Assembly: GCA_017550535.1 (NCBI GenBank)
Contig: JAFZOS010000054.1
Coordinates: 1-43,552 of the forward strand
Reading direction: 5' to 3'
Length of the DNA stretch: 43,552 nt
From: Lachnospiraceae bacterium
GTDB taxonomy: Bacteria; Bacillota; Clostridia; Lachnospirales; Lachnospiraceae
In this document: piece after piece, positions 1 to 43,552 of the stretch
Position numbering within the stretch: the stretch's first letter is position 1
Layout: every line of letters starts with the position of its first letter
The notes under the pieces: generated by a model
Databases searched by the model: none
Seen by the model: the letters and a program-made list of their open reading frames with translations, nothing else
Told to the model about the DNA's origin: nothing
Made by a program: the position numbers and the translations under genes

Positions 1-267
1 ATCATGTCGCTTGCAATGGCCAACAATTTTCACGATACGGACGTTACGATAAACGACTGCTATCTTAATGCAGCAAATGCAGCCGAATACAGGTATCATG
101 TGACCGCTTACGGAAAAGATGATACATGGGTCGTTAATTACAGGGACCGTACCATGTATATGAACGACGGCAAAACGGAATATGTATCCGAGATGTTCAA
201 GGATGAATACCTTGCGGTTTGGATGGTAGCGATAGAGGATTATTACGGACTGGTGTTTACCGGGTGA
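1..267 (+). CDS. Hypothetical protein, C-terminal part (5' end outside window)
   Basis: The reading frame is open from the first base to a TGA at 265-267. The first ATG is at position 4 with no room for a ribosome binding site, so this is taken as the 3' end of a longer gene. The visible 87 or so residues are rich in Tyr, Asp and Asn (for example NYRDRTMYMNDGKTEY) and contain no membrane segment or motif I recognise. The pattern of short polar strands would fit the end of an extracytoplasmic or beta-rich domain, but that is a guess. The TGA stop forms the outer end of the inverted repeat that begins at 265. The gene converges with the minus-strand receptor gene ending at 370. Confidence 0.6.
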   Translation: MMSLAMANNFHDTDVTINDCYLNAANAAEYRYHVTAYGKDDTWVVNYRDRTMYMNDGKTEYVSEMFKDEYLAVWMVAIEDYYGLVFTG

Positions 268-373
268 ACCATGGGGACGGAGTTATAGGGCCAAAAAATG
301 GACCACAAACCCCGTCCCTATGGTTCATTATAGGGCCAAAAAATGGACCACAAACCCCGTCCCCATGGTTCAT
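265..373. repeat. REP-like palindromic element with two tandem 45-bp units
   Basis: Two direct 45-bp units (284-328 and 329-373) differ at one base, T versus C at unit position 36. The ends form a perfect 16-bp inverted repeat: TGAACCATGGGGACGG at 265-280 and its complement at 357-372. The core GGGGACGG also occurs in the palindrome at 3323-3387 and the hairpin at 42708-42744. Each outer end reads TGA outward-in, and these supply the stop codons of both flanking convergent genes. Short dispersed palindromes of this kind in Clostridia resemble REP sequences mobilised by Y1 (RAYT-type) transposases. No such transposase is visible here, so the mechanism is inference. Confidence 0.8.
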
Positions 374-1551
374 TTATTTTTTATAGCGGAAAGGACTCCG
401 AAGATAAACATCACGGTGATGCCTAGCATAAGAAGTATTCCGCTATCACCCTTGAACGGGAACAGAAGATACATAAGAACATAGATAAGTGCGAGTATTA
501 CAAATAAAACGGTTCCCATTGCGGCAAGGTAATACTCCCTTATCTTCCTTGTCGTAACATCGCTCATTACGATAGCGAACACCGTACCCAAAGATGCAAT
601 GGTCGCGATGATCGCGGGATAAAACGCATCGTTTATATCAAGCCCTATTATAAAATAACCTGTGACAAGTGCAAGGAAGCCGACTACCGATGCTATCTTA
701 AGTCCCGCCAGGACACGTACAAACCTGCCTTCCAACAGCTTTTCAAAATATACAAGGTAAGGCAGGCTTAACATGGCAGCGCAGAAGAATGCACAGTCGC
801 GGGCTATCTCGATATTCGGGAACACAAACTGTGCAGTGGGCGAGTTGAACAAAAACCACGCCGAAGCCACAAATGTAGCGAGTCCCAGATAAAACACCTT
901 ATTCATGTTAGGGAAATCTTTTTGCTTGAAATGTGCGATCAGGCATACCACGAAGCCGAAGATCATCATGGTAACGGCAAGCCACAGTGCTGTCTGGTTG
1001 CCTTTTATCGCAGAAAGAAGAAGCGATGCCTTGTCACCAAGATATACATTTCCGAGATAATCATTCTCGTTCGCTAGGTTTACATAACATATGCGCAGTT
1101 CCCTGCCGTTATCCGATTCTCTTAGACGTACAAAATCATACTGGAACGCGACCCCGCCCCTTAACAGACGGCGGTCCTCGCTGTGTATCGAATAGCGCAG
1201 TTCATCATCCACATAAACCTCAAGCTCATGTCCCATATTCCAGATCATGAGCCATCCCTGGCCGGGATCGGCAGCCACCGTGGTAATAAGAGTAAGGGTG
1301 CCTGATTCTTCCTCCTCCTCATAAGTACAAGGCAGAGTCACAACCTCCGTATTCCCTTCATCATGGAGCACTTCAAATGCGTTCGAAAGCTCTTCCGCAT
1401 CGGATGATGCCACGCCCCTGTCATTGGGCAGTATAACAACCCCGGCTATAAAATAAGCCAGGGTTACGAGGATCATGAGGACAAGCGCGGTCCCCACTAT
1501 CCTGTTTATGACCGCGCTGCCCTTTTTGTTTTCCTGTTCGTTATCGCCCAA
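370..1551 (-). CDS. 7TM receptor-like membrane protein without output domain (7TMR-DISM-like)
   Basis: 393 residues. One N-terminal membrane helix (about 18-42) is followed by an extracytoplasmic domain of about 140 residues (43-185, with an acidic EEEEESGTL stretch). Then come about seven hydrophobic segments (186-390), and the protein ends six residues after the last one. The layout matches 7TMR-DISM receptors, in which the membrane module is normally followed by a GGDEF, kinase or similar domain. None is present, and the TGA stop lies inside the REP-like element, so truncation is plausible. The start is TTG at 1549-1551: an in-frame TAA immediately precedes it, and an AGGACG ribosome site lies 8 bases upstream. 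The gene follows pfp by 20 bp, so co-transcription is likely. The ligand is unknown; a complete orphan receptor is the alternative. Confidence 0.75.
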   Translation of the reverse strand: MGDNEQENKKGSAVINRIVGTALVLMILVTLAYFIAGVVILPNDRGVASSDAEELSNAFEVLHDEGNTEVVTLPCTYEEEEESGTLTLITTVAADPGQGWLMIWNMGHELEVYVDDELRYSIHSEDRRLLRGGVAFQYDFVRLRESDNGRELRICYVNLANENDYLGNVYLGDKASLLLSAIKGNQTALWLAVTMMIFGFVVCLIAHFKQKDFPNMNKVFYLGLATFVASAWFLFNSPTAQFVFPNIEIARDCAFFCAAMLSLPYLVYFEKLLEGRFVRVLAGLKIASVVGFLALVTGYFIIGLDINDAFYPAIIATIASLGTVFAIVMSDVTTRKIREYYLAAMGTVLFVILALIYVLMYLLFPFKGDSGILLMLGITVMFIFGVLSAIKNK

Positions 1552-1571
1552 TTAATTCACGTCCTATCAAA

Positions 1572-3230
1572 TCAACCTTTTTCAAGAGCCAGTGTCCTGG
1601 TCGTAAGGTCGCATACTTCCGAAGGTCCGTAGTACTGGATAGCTCCGGGATAGGTGAAGCAGGTCTTAACCGCCCACTCTTCCCTCTTTGAAGCAAAGTA
1701 CTTAAACGGTGCACCGTCAAGCTCGACAAGTGCCTTCCTGATAACGGGCTTGTCCTGTCCGTTCCTTCTTTCGATGTTCATCATCTTGGTGATCGGCATA
1801 CCGCCTGCATTCCACTCCTCGGCGGGCTTTGAAAGATTCGATACCTTTGAAAGATATCCGGTGTAGCCGTACTGGATGAGCATGAATGCGTTGTATCCGA
1901 GTGAGTAGCAGTAGTCTGCATCGAAGTTCGAAGGGAATGCGCACCTTCCTTCATAACCGAAGAAGTGATGCTGCGCACCGAACTTACCCTTGTATGTGCC
2001 TGCTGCCTTTCTCTTGTCAAGTTCATTCTTAACCATCTCGGAGAACAGCTTCTCTGACTCGATAAGCGATACCTGAACGTTGCCGTGAGGATCCCTTTCA
2101 AGGAACAGCTGCTGCTGTATGCCCTGAGGAAGGATATCGAATACCTTGAATGATCCTTCCGTAAGGCCCTTCTTTATGAAATCATATTTTGCGTTCCAGT
2201 CGGGAAGTGCATTGAACTCCTCGGTCCTGCTGCCTGCAAGGAGCTCGTTTATCTCAGCGATAAGAGCCGAGAACTCGGGAACGAACTCAACGATACCTTC
2301 GGGAATGATCGCAACACCGAAATTCTCGCCGTTGTTGCCGCGCTTCTCAACCGCGTCTGCGATGTAGTTTGTGATCTGAGCAAGTGACATCTTCTTAGCG
2401 GCAACTTCCTCACCGATAAGGCAGATGTTGGGCTGTGTCTCAAGTGCGCACTCAAGCGCAACGTGGCTTGCGCTCCTGCCCATTACCTTTATGAAATGCC
2501 AGTACTTTTTAGCTGAATTTGCATCTCTTTCGATATTGCCGATGAGCTCGGAATATGTCTTGGTAGCAGTATCAAATCCGAATGATGCTTCGATGTCTTC
2601 GTTCTTAAGATCGCCGTCTATCGTCTTCGGGCATCCGATAACCTGCACGCCCGTGTTGTTTGCTGCCATGTACTCGGCAAGTGTAGCGGCATTTGTATTG
2701 GAATCATCACCGCCGATTATAACGATGGCGGTAAGGCCGTTCTTCTTTGCATTCTCGGCAACGATACCAAACTGCTCTTTGGTCTCTAACTTGGTCCTTC
2801 CGGAACCGATGATATCAAATCCGCCTGTATTCCTGTATTCATCGATGAACTTATCATCAAACTCAACGTAGTCGTTATTTAAGAGTCCGTCCGGGCCGCC
2901 CTTGAAGCCTAAGAGGACATTGTTCTTATCGGTAGCCTTAAGCGCATCATACAGACCGCTTATAACATTGTGTCCGCCTGGTGCCTGACCGCCTGAAAGG
3001 ATAACGCCTACGACCTGCTTTTTTGCAGCCGATGTATTTGTACCCTTAACAAAAGTTATCTCATTTTTTCCGTAGGTGTTGGGGAACAGGGCTTTGATCT
3101 TATCCTGATCGGCCACGCTCTGCGTAGCGGCGCCGTCCTTAACACAGATCTCCGATATACCGTTCCTTAACATTCCGGGAAGCTTGGGAACGTATTCGTA
3201 TCTTGCTTTCTGAAGAGGTGAAAGATTCAT
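1572..3230 (-). CDS. pfp: Diphosphate--fructose-6-phosphate 1-phosphotransferase (PPi-dependent phosphofructokinase)
   Basis: 552 residues, the length of the long PPi-PFK clade. It reversibly phosphorylates fructose 6-phosphate to fructose 1,6-bisphosphate with pyrophosphate as donor, in the cytosol, as the committing step of glycolysis. Visible motifs are the phosphate loop GGQAPGGHN (80-88), GGDDSN (173-178), the catalytic PKTIDGD (201-207, Asp205) and [11 protein letters not shown] (250-260). GGDDSN, with a second Asp where ATP enzymes have Gly, marks PPi use. The ATG at 3228-3230 has AGGAG about 8 bases upstream. I saw no convincing sigma-A promoter in the 125-bp leader, which holds a small inverted repeat CATGC-N5-GCATG (3258-3272). 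The 7TM receptor gene follows 20 bp downstream. Confidence 0.96.
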
Positions 3231-3322
3231 GATTGATTCTCCTTTACTTATATACTACATGCACAGCGCATGCATAATGAATATAGCACATTATCCGCCT
3301 TAGTGCCATCGTTTTTTGCACC

Positions 3323-3387
3323 GGGACACGGGGACGGTTCTTTTGTCCTGCGTTTTTAGCGTGACAAAAGAACCGTCCCCGTGTCCC
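3323..3387. repeat. Perfect 25-bp palindrome (REP-like) overlapping the end of the TIR gene
   Basis: Left arm 3323-3347 and right arm 3363-3387 are exact 25-base complements around a 15-base loop. The core GGGGACGGTTCTTTTGT is of the same family as the elements at 265-373 and 42708-42744. The TAA stop of the TIR-propeller gene (3356-3358) lies in the loop, and the right arm is translated as the last residues of that protein. On the minus strand the stem is followed by GGTGC and an A-run rather than a T-run, so it is not a canonical intrinsic terminator for the TIR gene, although the stem may still stabilise the 3' end of the mRNA. Confidence 0.9.
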
Positions 3388-6154
3388 AGTTTTTAAGCTC
3401 CTCCCTGCTGTATATCGGGACCTTATAATAGCTTTCCCCGTCGCCCGCGTTTATAATGAGCGCACCTTCTTCGGGAAGATATGCAGCACAGAAATCCCTG
3501 ACAAACAGGGCCTTATAGCTGTCGGTATCAATGCAGTGAATATTATAACCGTCAAATATGTAAAGCCTTCTACCGGCCTCATCGTTATTGACAACGAGTA
3601 TGTTTTCATCACAGGATGCGACCCTGTCCTGATAAACCATTTCCCCGCTTTCCGTATCAAAAACGGAGGTTGAATTCTCCTTATCCGAAACGATCACGCT
3701 GTAGCGGCCGTCTGCGCTTAAACGCTCAATGACCCTGTTTCCCCTTGACTTAAGAAGTTCAAAGTAATCATCCTTAAGCTTAAAATTGCCATCTCCCGCC
3801 TGTGACTCTGCCTCTTCCTCATCACCGTTTTCGGCTTCCATCTCCTCACGGATACCGCTTAAGTATCCCGACAGGTCAAAATCACATAAGACCGCACCCG
3901 GATCCGAAAACGCCTTAAAGATAACTATCTCGGATGCGGATGTACTCCTTACCGCTGCTAAAACGGTACTGTTAACGGTTATTGTATGCCCCTTATCGTC
4001 CTTATCCTCATACTGTATGGGGCCCGTTGCGGCTGCCCGTCTTAACTGCCCCATCGATACGCCGTATCCCCACGTAAGTATATGGCCGCCACCTTCATCC
4101 TCACTGCCCCAGCCGGTACTTGCGTATCCGCCGTTTTCAAGCAGACATCCGAGGCGCTGTCCCCTGTCATCCTCCCAGAAAAAGCTTACTATGTCACAGC
4201 CCTCGTTCCTTGATGACATGCCCGTATTGTCACTGTTTTTAAAAACATGCCAGGAATCGTTGACACCCACTGCCGTATACTGCTTCCCCGGCAGGAACAG
4301 ATATCTGTTTTTGAATTCCTCATCACTTGAATTGAGCGAATTCTTAACAGGCTGCGGCACACGCTCCTTATGTATGCTTTTATCCGCCTTTACATGAACT
4401 GCCAGGATGCCGCTTTCTTTCCACTCATACCTGTAAACGTTAAGCTCGTCATCACCGGCAAAACTTATCCCGATAAGCGGGCTGTACTTCGGATACGTGA
4501 TCACATCGCTTCCGCGGTTTATGGCATCGCCCGTTTCAAGATCCCAGATGCAGTATGATTCTGCTCCCATTTCGCTGTAACGGTCCTCTTTATCCTCCAT
4601 CGTGAAAACACAGGCAAAACGTGAACCATCCTCCAGGAAGGCTCCGTTATTCATCGCAATGCGCATGCCCGTGCCCGAAAGCATGTATTTATCCGATAAC
4701 TTATCATCAACCGGCACTGCGGCAGATGAAATGACTTTTCCCGTAACGTTGTCAACAAGCCTTAACCTTAAACCGCCTTCCTTTGTTTCCGCATCCATCA
4801 AAACGATACGGCCTCCGTGCGGATCGGCCGCGCAGTATATATCCCCCCCGGTATCGGAATAAAGCTGATCCTGCTTAAGTGCGTCAGAATCAATCGCCCA
4901 CAGCAGCGAGCCGTCCTTTACATCAATGCCGCACACATGCCTGTATGTATGGCATATCAGCACATCCGGGGTTTTGTCGCTTATCTTTTCAAGGACACAG
5001 GGATTGCTCATCGCTTCCGAATCCCATATCTGTGTTTCCCAGCCGGTCTTATATGTCCACACAAGTTCGGAATCACCGGTATCAAAACACCTTATCTGCC
5101 CGGTCGCATCCGTTGTGAACACCCTGCTGCCGTCGGGACTTATCACCATCGATACTATATCTGTATCCTGGGAAAGCACCCGCTCGGCCCTGAACCTGCC
5201 GGAAACATCGTAAGCACCCAGAGCTTCCGTAAGCAGTGCCTCTGCGCCTGCGGCAACGGCTGCATCCGACGGTCCTTCGCTTACCGCTTCGTACGCACTG
5301 TTTACAGCACCCGCCCGGTCACCCTTTTCAAGGAGGAGCCGCCCTTCGCGCATAAGTATCTCGGCGTTCTGATTCTTTATCTCATCAAGCTGGCCGGATA
5401 TCTGCCTGTTGCTCTCTTCTATCTTTCTGTTTTTCTCCTCAATCTTTTTATTGTCTTCCTCAATCCTTATGTTATCGGCCTCGATCTGCCGATTCTTTGA
5501 TGCGATCCTTGAATTCTGAAACAGTACAACCCCGAGGAAACACGATACCACGATAAGGGCAGCAGTAAGAATCACACTCATCCGGCGCTGTCTGTACCGC
5601 CTTTCCCTCTGCCACAGCGTATCAAACGGACATCCGAGCATGGCGGCACACAGCCTGAACACTTCGCGGTTAAGCCTTCCCGGCCGGTAATGATGATTCT
5701 TATCAGTCAGATTGGCCGCAAGGGGCTCAACCTGTTCCAGGCTGCCGTCTTTATTTTTTGCCCAAAGGATAGACGGAGGAAATGACTCATCCGGCGTGCC
5801 CTCCACAAGTACGGCAAGAACATTTTCCCTCGGATGGCCCTCAAGAAAATAGTCGATCTCCCTTGTTACCCACATCGATTCCTTTGTCTTTGGAGTACAC
5901 ACAACGATCAGGAATTTTGTGTTATCCAGCGCCTGTTTTATGCTCCCTGACAGATTGGATGATGCAGGCAGTTCTTCTTCATCCCTGAACACATATCCCA
6001 GCCGGTCGCTGTCCGTGATGATCCGGTATTCTTTAGGCACACGGTAATGCTCAAGCTTTGAATGGAGCAGCTTTGCAACCGTCTTGTCGGGTATAAGATG
6101 CCTGTAGCTTATGAATGCTATATAATTACGTTCGTTTTTGTCTTTCGATATCAT
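3356..6154 (-). CDS. TIR-domain membrane protein with coiled coil and beta-propeller repeats
   Basis: 932 residues. Residues 8-175 form a TIR domain, with AFISYRH (13-19), the RDEEELPASS loop (57-66) and SMWVTRE, where Glu99 occupies the place of the catalytic glutamate of NAD-cleaving TIRs. A very basic stretch (183-192) precedes a single membrane helix (193-212). A coiled coil of repeated EE(D/K)NKKIEE-like heptads (214-265), a short helical TPR-like segment (about 265-315) and WD40/PQQ-like strands to the end follow. The positive-inside rule puts the TIR domain in the cytosol and the propeller outside. The ATG overlaps the TGA of the upstream secreted-protein gene (ATGA), indicating translational coupling. 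The last 10 or so residues (NWDTGTVLLSR) come from the palindrome at 3323-3387. NADase activity and the role are inferred; a scaffold TIR is the alternative. Confidence 0.88.
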   Translation of the reverse strand: MISKDKNERNYIAFISYRHLIPDKTVAKLLHSKLEHYRVPKEYRIITDSDRLGYVFRDEEELPASSNLSGSIKQALDNTKFLIVVCTPKTKESMWVTREIDYFLEGHPRENVLAVLVEGTPDESFPPSILWAKNKDGSLEQVEPLAANLTDKNHHYRPGRLNREVFRLCAAMLGCPFDTLWQRERRYRQRRMSVILTAALIVVSCFLGVVLFQNSRIASKNRQIEADNIRIEEDNKKIEEKNRKIEESNRQISGQLDEIKNQNAEILMREGRLLLEKGDRAGAVNSAYEAVSEGPSDAAVAAGAEALLTEALGAYDVSGRFRAERVLSQDTDIVSMVISPDGSRVFTTDATGQIRCFDTGDSELVWTYKTGWETQIWDSEAMSNPCVLEKISDKTPDVLICHTYRHVCGIDVKDGSLLWAIDSDALKQDQLYSDTGGDIYCAADPHGGRIVLMDAETKEGGLRLRLVDNVTGKVISSAAVPVDDKLSDKYMLSGTGMRIAMNNGAFLEDGSRFACVFTMEDKEDRYSEMGAESYCIWDLETGDAINRGSDVITYPKYSPLIGISFAGDDELNVYRYEWKESGILAVHVKADKSIHKERVPQPVKNSLNSSDEEFKNRYLFLPGKQYTAVGVNDSWHVFKNSDNTGMSSRNEGCDIVSFFWEDDRGQRLGCLLENGGYASTGWGSEDEGGGHILTWGYGVSMGQLRRAAATGPIQYEDKDDKGHTITVNSTVLAAVRSTSASEIVIFKAFSDPGAVLCDFDLSGYLSGIREEMEAENGDEEEAESQAGDGNFKLKDDYFELLKSRGNRVIERLSADGRYSVIVSDKENSTSVFDTESGEMVYQDRVASCDENILVVNNDEAGRRLYIFDGYNIHCIDTDSYKALFVRDFCAAYLPEEGALIINAGDGESYYKVPIYSREELKNWDTGTVLLSR

Positions 6155-9100
6155 TCAGCTACCGTCAATTCAATTTCCACCCGGTGCTTACCGTCACAGC
6201 TTCCAACGATTATTATAGCCTTGCTCCCCGGGCTTGCGCTTTTTGCAACAGAAATACTTCCGCTCTTTGATACGGTCGCGATCCCTTTATCCGAACTTAT
6301 ATATGTCAGCGATGTATCGGTATACTTGCTGTAACCGGCATATATGCGCTTCCACGAAATATATTCCGTATCGGATGAAACACCGTTGATCTCAATGACA
6401 GGCTTAAGGTTAAGCTTCGATCCGGCCTTAACCTTACCCGTGTATTTTCCCTCCGTATCCGACGGGGTCACATCCGAGTAGCCGTTCTTACCGGCATCGG
6501 TCGTAAGCCTTAAGTCGGATATCTGTCCGCGGACTGTAACAAGGCATGTTAATTTTTTACCGTCTGCCGAAATGCCTGTAAGCTTTGTAACGCCCGGAGC
6601 ATTGGCCTCGATCGCAAGATACTGATCCGGACCGACAGTAGCCGACTCATCAAAGCTTGCCGTTTCCGGCCTCATATTCTTATGGACAGCCGCCAGTGTT
6701 ACTATATCCTCATCGGATGTCCACCTGACGGGAACCATCGATGCTTCGGCAGGGATCGGTGTCATGTTGATCCTTCCGTATTTGGTTCCCTCCGATGTCC
6801 CTATCGTGATCTTCTTCCTGTCTGTATTTATCTTCTTAAGCGGCGCATATACCGTAAACGACACGCTGGCCTTACATCCGGAGCCCTCTGCGGTTATCGT
6901 CACCTTACCGCCCTTTGCTGTCGGTGAAACTGCCTTGATCACTCCCGAATTGCTGACAACCGCTATCGATCTGTCCGACGATTTCCATGTGATGGCATTG
7001 CCCGGGAGCTTTCCTTCGCCGTTTTGCTCAATTTCATATTTTACTGCGTATTTCCCGCCTACAGCCAGGCCCTTATCAACAAGACCTTCCGTATCTGCAA
7101 ACCTGACGGATTTTACGGAAGGAACCACCTTGATCTTACAAAAAGCCTTGGGGTGATTGCCCTTCTTATCGGCTGCTTTCGCCGTTGCCGTTACTATGGC
7201 CGCCCCTGCTTTTATCCCGGTTAAAACGCCTTTATCATCAACCGTAACAATTCCTGTATCGGAGCTTTCCCAGGTGACCCCATTATCCCCGTCGGGATAT
7301 ACCGGATCGAAGATCACACCGAGGCTGTTTAAATCTCCCACTCCGAGTATCAACGCCGCACTCGAAAGCTTTATTGCCTTAATCGGCTTGTCATCAACAA
7401 TATCAACAAAGCAGCTAAACGTTTTTTTGTATCCGTTATATGCTTCAACGATCGCGTTAACAGGTATTTTCCTGGTCGGGACTGCCTGGTCCTTTACATT
7501 TATGACACCTGTCAATGCATTAACGCTAAGCTTATCTTCATATCCGCTTCCCACTTCGTATCTGATGCTCGGTCCGGTTCCCGGCGTGATGCCGGTAGCC
7601 ACTGCCCCTTCAATTCCGGGTGTGATGTATGTTTCGAGCTTAAGACCGTTGCCTGACAGTGACCGGCTGATCGTTGCCGATGTCATGTTAAGCCTTACAC
7701 TCCTGATCGGAACATATATCTGTATGTCAACAGAAGCCGTTTTGGTCGGATCAGCCGTGCTTACAGCCGTAACAGTAACACAGCCTTCCGATGATCCGGT
7801 CAGAATGCCGCGGGCATTTATCTGCGCATGCGCCCTGCCCGTATCCGCCTTGTTTTTAACGCTCCAATTAACCGGGATATTTACTGCCTTACCGTCAGCG
7901 GAAAATGTTCTGATCGAAAGGCTGCTGCCGGCTGCAAGTTTATCGGTACCTCCCACGCTCTTTATTACAAAATCATTCACAACAACCGGGTTTGTAACCG
8001 CTTCCTGTGTAACCTCTACAGTACAGGTCGCGGTAAGTGCCTGTCCGCCATTCTCATTGATCGTAGCCTTTATGACCGCCGTACCCTCGCATATTGCCGT
8101 AACCCTGCCGTCACACGTGACAGCTGCGACATTGGTATCGGTACTGGTCCATACAAGATCCTGTGCGTCAAAAGCATGCCCGTCTGCATATCCGGCAGTC
8201 AGCGCAAATGCCTTTCCTGCCTGCAGCCTGTTAAATGTACATTCCGTAAGTTTACTTCCGGCTTTCGTATACAGCTTAAAGTCAGCCTGTCCTTCCCGGA
8301 CCGTAAGAGAAACGGAAGGATCATCGCCATCCGAAAATACTGCCGTCAGTACATGATCTCCGACAGAAAGCGAATCAAGAAAATCCGCATTCAGTCCGAC
8401 ATACATTTTATCGCCTGAGACGGTTTCGTTTCCGCTTACCGTTGCTATACTTCCACGTGTATAATTAGCTTCGTTTATAAGCTTTCCGTCAACCTCGATC
8501 CCTTCAAAATAACGCATGGCCGAACCGTTGTCTGCTGTCCTGTTAAGCCTTATATTGCATTCCGACAGAGATCCCTTAGTCCACGTTACAGGTTCATTTT
8601 CCTCATGTTTGTATACTGCCGTTTCCGCTTTTATCGAGTTTTGTTTATCCGGCGCTATACCTATTCCTATGATATTTGTGCCTTTTTTATAATTATCGTC
8701 CAGCTCATTGTATTCGTCATGATAAATATAGAAATTAACACCGGTGCCGCTGTCCCCGCTTTTGTCCGCATTTCCGTTCGAATCCGCGATCGTTACGGTC
8801 AGCCGGTCTCCCTTATACCAATGCGTACAATAGTCAAGCTTTGCATTTTTACCATCCTGATATACCATGTACTCCCAATTGGAATTACTGCCTGACGGCA
8901 TTTCGATCCCGCCTTCTTTCAGGATATCGTACAGATTCTTAGACCCCTGATAATCATCCCTTGCTACGCTCTTAAACCAGTCAAGGGTCGGCACCTTGAT
9001 ATTATTACTGTTATCATAGTACAGAAACTGGCTCCAGAATCCATACACAGGCTCCCAGCCGTTTTTTCCTTTACTTATGCCCTTGGGTTTGGTTACATAG

Positions 9101-10335
9101 ACATATTTTTTCCTGCCCGGCCTTAGTCCCGCGGTTCTGGCTTCCTGGGGTATCACCTGTTTTTTTGCTGTTTTGTATAAGAGCAGCTCATGTTTGGGAT
9201 ACTGATAAAACCTTACGCTGTCATCCCTGATGCTGACGGCAGAATCATCATAAGCCTTCTTGACCTTCGCCATCTGGTCTTTAAGATCGATCCTTGCGGT
9301 TTCCAGCGTATCGTATGTCAGGTTATTTGCGGAAAGATATTCGATCCTTGAGCACAGTGACATATAATCAACCGTAGACATTGTCGCATAACGGGCATAA
9401 ACGGCATTTCTCATGGCCAGCCATTCATCATAAGCCTGATGTTCCCAATGATATTTATACTTACACCACATATGGATCACTTCAAAAAGGTTTTCACTGT
9501 CCATACTTGACATGTGTATGGGACCTGTAAGCATTTCGCCCAACGCATACACATTCTTATCCATATTGCATTCGGCGCCGGACACATATTTAGTCTGCTC
9601 ATTATTTGTCTCGACCATATCATATATAAGTGCTTTATTGCGCCTGTCTGCTTTATCTTTCGCTGAAAGATCCTTATTGTTGTCTATATTCCTCAGCGTT
9701 CTGTATCCGTTTCCCGGATCGATCTTTGCAAATGTATTAAGCTGGCCTGCCAGCTCTTCTGCATGGAGTACCTTATCAAGATTGGCCAGCTTGCCCATCA
9801 TCTCATCCTGATTCTTAACCACTTCATCCAGCTTATTCATGATATCCTGCGTTGTAGGCTGACCCTTGGATCCGAAGGCAAGCGAAAGCAGATCCGGTAT
9901 GGCCTCGCTTATGACCCAGCCGGCAACCTCGGCAGGATTCCCGCCGGTCTCTATTAATCCGCCCAGCTGCCTGAGAGCTTCCTGCGCCGCAAGAAGATCC
10001 TCCTGAGAGCTCCCCTGCAGATTTTCGTCGTTATACTCCGATACCGACTCGGGTTCCGAATCTTTATCCGGTTCGATGTTCTCTATGGGTGTAACCGGCT
10101 CCGTGTAGGATAAGCTCTCCAAATCCTGTATTCCATCCGGCTCAGAAATATCATCCAAAGCCGAAAGCTCATCTGTTTCAGGCATGTCGGCCTGTCCGGA
10201 TATATCCTCCTCAACATATGCTTCCGCAATGCCGGTTTCCGGAATCAATTCCTGCGCCGTAACTGACATTGGCTGCGATATTACCATGGCCGCAACAAGC
10301 CATACCGATATACGGGTTTTCATTCTTTTTTTCAT
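6151..10335 (-). CDS. Large secreted protein: helical N-terminal module plus Big_2 (Ig-like) repeats
   Basis: 1394 residues. A signal peptide (1-27, likely cut after VTA) precedes an acidic Glu/Asp/Pro-rich linker (28-110). A helical region follows (about 112-375), starting with a hydrophobic hairpin around GWVISEAIPDLLSLAFG (139-155) and an amphipathic helix (164-192). A unique Tyr/Trp-rich region spans 375-550. From about 690 to the end there are six or seven Ig-like domains with the Big_2 signature, for example VTWESSDTGIVTVDDKGVLTG and ITWKSSDRSIAVVSNSGVI. No LPXTG motif, lipobox or C-terminal helix is visible, so it is secreted or held non-covalently. The ATG at 10333-10335 has GGGAGG about 9 bases upstream and a good promoter further up. 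It is the first gene of the operon with the TIR protein. The function is not recognised; an adhesin or a toxin-like module are possibilities. Confidence 0.85.
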   Translation of the reverse strand: MKKRMKTRISVWLVAAMVISQPMSVTAQELIPETGIAEAYVEEDISGQADMPETDELSALDDISEPDGIQDLESLSYTEPVTPIENIEPDKDSEPESVSEYNDENLQGSSQEDLLAAQEALRQLGGLIETGGNPAEVAGWVISEAIPDLLSLAFGSKGQPTTQDIMNKLDEVVKNQDEMMGKLANLDKVLHAEELAGQLNTFAKIDPGNGYRTLRNIDNNKDLSAKDKADRRNKALIYDMVETNNEQTKYVSGAECNMDKNVYALGEMLTGPIHMSSMDSENLFEVIHMWCKYKYHWEHQAYDEWLAMRNAVYARYATMSTVDYMSLCSRIEYLSANNLTYDTLETARIDLKDQMAKVKKAYDDSAVSIRDDSVRFYQYPKHELLLYKTAKKQVIPQEARTAGLRPGRKKYVYVTKPKGISKGKNGWEPVYGFWSQFLYYDNSNNIKVPTLDWFKSVARDDYQGSKNLYDILKEGGIEMPSGSNSNWEYMVYQDGKNAKLDYCTHWYKGDRLTVTIADSNGNADKSGDSGTGVNFYIYHDEYNELDDNYKKGTNIIGIGIAPDKQNSIKAETAVYKHEENEPVTWTKGSLSECNIRLNRTADNGSAMRYFEGIEVDGKLINEANYTRGSIATVSGNETVSGDKMYVGLNADFLDSLSVGDHVLTAVFSDGDDPSVSLTVREGQADFKLYTKAGSKLTECTFNRLQAGKAFALTAGYADGHAFDAQDLVWTSTDTNVAAVTCDGRVTAICEGTAVIKATINENGGQALTATCTVEVTQEAVTNPVVVNDFVIKSVGGTDKLAAGSSLSIRTFSADGKAVNIPVNWSVKNKADTGRAHAQINARGILTGSSEGCVTVTAVSTADPTKTASVDIQIYVPIRSVRLNMTSATISRSLSGNGLKLETYITPGIEGAVATGITPGTGPSIRYEVGSGYEDKLSVNALTGVINVKDQAVPTRKIPVNAIVEAYNGYKKTFSCFVDIVDDKPIKAIKLSSAALILGVGDLNSLGVIFDPVYPDGDNGVTWESSDTGIVTVDDKGVLTGIKAGAAIVTATAKAADKKGNHPKAFCKIKVVPSVKSVRFADTEGLVDKGLAVGGKYAVKYEIEQNGEGKLPGNAITWKSSDRSIAVVSNSGVIKAVSPTAKGGKVTITAEGSGCKASVSFTVYAPLKKINTDRKKITIGTSEGTKYGRINMTPIPAEASMVPVRWTSDEDIVTLAAVHKNMRPETASFDESATVGPDQYLAIEANAPGVTKLTGISADGKKLTCLVTVRGQISDLRLTTDAGKNGYSDVTPSDTEGKYTGKVKAGSKLNLKPVIEINGVSSDTEYISWKRIYAGYSKYTDTSLTYISSDKGIATVSKSGSISVAKSASPGSKAIIIVGSCDGKHRVEIELTVAE

Positions 10336-10374
10336 GTGATCTGCCCTCCCATGAGTCAGTCTGTATGTGGTTTA

Positions 10375-10403
10375 ATTGTATATAAATCATCTTAACTTTT
10401 CAA
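10375..10403 (-). promoter_or_regulatory. Promoter of the Big_2/TIR operon
   Basis: On the minus strand a -35 TTGAAA (10398-10403) and a -10 TACAAT (10375-10380) are separated by exactly 17 bp. The -10 lies about 40 bp before the ATG of the secreted-protein gene. Both hexamers are close to the sigma-A consensus. Confidence 0.65.
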
Positions 10404-10458
10404 GTATTCACGGGATGGCAGAGTCATCCGGGATAAGTGACTGCCGCATGCAAAATTA

Positions 10459-10489
10459 TTGCCGCAAACGATCGCAGGTATGTTATTAT
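10459..10489 (+). promoter_or_regulatory. Possible promoter of the LacI-sensor/GGDEF gene
   Basis: TTGCCG (10459-10464) and TATTAT (10484-10489) lie 19 bp apart, a long spacer, about 38 bp before the start codon. The divergent intergenic region (10336-10527) offers no better candidate in this direction. Confidence 0.3.
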
Positions 10490-10527
10490 ATACTCAGTTA
10501 TATCGTAGCTTCCGGTAGGGGGATAAT

Positions 10528-12396
10528 ATGCCGCAGTATATTCAAATGCTTTCAAGCACCTGGGATCACGGGTACCTGACGGCACTGGTAAAAGGAATAA
10601 ACAAGAGGATCGAAAATGAGGACATCTGTCTTCATGTTTTCAACGCATACGACGATATCGTCGAAAAGAATTTCTACACCCTTGACAGGGAAGTGTTCTC
10701 GCTGCCGAATGCGGATAACTATATCGGCATGATAGCCGTATTCAACAGCGTGGATGCAACGCGTGCGATATCGCGTTATGTTTCGAATTTCAAAGCCTCG
10801 GGCAAGCCCGTGCTGACCATCGACCAGCATGTCGAGGATACGCCTTTCTTCGGCATCGACAATTACCAGTCGATGTACGAGATGGTCGAGCATATGATCT
10901 CATATCACAAATGCCGGACACTTAATTACGTCGGCGGCCCTGCCACCAATGAGGAGAATCAGCTGCGCTACAAGGCATATATCGACTGCCTTACAAAGTA
11001 CGACCTGCCGGTTGATTACAACCGCATAAGGCACTACCGCTTCCTTGTCGAGGACGGGGAACAGGCTTATAAGGACTTTAAGGCATCAGACCTTCACCTT
11101 CCCGATGCCGTTATATGTGCAAACGATCATATGGCCTACGGCTACTGCCTTGCCGCGCGCAGGGACGGTTATGAGTGCCCCGAGGATTTCAGGATAACGG
11201 GATTTGACAACGTAAGCCTGGGACAGAACTTCATACCCTCCATAACATCGATAAGCCGCACCTGGGACAAGCTCGGATATGATGCGGCAGACGGTATCAT
11301 AAACATGGCAAGGAGCGGCAAGATCGTATATGAGCATTTTACAACAGGCAGGGTTGTCGCAAATGAAAGCTGCGGCTGCGGGATGAGCACAAGGAACCTC
11401 CGCAAGGATTATCTTGACATCATCATGAATTCAAGGAGGGACCACGCATACGCATACCAGTTCGATACGGCGCGTAAGATCCTATTAAGCACTCCCGATC
11501 TCAAGGCTTTCAGGGATTCCATATACCGCACTGCAAAGACGCTTGGTATCCCTTCCTATGCGCTGTGCCTTAACGAGGATTTCTTTAAGATAGAATATGC
11601 GAGTGATTCCAAACCTTTCTCAAAAAATATGAAGGCATATATGGCAGATGCAAAGGAGGATATCGATACGGAAGTTTCACTCCTTCCTTCAGCCTTTAAT
11701 GCCTATGAAAAGAAAATATACATCTTCGCGGCGATCCATTTTGCGGCACAGACCTTCGGTTACTGCGTAATGCCATTCGACTCCGAATTCATAGGATCGG
11801 GCGGGCACCGCAACCTGATGGACAATATATCGTTAGCACTCGTAAACATCAAGCAGCGCATGGCACTGGATGAGATGAACGAACGCCTGCGCGACCTGTA
11901 TGTGCGCGATGCACTGACAGGTCTTTACAACCGTTTCGGATATACCGAATTCCTTCCGGGATTATACGGGGAAGGCAACAGTATCTTCGTTATGTGTATG
12001 GATCTTGATAACTTAAAGGAGATAAACGACACCTACGGTCACAGCTACGGTGACAAGGCGATACAGGCCCTTGCGGATGCAATAAAGGAGAACTTCGACG
12101 AGTCCGATATCAAGGTACGGATGGGCGGGGATGAGTTTACCGTCATAGGAAAATATCTGTCGGATGCTATGCTTGATGAACAGGAAGCGCGGATACATAA
12201 ATACCTTATAAAATTCAGCGAGGATAATGCCTTTCCCGAGACAGTGGAAGCATCGATCGCCTATGCGACCGGAAATGACATAACAGACAATTCAATGCTC
12301 GAAGCACTTACACATGTTGCGGATCAGCGCATGTATGAAATAAAAAAGGAGCATCACTCGGCTCCTTATAAGGACCGCCGGCGTAATACCCCCTGA
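10528..12396 (+). CDS. Diguanylate cyclase with LacI-type periplasmic-binding-protein-like sensor domain
   Basis: 622 residues, no signal peptide and no membrane helix, so cytosolic. Residues 1-285 resemble the ligand-binding half of LacI/GalR regulators (Peripla_BP_3-like: DAVICANDHMAYGY at 193-206, FRITGFDNVSLGQ at 221-233), but no helix-turn-helix precedes it. A middle region of about 290-445 resembles a GAF-type sensor. The C-terminus is a GGDEF domain (DALTGLYNR at 461-469, active-site GGDEF at 533-537) that should make cyclic di-GMP from two GTP. The position of the RxxD inhibitory site reads DESD, so product inhibition is probably lost. The ATG has AGGGGG 5 bases upstream. The gene stands alone between a divergent and a convergent neighbour. 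A sugar or nucleoside ligand is inferred from the family. Confidence 0.9.
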   Translation: MPQYIQMLSSTWDHGYLTALVKGINKRIENEDICLHVFNAYDDIVEKNFYTLDREVFSLPNADNYIGMIAVFNSVDATRAISRYVSNFKASGKPVLTIDQHVEDTPFFGIDNYQSMYEMVEHMISYHKCRTLNYVGGPATNEENQLRYKAYIDCLTKYDLPVDYNRIRHYRFLVEDGEQAYKDFKASDLHLPDAVICANDHMAYGYCLAARRDGYECPEDFRITGFDNVSLGQNFIPSITSISRTWDKLGYDAADGIINMARSGKIVYEHFTTGRVVANESCGCGMSTRNLRKDYLDIIMNSRRDHAYAYQFDTARKILLSTPDLKAFRDSIYRTAKTLGIPSYALCLNEDFFKIEYASDSKPFSKNMKAYMADAKEDIDTEVSLLPSAFNAYEKKIYIFAAIHFAAQTFGYCVMPFDSEFIGSGGHRNLMDNISLALVNIKQRMALDEMNERLRDLYVRDALTGLYNRFGYTEFLPGLYGEGNSIFVMCMDLDNLKEINDTYGHSYGDKAIQALADAIKENFDESDIKVRMGGDEFTVIGKYLSDAMLDEQEARIHKYLIKFSEDNAFPETVEASIAYATGNDITDNSMLEALTHVADQRMYEIKKEHHSAPYKDRRRNTP

Positions 12397-12401
12397 TGTG
12401 A

Positions 12402-12743
12402 TCATTCATTCAAATGCTTTAATATCTTATCGTACTGATCGTACATTTTCTGTGTCTCGTTTTCCAGAAGATAATAATGCATGATATAAGGCACCAGCAA
12501 TACCAGAAGTATGCCTATAAGGGCGAGCACATAAATTTCGCCCGATATGATATATGTGCCGACGCATATAAACGTAAGGATAGCAAACAGCACCGTCACA
12601 ATAAGGTGTATGAGGCGCTCGTGCTGGAAAAAGCCTATCTGGGTAAGGTGTTCATCCATCACTTTGTTCCAGTCGGTGTCCTCGCTGTTTTCCTTAAGGA
12701 GCCTGTCTATGCGGTTGCGGTAGGATAATATTCGTTCTTTCAT
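12402..12743 (-). CDS. Small two-helix membrane protein
   Basis: 113 residues: a charged N-terminal helix (1-40), two adjacent membrane helices (about 43-64 and 70-90) and a short charged tail (LENETQKMYDQYDKILK). I recognise no family. It lies 17 bp downstream of the amino-acid ABC ATPase gene on the same strand and is probably the last gene of that operon. Its ribosome site is weak. Its stop is 5 bp from the stop of the convergent GGDEF gene. A role as a transporter accessory subunit would be a guess from position alone. Confidence 0.7.
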   Translation of the reverse strand: MKERILSYRNRIDRLLKENSEDTDWNKVMDEHLTQIGFFQHERLIHLIVTVLFAILTFICVGTYIISGEIYVLALIGILLVLLVPYIMHYYLLENETQKMYDQYDKILKHLNE

Positions 12744-12760
12744 AAATACGTCATCAGCCT

Positions 12761-13525
12761 TTAACTTTCCAGTTTACCTATGAATGCGTTAAGGCGGTCG
12801 TTGTCGGAATTAAACAGTTCGTCGGGAGTTCCCTGCGAATGTATGACTCCGTTTTCCATGAATATGATACGGTCGGAAACTTCTCGTGCGAACTTCATTT
12901 CATGCGTCACTATGACCATGGTCATGTGCTCGGCCGCAAGGTCCTTTATCACCTTTAACACCTCGCCCGTAAGCTCGGGATCGAGTGCCGAAGTAGGCTC
13001 GTCGAAAAACAGTATATCGGGCTGCATCGCGAGCGCCCTTGCTATAGATACCCTCTGCTGCTGTCCGCCCGATAAGCTTGACGGATAAGAATCAGCCTTG
13101 TCGGCAAGTCCCAGTCGAGAAAGCAGTTTCATCGCGCGTTCGCATGCTTCCTTTTTATCTGCCTGGCCCGACAATACAACAGGCTCCGTAACATTCCTTA
13201 AAACCGAATAATGCGGGAATAAGTTAAAGCTCTGGAATACAAGTCCGAAGCAGCGCCTGATCTTTTTAAGCTCCTGTTTATCGGCATAATGCATAGTACC
13301 GCCGTCATCGCTTGCAGCCACATTTCCTTCATATGCAAGGCTTCCGCCATCCATTGTCTCAAGCAGGGTCGCGCACCGAAGCGCAGTCGACTTGCCCGAA
13401 CCCGATGGGCCTATTATGGATACGACCTCGCCCTTATTAACGGTCAGCGAAATATCTTTTAATACTTCGTTGCCCGTAAAGGACTTGCGCATGTTTTTTA
13501 TTTCTAGTACGGGTTTATCGCTCAT
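12761..13525 (-). CDS. Amino-acid ABC transporter ATP-binding protein
   Basis: 254 residues, the usual length of GlnQ/HisP-type ATPases that power polar amino-acid import. Walker [10 protein letters not shown] (39-47), the signature LSGGQQQRV, Walker [15 protein letters not shown] and the switch histidine in [10 protein letters not shown] are all intact. A 28-residue insertion with [12 protein letters not shown] after the first strands is slightly unusual but within family range. It is the third gene of a solute-binding protein - permease - ATPase operon, 28 bp after the permease. The ATG at 13523-13525 has AAAGGAA upstream. The substrate is most likely a polar or charged amino acid; the sequence alone does not say which. 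Confidence 0.95.
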
Positions 13526-13553
13526 GGGTTCCTTTCGTTAAGGTCTTTAAATA

Positions 13554-14198
13554 CTAATAATAATTCAGTTTCTTCTCTATCCTGTCCATAACAAATGCGA
13601 CAACAAAATTAAACACAAAATAGAATGCGCCGGCGACCATAAGAGGTCCCACGCTTGCCTCCTTCGCAGCGATCTGTTTTGCTATCGTGAACATCTCGGC
13701 CTGCGCCAATACAAACGCAAGAGATGTATCCTTGACAAGGGTTATCGTTTCGTTTGTCACGCTGGGTGTGATTATCCTTAAAACCTGCGGAAAAACTATA
13801 CGGAAAAAGGTCTGCACCTTATTATATCCGAGTACCTGCGCGGCCTCATACTGACCCTTTGAAATGGCTTCTATTCCGCCCCTGTAGATCTCTGCAAAAT
13901 AAGCCGCATAATTAACGGAAAACGCGATTATGATCGCCGGGAACCTGAAGCCCTTTAAGTTAACGCCGAATATGTAAAAAGGCGCAAAATAAACCACTAT
14001 GAGCTGCAGCATCAAAGGAGTGCCCCTCATAATGGCTATGTAGAATTTCACCACTGCGGATACGACCTTATTCTTTGACATCCTGCCAAACGAAACAAGG
14101 AGGCCGAGCGGTAGGGAAAACAGCAGTGTCAGCAGAAATATCTCCACTGACACAAGCATTCCCTGAGCTAATTGTGAAAGCATTACGCTTAGCTGCAT
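13554..14198 (-). CDS. Amino-acid ABC transporter permease
   Basis: 214 residues with about five membrane helices. The HisM/GlnP-family features are RGTPLMLQLIVVYF near residue 60 and the cytoplasmic EAA loop that contacts the ATPase (EAAQVLGYNKVQTFFRIVFPQ, of which the core is G-N-x-x-Q-x-F). It forms the membrane channel of the importer with the ATPase gene downstream and the binding-protein gene 12 bp upstream. Only one permease is encoded, so the channel is probably a homodimer. The start ATG at 14196-14198 has an AAAGGAA ribosome site. Confidence 0.94.
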   Translation of the reverse strand: MQLSVMLSQLAQGMLVSVEIFLLTLLFSLPLGLLVSFGRMSKNKVVSAVVKFYIAIMRGTPLMLQLIVVYFAPFYIFGVNLKGFRFPAIIIAFSVNYAAYFAEIYRGGIEAISKGQYEAAQVLGYNKVQTFFRIVFPQVLRIITPSVTNETITLVKDTSLAFVLAQAEMFTIAKQIAAKEASVGPLMVAGAFYFVFNFVVAFVMDRIEKKLNYY

Positions 14199-14210
14199 GT
14201 TAAGATTCCT

Positions 14211-15023
14211 TTACTTACCGATGCACAGTGATTCTTCCATGCCGAAGTCGGAGTACTCCTTAGCAATCTTCAAAAGAGTTCCGTCGTCTGCCATTTCAAG
14301 GAGGACTGCCTCGACCTCATCCTTAAGCTCGGTGTTGCCCTTAAGGAAGCCAATGCCGTACTGCTCGGATGCAAGCTGCTCATCAAGCATCTTGAATCCG
14401 TCGCCCTTCTGTGCTATCTGGTAATTTGCCACGCCTATATCGATCGCAAGCGCATCGATGGCGCCCGCTTCAAGATCCATAAATCCCGTGTTGTAATCGG
14501 CATACTGCGTAAGGTTTGAAAACGTATCGGCAAGTGCCTTCTGGTCACCTTCAAGTGCGGCGAGTGCCGATGAATCTTTCTGAACGCCGACGCTCTTACC
14601 TGAAAGATCGGCAAGTGCAGAAATACCCGAATCGGTCTTTACAACGAATACCTGTGAATTGTCAACATAGGGAACCGACCATGTGTAGGCATCCTCACGG
14701 CCCTGGATTGTGAAACCGTTCCAGATACAGTCGATGGCACCCGATGAAAGCTCCATATCCTTTGCATCCCAGTCGATGGGCTGCTTCTTAAGCTCCCAGC
14801 CCTTCCTGTTGCACACTTCCTGTGCAAGGTCAAGGTCAAATCCCACATATTCGCCCTTATCATTCATGTACCCGTAGGGCGGGAATTCGGCATCAAAGCC
14901 GACGGTAAGGGTTGTCCTGCCGCCTGCTGCCGATGACTTGCCGCCTGAAGCCTTTTTGCCGCAGCCGGTTATAAGCAGCATGGCCGCCGTAAGAGTAAGT
15001 ACCGTAACAATGATCTTTTTCAT
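14211..15023 (-). CDS. Amino-acid ABC transporter substrate-binding lipoprotein (SBP_bac_3)
   Basis: 270 residues. A lipoprotein signal peptide ends in the lipobox LITG-C (Cys21), followed by a Gly/Ser/Lys linker. The family-3 solute-binding fold starts at VGFDAEFPPYGY and includes GFDLDLAQEVCNRKG and AIDCIWNGFTIQGRE. In this family these positions form the amino-acid cleft. The protein is anchored to the outer face of the membrane and delivers ligand to the permease. It is the first gene of its transporter operon: AGGAG ribosome site and a promoter with a perfect -35 directly after the stop of the upstream hybrid kinase. Cystine or polar amino acids are typical ligands of relatives. Confidence 0.95.
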   Translation of the reverse strand: MKKIIVTVLTLTAAMLLITGCGKKASGGKSSAAGGRTTLTVGFDAEFPPYGYMNDKGEYVGFDLDLAQEVCNRKGWELKKQPIDWDAKDMELSSGAIDCIWNGFTIQGREDAYTWSVPYVDNSQVFVVKTDSGISALADLSGKSVGVQKDSSALAALEGDQKALADTFSNLTQYADYNTGFMDLEAGAIDALAIDIGVANYQIAQKGDGFKMLDEQLASEQYGIGFLKGNTELKDEVEAVLLEMADDGTLLKIAKEYSDFGMEESLCIGK

Positions 15024-15072
15024 AATATTCTCCTCATAAAACTAATTTATCAAGCTACCCAATTACCATACT

Positions 15073-15101
15073 AAAGTATATGATTTTAACTGCCGTGTCA
15101 A
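15073..15101 (-). promoter_or_regulatory. Probable promoter of the first amino-acid ABC operon
   Basis: A perfect -35 TTGACA (15096-15101) abuts the stop codon of the hybrid kinase gene. The -10 is either TACTTT at 17 bp spacing (15073-15078) or the better match TATACT at 15 bp (15075-15080). A small inverted repeat, ATACT-AA-AGTAT, overlaps the -10 and could be an operator. Which -10 is used cannot be decided by eye. Confidence 0.5.
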
Positions 15102-18100
15102 TCATTTCATGGTGTCTATATACTCCGCCGCCCTCTTGAACTTATCAAGCATCTTTGGATGAGCGCTCCGTACGGACGATATATCACCTTCTTTTGCCGC
15201 CTTCTCAAGGCCCGAGGCCGCTGCAGCCACTTCCAAAGCCCCCAGAGCCTGTGACAGGCGCTTCAGTGTATGGACTTCTTCCGCATAAGAATCCATATCG
15301 TCTGCCTCCAATGCTTCCTCAAGCAGAGCTTTCCTGTCCGTATAAGAATCAGCATAATCCCTTAATAACCCGCGGTAGAATCCCTCATCACCCGCATATA
15401 ACCTAAGGCCGTCCTTCGTCCTTAAAACCCTGCTGTCATAAACCGTTACCGAAGCTTTTTTTGTATCCTCTGCCGCCTTTGTATCCCTCACAGGCGAAAC
15501 TTCATAAGCCTTTACGGGTTCGGCCTTTATATCCTTAACCGGTGCCGCCTTGCTTTCAACCGGCGCTTCCTTTACTGGAGCCTTATCTTTAACCTTCGCA
15601 GGTTTTTTGTTATCCGAACGGCTTTTATAGGTCACCTTATAATCAGGCAGATACTTACCGAGCGTGCTTTCAAGGGCCGCCACTTCAACCGGTTTTGAGA
15701 GATAATCGTCAAATCCTGCCGAAATGTAGGTCTCGCGGGCACCGACAACAGCATTTGCCGTCAGTGCTATCACGGCACAGTCATCGGGGATAAGCTTTGA
15801 CTCCCTTGCATTTTTAAGTGTCTCGATACCGTCCATCTGCGGCATCATATGATCGAGCATGACCAGATCATATTCGTTATCTTTAAGCTTATCGAGCGCT
15901 TCCTGCCCCGACATCACTGTATCCGGAACGATCCCGTTTAGCTTTAACAGGTTGGATATTACCTTAAGGTTAAGATCGTTATCATCAACCACCAAAAGCT
16001 TTGCATCGGGAGCATACAGGTACTTATCCTCATCGGGTTTTTCAAGGGCCTCCCGGGCCTTTTCCTCATAGTCACCGACCGGAGAATCATCCACTATGCT
16101 CTGGGTGACCTCAAATGAGAAACTTGAACCCTTACCGTATACGCTCTCGACTTCCAAGTGCGAACCCATCATCTTAAGAAGACCGTTCACTATGCCCATT
16201 CCGAGTCCCGTTCCTTCAATGTTGCGGTTCCTCTTCTCCTCGAGCCTTGTGAAGGATTCAAACAGTTTGTCTATATCCTCTTCCTTTATGCCGATGCCCG
16301 TATCCTTTACGGTTATCCTCAGCTTTATGTGTTCGTCATCAACCCTGGTTCCGTCGATATAAAAGTCTACACTTCCCTCCTGAGTGTATTTGACCGCATT
16401 GGTCAACAGGTTCACCGTAACCTGTGATATCCTCATATCATCGCCGTACATGGATGAAGGAAGGTTCCTGTCGATGTGGGTATTGAGATTAAGTCCCTTA
16501 TCGACTGCCCGCTTTGAAACGGAATTTATCATTCCCTCTATCATGGTGGCGGTATCATACCTTACCGGAACTATCTCCATCTTTCCTTCCTCGATCTTTG
16601 AAAAATCAAGTATGGAATTGATGAGCGCCAAAAGGGTCCTGCCCGCAGCCCTGATATTACCCGAATAATCCCTGATGGAAGGATCATCCGATTCCCGCAG
16701 TATCATCTCGTTCATGCCGAGCACGGCATTTATGGGAGTCCTTATCTCATGGGACATCTGAGCAAGGAAGCGTGACTTTGCCTTCTCCGCCGCAACCGCC
16801 GTCTCGACCGCTTCGACAAGATTCCTGTTCGCGGACTCCTGCCAGATCGTAAACCGTCTTATAAGGTGCTTCACTGCCACAATGGATAATACGATCATTA
16901 TAAGGAATATGATCCCCACCAAAAGCACCGCACCGTAAATACTCCACCAGCCCTGGACAACCACAACGGTAAATCCCGATTCTTTTCCCTTCTTCGCATC
17001 ACATGACACCAGGCGCCCGTCATGATCACGCATGGCAAATACGCTGCCCTTGTGATATGCTTCGGCATACTCGGTATCCTCTATGTTAACGTTATTTGTT
17101 TCACTTATCTCATAATCCTTGAACGGATGATTGATTATAGTACCGTCCGGATCGACCAAGAATGCGTAGCTGTCTGATGAGTAGCTGTCATCAAGCACAT
17201 CTATCAGCTTGTCCATAAGACAGTCGATGGCAAATACACCGTAAGAATCACCCGACTTTGAATATACGATCTTTGAAAACGTTATGCAGTAAAGTCCCGT
17301 CTGCGCATCATAGTACGGTGCCGATACGCTTAAGCCGTCCGCCGAATTCAGCGTATCTATATACCACTGCCTCTCTTCAACCTTAAAATCACTGTCTTCA
17401 CCGGGTTCCCATCCGTTATTCATTATGATGGTGTGCTCGCTGTAAGGATTTGCCATATATGCAAACGTCATCTCGCTGTAGTTTTCCGCAATATCGTCAA
17501 GCCACTTAACCATCCTGTCATAATCATCAAGCACCCCCGGTTCTGCCGCTATCACATCCGAAAACATCCCGAGGATACTCACCTGCTTCTGCATCCACAG
17601 TTCCACTTCGCTGCCGTAGCTGTCATTCTCCCTGCTTATGCGCTCCGAGCCCCACCTTATGGTCGTTACAACACTAAGTGCCAGTCCTACCAAAAGCGCG
17701 GCTATAAGGATGATCGTGATACCCCGCCTGATAAACTTTACGGAAGCCGATGATATGCTGCGGCGCTTTTTAGACAGATCATCACCTGCCTCCGCATCTC
17801 TTTTAAGGATACTTGAGTAGGAGAACAGGTTGTCCATTTTCTCCTTAAGCCGGCTGCCCGCAATGCTTATGCTCCTTAGAGCTTCATCATCCGAACCCTG
17901 TTTAAGATAAGAATCACTAATGCGCATTATCTCATTTAACGGGTCGCGCAGATCCTCAGACAGGCCTGATATGAAGTTTTCCGTTGATATGAGGGTATTC
18001 TCGGCCCTTATCTGGTTGTTGACGCTTATCATGTAAAATATGATTATGACCGCTACCATAAGAAGGTCAATGGCAGCGAGCATTATCATCTGGTTTTTGA

Positions 18101-19622
18101 TAGCTTCAAAATAGGACGCATAGTCCACCGCAAGGATGAGCTTCCATCCGTTGTCGGTAACCGAGCTGAATATGATCGTATTCCGTCCGTTTATCCTGGT
18201 ATTAAAGCTCCTGTGCTCCATAGAAGCGCTGACTCTTTCAAAAGCATCCATATATTCTGGCATCACCTTTGAAAGCGCCTCACCCTGATATCCTGTCTCC
18301 GAACATCCGACGATCGTACCGTCATCCGTAACTATCATGGACATCTGGTCACCGTTATAGGACATCCTGACTACCACATCCTGCACACTTTCAAGCGAAT
18401 AGTCCATGGCGACTACTGTCTTACCGTCCGACAGAAGATTTGAAAACGTATAGCAGAGCGCACCTGTATCAGCATCGATATAAGGCTCTGTAATGAACAC
18501 AGCCCCGGGATGCTTCTTTGCTCCGGTATACCACACCCTCTCAAGCGGATCATAGCCTTCCGGCATGTCAAAATCAGGCATTACATTCCACTTTTCGGAC
18601 ACCGCATAAGCATTTATACATACCCCGTTCGTTAAGTCGGAATAATAATCCCGCTGCTTTCGTACGTACTGCTCGATCCTGTCAAGGTCGGCAGAATCGT
18701 TTAAAAGCTGTTCGAGGCCCATGGAGTACCTTAGCAGGTAGCTTTCCGAATCCGATATCGTATGCTGCAGCTCACCCCGCAGGCTGTTTAACTGTACCTC
18801 GCCTATCCTGCCCGACTGATCCGTACCCGCATGATAGATAAGGTTTATGTTCATCACCACGACCGTAAAAAAGATGAGTGCTATCACTATGATGAAGCTC
18901 TTGCTCATCTTCTCGCTCCTGCCGCCTTTTGTTTCGGAATGGCCCACCTCCAAAAGCAGCATGAAACCAAGGAAGGCGATCGACTCAAAAAACAGCTCGA
19001 TGTTTAATGAGAAAACACCCTGGACAAGTATACCGACGATAGCTATGAATGTAAGGACGAACGAACCCGACCTGTCAAGTGCGGATATGACGTTCCTGTA
19101 TCTTATACAGTACGAAACGCCGAATGCAACATAGAAAAGGGCGATTATATAGATCGCGAGCATAAGGGGACCGCGATGATAAACAAGGTCATCGCCTACC
19201 CAATATAAAAGCTTTGTAAAAGGATTTATGAGTATGATGAACTCACCGATGCCGAGCGGGGTTAAGAACAGCGCAAAAAAGGTCCTCCCCTTATCCTTCA
19301 GCGCACCCGTTATATCGATTATATAAAGGGCAAACATAAGGGAAAGCGCGGTATGGAATATGAAATACAACTGGTTTATAAGATAAAGAGCCCATACGCT
19401 GCCGGGTATATAGTGATTCTCAATGCTCACCTCAAGGATGCATGACAATGACGAGATCAGCATGGTTATAAGCAATGCCAGATATACAAAATGCTGATCC
19501 TTAAGCCTGTTTGTCCAACCCTTCTTTAAAGGCAGATACAGCCCGGGCCTGTTTCGCATACAATCAACGAAACAGAACAGGGCTACGCCAAATGCCGCTA
19601 ATTCCAATACAAAATCATTCAT
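15102..19622 (-). CDS. Giant hybrid histidine kinase with two dCache domains and a degenerate extra HisKA
   Basis: 1506 residues. Order: seven N-terminal membrane helices (4-226), an eighth (241-262), dCache 1 (263-505), helix (511-533), a HisKA-like segment with Glu556 where His should be (546-606), helix (631-653), dCache 2 (654-890), helix (895-917), active HisKA (His958 in MSHEIRTPIN), HATPase (N1075, DTGIGI 1107-1112, GTGLGMG), receiver (Asp1257, Lys1310), a Lys/Ala/Pro/Val-rich linker (1330-1390) and an HPt domain (His1451). dCache 1 has the Y357-R362-W364-Y365-Y381-D383 pattern of amino-acid-binding dCache sensors. dCache 2 has the same with Phe746 for the first Tyr. The gene precedes an amino-acid ABC operon, suggesting it senses what that operon imports. 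The ATG at 19620-19622 has AAGGGA upstream. No separate output regulator is adjacent. Confidence 0.93.
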   Translation of the reverse strand: MNDFVLELAAFGVALFCFVDCMRNRPGLYLPLKKGWTNRLKDQHFVYLALLITMLISSLSCILEVSIENHYIPGSVWALYLINQLYFIFHTALSLMFALYIIDITGALKDKGRTFFALFLTPLGIGEFIILINPFTKLLYWVGDDLVYHRGPLMLAIYIIALFYVAFGVSYCIRYRNVISALDRSGSFVLTFIAIVGILVQGVFSLNIELFFESIAFLGFMLLLEVGHSETKGGRSEKMSKSFIIVIALIFFTVVVMNINLIYHAGTDQSGRIGEVQLNSLRGELQHTISDSESYLLRYSMGLEQLLNDSADLDRIEQYVRKQRDYYSDLTNGVCINAYAVSEKWNVMPDFDMPEGYDPLERVWYTGAKKHPGAVFITEPYIDADTGALCYTFSNLLSDGKTVVAMDYSLESVQDVVVRMSYNGDQMSMIVTDDGTIVGCSETGYQGEALSKVMPEYMDAFERVSASMEHRSFNTRINGRNTIIFSSVTDNGWKLILAVDYASYFEAIKNQMIMLAAIDLLMVAVIIIFYMISVNNQIRAENTLISTENFISGLSEDLRDPLNEIMRISDSYLKQGSDDEALRSISIAGSRLKEKMDNLFSYSSILKRDAEAGDDLSKKRRSISSASVKFIRRGITIILIAALLVGLALSVVTTIRWGSERISRENDSYGSEVELWMQKQVSILGMFSDVIAAEPGVLDDYDRMVKWLDDIAENYSEMTFAYMANPYSEHTIIMNNGWEPGEDSDFKVEERQWYIDTLNSADGLSVSAPYYDAQTGLYCITFSKIVYSKSGDSYGVFAIDCLMDKLIDVLDDSYSSDSYAFLVDPDGTIINHPFKDYEISETNNVNIEDTEYAEAYHKGSVFAMRDHDGRLVSCDAKKGKESGFTVVVVQGWWSIYGAVLLVGIIFLIMIVLSIVAVKHLIRRFTIWQESANRNLVEAVETAVAAEKAKSRFLAQMSHEIRTPINAVLGMNEMILRESDDPSIRDYSGNIRAAGRTLLALINSILDFSKIEEGKMEIVPVRYDTATMIEGMINSVSKRAVDKGLNLNTHIDRNLPSSMYGDDMRISQVTVNLLTNAVKYTQEGSVDFYIDGTRVDDEHIKLRITVKDTGIGIKEEDIDKLFESFTRLEEKRNRNIEGTGLGMGIVNGLLKMMGSHLEVESVYGKGSSFSFEVTQSIVDDSPVGDYEEKAREALEKPDEDKYLYAPDAKLLVVDDNDLNLKVISNLLKLNGIVPDTVMSGQEALDKLKDNEYDLVMLDHMMPQMDGIETLKNARESKLIPDDCAVIALTANAVVGARETYISAGFDDYLSKPVEVAALESTLGKYLPDYKVTYKSRSDNKKPAKVKDKAPVKEAPVESKAAPVKDIKAEPVKAYEVSPVRDTKAAEDTKKASVTVYDSRVLRTKDGLRLYAGDEGFYRGLLRDYADSYTDRKALLEEALEADDMDSYAEEVHTLKRLSQALGALEVAAAASGLEKAAKEGDISSVRSAHPKMLDKFKRAAEYIDTMK

Positions 19623-19668
19623 ATATTTTCCCTTAAACCACTGTTACTAAATCCCGGTACCTTAAGAT

Positions 19669-20493
19669 TCATTTAAACGGATTATAATACCTGCCTTGGT
19701 TTACATAAGTTAGCCATACGGATATCAATATCAAAAGTGCGCACAAAAGCATCGCAACAAGATCCGCCGGTGCAAAAGGCCTTTCCATATACCATGTGCG
19801 CCTTCTTTTCTTACCGAAGCTCCGAAGTTCCATCGCATTTGAGATGGTATCTATCCTGGACATGCTCGTTAAGATAAGCGGTATCAGGATCCCGGATGCC
19901 GCCTTAAGCCTTTCTGTAAGCGGTGCCTTCCTGCTCATCTCGATGCCGCGTGCCTGAGAAGCCTGTGATATCTCGTGATACTGCTTCTGTATATCCGGAA
20001 TGTAGCGAAGCGCCAGTGCCACCGCGTATGCGATCGAGTATTTCACGCCAATCTTATTGAGCGACGCAGCGAATTCGCTCGGATTGGTAGTCGATACAAA
20101 AAGAAGCACAACCGGGATCGTGGCAAAAAACTTAAGTATATAATTAAACTGGTAGAACAGCTGCTCCGCCGTAAGGCCCATGCGGCCGCTCCCTAACAGA
20201 TAAGTGCATGTTCCGTATATCTCGCTTCCGTGATGCGGTGCAAAAACATACAGCATGATCGTATTTACCACAAGGAAAAATGCCATGAACGAAAAGACGA
20301 ACGAAACATCCTTAATGCGTATTCTTCCGACGCGGAACAGGATCAGTCCCAGGATGACCAGTCCTGCGAGCATCCGCGTATCATAGGTTGTCATCGCTGC
20401 GAAGCTCCACAGCATCAGACAGACAAATTTGGCAGCCCCCGTAAGAGAATGTATCGGCGAAGGCCTGTCGATATAATTAAATATATTATTCAT
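19669..20493 (-). CDS. ecfT: ECF transporter transmembrane component (EcfT/CbiQ family)
   Basis: 274 residues from the chosen ATG at 20491-20493. An ATG 18 codons upstream (20547) is rejected because it would overlap the ATPase gene by about 60 bp, while the chosen one has GGAGG 9 bases before it and overlaps by only 8 bp. About five membrane helices are present. The conserved Ala-Arg-Gly coupling motif appears in SQASQARGIEMSRKAP, with a second region ISNAMELRSFGKKRRRTWY near the C-terminus. In ECF importers this subunit links the substrate-binding S component to the two ATPase domains. It is the last gene of the S - ATPase - T operon. Confidence 0.93.
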   Translation of the reverse strand: MNNIFNYIDRPSPIHSLTGAAKFVCLMLWSFAAMTTYDTRMLAGLVILGLILFRVGRIRIKDVSFVFSFMAFFLVVNTIMLYVFAPHHGSEIYGTCTYLLGSGRMGLTAEQLFYQFNYILKFFATIPVVLLFVSTTNPSEFAASLNKIGVKYSIAYAVALALRYIPDIQKQYHEISQASQARGIEMSRKAPLTERLKAASGILIPLILTSMSRIDTISNAMELRSFGKKRRRTWYMERPFAPADLVAMLLCALLILISVWLTYVNQGRYYNPFK

Positions 20494-22216
20494 CCAAACC
20501 GGCCTCCGATCTGTGCGCTCGCTCAAATTCAATAAAGTGTCTGACAAAGTCGGTCCCGTCGTCTATGCCGCATTTAACGGCAAGTTCATAAAGCGATGTC
20601 TCCTTAAGCGAAGCCTGCCTGATTATCTCGGGATCGGTAAGTATACTGTAACACTTATCATCGGCAATGATCTTTCCCTGCGAAAAAACCACCGCCCTGT
20701 CGGCATATTCAAGCATAAGATGCATATCGTGCGTTACCATGACCACGGTTATGCCCTGCCTGTTAAGGTCAAGCAGAAATTCCATTATCTCGGTGTAGTG
20801 ACGATAGTCCTGTCCCGCCGTCGGCTCATCGAGGATTATCATCTCGGGATCCAGTACCAGGATCGATGCTATCGTTACCCTCTTCTTCTGGCCGAAGGAA
20901 AGAGCCGACACGGGCCACTTGCGCATGCGCCATAATCCGCATATCCTAAGCGCCTTCTCAACCCTTTTATCTATCTCATCCTGAGGCAGTCCCCTGGTAA
21001 CAAGTCCCAGCGCGACTTCATCGTAAATAAATACCTTGGATATCATCTGGTTGGGATTCTGCATCACATATCCGATACTTTCCGCCCTCTCCTTGATGCT
21101 CAGTCCGTCAAAATCCCCGCCTTTATAATAAATGTGCCCGCCGGTCTGGTTTTCAAACCCGCATATCACCTTTGCAAAGGTTGATTTTCCGGCACCGTTG
21201 GTTCCTACTATCGCAGCCATTTCGCCCTGTGTAAATGAAACGGATATGTCCCTTAAAGCGTGCACTTTTCCGTTTTCGTACGTAAAGTCAAGCTTATCCG
21301 CCTTAAGCAGTTCGGGCATGCTGCCCCCGTCCTGTTTCCTTGCCGCATTTTCATACCACTTAAGTACCTTTTTCTTATCGTCATCGGTAAGCTTTATTGT
21401 ATCAAGAGAAGCCGGATGCTTATCAGCGGTTATATCAACGCCGGCATACTTAAGCGCCGTTATATAGAGCGGTTCCCTTACTCCGCAATCGGAAAGCAGC
21501 GTACCCGAAAGCAGTTCATCCGCAGGTACATCCGCAACTATCCTGCCTTCGGACATAAGGACCACCCTGTCAACGCTGCGATGCAGCACATCCTCCAGCC
21601 TGTGTTCCACTATTATGACCGCCGCCCCGGTCTTTTTCTGCATGTCATCTATAAGCTCGATCGCCTGTTTTCCCGTTGCGGGATCAAGGTTTGCAAGGGG
21701 CTCATCGAAAACAAGTATGTCAACATCGTCAACAAGCACACCCGCAACCGACACCCTCTGCTTCTGACCTCCGGAAAGTTCACCGGGAGCATGCGTAAGA
21801 TAGTCGTTTACATTAACCAGTTTGGCGGCTTCCATGACGCCTTCATGCAGCAAGGGCTCACCGACACAGTCATTCTCAAGCGCAAACGCTATATCCTCAG
21901 CGACCGTCATGCCCACAAACTGCGCATCGGAATCCTGAAGCACCGTGCCTACCGTATGCGATATTTCAAACAGGCTCAGATCCCTGCTCTCCCTGCCTTT
22001 TATCTTAAGGCTCCCTGTCATCTTCCCCTTATACGAAAATGGGATGAGGCCGTTTATGCAGTGAACGAGCGTACTTTTCCCACAACCCGAAGGCCCGGCG
22101 ATAAGGATACGCTCGCCGCGCTTAAGTGTTAAGTCAATGTCGAAAAGTGTCGGACCTGACTGCGCATTATACTGGAAACCGAAATCACTGAATTGTAATA
22201 ATATGTCCCTGTCCAT
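20486..22216 (-). CDS. ECF transporter ATPase, two fused ABC domains
   Basis: 576 residues containing two complete ABC ATPase domains, replacing the usual EcfA and EcfA' pair as in YkoD-type proteins. Domain 1: Walker A GPSGCGKST (41-49), LSGGQKQRV (147-155), LVFDEPLANLDP. Domain 2: Walker A GTNGAGKST (338-346), a variant signature LSFGQKKRV (439-447) with Phe for Gly, and MIILDEPTAGQD. The Phe variant is seen in this fused subfamily. The start ATG (22214-22216) has no Shine-Dalgarno sequence: the preceding bases are the T-run of a terminator-like hairpin. An in-frame TAA lies 24 bases upstream and no alternative start codon is available between them. ATP hydrolysis drives vitamin or precursor import with the T and S subunits encoded alongside. 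Confidence 0.95.
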   Translation of the reverse strand: MDRDILLQFSDFGFQYNAQSGPTLFDIDLTLKRGERILIAGPSGCGKSTLVHCINGLIPFSYKGKMTGSLKIKGRESRDLSLFEISHTVGTVLQDSDAQFVGMTVAEDIAFALENDCVGEPLLHEGVMEAAKLVNVNDYLTHAPGELSGGQKQRVSVAGVLVDDVDILVFDEPLANLDPATGKQAIELIDDMQKKTGAAVIIVEHRLEDVLHRSVDRVVLMSEGRIVADVPADELLSGTLLSDCGVREPLYITALKYAGVDITADKHPASLDTIKLTDDDKKKVLKWYENAARKQDGGSMPELLKADKLDFTYENGKVHALRDISVSFTQGEMAAIVGTNGAGKSTFAKVICGFENQTGGHIYYKGGDFDGLSIKERAESIGYVMQNPNQMISKVFIYDEVALGLVTRGLPQDEIDKRVEKALRICGLWRMRKWPVSALSFGQKKRVTIASILVLDPEMIILDEPTAGQDYRHYTEIMEFLLDLNRQGITVVMVTHDMHLMLEYADRAVVFSQGKIIADDKCYSILTDPEIIRQASLKETSLYELAVKCGIDDGTDFVRHFIEFERAHRSEAGLDE

Positions 22217-22223
22217 ATCGAAT

Positions 22224-22255
22224 AAAAAAGGGGCAGGTTATAAAGCCCACCCCTT
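22224..22255 (-). terminator. Intrinsic terminator-like hairpin between S component and ATPase genes (attenuator)
   Basis: On the minus strand a 10-bp stem (22246-22255 with 22228-22237, two G-U pairs) closes an 8-base loop and runs into six T residues. The G-U pairs would be C-A mismatches on the other strand, so the structure is specific to the minus-strand RNA. It lies inside the operon and ends only 7 bases before the ATPase start codon. Partial termination here would give more S component than ATPase and T component. Confidence 0.7.
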
Positions 22256-22272
22256 AAACATCACAGATTGGT

Positions 22273-22824
22273 TTAGTCCTCTTCCTTAAGGCTGCCCTTC
22301 TTGGGTATCGAAGCAGCATAGGCGATGCATAAAAGCGTACCTACAACCGCAGTTGTAACCACATTAACACCCGCACTTACAAGTCCCTGTACGAATACCT
22401 TATTCGCAGGCTCGTCATAAATAAGTATATCAAGTATCGGTGCGATCACCGCCCATGATATAAGATGTGCCACCAACTGGAAGAAATTAAACTTAACGAT
22501 ACCGGCCTTGTCGAACTCGCCTTCATCGATCTTAAGCTTTCTCGTTAAAAATCCTATTATGCCGCCGCATACAGCCGAAGCGATAACCCAGCTCCACCAG
22601 ATGCCCCAGCCGAATGAAAAGTCGATGAAAAAGTGACCTATAAGTCCCGAAAGCAGACCCGCGATCGGTCCGAAAACGGCTGCGATGAATGCTAACAGTC
22701 CATACTGGATGGAAATGTTGGTATTCGGGATACCGCTCGGGATCGCAACGAACCTTCCCAGTACAAAGAAGAGTGCCGCTCCTATACCGGTGGCAACTAT
22801 ATGCTTAACCGAAAAATTCTTCAT
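22273..22824 (-). CDS. ECF transporter S component, UPF0397 family
   Basis: 183 residues, about six membrane helices. The family is recognised from GIGAALFFVLGRFVAIPSGI, PNTNISIQYG, FGPIAGLLSGLIGHFFID and WWSWVIASAVCGGIIGF. UPF0397 proteins are often annotated as riboflavin-type S components, but the substrate of this branch is not established, and no FMN or thiamin riboswitch was recognised upstream. The protein binds the ligand with high affinity and pairs with the fused ATPase and EcfT encoded downstream. The ATG at 22822-22824 has a strong GAGGAGGT ribosome site, and the gene has its own near-consensus promoter, separating the operon from the amino-acid transporter upstream. Confidence 0.92.
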   Translation of the reverse strand: MKNFSVKHIVATGIGAALFFVLGRFVAIPSGIPNTNISIQYGLLAFIAAVFGPIAGLLSGLIGHFFIDFSFGWGIWWSWVIASAVCGGIIGFLTRKLKIDEGEFDKAGIVKFNFFQLVAHLISWAVIAPILDILIYDEPANKVFVQGLVSAGVNVVTTAVVGTLLCIAYAASIPKKGSLKEED

Positions 22825-22863
22825 AGTCCATACCTCCTCTAAACAATTATAAAGCCACTTCTG

Positions 22864-22892
22864 ATTATAAACTATAATCCGGCTGTTTACAA
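22864..22892 (-). promoter_or_regulatory. Promoter of the ECF transporter operon
   Basis: On the minus strand a -35 TTGTAA (22887-22892) and a consensus -10 TATAAT (22864-22869) are 17 bp apart. They lie in the 75-bp gap after the solute-binding protein gene and about 40 bp before the S-component ATG. Confidence 0.7.
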
Positions 22893-22899
22893 TTTAAAT

Positions 22900-23652
22900 T
22901 TACTGCTCGGAGTAGCTTACGCTCCACTCGGCGATCCTTCCGTCGGAGAGCATCTTGTCTATGGATGCGTTGATCGCGTTAAGCAGCTCGGTGTTGCCCT
23001 TCTTTACAGCGATGCCGTATTCCTCGACCTCAAATGAATCCCTGTCTTCAACTATCTTTAAGTTCGGGTTATCCTTTACATACTTCTGAGCTGTCGCAGA
23101 ATCAAGCACCACAACATCACACTTGCCGTTGTTAAGCTCAAGGATGGCCTCGGTACCCTTCTTGAACGCTTCATATTCAAATCCGAGATCCTGTACGCAA
23201 AGCTCGCCGGTGTAGCCCTGGATAACGACGATCTTCTTGCCTTCCATGTCGGCTGCCGTTTTGATGTCGGAATTCTGATCAACGATCATGACCTGCGTAG
23301 CCTCGTAGTAAGGATGTGAAAAATCAACCGACTTCGACCTTTCCTCGGTTATCGTCATACCTGAGATAACGGCATCGATCTGGCCGTTCTGCAGGGCGAT
23401 AAGAAGTGAGTCAAACTCCATGTTCTCGATCTTTATCTCCTTGCCCGTATCTTCGCCTATAGCCTTAAGGATCGCTATATCGATACCGTCGTATTCACCT
23501 ATCGTACCCGATGAGGTAACATACTCAAACGGAGGGAACTCCGCATTTGTACCGAAGGTGATCTCGTTTGACTTTGATCCCTTTGAACCGCATCCCGTTA
23601 AAGCCAATGCAGCCATTGAAACTGTTAATAATACTGCGATAATCTTTTTCAT
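22900..23652 (-). CDS. Amino-acid ABC transporter substrate-binding lipoprotein (SBP_bac_3), second system
   Basis: 250 residues. A lipoprotein signal ends in the lipobox ALTG-C (Cys21). The family-3 fold begins TFGTNAEFPPFEYV, with YDGIDIAILKAIGE, IDAVISGMTITEERSKSVDFS and a C-terminal YGIAVKKGNTELLNAIN. In this family the Glu-Arg pair after GMTIT contacts the amino-acid carboxylate. The gene is third in a permease - ATPase - binding protein operon and has AAAGGAG before its ATG. It differs clearly from the binding protein at 14211-15023, so the two systems probably have different ligands. Confidence 0.95.
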   Translation of the reverse strand: MKKIIAVLLTVSMAALALTGCGSKGSKSNEITFGTNAEFPPFEYVTSSGTIGEYDGIDIAILKAIGEDTGKEIKIENMEFDSLLIALQNGQIDAVISGMTITEERSKSVDFSHPYYEATQVMIVDQNSDIKTAADMEGKKIVVIQGYTGELCVQDLGFEYEAFKKGTEAILELNNGKCDVVVLDSATAQKYVKDNPNLKIVEDRDSFEVEEYGIAVKKGNTELLNAINASIDKMLSDGRIAEWSVSYSEQ

Positions 23653-23677
23653 AATCTTTCTCCTTTTATATAAAAAT

Positions 23678-24403
23678 TTATATAAGCACCTTACTTAAAA
23701 ACGCTATCGTCCTTTCTTCCCTCGGGTGGTTTAACACCTCATCCGGCGTGCCCTTCTCAAGCACCTTTCCTTCATCTATGAACAGAAGCCTTGTACCCAC
23801 TTCCCTTGCAAAGCCCATCTCGTGAGTGACAACGACCATCGTCATACCGTCCTTTGCGAGTTTTTTCATAACATCCAGAACCTCGCCTACCATCTCGGGA
23901 TCGAGGGCGGATGTCGGCTCGTCAAACAGCAGGATCTCAGGCTCCATGGCAAGCGCCCTTGCGATCGCGATACGCTGCTTCTGTCCGCCCGAAAGCGAAG
24001 CGGGATAGTCGTTTGCCTTCTCGGTAAGTCCGACCCTCTCAAGCAGCTTCATGGCCTTATCATTTGCCTGTTCGGGCGTCATCTTATTAAGCTTTACGGG
24101 TGCAAGCGTTATGTTTTCAAGCACCGTAAGATGCGGAAACAGATTAAAGTGCTGGAAGACCATTCCCATCTTCTGCCTTAACCTGTCAACATCCACACCG
24201 GGAAGGTTTATCTGCTCACCGTCTATGAACACTTCACCGTCATCCGGTGTTTCAAGAAGGTTAAGACACCGAAGAAAAGTACTTTTCCCCGAACCTGAAG
24301 GGCCGATCACAACGACCACTTCACCTTCGTCTATCTCCTCGGTTATACCCGAAAGGACCTCAAGATCATTGAAACTTTTATGCAGGTTATTTACTTTGAT
24401 CAT
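23678..24403 (-). CDS. Amino-acid ABC transporter ATP-binding protein, second system
   Basis: 241 residues, the standard GlnQ-type length. Walker [10 protein letters not shown] (34-42), the family block [20 protein letters not shown], signature LSGGQKQRI, Walker [15 protein letters not shown] and the switch [10 protein letters not shown] are intact. The start ATG (24401-24403) directly abuts the stop of the permease gene, with its AGAGG ribosome site inside the permease coding sequence. It energises import through the neighbouring permease. Unlike the copy at 12761-13525 it has no insertion after the Walker A region. Confidence 0.96.
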
Positions 24404-25078
24404 TTAACGAACCTCTGACTTCCGAAGATGAGCCTCGTATTTTCCGAGAGCTATCGTTAAGAGCTTTATCATAACAAAATAGATTATGGCCGTACCCACG
24501 AGCGGCATGAACGCTTCATATGTCGCGCTCTTTATGAAATCGCCCGCCTTCTGTATATCCATAAGTCCGACGTATCCGACTATCGCGGTTTCCTTTATGA
24601 GTGTGATAAACTCATTGCCCATCGCAGGGAAAATGTTCTTTACAGCCTGCGGAACCACGATGTATAGCATTGTCTGCTTTGCGTTAAGTCCAAGTGACCT
24701 TCCCGCCTCCGTCTGGCCCCTGTCGATCGACAGTATGCCTGCCCTTATGATCTCGGAAACATATGCGCCGGAATTTATCCCGAACGCTATCGCCGCGATT
24801 ATCCACTTGGACCAGTTTATCGTTGCGAATATGACAAAGTAGATGATCATAAGCTGCGTCACCGACGGCGTGCCCCTTATGACATCCGTATATACCTTGC
24901 CTATCACCTTAAGCGGCTTCTTTTTGGAGAGATTACAAAGCGCAATAAGGAAACCGATCGCAATACCGATGACGATCGCAAGCAGAGATACCTTTATGGT
25001 CACACCGATACCGCTAAGCAGCAGCTTATACCTGTCTTCATTTATAAAACATCTTTGAAATGTTTCGGACCAAGACAT
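24404..25078 (-). CDS. Amino-acid ABC transporter permease, second system
   Basis: 224 residues with about five membrane helices. The HisM/GlnP features are VIRGTPSVTQLMIIYF and the EAA loop GRSLGLNAKQTMLYIVVPQ. It is the first gene of the permease - ATPase - binding protein operon. The ATG at 25076-25078 has AAAGGGA upstream. The 68-bp gap to the hybrid kinase gene shows only weak promoter-like hexamers, so read-through from the kinase gene is possible, which would tie transporter expression to the sensor genes. Confidence 0.94.
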   Translation of the reverse strand: MSWSETFQRCFINEDRYKLLLSGIGVTIKVSLLAIVIGIAIGFLIALCNLSKKKPLKVIGKVYTDVIRGTPSVTQLMIIYFVIFATINWSKWIIAAIAFGINSGAYVSEIIRAGILSIDRGQTEAGRSLGLNAKQTMLYIVVPQAVKNIFPAMGNEFITLIKETAIVGYVGLMDIQKAGDFIKSATYEAFMPLVGTAIIYFVMIKLLTIALGKYEAHLRKSEVR

Positions 25079-25146
25079 TTTTCGTCCCTTTCCTGCTTCA
25101 CCAGACTAAACTCACTCAATCACTATACAAAAAACCTGCCGATTTT

Positions 25147-28100
25147 TCAATGGGTACCGTCATCATTTTCATCCGCCGGCATGAATTCAAGGACTTCATA
25201 GCCGCTGTCCGAGACAGATGCCTTTGCGTCCTTATCATCATCTGTCTGTACAAAGCCCTTTATGACCGCAACCAGAGAATCATACATTTCCATGGCTTTT
25301 TCATGATCCCTGTTAATGACAGTTACGTCCTTATCTCCTGCTGCCTTTTCAAGGCCTGCGGCTATGGCAGACAGGTCATTTGCGCCTATCATCGCAGATG
25401 TGCTCTTAAGAGCATGAACATATATGCCGTAATCATCCCAGTTTTTACTATCGTAATGCTCCTTAAGGAGCAGGATGCGCTCGGCCGCGCCTGCCGCATA
25501 ATCGGTAAGGACTGTACGGTATAATTCCTTATCCTTCTGAGAATACGCAAGACCTTTGTCGGTATCAACGCCTTCTGCCTTAAGTGCGGCAAACAGCGGA
25601 TCGTCCGTGGTTTCCTTAACCGGTAATGACTCATCCTCAGCCGCAGTCATATCTTCAGCCCCGGTCAGAGTCACCTTATCCTCGGGAAGGTAAGTAAGCA
25701 GCATACGCTCAAGCAATGCTCCATCTATAGGCTTTGTAAGATAATCGGAGAATCCCTCCTCCATGTACTTTTCCCTTGCACCCCTTATCGCATCGGCGGT
25801 AAGGCAGATGACCGGAGTATCGTGATTACGCTTATTCTCAAGAGCCCTTATCTCCTTAAGCGTCTGCGTTCCATCCATCCCGGGCATACGCTGGTCCATA
25901 AGGATGACATCGTAATCATTCTGTTTTGCAAGCCCGATCGCCTCATCACCGCTTAATGCAGTGTCTATCTTAACTCCTGTTTTCTTAAGCAGGTTTATCG
26001 CAACGGTTAAGTTGACTTTTGTATCATCGACGATGAGCACATGCGCATCAGGAGCGGTAAACGATTCCCTGTATGAGCCGGGATCATCCTTTTTATCAAA
26101 CCCGGGCGTGTACTCGCCAAGCTCGGTATCATCCTCTATCTTCTGCCACAGCTCAAACGAGAATGACGAACCCAGGCCATACTCGCTCCTCACCTTAAGT
26201 TCGCTGTTCATCAGCGCCAGGAGCTTTGTTACTATCGCCATTCCGAGTCCCGTTCCTTCAATGTTCCGGTTACGTACGACATCAAGCCTCTCAAATGATT
26301 CAAAAAGCTTATCCATATCGCTTTCCTTAATACCGATCCCGGTATCCGTAACATCGACGAACAGCTTTACCCTGCCCTTCTTCTTCTCCCTTGCCTGCAT
26401 TGTAAGAGTCACGGAACCTTCATGCGTGTATTTTACCGCATTCGTTAGCAGGTTCATGATGACCTGGTTTATACGTGTATCATCGCCGTAAAGTTCCTTC
26501 GGCAGTTTGGGATCGATGTCTGTCTTAAAGTTAAGCCCCTTGGCATCGGCCCGCTCGGATATTGAATTTACAAGATAGGTGATAAGAGCGCTCGTGCTGT
26601 AACGGACCGGCACGATCTCCATCTTACCGTCCTCGATCTTTGAAAAGTCAAGGATGCTGTTGACAAGCTGCAAAAGGTTGTTGCCCGAAACCTGAATGTT
26701 TCGCCCGTACTCCCTTATGTCCTTATCCTTTGCCTCACGCAGGATCATCTCGTTCATGCCGAGTATCGCGTTTATGGGCGTACGTATCTCATGCGACATA
26801 TCGGCAAGGAAGCTGCTCTTCGCCCTGTTTGCTTCATCCGCCGAAAGCTTTTCTAGCTTAAGCACCTGTGCCTCATATTCCTGTTTCTGACGGCCGACCT
26901 TCATTTCTTCGACCTTCTTGCCATACGCCTGCTCGTTCTTGTATCCCAGGTAATAGAAGAAGGAGATAAGGGCATAGATTATAAGGAATACGACAATGCT
27001 GACCGACATCTGGTCATACATTTCCTTAAACAGTTCATCGTCGCTCACCACAATGACGACGTACCACTGTTTCATCACAAGGCTTACGAATACGGTACTG
27101 TCCTCGCCCCTCACAACGGTATCAAGTGTTCCTCTCTCAGTCTTTATGACAGAATCAAGCAGATCGCCTCCGAAGACATCCGAGAATCGCTCGCCGTTAT
27201 ACTCCCTGCCCGGGTAAGCTACTATCAGGTCATCGCTGTTAACGATCATCCCGTAGCCCTTGCCGTTTATATCGATCTGATCTGTTATATCCTGTATGTG
27301 GTCAACGATAACATCAAGTGCCACAACATCTTTCCCATCCGATAAAAGCCTGCAGATCGTTATGACCATCGAACCTGTCTGTGCATCAAGGTACGGCGAA
27401 CAGATTATGGTCTTTCCTTCGCCCTTTAGAGCCTCCTTATACCAGTCCCTTTCCGTAGGCTCATACCCCTCAGGCGGCACCCACTCAAGCCCGTCCATGT
27501 ATTCGCCCCGGACATATCCGTAAAAACCCGTGAAATTCTCATCCAGATGCTGCTGCTGATTCTTTGTCTGATCGACAAGATATTCGCAGATCACCTCCTG
27601 TGATTCTCCGCCCTTTATCATAAGATCCACGCTGTCCGCAACAACTCCGAGGGTTGACTGTGCGATGACAAGATAATTCTCAAGTTCGGTCGCGGTCGAA
27701 GCTGCCTTATCCTCACCGGAGCCGAATAAGCTGTTTACGGACACCCGGTAAAAAAGCCTTGATGTATAAGCCACGACAAAGATCATAAGCGCAAGAGTCA
27801 CAAGCAATGTAAACACAAAATTGAACCTGCTGCGTTTTTTTGCCGCCGGTGCTTTTTTTGCAAGGTTCTTGTACCTGTAGGTTATGATATAGACAACGAA
27901 AAGTATGATTATATCAAGCATTACGGATACGACAAACAGGGTACTTGCGATCGCCTTATTTACCTGCTCCTCACCCGATCCGGCCGGCATGATGCCTTTT
28001 AAAAGTCCCGCAAGGTAATAACCTCCGAAACAGCCGCCCAGGATGATGATCGATACTATTGCCTGAAGTATTACCTGAAGCCGCATCTCGGTACTGTTTT

Positions 28101-28755
28101 TTTCCGGGTGTTCAAAACCCTCGGCTTCATAATCTTTTCCTACAGCCCATGCAAACAGGACAAGCACGATATACGAAATGTAAGCACTGTAATAGTACGG
28201 ATTAAGCAGATCACTCGGCCATGCATAACAGGAAGACGTCCACATGCCGTACTCAGCGGCTATGTATATCAGTACCACAGTATGAAAGTACGGAAAATGC
28301 GCTCCGCTTTTTCTGTTCTTAAACCAGTAAAGTATTACGTTTAAGGATATGCAGGCGATCGCCGTAACTATGATAAGCGTATATAAATTGTTAAGGAAAC
28401 CTCCGTATTGGATATAGATAAAGAACTGCAGGACATTTAACGGCACGGGAAGGAACATAAGAGGATTTATGTACTTTCCCATACCCATAGGCCGCAGCTT
28501 AAGAACCGCAATGAGCAATATTATGTAACCTACATTCCACCCAAAATACGCGACAAAAGCCGACACTTCCGGATAATCACCCATTACAAAGGAATAGGTG
28601 GTCCAATAATATGCGCTCAAAAGATTTGCAAGGAAATAACCGGCTACGTACAACCAGCCGGGTTTCCTGAATTCAATATACCGAAACAGTGCGCTCAACA
28701 GCCCCAGTATGGCAGCCATGAGCATGATCACGTTTTCAAATATCTCGAGGTTCAT
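25147..28755 (-). CDS. Hybrid histidine kinase with 7TM region, dCache sensor, receiver and HPt
   Basis: 1202 residues. About ten membrane helices (N-terminal set 5-205, then near 225, 270 and 312) are followed by an extracellular dCache domain (335-575), a helix (583-603), a coiled coil, HisKA (His655 in MSHEIRTPIN), HATPase (TNAVKYT, DTGIGI, GTGLGMA), receiver (Asp954, Lys1008) and HPt (His1114 in HALKSTS). The phosphorelay domains are complete apart from a final output protein. The dCache carries Y431-R436-W438-Y439-Y455-D457, the amino-acid-binding pattern. It is a paralogue of the kinase at 15102-19622, with one sensor instead of two. It lies between the chemoreceptor gene (28 bp upstream) and an amino-acid ABC operon. 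The ATG at 28753-28755 has GGAAGGA upstream. Confidence 0.93.
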   Translation of the reverse strand: MNLEIFENVIMLMAAILGLLSALFRYIEFRKPGWLYVAGYFLANLLSAYYWTTYSFVMGDYPEVSAFVAYFGWNVGYIILLIAVLKLRPMGMGKYINPLMFLPVPLNVLQFFIYIQYGGFLNNLYTLIIVTAIACISLNVILYWFKNRKSGAHFPYFHTVVLIYIAAEYGMWTSSCYAWPSDLLNPYYYSAYISYIVLVLFAWAVGKDYEAEGFEHPEKNSTEMRLQVILQAIVSIIILGGCFGGYYLAGLLKGIMPAGSGEEQVNKAIASTLFVVSVMLDIIILFVVYIITYRYKNLAKKAPAAKKRSRFNFVFTLLVTLALMIFVVAYTSRLFYRVSVNSLFGSGEDKAASTATELENYLVIAQSTLGVVADSVDLMIKGGESQEVICEYLVDQTKNQQQHLDENFTGFYGYVRGEYMDGLEWVPPEGYEPTERDWYKEALKGEGKTIICSPYLDAQTGSMVITICRLLSDGKDVVALDVIVDHIQDITDQIDINGKGYGMIVNSDDLIVAYPGREYNGERFSDVFGGDLLDSVIKTERGTLDTVVRGEDSTVFVSLVMKQWYVVIVVSDDELFKEMYDQMSVSIVVFLIIYALISFFYYLGYKNEQAYGKKVEEMKVGRQKQEYEAQVLKLEKLSADEANRAKSSFLADMSHEIRTPINAILGMNEMILREAKDKDIREYGRNIQVSGNNLLQLVNSILDFSKIEDGKMEIVPVRYSTSALITYLVNSISERADAKGLNFKTDIDPKLPKELYGDDTRINQVIMNLLTNAVKYTHEGSVTLTMQAREKKKGRVKLFVDVTDTGIGIKESDMDKLFESFERLDVVRNRNIEGTGLGMAIVTKLLALMNSELKVRSEYGLGSSFSFELWQKIEDDTELGEYTPGFDKKDDPGSYRESFTAPDAHVLIVDDTKVNLTVAINLLKKTGVKIDTALSGDEAIGLAKQNDYDVILMDQRMPGMDGTQTLKEIRALENKRNHDTPVICLTADAIRGAREKYMEEGFSDYLTKPIDGALLERMLLTYLPEDKVTLTGAEDMTAAEDESLPVKETTDDPLFAALKAEGVDTDKGLAYSQKDKELYRTVLTDYAAGAAERILLLKEHYDSKNWDDYGIYVHALKSTSAMIGANDLSAIAAGLEKAAGDKDVTVINRDHEKAMEMYDSLVAVIKGFVQTDDDKDAKASVSDSGYEVLEFMPADENDDGTH

Positions 28756-28783
28756 GCGGTCCTTCCAACTAAATGACGGTAAT

Positions 28784-30784
28784 CTATATCTCGAACCTGC
28801 CGACTATCTCATGCATCCTGTCGACTTCGGCGTATAAGCCCTGTGACATATCAACGCAGTCCTTGGAGGTTGTCTTCGTTGTATCGGCGAAGTTCTCCAT
28901 GCTGCCTATGCGCCTTGCTATATCATCAAGTATCTTGGAATCCTCCCTGATAGCATCGGCAACCATTGATATCTGTTTATTGACGCGATCGGTCTTTTCA
29001 ACCACTTCACGCATCGATTCGGATGTTTCGTTAACCAGCCTGCTGCCTTCCTTTACAGCCGCAACCGATTCCTCAATGAGCGTGCCCGAATTTGCTACCG
29101 CGCTTGATGTCTGCTCGGCAAGCTCACGGACATTGTCAGCTACAACGGCAAATCCGCGGCCTGATTCTCCCGCCCTTGCCGCCTCGATCGATGCGTTAAG
29201 CGCAAGCAGGTTCGTCTGCGATGCGATGTTCTCGATTATATTGATGATATCGGCGATCGCGCTTGACTTTTCCGAAATCCGGTTCATTGCGGCAAGCAGT
29301 GCCTCCTGCTGCTCATAGCACCTGCTTAAAGCCTCGTTCGCATCCATTGACAGCTGCATCGAATCCCTTGTCTGGTTAAGGCTCACATCGAAGCGCTCCT
29401 TAACATCATATATCTGTGAATTTGCTTCATCGACAAGCTGTGTAACGTCAAGTACGTTTGTCTCAAGTCCCGATGCTTCGTTTGATACGTTCTGTGCCTT
29501 TTCATGCACGGCATCGGCTGCGTCAAGTATGGTCTTCATCGAAGTATTGAGTGATTCTGATATTTTATTTATCGATTCCTTTAAAGCCTCAAAATCGCCG
29601 ATGTAATCCATATCGACCCTTGCTGTAAGATCGCCGTTTGATATAGCCTCAAGCTTTAAGGATACATCATCGATGTATTCCTGAATGGACCGGTTGGATT
29701 TTTCTATCGCCTTACACAGGGTTCCGATCTCGTCATCGACAACATACTGAGCCTCATAATCAAGGCGTCCCTGCGACATGTTTTCCGCAACGTTCATAAG
29801 CTCGGATAATGGATCGAGCAGCGGATACAGCTGCTTTGCCGCCGTTTTCCTGCTTATGATGAAGCTTGCGATTATGAGCACGATACAGCATATGAAGAAG
29901 ATGAGCACGCCGCCGTAATAATGCAGTCCCGTATCGACCACGATAACGGATGCTCCCGCCGCTTCGATAACGCTTCCCGTGTATACCCTGAAGGCTCCCT
30001 TATAGTCGGAACCTATCTTCTTTGTAAGTGACTTGGAACCGATAACTCCGGCAGGTACCTTAGCCGTTTTATAATCCGTCATTATCTCGTTTTCCTGAGC
30101 ATCCACCGTAGGAAGGAAGGCGGCATTTTTATGTGAGATGACCGTTCCGGCGTTGTCGATGAGCACAACATATTTGGTCGACTTATCATCAAAAGAAGAA
30201 GATGCTATCTTCTGTATATCATCCGTGAAGATATCCGCCGCCAGAACGCCGACTATCTTACCGTTCTCATGCAGCGGCAGCGATATGGTTATTACGACGC
30301 GTCCGGTCTCGGCGTCAACATATGCCTCGGATACATAAAGATCGTTCCTTGAGACCGCTTCCTTGTACCAGTCCCTTGAAGTCGGATCGTACTCGCCGGG
30401 AGCCGGCTCCCAGCCGCCGCCAAAATAACAGGTTGTATCGCTCATTCCGATATAATAATCGAATATTCCCTTTGATTCATTTTCCGAAAGCTCACCGGCA
30501 AGATATGATAGAACATCATAGGCCGGATCGGCAGTCATGTCATAATGATCTATCGTCTGCTGCATCGTACGCAGTTCGGAGATACGCTCCGAATACCAGG
30601 TACTTATCTCCTGATGCACGTACTTTGTCTCGGCATCCTGTATCTTATTTGTCTGGCTTATAAGAAAAACAAGAGCAACGCCGCCAAGCACCACCGTGAA
30701 ACACACTGCCACCGTCGTAAGCGATTTAAGCACGTAGTTCATCAGTTTCTGCTTAATTGTTACTGACTTTGCTTTCTTATTCAT
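28784..30784 (-). CDS. Methyl-accepting chemotaxis protein with dCache sensor
   Basis: 666 residues from the ATG at 30782-30784. A TTG five codons upstream (30799) is rejected because it would consume the GGGGGTG ribosome site. Order: helix (20-43), extracellular dCache (44-285), helix (291-311), HAMP (about 312-375) plus a second HAMP-like linker, and a signalling domain with the hairpin tip [21 protein letters not shown]. The sensor residues Y132, R137, W139, Y140, Y155, D157 and D184 match the spacing of the amino-acid dCache subclass as I recall it for PctA. It should steer swimming toward amino acids through CheA/CheW, which are not encoded here. The hybrid kinase gene follows 28 bp later. 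Confidence 0.95.
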
Positions 30785-30815
30785 CACTTTCACCCCCAAA
30801 TGTATATATATCTGT

Positions 30816-30845
30816 ATTTTACTACCTGATTATGGCAAAAATCAA
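30816..30845 (-). promoter_or_regulatory. Possible promoter of the chemoreceptor gene
   Basis: On the minus strand TTGATT (30840-30845) and TAAAAT (30816-30821) lie 18 bp apart, upstream of the GGGGGTG ribosome site and next to the surE stop. No sigma-D-type (TAAA-N15-GCCGATAA) flagellar promoter was seen. Confidence 0.4.
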
Positions 30846-30849
30846 TATT

Positions 30850-31566
30850 TCAGCCCACATTATTGACAATTCCGACCGCAATACGGTTATTTACCACCGC
30901 CCGAAAATCCGTGCCCTCCTCAGCCTGTTCGTTATGTATGCCATCGACAAAATACCTGCGGCCGCCGTTTTCAAGCTCTTCGATGACCTTATATCCGTCA
31001 TGGAAGAAAGAATCATGCGATGTTCTGCAATCCCTTGAAATGCCTTTAAAATCCTTAAGCTCACAGCCCGGGAAATTGATGTTAAGTATCTGGCCGTAGC
31101 CGAGTTTTATATCAATATATTCCTCGAGCATGCTGTCAAGATATGCATCCGTGACTTCATGGCAGCCGTTTAAATGCTCGGACAGCGCTATCGACGTAAA
31201 TCCCTGGAAGGAGCCTTCAAACGCCGCTCCGGCCGTTGCCGAATACTGGATGTCCGTAGCAACGTTGTATCCGAAATTAATCCCCGATAATAATATGTCC
31301 GGTTTTTCGGACATAACCCCGAGGCTTCCGACGCGCACGCAGTCGGCAGGTGTCCCGCTGCATGAAAACGCCCTGACTCCCGGCACCGGAAAATCATGCG
31401 GATAAATATCGATGGGCTGGCGCAGCGTGATACTGTGTGACGCCGCGCTCCTTTGATGTATCGGAGCCACGACCCATACCTCACCGAATCTGACCGCCGC
31501 CTGTGTCAGCCTTACTATGCCGTCGGCATCTATTCCGTCATCGTTTGTAATTAATATTCTTCTCAT
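30850..31566 (-). CDS. surE: 5'/3'-nucleotidase SurE
   Basis: 238 residues. SurE enzymes are metal-dependent phosphatases that remove phosphate from nucleoside monophosphates in the cytosol. The metal site is visible in ITNDDG (N8, D9, D10), with Ser40 in APIHQRSAASHSIT, SGTPADCV (70-77) and Asn97 in SGINFGYN. The C-terminal part is somewhat divergent. The ATG at 31564-31566 has GAGGTGG 6 bases upstream and starts one base after the stop of the MFS gene, so the two are co-transcribed. The pairing suggests work on a transported or salvaged compound. Confidence 0.94.
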   Translation of the reverse strand: MRRILITNDDGIDADGIVRLTQAAVRFGEVWVVAPIHQRSAASHSITLRQPIDIYPHDFPVPGVRAFSCSGTPADCVRVGSLGVMSEKPDILLSGINFGYNVATDIQYSATAGAAFEGSFQGFTSIALSEHLNGCHEVTDAYLDSMLEEYIDIKLGYGQILNINFPGCELKDFKGISRDCRTSHDSFFHDGYKVIEELENGGRRYFVDGIHNEQAEEGTDFRAVVNNRIAVGIVNNVG

Positions 31567-31567
31567 A

Positions 31568-32887
31568 TTATTCCACCTCTGTCGAATCCCTGAATGCCCG
31601 CATGAAATCAGGTTTAACGTCCCCGTGTTTAACCGGGAACATCAGCAAAAACGCCGTCAGGGTACATATCGCTCCGTAAACTCCGATGATCCCGTACCCG
31701 TGCGCATTTATAAAAAAGCTTGCAAGCGTCGGCGTTATTATCTGGGCGCCCGTTACGGCCGCGTAGTAAAAGCCCATGTAACGCCCCGAATCACTGTCCT
31801 TTCCGAGTTCAAGCACCATCGGCCCTAAGTTTATCGCAAAAAGCGGGAATCCCATCGCCGCTATAAAAAACCACAGATAAATGCTCCCCGGATGCTGCGC
31901 GGTTACCGTACTCACACCGAAAAATCCCGTTGTAAGAGCCGCCATCCCTACAAGGCTGCTCCTTTTCCTGCCAAGCTTTGCCGTTATAAATGCAGCCGGG
32001 ATCATCATGAGCATCCCCACTCCCACTTCCGTAAGGTAAGGTCCTGTCCATGAAGCGCTTTTATTTAAATGCCTTACAAGGAAGTTCGTATAATGCGTGT
32101 GGAACCCGTTATAGCCCATATAGATAAAAAGCACCGAAGTAAGGATCATTATAAGGCTTTTTTTCTCATCCGCCGTAAGGCTCGTCGGTGCACTGTTGTT
32201 TTCATCGGTCTTTTCATCGATAAGGCCGAGCGCGTGATTCTTCGCACGTACCTCCTCAACAAAGCGGTTTTCGCGCACGCTTGCAAGATAAAGCAGCGTT
32301 CCTAATGTCATTGCGATGATAACAAACACAAGGCATCCGGTAAATACCGTAACGCCTCCCTGTTCGGTTATGAGCATATGTCCGACTATGCCGAAGATCA
32401 CGCCGGCAAAACCCGCCATCAGGTTAAGTACCGCATTTGCCTTGGTACGCTGCGGGCGGACAAAGCTGTCGGTGACTATCGCGGCGCCCGGCGCCCGGTT
32501 CATGCTCATGAAAAAAACGGATATGAGCAGGAATATAAGGAACGGCAGAAATGAAGATGTACCCGTCACGGCTTTTTTATCTTCAAGGATCATAAACAAA
32601 AGTCCTGCCATGCCGCCAAACGTACCGATCAGTATAAGGGGCGTGCGCCGTCCGAGCTTTCCGGATATCCTGTCGGAAAGTGCGCCGAACAGAGGCAGGA
32701 AGATAAGCGCTATCACGTTGTCCGCGGACATGACCATCGAATACACGGTGGTGGACAGTTTATAATGCCCCGAAAGTATCAGGGGAACGACATAGTCATA
32801 CGCCTGCCAGAAAAGAGTCAAAACGAAAAAGGGCAGTGAAACCAACACTGCCCTGAACCAATTCATTTTAGTTCCCTTTGCATGCAT
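31568..32887 (-). CDS. MFS transporter (GPH/SLC45-like sugar family)
   Basis: 439 residues, twelve predicted membrane helices. The MFS loop 2-3 signature is clear in GALSDRISGKLGRRTPLILIG. YDYVVPLILSGHYKL and FHTHYTNFLVRHL resemble transporters of the glycoside-pentoside-hexuronide and SLC45 sugar group. A central cytoplasmic loop (about 215-240, charged) separates the two halves. Two starts are possible: ATG at 32885-32887 with GGAGCAG upstream (annotated here), or ATG seven codons later at 32864-32866 with AAAGGGA. The second gives the more usual MNWFRAVL beginning. It lies 30 bp after cotH with no terminator seen, so read-through is possible. The substrate is unknown. Confidence 0.88.
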   Translation of the reverse strand: MHAKGTKMNWFRAVLVSLPFFVLTLFWQAYDYVVPLILSGHYKLSTTVYSMVMSADNVIALIFLPLFGALSDRISGKLGRRTPLILIGTFGGMAGLLFMILEDKKAVTGTSSFLPFLIFLLISVFFMSMNRAPGAAIVTDSFVRPQRTKANAVLNLMAGFAGVIFGIVGHMLITEQGGVTVFTGCLVFVIIAMTLGTLLYLASVRENRFVEEVRAKNHALGLIDEKTDENNSAPTSLTADEKKSLIMILTSVLFIYMGYNGFHTHYTNFLVRHLNKSASWTGPYLTEVGVGMLMMIPAAFITAKLGRKRSSLVGMAALTTGFFGVSTVTAQHPGSIYLWFFIAAMGFPLFAINLGPMVLELGKDSDSGRYMGFYYAAVTGAQIITPTLASFFINAHGYGIIGVYGAICTLTAFLLMFPVKHGDVKPDFMRAFRDSTEVE

Positions 32888-32917
32888 ATGTTCTGCTCCG
32901 ATTGTTTCCGTGATAGT

Positions 32918-34765
32918 TTACCACCTGATTCTAACACGTTTTTTTATCACAAACAATACGATAAGCGCCAGGCCCATGCATGCCCCAAGGAATATTATGT
33001 TCTTTGAAAGGTTTACTGTCGACGCCTGCCCCGGCATTCCTTCAAAGGACGGCCGCATACCGTTTCCGGGCGCCCCTCCCGCCTTTGTCCTGCCGCCGCG
33101 GCGCTTGCCTTCCTCTCCTTCCTTAACGCCGCCCATGTTAAAGGTTCCCATGGTGCTTATATCTATTTCCGATGCATCGATAAGTGAGGAAGAATCAGCC
33201 TTCTGTCCTTCGTCGGTCGAGGGGATCGTACCGTTAAGCTGACCGATCACGCTCTCTGCGCGAAGCAGGATCGTTTCATGAAGCATTTCCGCTGCAGCTT
33301 CATATTCATCACCGCTGTAAAACGCAGTGGGATCGGTTTCAACCAGCTCATCTATCTGGTTCCTGATACGGGAATATACTTCCTCAAAGCGTCCGCCTTC
33401 AACATATTCTTCGGCAAGCTGCCTTAAGTATCCGTGGTATATCTCAAGATACTCCTCGTTTTCAAGCAGCGCATCGAAAAAGTCGGTACCGTCAAACGGC
33501 GTGTCTATCGCATCGTTTATCATATCATCGGCGCCTTCCGACTTGCCTGCCGACATCCCGCCGAATGAGAGGTTGTAGTCCCACGGGAACATGTTTAGCT
33601 GCCCGTTGTATTCATACAGATAGTAGTTGTGCGCCATGTTGCCCGAAAGCGAATCCATGTTGACCGCGAAGGCGTGGACCGCCATGTATTTAAGGATATT
33701 GTCTATGTCAAGGTACTTTTCAAGATCAGTGCCTTCGCTTATGTTCTTAAGCGCCGTTACAACCCTGCGGTGATCGCCCTTGCTGGTGTCCGTTATCTCG
33801 CCTTCCCATATCGTCTCGTAGCTGTCAAGGTCATCGTCCGTGTAGTTTAAGTTTGCGCCCTTTCCTCCCATGGACGGACCGCCACCGCCGCCGGGCCTGT
33901 TGCTGTCAGAATCACCCGCTGCTTCATTACTGCCGTCAGCTTCGAAATCAGGAGGTGTGGGCATGTTCGATGGATCGAAGTCTCCGAAATCCGGCATCTC
34001 TCCGGGCTTGAAATCCCCCATATCAGGCATGTTTTCGGGATCGAAATCAGGCATGCCTTCGGGTTTTTCTCCTCCGGGGAATCCGCCGGGGCCGCCGCCC
34101 GATGATGAATCCTTATTGCCGCCGCCGATCTCCATGCTGTCGGGCTTATAAAGTTCACCGTCCTGGGTACCGAAGTTACGCAGCATAAAGCTCTTCTCAA
34201 CCGCCTCGAGTGCTAAGTACACGCCCCAGTATTCGCCGTTTAATGATACCTTCGCGTAGTTATAAAGCGATGCGTCCGCTCCGATATAATTGAACATATC
34301 GTATACTATGGCTTCCTTCATATTGGTGGCATCAGCGTAGTCATTGTTAAGGATCAGCTTATCAAGTCCCCAGCATGTCTGCCCTTCCACGAAGTGATCG
34401 AACTCAAGCTTAAAGCTGTATCGGTCCGTATCAGGATTCATGGCAATAGATGACAGGCTCGTGTTGCCCTTAGGCCTTATCGCAACGTTTTTAAACGTTT
34501 TGCCGTTGACCGTAACATCGCATACGTAGTATTCTTCGCTCGTTGCATTCTCAAGCATCTTTGTCCACTCTTCCTCGTCCATGTCTATGTTGATGCTTAT
34601 GATCTCATCTGTATCGAAAAGCTCCGTCTCATATTCCATTTTTACGGTCCGGTCGCCTAAAATGTCCTCGAGCTTGTCCGAAAACGTGACGGCCAGGATG
34701 CACAGGATCACGGCGACGGACATGATGGCTATTATTATCTTGGATATATGTTTGTTGTTGATCAT
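32918..34765 (-). CDS. CotH-family kinase-like membrane protein
   Basis: 615 residues. An N-terminal helix (8-27), the CotH kinase-like domain, and a C-terminal helix (about 587-606) followed by KKRVRIRW. CotH motifs are IRPKGNTS (96-103), LNNDYADATNMKEA (138-151) and MFPWDYNLSFGG (392-403), whose Asp is expected to bind metal and nucleotide. The domain is interrupted by a Gly/Pro/Met/Asp-rich insert (212-303) made of imperfect repeats such as MPDFDPENMPDMGDF. CotH proteins phosphorylate Ser in coat or secreted proteins, but the target here is unknown. It is the third gene of the VTC - DUF4956 - CotH operon, a grouping I recognise from Clostridia. Start ATG at 34763-34765. Confidence 0.92.
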   Translation of the reverse strand: MINNKHISKIIIAIMSVAVILCILAVTFSDKLEDILGDRTVKMEYETELFDTDEIISINIDMDEEEWTKMLENATSEEYYVCDVTVNGKTFKNVAIRPKGNTSLSSIAMNPDTDRYSFKLEFDHFVEGQTCWGLDKLILNNDYADATNMKEAIVYDMFNYIGADASLYNYAKVSLNGEYWGVYLALEAVEKSFMLRNFGTQDGELYKPDSMEIGGGNKDSSSGGGPGGFPGGEKPEGMPDFDPENMPDMGDFKPGEMPDFGDFDPSNMPTPPDFEADGSNEAAGDSDSNRPGGGGGPSMGGKGANLNYTDDDLDSYETIWEGEITDTSKGDHRRVVTALKNISEGTDLEKYLDIDNILKYMAVHAFAVNMDSLSGNMAHNYYLYEYNGQLNMFPWDYNLSFGGMSAGKSEGADDMINDAIDTPFDGTDFFDALLENEEYLEIYHGYLRQLAEEYVEGGRFEEVYSRIRNQIDELVETDPTAFYSGDEYEAAAEMLHETILLRAESVIGQLNGTIPSTDEGQKADSSSLIDASEIDISTMGTFNMGGVKEGEEGKRRGGRTKAGGAPGNGMRPSFEGMPGQASTVNLSKNIIFLGACMGLALIVLFVIKKRVRIRW

Positions 34766-34789
34766 AACTAATCACCCGTAAAATCTGAC

Positions 34790-35458
34790 TTATACGTATT
34801 CTCCATTGAAAGTAACCAATGTCGCACCCGATACACCGCTTATCTCATTCACGCGGTTAACAAAGCTTGTGGCTGCATCTTTTATGCGTATCTCGGTCGT
34901 AAGCTCAACGCCTGCATCGTTTACCGTCTTGGCCTTTACGATGTATTTGTCAACCGACTTCTCGATGATGTTAAGTGCATTCTCCTCGGCCTTTTCATCC
35001 GCGCAGTTAACGATAAGGATGTAAGGCGTGCTGCCAAGCTTGCGGTTTGCAAACACTACAAGGATGACGCCGATGATGAGTGAACCGATAACTGCAAGAG
35101 GTATCATTCCCGCGCCTATGACTATGCCGACCGCGAGTGACCAGAATAAGAAAACTATCTCCATGGGTTCCTTGATGGCTGCCCTGAAACGGACGATCGA
35201 CAACGCACCGACCATACCAAGGGAGAGCACTACGTTTGACGTTACCGCCATGATCACAAGCGTCGTTACAAGCGACAGTCCAACGAGTGACATCGCAAAT
35301 CCGGTTGAATACATGATCCCGGTGAATGTCTTTTTATAGATCACAAAAATGAACAGCCCTATAACGAGGGCAAACAGCATACCTATCAGGGTATCCATCG
35401 TTGAAAACTCGGTTACGCTTTCCAAAAAACTTGATTTAAAGATATCGTTGAATGACAT
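34790..35458 (-). CDS. DUF4956 membrane protein
   Basis: 222 residues. Three to four hydrophobic segments (about 22-42, 48-74, 100-135) include the conserved block LSLGMVGALSIVRFRAAIKEPMEI (core GALSIVRFR). A soluble alpha/beta C-terminal domain (about 140-222) resembles a small ferredoxin-like fold. The family has no established biochemical role but nearly always accompanies VTC-domain proteins and often CotH, so it probably works with the polyphosphate polymerase-like protein at the membrane. A strong AGGAGGT ribosome site precedes the ATG at 35456-35458. Confidence 0.92.
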   Translation of the reverse strand: MSFNDIFKSSFLESVTEFSTMDTLIGMLFALVIGLFIFVIYKKTFTGIMYSTGFAMSLVGLSLVTTLVIMAVTSNVVLSLGMVGALSIVRFRAAIKEPMEIVFLFWSLAVGIVIGAGMIPLAVIGSLIIGVILVVFANRKLGSTPYILIVNCADEKAEENALNIIEKSVDKYIVKAKTVNDAGVELTTEIRIKDAATSFVNRVNEISGVSGATLVTFNGEYV

Positions 35459-35515
35459 ATTAGTACCTCCTGTTTTATAACTGTTTCTTTGTTGGTTCTA
35501 TTTTATGTAAACTAT

Positions 35516-36208
35516 TTATCCGTATCTCCTGCAGGCGCCGTATTTCGAAAATGCCTGCTGCCTTATTCCCTTAACCTGGACGATATCCCGTATGATCCCG
35601 GGCAGGAACGCATCGTATTTGACTTCGAGTATCATATCCCCCGGCCGTTCCGTCGCGCTTATATCCTTTACTTCCTTTGTCAGGAATTCCTGCGTATAAA
35701 GGCTTGTCCTTATCGCAGAATCAAACGTGACCCTGACATTCCCCGGCGGATAAATGTACGGCTCCCTGGTGTATGATACGAGCACCCTTGGTTTTAACCG
35801 CTGATAATGCATCTTGGCGTAAAGCTCACGCACCAGTTCTTCCTTATGATCCTTCATAAACCATAAGTCCCCTGCAAGTATCTTCCTGCATTCTTCCTCG
35901 GTGATCGGCGCATCGCATTTTAAACACAGGTCATCGATCTTTAACTTTTTTTCGAGTGTGATAAACGAAAAGTCATCGTTGTAATACCTTATCCTGAACT
36001 TCTCGCGCTTTCCCACTCCGTCGATCTTTTCCTTAAGTGCCTTGTCGTCACTGTTGTCAAAATAGATGCTCCTTATCCTGTAGCGTCCGTCCTTTGATAC
36101 ATGGGGGTCGGTCTTCATTATCCTCTTAAGCCGCTCCCGCATGGCAAGGTAATCGGTATAAGCTATCTCATATTTAAGCTCATGTCTGAAGCGCTTATTC
36201 TCACCCAT
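35516..36208 (-). CDS. VTC-domain (polyphosphate polymerase-like) protein
   Basis: 230 residues, a single soluble VTC domain forming a triphosphate-tunnel-like barrel. Characteristic charged strands are RHELKYEI (8-15), GRYRIRSIYFD (40-50), KREKFRIRYYND (67-78) and FITLEKKLK (81-89), and the late Glu in MILEVKYDAFLPG. In yeast, VTC makes polyphosphate from ATP; activity of the bacterial homologues is assumed from the fold. No SPX or membrane domain is present, so the DUF4956 partner may provide membrane attachment. It is the first gene of its operon, with GGGAGG before the ATG at 36206-36208 and a regulated-looking promoter. Confidence 0.9.
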   Translation of the reverse strand: MGENKRFRHELKYEIAYTDYLAMRERLKRIMKTDPHVSKDGRYRIRSIYFDNSDDKALKEKIDGVGKREKFRIRYYNDDFSFITLEKKLKIDDLCLKCDAPITEEECRKILAGDLWFMKDHKEELVRELYAKMHYQRLKPRVLVSYTREPYIYPPGNVRVTFDSAIRTSLYTQEFLTKEVKDISATERPGDMILEVKYDAFLPGIIRDIVQVKGIRQQAFSKYGACRRYG

Positions 36209-36239
36209 TTAACGTCCTCCCTTCAGCTTTGTTAAGTGC

Positions 36240-36245
36240 ATTATA
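36240..36245 (-). promoter_or_regulatory. -10 element of the VTC/DUF4956/CotH operon
   Basis: A consensus TATAAT on the minus strand, about 31 bp before the VTC start codon. No -35 consensus exists at 17 bp. The position is occupied by the direct repeats at 36253-36272, as expected of an activator-dependent promoter. Confidence 0.6.
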
Positions 36246-36252
36246 TTTGCCC

Positions 36253-36272
36253 AACCTGAAATGAACCTGAAA
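36253..36272 (-). promoter_or_regulatory. Direct-repeat operator, probable OmpR-family regulator site
   Basis: On the minus strand TTTCAGGTT occurs twice (36264-36272 and 36253-36261), 11 bp apart, one helical turn. The pair covers the -35 position of the promoter whose -10 is at 36240-36245. OmpR/PhoB regulators bind such tandem repeats as head-to-tail dimers. The regulator encoded at 37570-38241, one gene upstream, is the obvious candidate. I found no other copy of the pair in the window. Confidence 0.6.
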
Positions 36273-36297
36273 TAAAAAAAGGCTCTTTTGAGCCTTT
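36271..36297 (-). terminator. Intrinsic terminator of the histidine kinase operon
   Basis: A stem with GGCTC/GAGCC core extended by A/T pairs and a 4-base loop (36277-36297) is followed on the minus strand by an uninterrupted T-run into 36271. It overlaps the kinase stop codon on one side and the distal operator repeat on the other, so the junction between the two operons is unusually compact. Confidence 0.85.
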
Positions 36298-37568
36298 TAT
36301 AAACTAACCTTTATCGTCATCGTTTTCCCGCTTGGGCAGCTGGCGGTTATCTTTCCGCCGTGCGCCTGGGCTACCGCCCGTGCTATCGACAGCCCCACGC
36401 CGCTGCCGCCGGTCTTTGAATCCCTTGATTCATCCGGGCGGTAAAAGCGGTCAAACAGGCGCTCCGTATCCGGTGCCGTCTCATAATCGCAGGTATTGAA
36501 CACTTCTATATATACCCTGTTCTTCTTTTTGCTTAAACTGAACCTTATATCACCTTTCTCATCGGAATACCTTACCGCATTATCAAGGAGCACCGAAAGC
36601 ATCTGCTGGATCGATGACTTATCCCCAAACAGTGAAACATCTTCTTCTATCTCCACCGAAAAGTTCTTCCCCTGAGCCTTTGCCTGCGGCATGTACACAT
36701 CCGCGATCTCCCACGCCGCGTTGCTCAGTGAAAACTCCTCCTTATCCGGCAGAGGTGATTCTTCATCAAGCCTTGAAAGAGTCACAAGCTCGTTTACCAG
36801 CCTGCTCATGCGTCCGGTCTGCTTCCTTATGTTTTCTGTCCATTCATCCTCGCCGTGCTCCATCGTAAGCACATCAAGGCTTGTTGAGATCGATGTAAGC
36901 GGCGTCTTAAGCTCGTGGCTCGCGTCCGTGATGAAGCGCTTCTGCTGCTTTATATTGTTGGCATACGGCCTTATTGCCCTCCTCGAAAGCAGAGTCACGA
37001 GCAGAAATACGATAAGCAGGCTCACAAACGATATGACGATCGTCAGTACAAGCAGCGAGAGCATGGACTGCTGCTCACGCGATGTATTAAGGAATATGAC
37101 CACAGTCTCATCTCCGATCACTTCCTTAACATACCTGTATGCCTTCATGTAGCCGTGATCCGATCCCTTTTTAAGGACCTCCTTAGCGTATAAAACCGCA
37201 TCGGACTCACCTATCGCCGCTATGTAATCGACGGATGTAAATATAACTTCGCCTGCAGAATCAAACCGAACGGTAAAAAACCTTGTCATGTAGTTTGCTT
37301 CGACATCGGGCAGCCCCGTAAACGGCCTCTCGGGCGGCTTACCCGGCTCACCATTCGAAGGTCCGCCAGCGCCCGGATCCGGTTCTTTAGGCCCGCGCTC
37401 CTTGGGACTTCGCTCTTCAAACTTAAGGATCGCAGAAAGGGTGTCATCCGCGCGGTCTGTGACAACCGCATAATTTACGGCATTGACAAGGACCGCGATC
37501 AGTAATATGACCGCAGCAAAGGCCGCCATTGCCGCCAGTATGACTCTCCTTCGCATCTTCTTTAACAT
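36297..37568 (-). CDS. Membrane sensor histidine kinase
   Basis: 423 residues. Helix 1 (9-32), an extracytoplasmic region (33-168) with a Pro/Glu/Gly-rich stretch (52-83) followed by a small folded part, helix 2 (171-194), HisKA (His218 in DASHELKTPLTS) and HATPase (LLDNAVRYS, GGSGVGLSIARAVAQAHGG). No clear HAMP domain separates helix 2 from HisKA. It should autophosphorylate and pass phosphate to the regulator encoded 1 bp upstream. GGAGGT precedes the ATG at 37566-37568. A strong terminator overlaps the stop. The same transcript also encodes a membrane-tethered binding protein that could supply the signal. Confidence 0.95.
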   Translation of the reverse strand: MLKKMRRRVILAAMAAFAAVILLIAVLVNAVNYAVVTDRADDTLSAILKFEERSPKERGPKEPDPGAGGPSNGEPGKPPERPFTGLPDVEANYMTRFFTVRFDSAGEVIFTSVDYIAAIGESDAVLYAKEVLKKGSDHGYMKAYRYVKEVIGDETVVIFLNTSREQQSMLSLLVLTIVISFVSLLIVFLLVTLLSRRAIRPYANNIKQQKRFITDASHELKTPLTSISTSLDVLTMEHGEDEWTENIRKQTGRMSRLVNELVTLSRLDEESPLPDKEEFSLSNAAWEIADVYMPQAKAQGKNFSVEIEEDVSLFGDKSSIQQMLSVLLDNAVRYSDEKGDIRFSLSKKKNRVYIEVFNTCDYETAPDTERLFDRFYRPDESRDSKTGGSGVGLSIARAVAQAHGGKITASCPSGKTMTIKVSL

Positions 37569-37569
37569 A

Positions 37570-38241
37570 TCAGACCTCCGAAAGCGAATATCCCGCTCCG
37601 CGTATCGTCTTTATCTCAACATCCGCGCCTATGCTTCTTAGCTTTTTGCGCACAAAACCTATATGTGTCCATACGACATCTATTTCAGAATCGGTATCCA
37701 GCCCCCATATCTTTTCCATAAGATGATCCGTTGAAAAAACATACCCGGGATGATTTATGAAAAGCTCCATAAGCTGGAATTCCTTGTTGGTAAGGTTGAC
37801 GCTCTTATCACCGACGTTCATCATAAAACGGTTGCCGTCAAGCGTTAAGTTCCCGGCCTTCTTTTCGGAATCCGAATAATTTTCGCTGCGGCGCCCGAGT
37901 GCTCTCACACGCGCAATAAGTTCGCCCGTTGCAAAAGGCTTCGGAAGATAATCGTCCGCGCCGGCATCAAGCCCGGCTATCCTGTCTTCTATCTCCGCTT
38001 TGGCTGTAAGTAAAAGGACCGGTGTGGTGATATGCTCCTTACGCATTTTTGTAAGGACATCGATGCCGCTTAGTCCCGGCATCATGATGTCAAGAACGAT
38101 GACTTCATATGAACCCATGCTGATATAGTCCCATGCGTCCGTTCCCGTATGGACTATATCAACCGAATATTTTGCTTTTTCAAGAAGCAGCTTTAATGCC
38201 TTCGCCGTTGCCACTTCATCTTCCGCTATCAGTACGCGCAT
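37570..38241 (-). CDS. OmpR/PhoB-family response regulator
   Basis: 223 residues: receiver domain (1-120; acidic pocket Glu7, Asp8, phospho-acceptor Asp51 in VIVLDIMMPG, the Thr in LLLTAKA and the Lys in YLPKPF) and a C-terminal winged helix (about 128-222: TNKEFQLMELFINHPGYVFS, VWTHIGFVRKKL). It is the DNA-binding partner of the kinase encoded immediately downstream. The best target in the window is the TTTCAGGTT direct repeat before the VTC operon. It starts 3 bp after the stop of the solute-binding protein gene. Confidence 0.96.
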   Translation of the reverse strand: MRVLIAEDEVATAKALKLLLEKAKYSVDIVHTGTDAWDYISMGSYEVIVLDIMMPGLSGIDVLTKMRKEHITTPVLLLTAKAEIEDRIAGLDAGADDYLPKPFATGELIARVRALGRRSENYSDSEKKAGNLTLDGNRFMMNVGDKSVNLTNKEFQLMELFINHPGYVFSTDHLMEKIWGLDTDSEIDVVWTHIGFVRKKLRSIGADVEIKTIRGAGYSLSEV

Positions 38242-38244
38242 TGC

Positions 38245-39894
38245 TTATTTATCCTTAACTTCGTCAAGCTGCCGCTGGATCTCGCTTATAACCTTTCTAA
38301 GGCCCGCATCCTCCATGCTGCTTAACATTTCAGGTATGATCTTATCGGGATCGCCTTTTCCGGTATATAATTCCGGACGGTATTTGGTGACTACCTTTTT
38401 TATCTCCTCACATTCGGGGCCGACCGCACTTAAATCAGGCGTGAAGCCCATGCAGACGGATACGGTCGCATTGGCATAGCTGGCCATCGTCTTCTCCCAC
38501 TGATGGATGTCGGTAGGCACTTCCGGGAACTGTGAAGCTTCAAGAGCACCAAGGATCACATGGCCCTGCGCATAGGCCTGGACGCTCACATTCTCGTTAC
38601 CCTCTTCGGTGCGGATCACGGTACCGTCATAATTCCTGATATAGTGCTTGCCCTCAATACCGTAACGGGCCGTTTCGCGATACCACGGATCCGTATTCAT
38701 AAGTTCGATAAGCTTAAGCGCTTCTTCCGGATGTTCGCTAAAGCTGCTCACTGCAGTCATGGCCTGGATAGATGATGTACTTAAGTACGGTCCGTCGAAC
38801 CGGGAAATATATATCGGCCTCTTGATGGTGTTCGCCCATATTGATTCTGCACCAAACCAGCCCTGTCCCGACTGAACGACTCCGGATTCCGCACGCGGCA
38901 TACTCTCAAGCTCCGGTGCATCCGGATTTATATAACCCATCTCATACCATTTATGAACAGTTTCAAGCCGCTTTTTCCATGCCGGGATCTCGAGCGCGCT
39001 TTTAACCGTGTATTCCTGATCTGTCCCCTGCGCATCCCAGTCAAGCCCTATAAGGGTATCCATGTTAAGCCAGTCTACAAGGGCAGCCTGCCATGACGTT
39101 ATGCCCGATGAAGCGACTTTTATGGGATAATCATCCGGGTGATCTTCCTTATAGGCCTTAAGGTATGACTCTATTTCCTCAAACGAAATATCAAGGTCTT
39201 TCTCGAAGCCTTTCTCTTTCAGGAAATAGTTACTGTCAAGTATCCAGAATACTTCACACCCTATATCCTTCATATGCGGGATCGCATAAATCCTGTCATT
39301 GATCTTAGTTCCGGCCCAGGCTGAATCCAATACCGTTTCCTTAAGGTTTGGATAATTGTCAAGATCGTCCGTTAAATCCCTGAAATTCCCAGCCGATACG
39401 TTCTTTGCAAAATCATTCCACCAGTTACACGTAAAGGCAATGTCGTATTCATGCCCGTCCAAAATGGTCTCACTTAATTCATCTTTATCAAGATAAACAA
39501 ATTCGCAGGTCACGCCGATCTTTTCCGCGGAGTACTTATTTAAAGCCTCCTCCACTTCCGGCCAGTCACCAAGCTTTGACGGAACGGAATAAAGGACCCA
39601 TTTAAGCTTTACTGGATCTTTATCCGACGCATTCCCGCTATCCGTCGAACCCAACGCGTTTTCCAATGCCGTGATGCGCTGATCGGCGTCTTTTATCGCA
39701 CTGTTTGTTATCTTTGACTCTGCTGTCATGCTTTCGGCACGAACGTCAAGCTCATCCATCTTGCCGTTCATTTCATCCATCCTGTTAAGCAGCTCGGACA
39801 TTTGATCCTGCTGCCTCTTTGACAGTACGATACCGAATATTATCAATACTGCAGCCAAAAGGCTGATGAGAATTATCCAATATTTCTGTTTCAT
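38245..39894 (-). CDS. Membrane-tethered family-1 extracellular solute-binding protein
   Basis: 549 residues. The family-1 binding-protein fold (about 95-545), close to the LplA/YtcQ-like group, includes YDIAFTCNWWNDFAKNVSAG and NDRIYAIPHMKDIG. Instead of a lipobox the N-terminus has an uncleaved-looking helix (5-24) with no cysteine, followed by a coiled coil (28-80: QMSELLNRMDEMNGKMDELD). No permease or ATPase gene is nearby. The gene overlaps the diguanylate cyclase stop (ATGA) and precedes the two-component genes by 3 bp. A signalling rather than transport role is inferred: a ligand sensor presented to the kinase or cyclase ectodomain. A sugar ligand is the family expectation. Confidence 0.85.
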   Translation of the reverse strand: MKQKYWIILISLLAAVLIIFGIVLSKRQQDQMSELLNRMDEMNGKMDELDVRAESMTAESKITNSAIKDADQRITALENALGSTDSGNASDKDPVKLKWVLYSVPSKLGDWPEVEEALNKYSAEKIGVTCEFVYLDKDELSETILDGHEYDIAFTCNWWNDFAKNVSAGNFRDLTDDLDNYPNLKETVLDSAWAGTKINDRIYAIPHMKDIGCEVFWILDSNYFLKEKGFEKDLDISFEEIESYLKAYKEDHPDDYPIKVASSGITSWQAALVDWLNMDTLIGLDWDAQGTDQEYTVKSALEIPAWKKRLETVHKWYEMGYINPDAPELESMPRAESGVVQSGQGWFGAESIWANTIKRPIYISRFDGPYLSTSSIQAMTAVSSFSEHPEEALKLIELMNTDPWYRETARYGIEGKHYIRNYDGTVIRTEEGNENVSVQAYAQGHVILGALEASQFPEVPTDIHQWEKTMASYANATVSVCMGFTPDLSAVGPECEEIKKVVTKYRPELYTGKGDPDKIIPEMLSSMEDAGLRKVISEIQRQLDEVKDK

Positions 39895-41333
39895 GATGCC
39901 GTACTCCTTTCAGCCGTAGCTTCCGTTTTGTGCGAGACCAGCTCAACATTACCTTTATCATCCGAGAATCCGACACCGTTCCGTCCGCTCTCCTTTGCAT
40001 GATACAAGGCAAGGTCGGCAGTTTTGAACAGTCCTTTGTCGGGTATCAGCTTATCACTGAAGGCAACACCGATACTGAGAGTCGCCTGCGGTATATCTTC
40101 ATCCGGATTTTTAAGCCTTTCTGCTACCTTTTCAAGCTTATCACAGATAAGGTCCTTTGCGGCAGAATCAGTATTCATCATTATTACCGCAAACTCGTCA
40201 CCGCCTATGCGGCATACCATGTCTTCTTCCCTTCTAAATGATCCTTTAAGATTGTCAGCAACAGACTTTAATACGGCATCACCTATGTCATGTCCGTACC
40301 TGTCGTTTATTTGCTTGAACAGATCCACATCAACCTCGATAAGCGCGATCTCGACTCCGTCTTTAGTCAAACTGTCAAGCCTGGATGCGTACGCCGAACG
40401 GTTATAAAGCCCGGTCAGTTCATCATGGGTCGCCTCATAATTCAGTTTTTCGGTGCTTAACTGATTCTGCTCATGAAGGCGGTTATAGGTCTGTGCCAGG
40501 AAACGGAGCTCGCTGGTACCTTCCTCATTAAGCCTAAGATCGTTGCTCATATTGTTTATCTGGCGCCTTATCGGAATGATGACCATGACGCAGATTATCA
40601 CCGCAAGCGCGAGCAGGGCACACATGAGAGCAACGGTCAATACCTGCTGGTGATGCAGCACGATCATAAGCCGGTCGGAGCTTTCAACATGCTTCTTTAA
40701 CATATCGCTCATAAGAACGTCCATACCCTTGTTTATACGGAGCGTTATCTCATTCTGCGCGGATTCATAATCAATGTCAAACAGAAGGCTTCGCGCCTTC
40801 TCATCCTGCTCATCCTTTGACAGACGCATATCCGAAGGCAGGAGCTGCACTCCCTGCAGCTTTTCGGGATACTCATAAATATCATCATCCATGGCCTCAA
40901 CCTTCAGCCTCATCGCATAATCTTCGGTTGCCATCAGGCGCTCCCTTAACTGCATCGCATTGTCAAGCTGGGAGATGATCCGCTCGTTCATGGAATACGC
41001 GCTTATCTCAGCCCTTGCCTCATCAAGTGCATTCTGCGCCGCTGTATCGCTGTAATACTGCTCTGCCTGTTCCTTATCTCCGGTTATGACAAAACCCCTG
41101 GCATGTGCCGTTAATGCATCGCTCCCTGCCAAAAGATCGGATGCAAGGCTCTGGCTTGCTATATAATCATCGGTCGAACTGCGCGCCTCACTGTAACTCC
41201 TTGATGTCCGATACATAAAAAACATCAGCAAAACAGAGATAATAAAGCCTGCCGTGACCGTAACTACAATGATAGTCTGCAGCGGGATAGCATGGGTGTG
41301 TTTTTGTTTTGTTTTTGCCGCGTCATCTGCCAT
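39891..41333 (-). CDS. Membrane diguanylate cyclase
   Basis: 480 residues. Helix 1 (18-41), a mostly helical extracytoplasmic domain (42-225) resembling four-helix-bundle or CHASE3-type sensors, helix 2 (228-253), a HAMP-like linker (254-300) and a GGDEF domain (HDELTGLYNR at 303-311, active-site GGDEF at 377-381). RxxD at 368-371, five residues before GGDEF, is a standard product-inhibition site. It should make cyclic di-GMP in response to an outside signal. CGGAGA precedes the ATG at 41331-41333. The stop overlaps the start of the tethered binding protein, so the two are made together. Confidence 0.94.
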   Translation of the reverse strand: MADDAAKTKQKHTHAIPLQTIIVVTVTAGFIISVLLMFFMYRTSRSYSEARSSTDDYIASQSLASDLLAGSDALTAHARGFVITGDKEQAEQYYSDTAAQNALDEARAEISAYSMNERIISQLDNAMQLRERLMATEDYAMRLKVEAMDDDIYEYPEKLQGVQLLPSDMRLSKDEQDEKARSLLFDIDYESAQNEITLRINKGMDVLMSDMLKKHVESSDRLMIVLHHQQVLTVALMCALLALAVIICVMVIIPIRRQINNMSNDLRLNEEGTSELRFLAQTYNRLHEQNQLSTEKLNYEATHDELTGLYNRSAYASRLDSLTKDGVEIALIEVDVDLFKQINDRYGHDIGDAVLKSVADNLKGSFRREEDMVCRIGGDEFAVIMMNTDSAAKDLICDKLEKVAERLKNPDEDIPQATLSIGVAFSDKLIPDKGLFKTADLALYHAKESGRNGVGFSDDKGNVELVSHKTEATAERSTAS

Positions 41334-41354
41334 AAATAAATTCTCCGTGGTCCA

Positions 41355-42611
41355 TCAGTAACCCAGTAACGAGACAGGGAAGATAAATGCCTTATCATTC
41401 AGTGAGTGTACTTTTTCCGCATTATCAATTATCATCCCTCGCAGTATCGGCATATTGTATTTTTCCAATACATTAAAGTTCTTCGTTGGTTTACTGGGAT
41501 TGGTGCTCTTCTTGATTTCTACCGGGTACAGGTTTCCTTCCTTGACCAGCAGTATATCAACCTCTTTTTTGTCTATATCACGGTAATAATACAAATACTG
41601 TCCGGGCTCTATACCGGCATTGTAAAAACTTTTTATTATCTCACTCACAACGTAAGTCTCAAAAAAGGCTCCGTTCATTGCACAATCCTTAAGCATCTGT
41701 GAAGTAGGCCATTTACAAAGATAGGCGCACAGTCCGGTATCCATAAAATAAAGCTTGGGAGCCTTGATTATCCTCTTGGATGCATTTGCCATATAAGGCT
41801 CCAGAAGATAGATGATCCCGGATGTTTTAAGAATCGAGATCCAGCGTTTACAGGTATCGACGTTGATACCCAAAGAATTCGATATTTCACTATATGTCAG
41901 CTCCTGAGCAGTTCTTAGAGCGATAAGCGATATAAACCTTCGAAACTGCATTTCGCTGGATGCACTGATCAGTTTCCTGACATCTTTTTCTATATATGTG
42001 TCTATATACGACTTGTAATAGAGGGCGCGCTCGGATTCGCCCGTGCATATATCAGGCATACCGCCTTGAAAAATGTCCGCAAAGATCTCGTTGCTGTTTT
42101 GGTAATACCCTGAATTATCCCTTTGCTTTTGTATCGATCTTTCGAAATCCACTTCAAAAAGTGAGCCCCTTTTATTTCTTTTTTCTACCCGGGTCAATCC
42201 CGCCATATTCATTATTGCCGTTCTGCCGGCGAGTGATTCTGTTACCCCTTCCTGAAGTTCAAACTGATTGGAACCTGTCAAAACATACATAAGCCTTCTG
42301 GGTTCATTATTTTTCATCCACGATCTTCTTTGTGCATCAACGATCAGTTTGATCTCGCCCAGAAGCCCGACCGCTTTTTGGACCTCGTCAATTACAAGCG
42401 GCCACGGATGCGACTCGAGAAAAGCCTTGGGGTTTGTCCGAGCCAGGTACAATTCATCAGAATCATCCAACGTAACAAACTCAAATTCTTCTCCGAACAG
42501 AACCTCCGCCGTCGTGGTTTTGCCCACCTGCCTGCTTCCATAGACAGTAATGACCTGAAACGAATCCGATGCTTCAAGAAGCACCTTCTCAATATCTCGT
42601 TTTATGTACAT
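41355..42611 (-). CDS. AAA_14/DUF4143 family ATP-binding protein
   Basis: 418 residues, the usual length. N-terminal AAA_14 ATPase with Walker A GSRQVGKTT (25-33) and Walker B PLVIDEVQ (71-78), and the sensor-type LTGSNQFELQEGVTESLAGR. The C-terminal DUF4143 region ends in a nuclease-like fold: YYYRDIDKKEVDILLVKEGNLYPVEIKKS has the E-VDI...E-IK pattern of restriction-like domains. The family is widespread and often mobile, and its function is unproven. It has its own promoter and GGAGGA ribosome site. The GGDEF gene begins 21 bp downstream, so read-through into the signalling operon is likely. Confidence 0.94.
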   Translation of the reverse strand: MYIKRDIEKVLLEASDSFQVITVYGSRQVGKTTTAEVLFGEEFEFVTLDDSDELYLARTNPKAFLESHPWPLVIDEVQKAVGLLGEIKLIVDAQRRSWMKNNEPRRLMYVLTGSNQFELQEGVTESLAGRTAIMNMAGLTRVEKRNKRGSLFEVDFERSIQKQRDNSGYYQNSNEIFADIFQGGMPDICTGESERALYYKSYIDTYIEKDVRKLISASSEMQFRRFISLIALRTAQELTYSEISNSLGINVDTCKRWISILKTSGIIYLLEPYMANASKRIIKAPKLYFMDTGLCAYLCKWPTSQMLKDCAMNGAFFETYVVSEIIKSFYNAGIEPGQYLYYYRDIDKKEVDILLVKEGNLYPVEIKKSTNPSKPTKNFNVLEKYNMPILRGMIIDNAEKVHSLNDKAFIFPVSLLGY

Positions 42612-42632
42612 TTGTCATCTTCCTCCAATGTA

Positions 42633-42661
42633 AATCTAACATGATATCGCGATTAAATCAA
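42633..42661 (-). promoter_or_regulatory. Possible promoter of the AAA_14 gene
   Basis: On the minus strand TTGATT (42656-42661) and TAGATT (42633-42638) are 17 bp apart, about 20 bp before the start codon. Confidence 0.45.
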
Positions 42662-42701
42662 TAGTCGGTTACCGTTTTGATCGAAATCTGCCTTGGAATG
42701 C

Positions 42702-42760
42702 AAAAAAGGAGACAGGGGACGGTTCCGGACCATCCCTTGTCTCCCCGGCTCCCTGCCGGG
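42702..42760 (-). terminator. Terminator with GGGGACGG palindrome after the surface-protein gene
   Basis: Directly after the TAA at 42763-42765 the minus strand reads a short hairpin, CCCGGC-AGGGA-GCCGGG (about 42744-42760). A 15-bp imperfect stem follows (42708-42722 with 42730-42744), and then six T residues (42702-42707). The larger stem contains GGGGACGGTTCC, the core shared with the elements at 265-373 and 3323-3387. It therefore looks like a member of the dispersed repeat family placed as an intrinsic terminator. Confidence 0.7.
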
Positions 42761-42762
42761 CC

Positions 42763-43552
42763 TTATTTTTTAAGTATTATATCGATTATGCTCTTTTTCG
42801 CTGAGGTTATCTTAAAGGCTAAGGTCCTTACCCCGCCGTATTCTCCAATTCCGCGGAGAGTCACGGTCGCTACGCCTGCCTTTGTATTGTTGGAATAACC
42901 TACTATCTCAAAGTCCTTACCGTATTCAAGGTAGTTTATCTTCTTTGCCTTTTTATCAACCGTATAGAAGAGTTTATTAAGCTCCTTCTTCGTAAGCTTT
43001 ATCCTGCTGCCTGTATAGGTCTTATTCGATATGCCGACCGCTTTTATCTTTGCAAGGTGCTGCGTTACCTGTATATAGCGGTAGCTTATCGGAACACTTC
43101 CTTCATAGCAGCCTTTGCCATAAAGCTTTGCCGTAACGATGCCGTTTTCCGGAGCGCTGTAATCCGAGATCGTAAAGTCATATCCTGCCTTAAGCTTGTT
43201 CCCGTCAAGGTCGGTTACGGTGACAACCGGGTTCTCGTATCCCTTCTTTGACTCTGCTTTATCATCAACGATGATGTTAGCCGAAAGAGCTGCAATGTCC
43301 TGCTTTACTACTTCAAATGTAACCGGTACAGAGCCTTTGTAATTACCCATGCCTTTTACGACAGCGGTTGCCTTATCGGTGATCTTTTTACTGTTCTTGT
43401 CATAGCTTATGGTGTAATCCTTGTTATATACAAGGGTATAGTCACCGTCCTTAACGGTTACGAAAGGTTTCGCGCCGCCTTTTGCATAAGGTGTACTTGG
43501 CGCGATCGTATAGGTAAAGTCGGAGCCTTCACCCTGGGGAGTCAGGACGCGC
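42763..43552 (-). CDS. Large surface protein with tandem Ig-like repeats, C-terminal part (5' end outside window)
   Basis: The frame is open from the stop at 42763 to the end of the window, about 263 residues; an internal Met at 43350 is not taken as the start because coding continues upstream with the same repeat pattern. Three repeats of about 80-90 residues are visible. Each has a strand like PVVTVTDLDGNKLKAGYDFT, a turn with Asn or Gly and a strand ending G-x-G-x-Y-x-G (GMGNYKGSVPVTFEV, GKGCYEGSVPISY, GIGEYGGVRTLAFKI). Such repeats are common in Lachnospiraceae surface proteins. The end (SIIDIILKK) has no LPXTG motif or membrane helix. Enzymatic domains, if any, lie upstream outside the window. 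Confidence 0.8.
   Translation of the reverse strand, partial: RVLTPQGEGSDFTYTIAPSTPYAKGGAKPFVTVKDGDYTLVYNKDYTISYDKNSKKITDKATAVVKGMGNYKGSVPVTFEVVKQDIAALSANIIVDDKAESKKGYENPVVTVTDLDGNKLKAGYDFTISDYSAPENGIVTAKLYGKGCYEGSVPISYRYIQVTQHLAKIKAVGISNKTYTGSRIKLTKKELNKLFYTVDKKAKKINYLEYGKDFEIVGYSNNTKAGVATVTLRGIGEYGGVRTLAFKITSAKKSIIDIILKK

Follow-up and report, generated by a model that had tools for sequence, protein, structure and literature searches.

The window, i.e., the whole stretch of 43,552 nucleotides that was analysed, originates from a rumen gut bacterium and carries two genes on its minus strand that share the nucleotides ATGA. In reading direction the gene of a secreted protein comes first and is followed by the gene of a TIR protein, an arrangement that an earlier note on this DNA had described and that the open reading frames (ORFs) confirm. 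The locus comprises the following features:

3323..3387, no strand: REP-like palindrome (GGGACACGGGGACGGTTCTTTTGTC and its complement) across the 3' end and stop codon of the TIR gene (genome half-site count)
3356..6154, minus strand: gene of the TIR - membrane helix - coiled coil - beta-propeller receptor, 932 aa (ORF, Pfam, AlphaFold model)
3395..5203, minus strand: predicted beta-propeller ectodomain, residues 318-920
5327..5464, minus strand: coiled-coil type helix, residues 231-276 (AF2 model; heptad-like repeat by reading the sequence)
5519..5575, minus strand: membrane helix, residues ~194-212, with RERRYRQRR just before it (hydrophobicity, charge; AF2 helix 177-222)
5636..6124, minus strand: TIR domain, residues 11-173, cytosolic by prediction (Pfam TIR_2 1.1e-10, ThsB_TIR 2.1e-9; AF2 secondary structure)
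5858..5860, minus strand: codon of the catalytic-type Glu99 (alignment)
6151..6154, minus strand: ATGA stop/start overlap of the secreted gene and the TIR gene
6151..10335, minus strand: gene of the secreted protein with Big_2 domains, 1394 aa (ORF, Pfam, signal peptide by a simple rule)
6154..6654, minus strand: C-terminal module of the secreted protein, residues ~1228-1394, common to other large ORFs of the genus (genus-genome search)
6856..8238, minus strand: Big_2 (bacterial Ig-like) region, approximate borders (Pfam)
8416..10068, minus strand: N-terminal domain of the secreted protein, residues ~90-640, of no known family (homologues in L055, where there are two, L056, L059 and L092)
10255..10335, minus strand: signal peptide, residues ~1-27 (read from the sequence, MKKRMKTRISVWLVAAMVISQPMSVTA; simple rule)
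10375..10403, minus strand: sigma-70-like promoter TTGAAA-17-TACAAT ahead of the secreted gene (motif match)

The ATGA overlap speaks for the operon that had been proposed, and the two genes are presumably co-transcribed and translationally coupled. The match to the promoter claimed for it, TTGAAA-17-TACAAT, is no more frequent than in shuffled sequence. The pair is flanked by a PPi-dependent phosphofructokinase on one side and by a divergent periplasmic-binding/GGDEF protein on the other. The further window genes that were scanned encode metabolic, transport, chemotaxis, two-component and similar proteins, and none of them points to a defence island. PADLOC, applied to the pair and four other window proteins, gave weak matches for the TIR protein, the best being 2e-4 to PDC-S66, with ThsB at 3e-3. 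A mad3 match (6.6e-53) of an ECF-type transporter ATPase was dismissed as plain ABC-ATPase likeness. The window also encodes a CotH kinase family protein at 32918-34765 (E 5.2e-59). The half-site of the REP-like palindrome occurs 18 times in the genome at up to 2 mismatches, and its reversed control 0 times. The TIR gene takes its final codons and its stop from the palindrome, the core of which recurs at the TIR 3' end of the orthologous locus L054 (6063 and 6103).

All parts that the earlier note had read in the TIR protein, namely Glu99, a basic patch, one membrane helix, a coiled coil and a propeller, were recovered by Pfam, by charge and in an AlphaFold model of the 932 residues (pLDDT 80.6). 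The domain possesses the catalytic Glu of bacterial NADase TIR domains, and this residue is Glu in each of the 147 aligned rows that have a residue there, the remaining five of 152 rows being gapped. TIR_2 was matched by all 46 sequences scanned, the window protein included, and propeller models by many of them. Pfam detected neither an LRR nor, at E up to 0.05, a STAND/NB-ARC NTPase in the window TIR protein, and the propeller lies C-terminal to the helix. The protein has one transmembrane helix (TM) after the basic stretch and no signal peptide ahead of it, and the charges predict a cytosolic N-terminus (N-in). Of the 147 TIR ORFs that reach 600 aa or more, 146 have a TM at 140-320 and one lacks a clear TM; 124 of these 146 are N-in by charge, the other 22 having no more positive charge on the N-terminal side of the helix. 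The dN/dS between the window gene and its orthologue in genome G014 is 0.064 for the TIR part, where synonymous sites are near saturation (dS 1.9), and 0.177 for the propeller, i.e., both are under purifying selection. The ectodomain gave no sign of positive selection (omega 0.18).

Matches that cover only the helical and the first propeller part turned out, where followed up, to be protein kinases (Pkinase 1.1e-33 in L091 and 4.3e-36 in L293). The 16 kinase siblings that were fetched (L301-L314, L316, L091) all show similarity to L293 in kinase and ectodomain alike, and the kinase ectodomain is matched at 1e-12 in 15 of 299 family genomes, in one of them weakly via a TIR receptor. Across 556 aa of TM, helix and propeller, the L091 kinase is 34% identical to the TIR receptor L077 (E 1.7e-73); its identity to the window TIR protein is 27% across 150 aa (E 3e-8). 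A single sensor type with two alternative outputs strongly supports the reading as a receptor. The TIR domain inside and the propeller outside, as had been proposed from the letters, is therefore the best reading of the window protein, supported by prediction and by the homologous TM-helix-propeller part of the kinase siblings.

A comparable plan has been described for PknD of Mycobacterium tuberculosis, which has an intracellular Ser/Thr kinase and an extracellular sensor in the form of a symmetric six-bladed beta-propeller (PMC3601408). The kinase siblings follow this general plan of an intracellular enzyme with an extracellular propeller. The window protein shares with PknD, by prediction and homology, the helix followed by an outside propeller, but it carries a TIR domain instead of the N-terminal kinase, has a coiled coil and a helical segment ahead of the propeller, and its propeller matches WD40/PQQ models. 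With Toll-like receptors it has in common a single membrane helix and a cytosolic TIR domain, as predicted from hydrophobicity, charge and the AF2 helix, whereas in comparison to the animal receptors the order is reversed with the TIR domain N-terminal, a propeller stands in place of LRRs and the catalytic-type Glu is conserved. The two can be regarded as alike in plan, and nothing here shows descent as a receptor. The bacterial TIR enzymes that are best known reside in the cytosol and are interpreted as alarms against phage. The window protein resembles ThsB of Thoeris and further TIR enzymes of bacteria in the TIR_2/ThsB_TIR match and the conserved Glu; here, however, the TIR domain belongs to a predicted membrane receptor, and ThsA (SIR2/SLOG or another effector) is not among the immediate neighbours. 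NLR-like effector-NTPase-WD40 proteins also have an N-terminal effector and a C-terminal repeat or propeller part, but the window protein has a membrane helix in place of the NTPase. PMC9153377 covers TIR-NTPase proteins with LRR, WD40 or TPR repeats and also TIR proteins extended by small additional parts, for instance transmembrane regions; further literature on the subject is PMC7075850, PMC8195603, PMC7159879 and PMC10907252. Among the matches listed from open-licence literature on transmembrane or WD40 bacterial TIR proteins, no description of a class of membrane TIR-propeller receptors was found.

TIR receptors of this kind are widespread among gut bacteria related to the source organism. 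They are matched in 25 of 61 genomes of the genus and order, the own genome included, and in 53 of 299 family genomes (nearly all one per genus, again with the own genome), in 40 of them at E under 1e-20 by hand count. A database scan with the alignment as query, a single-protein query having given no match, found relatives encoded in at least 566 of 593 candidate stretches. The best 80 of the 566 stem, by title, mostly from rumen and gut Lachnospiraceae, besides Oscillospiraceae, Ruminococcaceae, Christensenellaceae, Erysipelotrichaceae, other Clostridia and two Butyrivibrio strains. The closest relative of the window TIR among these 80 is encoded on JAILJC010000102.1 (Lachnospiraceae bacterium RUI166; L145). 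All TIR loci were thus sampled by similarity to the window, from genus and order relatives, 40 family places and the best 80 of the scan; duplicates were dropped only if identical, and contig-cut loci are kept within the 147. The own genome harbors a paralogue of the window TIR receptor on contig C57 (L062). Two or three TIR receptor genes form tandem arrays in L089 (8053-15458), L158 (3752-10470), L186 (8787-15093) and L144 (8980-15036).

The secreted protein has a different distribution. The whole protein was searched against 37 genus genomes, and among the matches listed its N-terminal domain occurs in at least five further copies in three genomes (L055 twice, L092, L056, L059), which sit at unrelated genome places. 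In the 299 family genomes the N-terminal domain was found in the own genome only, besides two short matches at its end in G152 and G220, and no PDB entry matched the protein before profile position 719. The Big_2 protein is probably a genus-restricted surface protein. The five loci with the N-terminal domain gave no TIR hit as fetched, the copy in L059 ending at a contig end with its downstream side outside the view; conversely, no other TIR locus searched has the N-terminal domain. In L055 (4117-13376) the two paralogues are separated by one gene, by eye a branched-chain aminotransferase.

The full-length TIR protein of G014 (L054) shows 77% identity to that of the window, and its gene lies between the same two flanking genes; there, however, only 91 bp separate the TIR and GGDEF starts, and the secreted gene is absent. 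Between the window and G014 there are differences at the very start of the TIR protein as well as in the intergenic DNA. Orthologues of the GGDEF gene are present in nine other genus genomes (56-83% identity), and the upstream side is visible in eight, the view in G003 being cut by the contig end; a TIR gene lies there in G014 only, and the secreted gene is absent from all GGDEF loci read. From these loci, the secreted gene was either gained in the window genome or lost in the G014 orthologue. Because G014 keeps the synteny without the secreted gene, and because of the distribution of the N-terminal domain, a dedicated pair of the window TIR receptor and its secreted protein is rejected. The earlier note had proposed a sensor for its secreted partner, or for something bound to it, and had stated beforehand that TIR homologues mostly without the secreted gene would refute this; the pair is not conserved, and the specific pairing fails that test.

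The more general idea of a propeller receptor with a secreted neighbour fares better, though not for this particular protein. Among 15 kinase siblings, a count that omits the contig-cut L314 and in which some secreted ORFs are truncated where the fetched sequence stops, nine have an ORF with signal peptide directly downstream on the same strand, at a gap of -4 to 148 bp. Six secreted partners from five kinase loci (L091, L293, L294, L299 and two in L296) are homologous to each other in all 15 pairs, with a best E of 3e-32 or lower, and the five that were scanned, i.e., all except a 473-aa protein of L296, mix He_PIG, SLH, LysM, choline-binding or LRR parts variously. The kinase-membrane-propeller receptor together with this secreted family (L293, L294, L296, L299, L091) looks like a surface-sensing cassette. 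A PP2C phosphatase gene precedes the kinase receptor in L294 by Pfam, and in L293 and L296 by the start of the sequence only. Four TIR loci that are close together in the tree (L146, L147, L148, L162) have the gene order DHH phosphoesterase-TIR-secreted, with secreted proteins that are 43-59% alike. Furthermore, the TIR receptor gene in L077 overlaps an upstream secreted gene by 4 bp, whose product matches the kinase partners over short segments (E 5e-6 to 9e-5). Different secreted proteins thus really adjoin some of the receptors. Of 115 same-strand neighbours of TIR receptors within 250 bp, 16 are large and secreted, against 68 of 1102 for other genes (p 0.004; upstream 9/52, p 0.006; downstream 7/63, p 0.10). 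The rule for secretion is crude and lets lipoproteins and one-TM sensors through as well, and the four-locus group makes up 4 of the 16. This mild enrichment leaves room for a functional link. Under another signal rule, secreted neighbours upstream at a gap of <60 bp showed no enrichment (5 of 57 against 175 of 1430 in the background). The secreted protein of the window has no full-length homologue among these receptor neighbours, and at E 1e-4 it matches only that of L146, with 31% over 170 aa in the part from Big_2 to the C-terminus.

Taken together, we give a modest preference, somewhat above even, to an outward-facing single-pass TIR receptor with putative enzymatic output, next to which lies a secreted neighbour confined to the genus, whose gene was either acquired in the window genome or lost from the G014 orthologue. 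It is not very likely that the two genes are adjacent by chance, a surface-protein gene prone to mobility or recombination having separated the TIR gene from its promoter upon insertion, with ATGA as a junction accident that keeps the TIR gene expressed. The absence of the secreted gene from the other genus genomes searched (37 genomes, among the matches listed, and the GGDEF loci read), the altered TIR N-terminus and intergenic stretch, and the scattered paralogues would fit such an event; but reading and 9-mer matching revealed no insertion scar, target duplication or transposase at the junction, and a perfect ATGA fit is unexpected from a random landing. Conversely, the secreted protein could be a real partner, which binds wall or glycan outside, with the propeller sensing whether it is loaded or altered, as a local version of a theme of propeller receptor plus secreted, wall-bound Ig-like protein. 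The ATGA overlap in the window, the downstream ORFs and mutually homologous partners of the kinase siblings, the overlap in L077 and the gene order of the four-locus TIR group all point this way. We nevertheless consider it unlikely, since the orthologue does without the gene, the relatives of the N-terminal domain have no TIR hit in their loci, the <60 bp rule shows no excess, and the protein, unmatched to the other partners save that of L146, is encoded upstream and not downstream.

A third reading places the propeller in the cytosol, or takes the protein as a peripheral scaffold whose TIR domain acts by assembly only and without catalysis. The top structural matches of the propeller are indeed cytosolic or nuclear WD40 proteins, intracellular eukaryotic folds among them, alongside the periplasmic BamB; the whole-model Foldseek TM-scores are low (0.13-0.29), and the 50 rows of the structural alignment listed are all propellers and uninformative on the TIR part. 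Against a cytosolic propeller stand the single TM, which follows a basic stretch and is not preceded by a signal peptide, and the kinase siblings with their homologous TM-propeller part, and against a mere assembly module the invariant Glu, which makes this reading highly unlikely.

For the preferred receptor, it can be assumed that the propeller captures a ligand located within the cell wall or outside it and that the coiled coil and membrane helix would transmit the binding event inward. The cytosolic TIR domain with its intact Glu99 would then be the output, probably cleaving or cyclising NAD-type nucleotides, and the receptor would work like the propeller-sensor receptor protein kinases with TIR in the place of the kinase. 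The secreted Big_2 protein may have been acquired locally as a ligand or adaptor, or may be a mere passenger. If this is true, a large membrane-wired TIR family would mean that bacteria also report surface events by TIR chemistry, much like animal Toll receptors, and the swap of kinase and TIR on a homologous ectodomain would make the question of the ligand approachable from two outputs.

The most interesting by-product of the analysis is a recurrent link to a DHH-DHHA1 phosphoesterase of ~500 aa, the most frequent gene partner of the TIR receptors. Its identity comes from Pfam on three examples, with DHHA1 above or near its cut-off, and it has an extra C-terminal region without Pfam match. 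NrnA and GdpP, which we take to be relatives, differ from this enzyme, which is set apart by its ~500 aa, the C-terminal extra region and the genomic tie to TIR genes. A DHH gene lies within 2.5 kb of 61 of the 147 TIR ORFs, as immediate neighbour in 49 (35 upstream and co-directional, 12 convergent and a single case in each of two further orders) and close by without being adjacent in 12; the other 86 have none within 2.5 kb. Both genes co-occur in 25 of the 299 family genomes, where 6.3 are expected from 40 with the TIR family and 47 with the DHH gene (hypergeometric 1e-13), lists and cut-offs for both being hand-chosen. The 47 DHH genes were picked as near full-length, keeping a contig-cut gene in G149 (1.1e-60) and dropping four genomes (G168, G265, G188, G291) that match below 1e-60 to shorter forms of ~320 aa. 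A TIR ORF was found within 5 kb of 25 of these 47 genes and none for 22; three of the 25 TIRs are soluble (L235, L236, L283) and one is weak (L290, E 1.6e-5). Control loci chosen for other reasons had no TIR hit in 185 kb. In L083 (6132-8795) a TIR receptor ORF with ~318 extra residues ahead of the TIR domain overlaps an opposite-strand DHH gene; its start is probably called too early.

On the tree the DHH label is clustered, with 25 changes against 46.7 in shuffles. At least 18 changes are forced, and DHH adjacency must therefore have been gained and lost often. The window TIR falls into a clade of five rows (100/98) that showed no DHH gene next to the TIR, the view in L058, a short contig, ending downstream of its TIR; the window, L054 and L144 gave no DHH match. 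A DHH gene of the own genome instead adjoins the C57 paralogue, in convergent orientation, and this enzyme could act in trans on the product of the window TIR. According to PMC7824862, DHH enzymes are active on several cyclic nucleotide linkages, and removal or conversion of the TIR signal is therefore a natural guess; the enzyme beside the relatives could degrade, convert or read the TIR product and would offer a direct handle on the nucleotide made. Among the matches listed from open-licence literature, no description of the genomic TIR-DHH link was found. We tentatively propose, with confidence falling slightly short of even, that gut Clostridia have modular receptors facing outward, whose homologous membrane-propeller sensor is joined to either a protein kinase or a TIR enzyme, and that the TIR version with the phosphoesterase, which would remove, convert or read a TIR-derived nucleotide signal, is a two-gene signalling system; in the branch of the window the adjacent DHH gene would have been lost or would never have been present, and a secreted Ig-like protein is the neighbour in its place. 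Separate proteins also contain the C-terminal half of the DHH protein, and a soluble TIR lies nearby in five of seven such loci (L224, L226, L228, L229, L231; no TIR hit in L225 and L227). In L226 a receiver-guanylate cyclase gene stands between this protein and the soluble TIR, which is preceded by a GAF-GGDEF gene.
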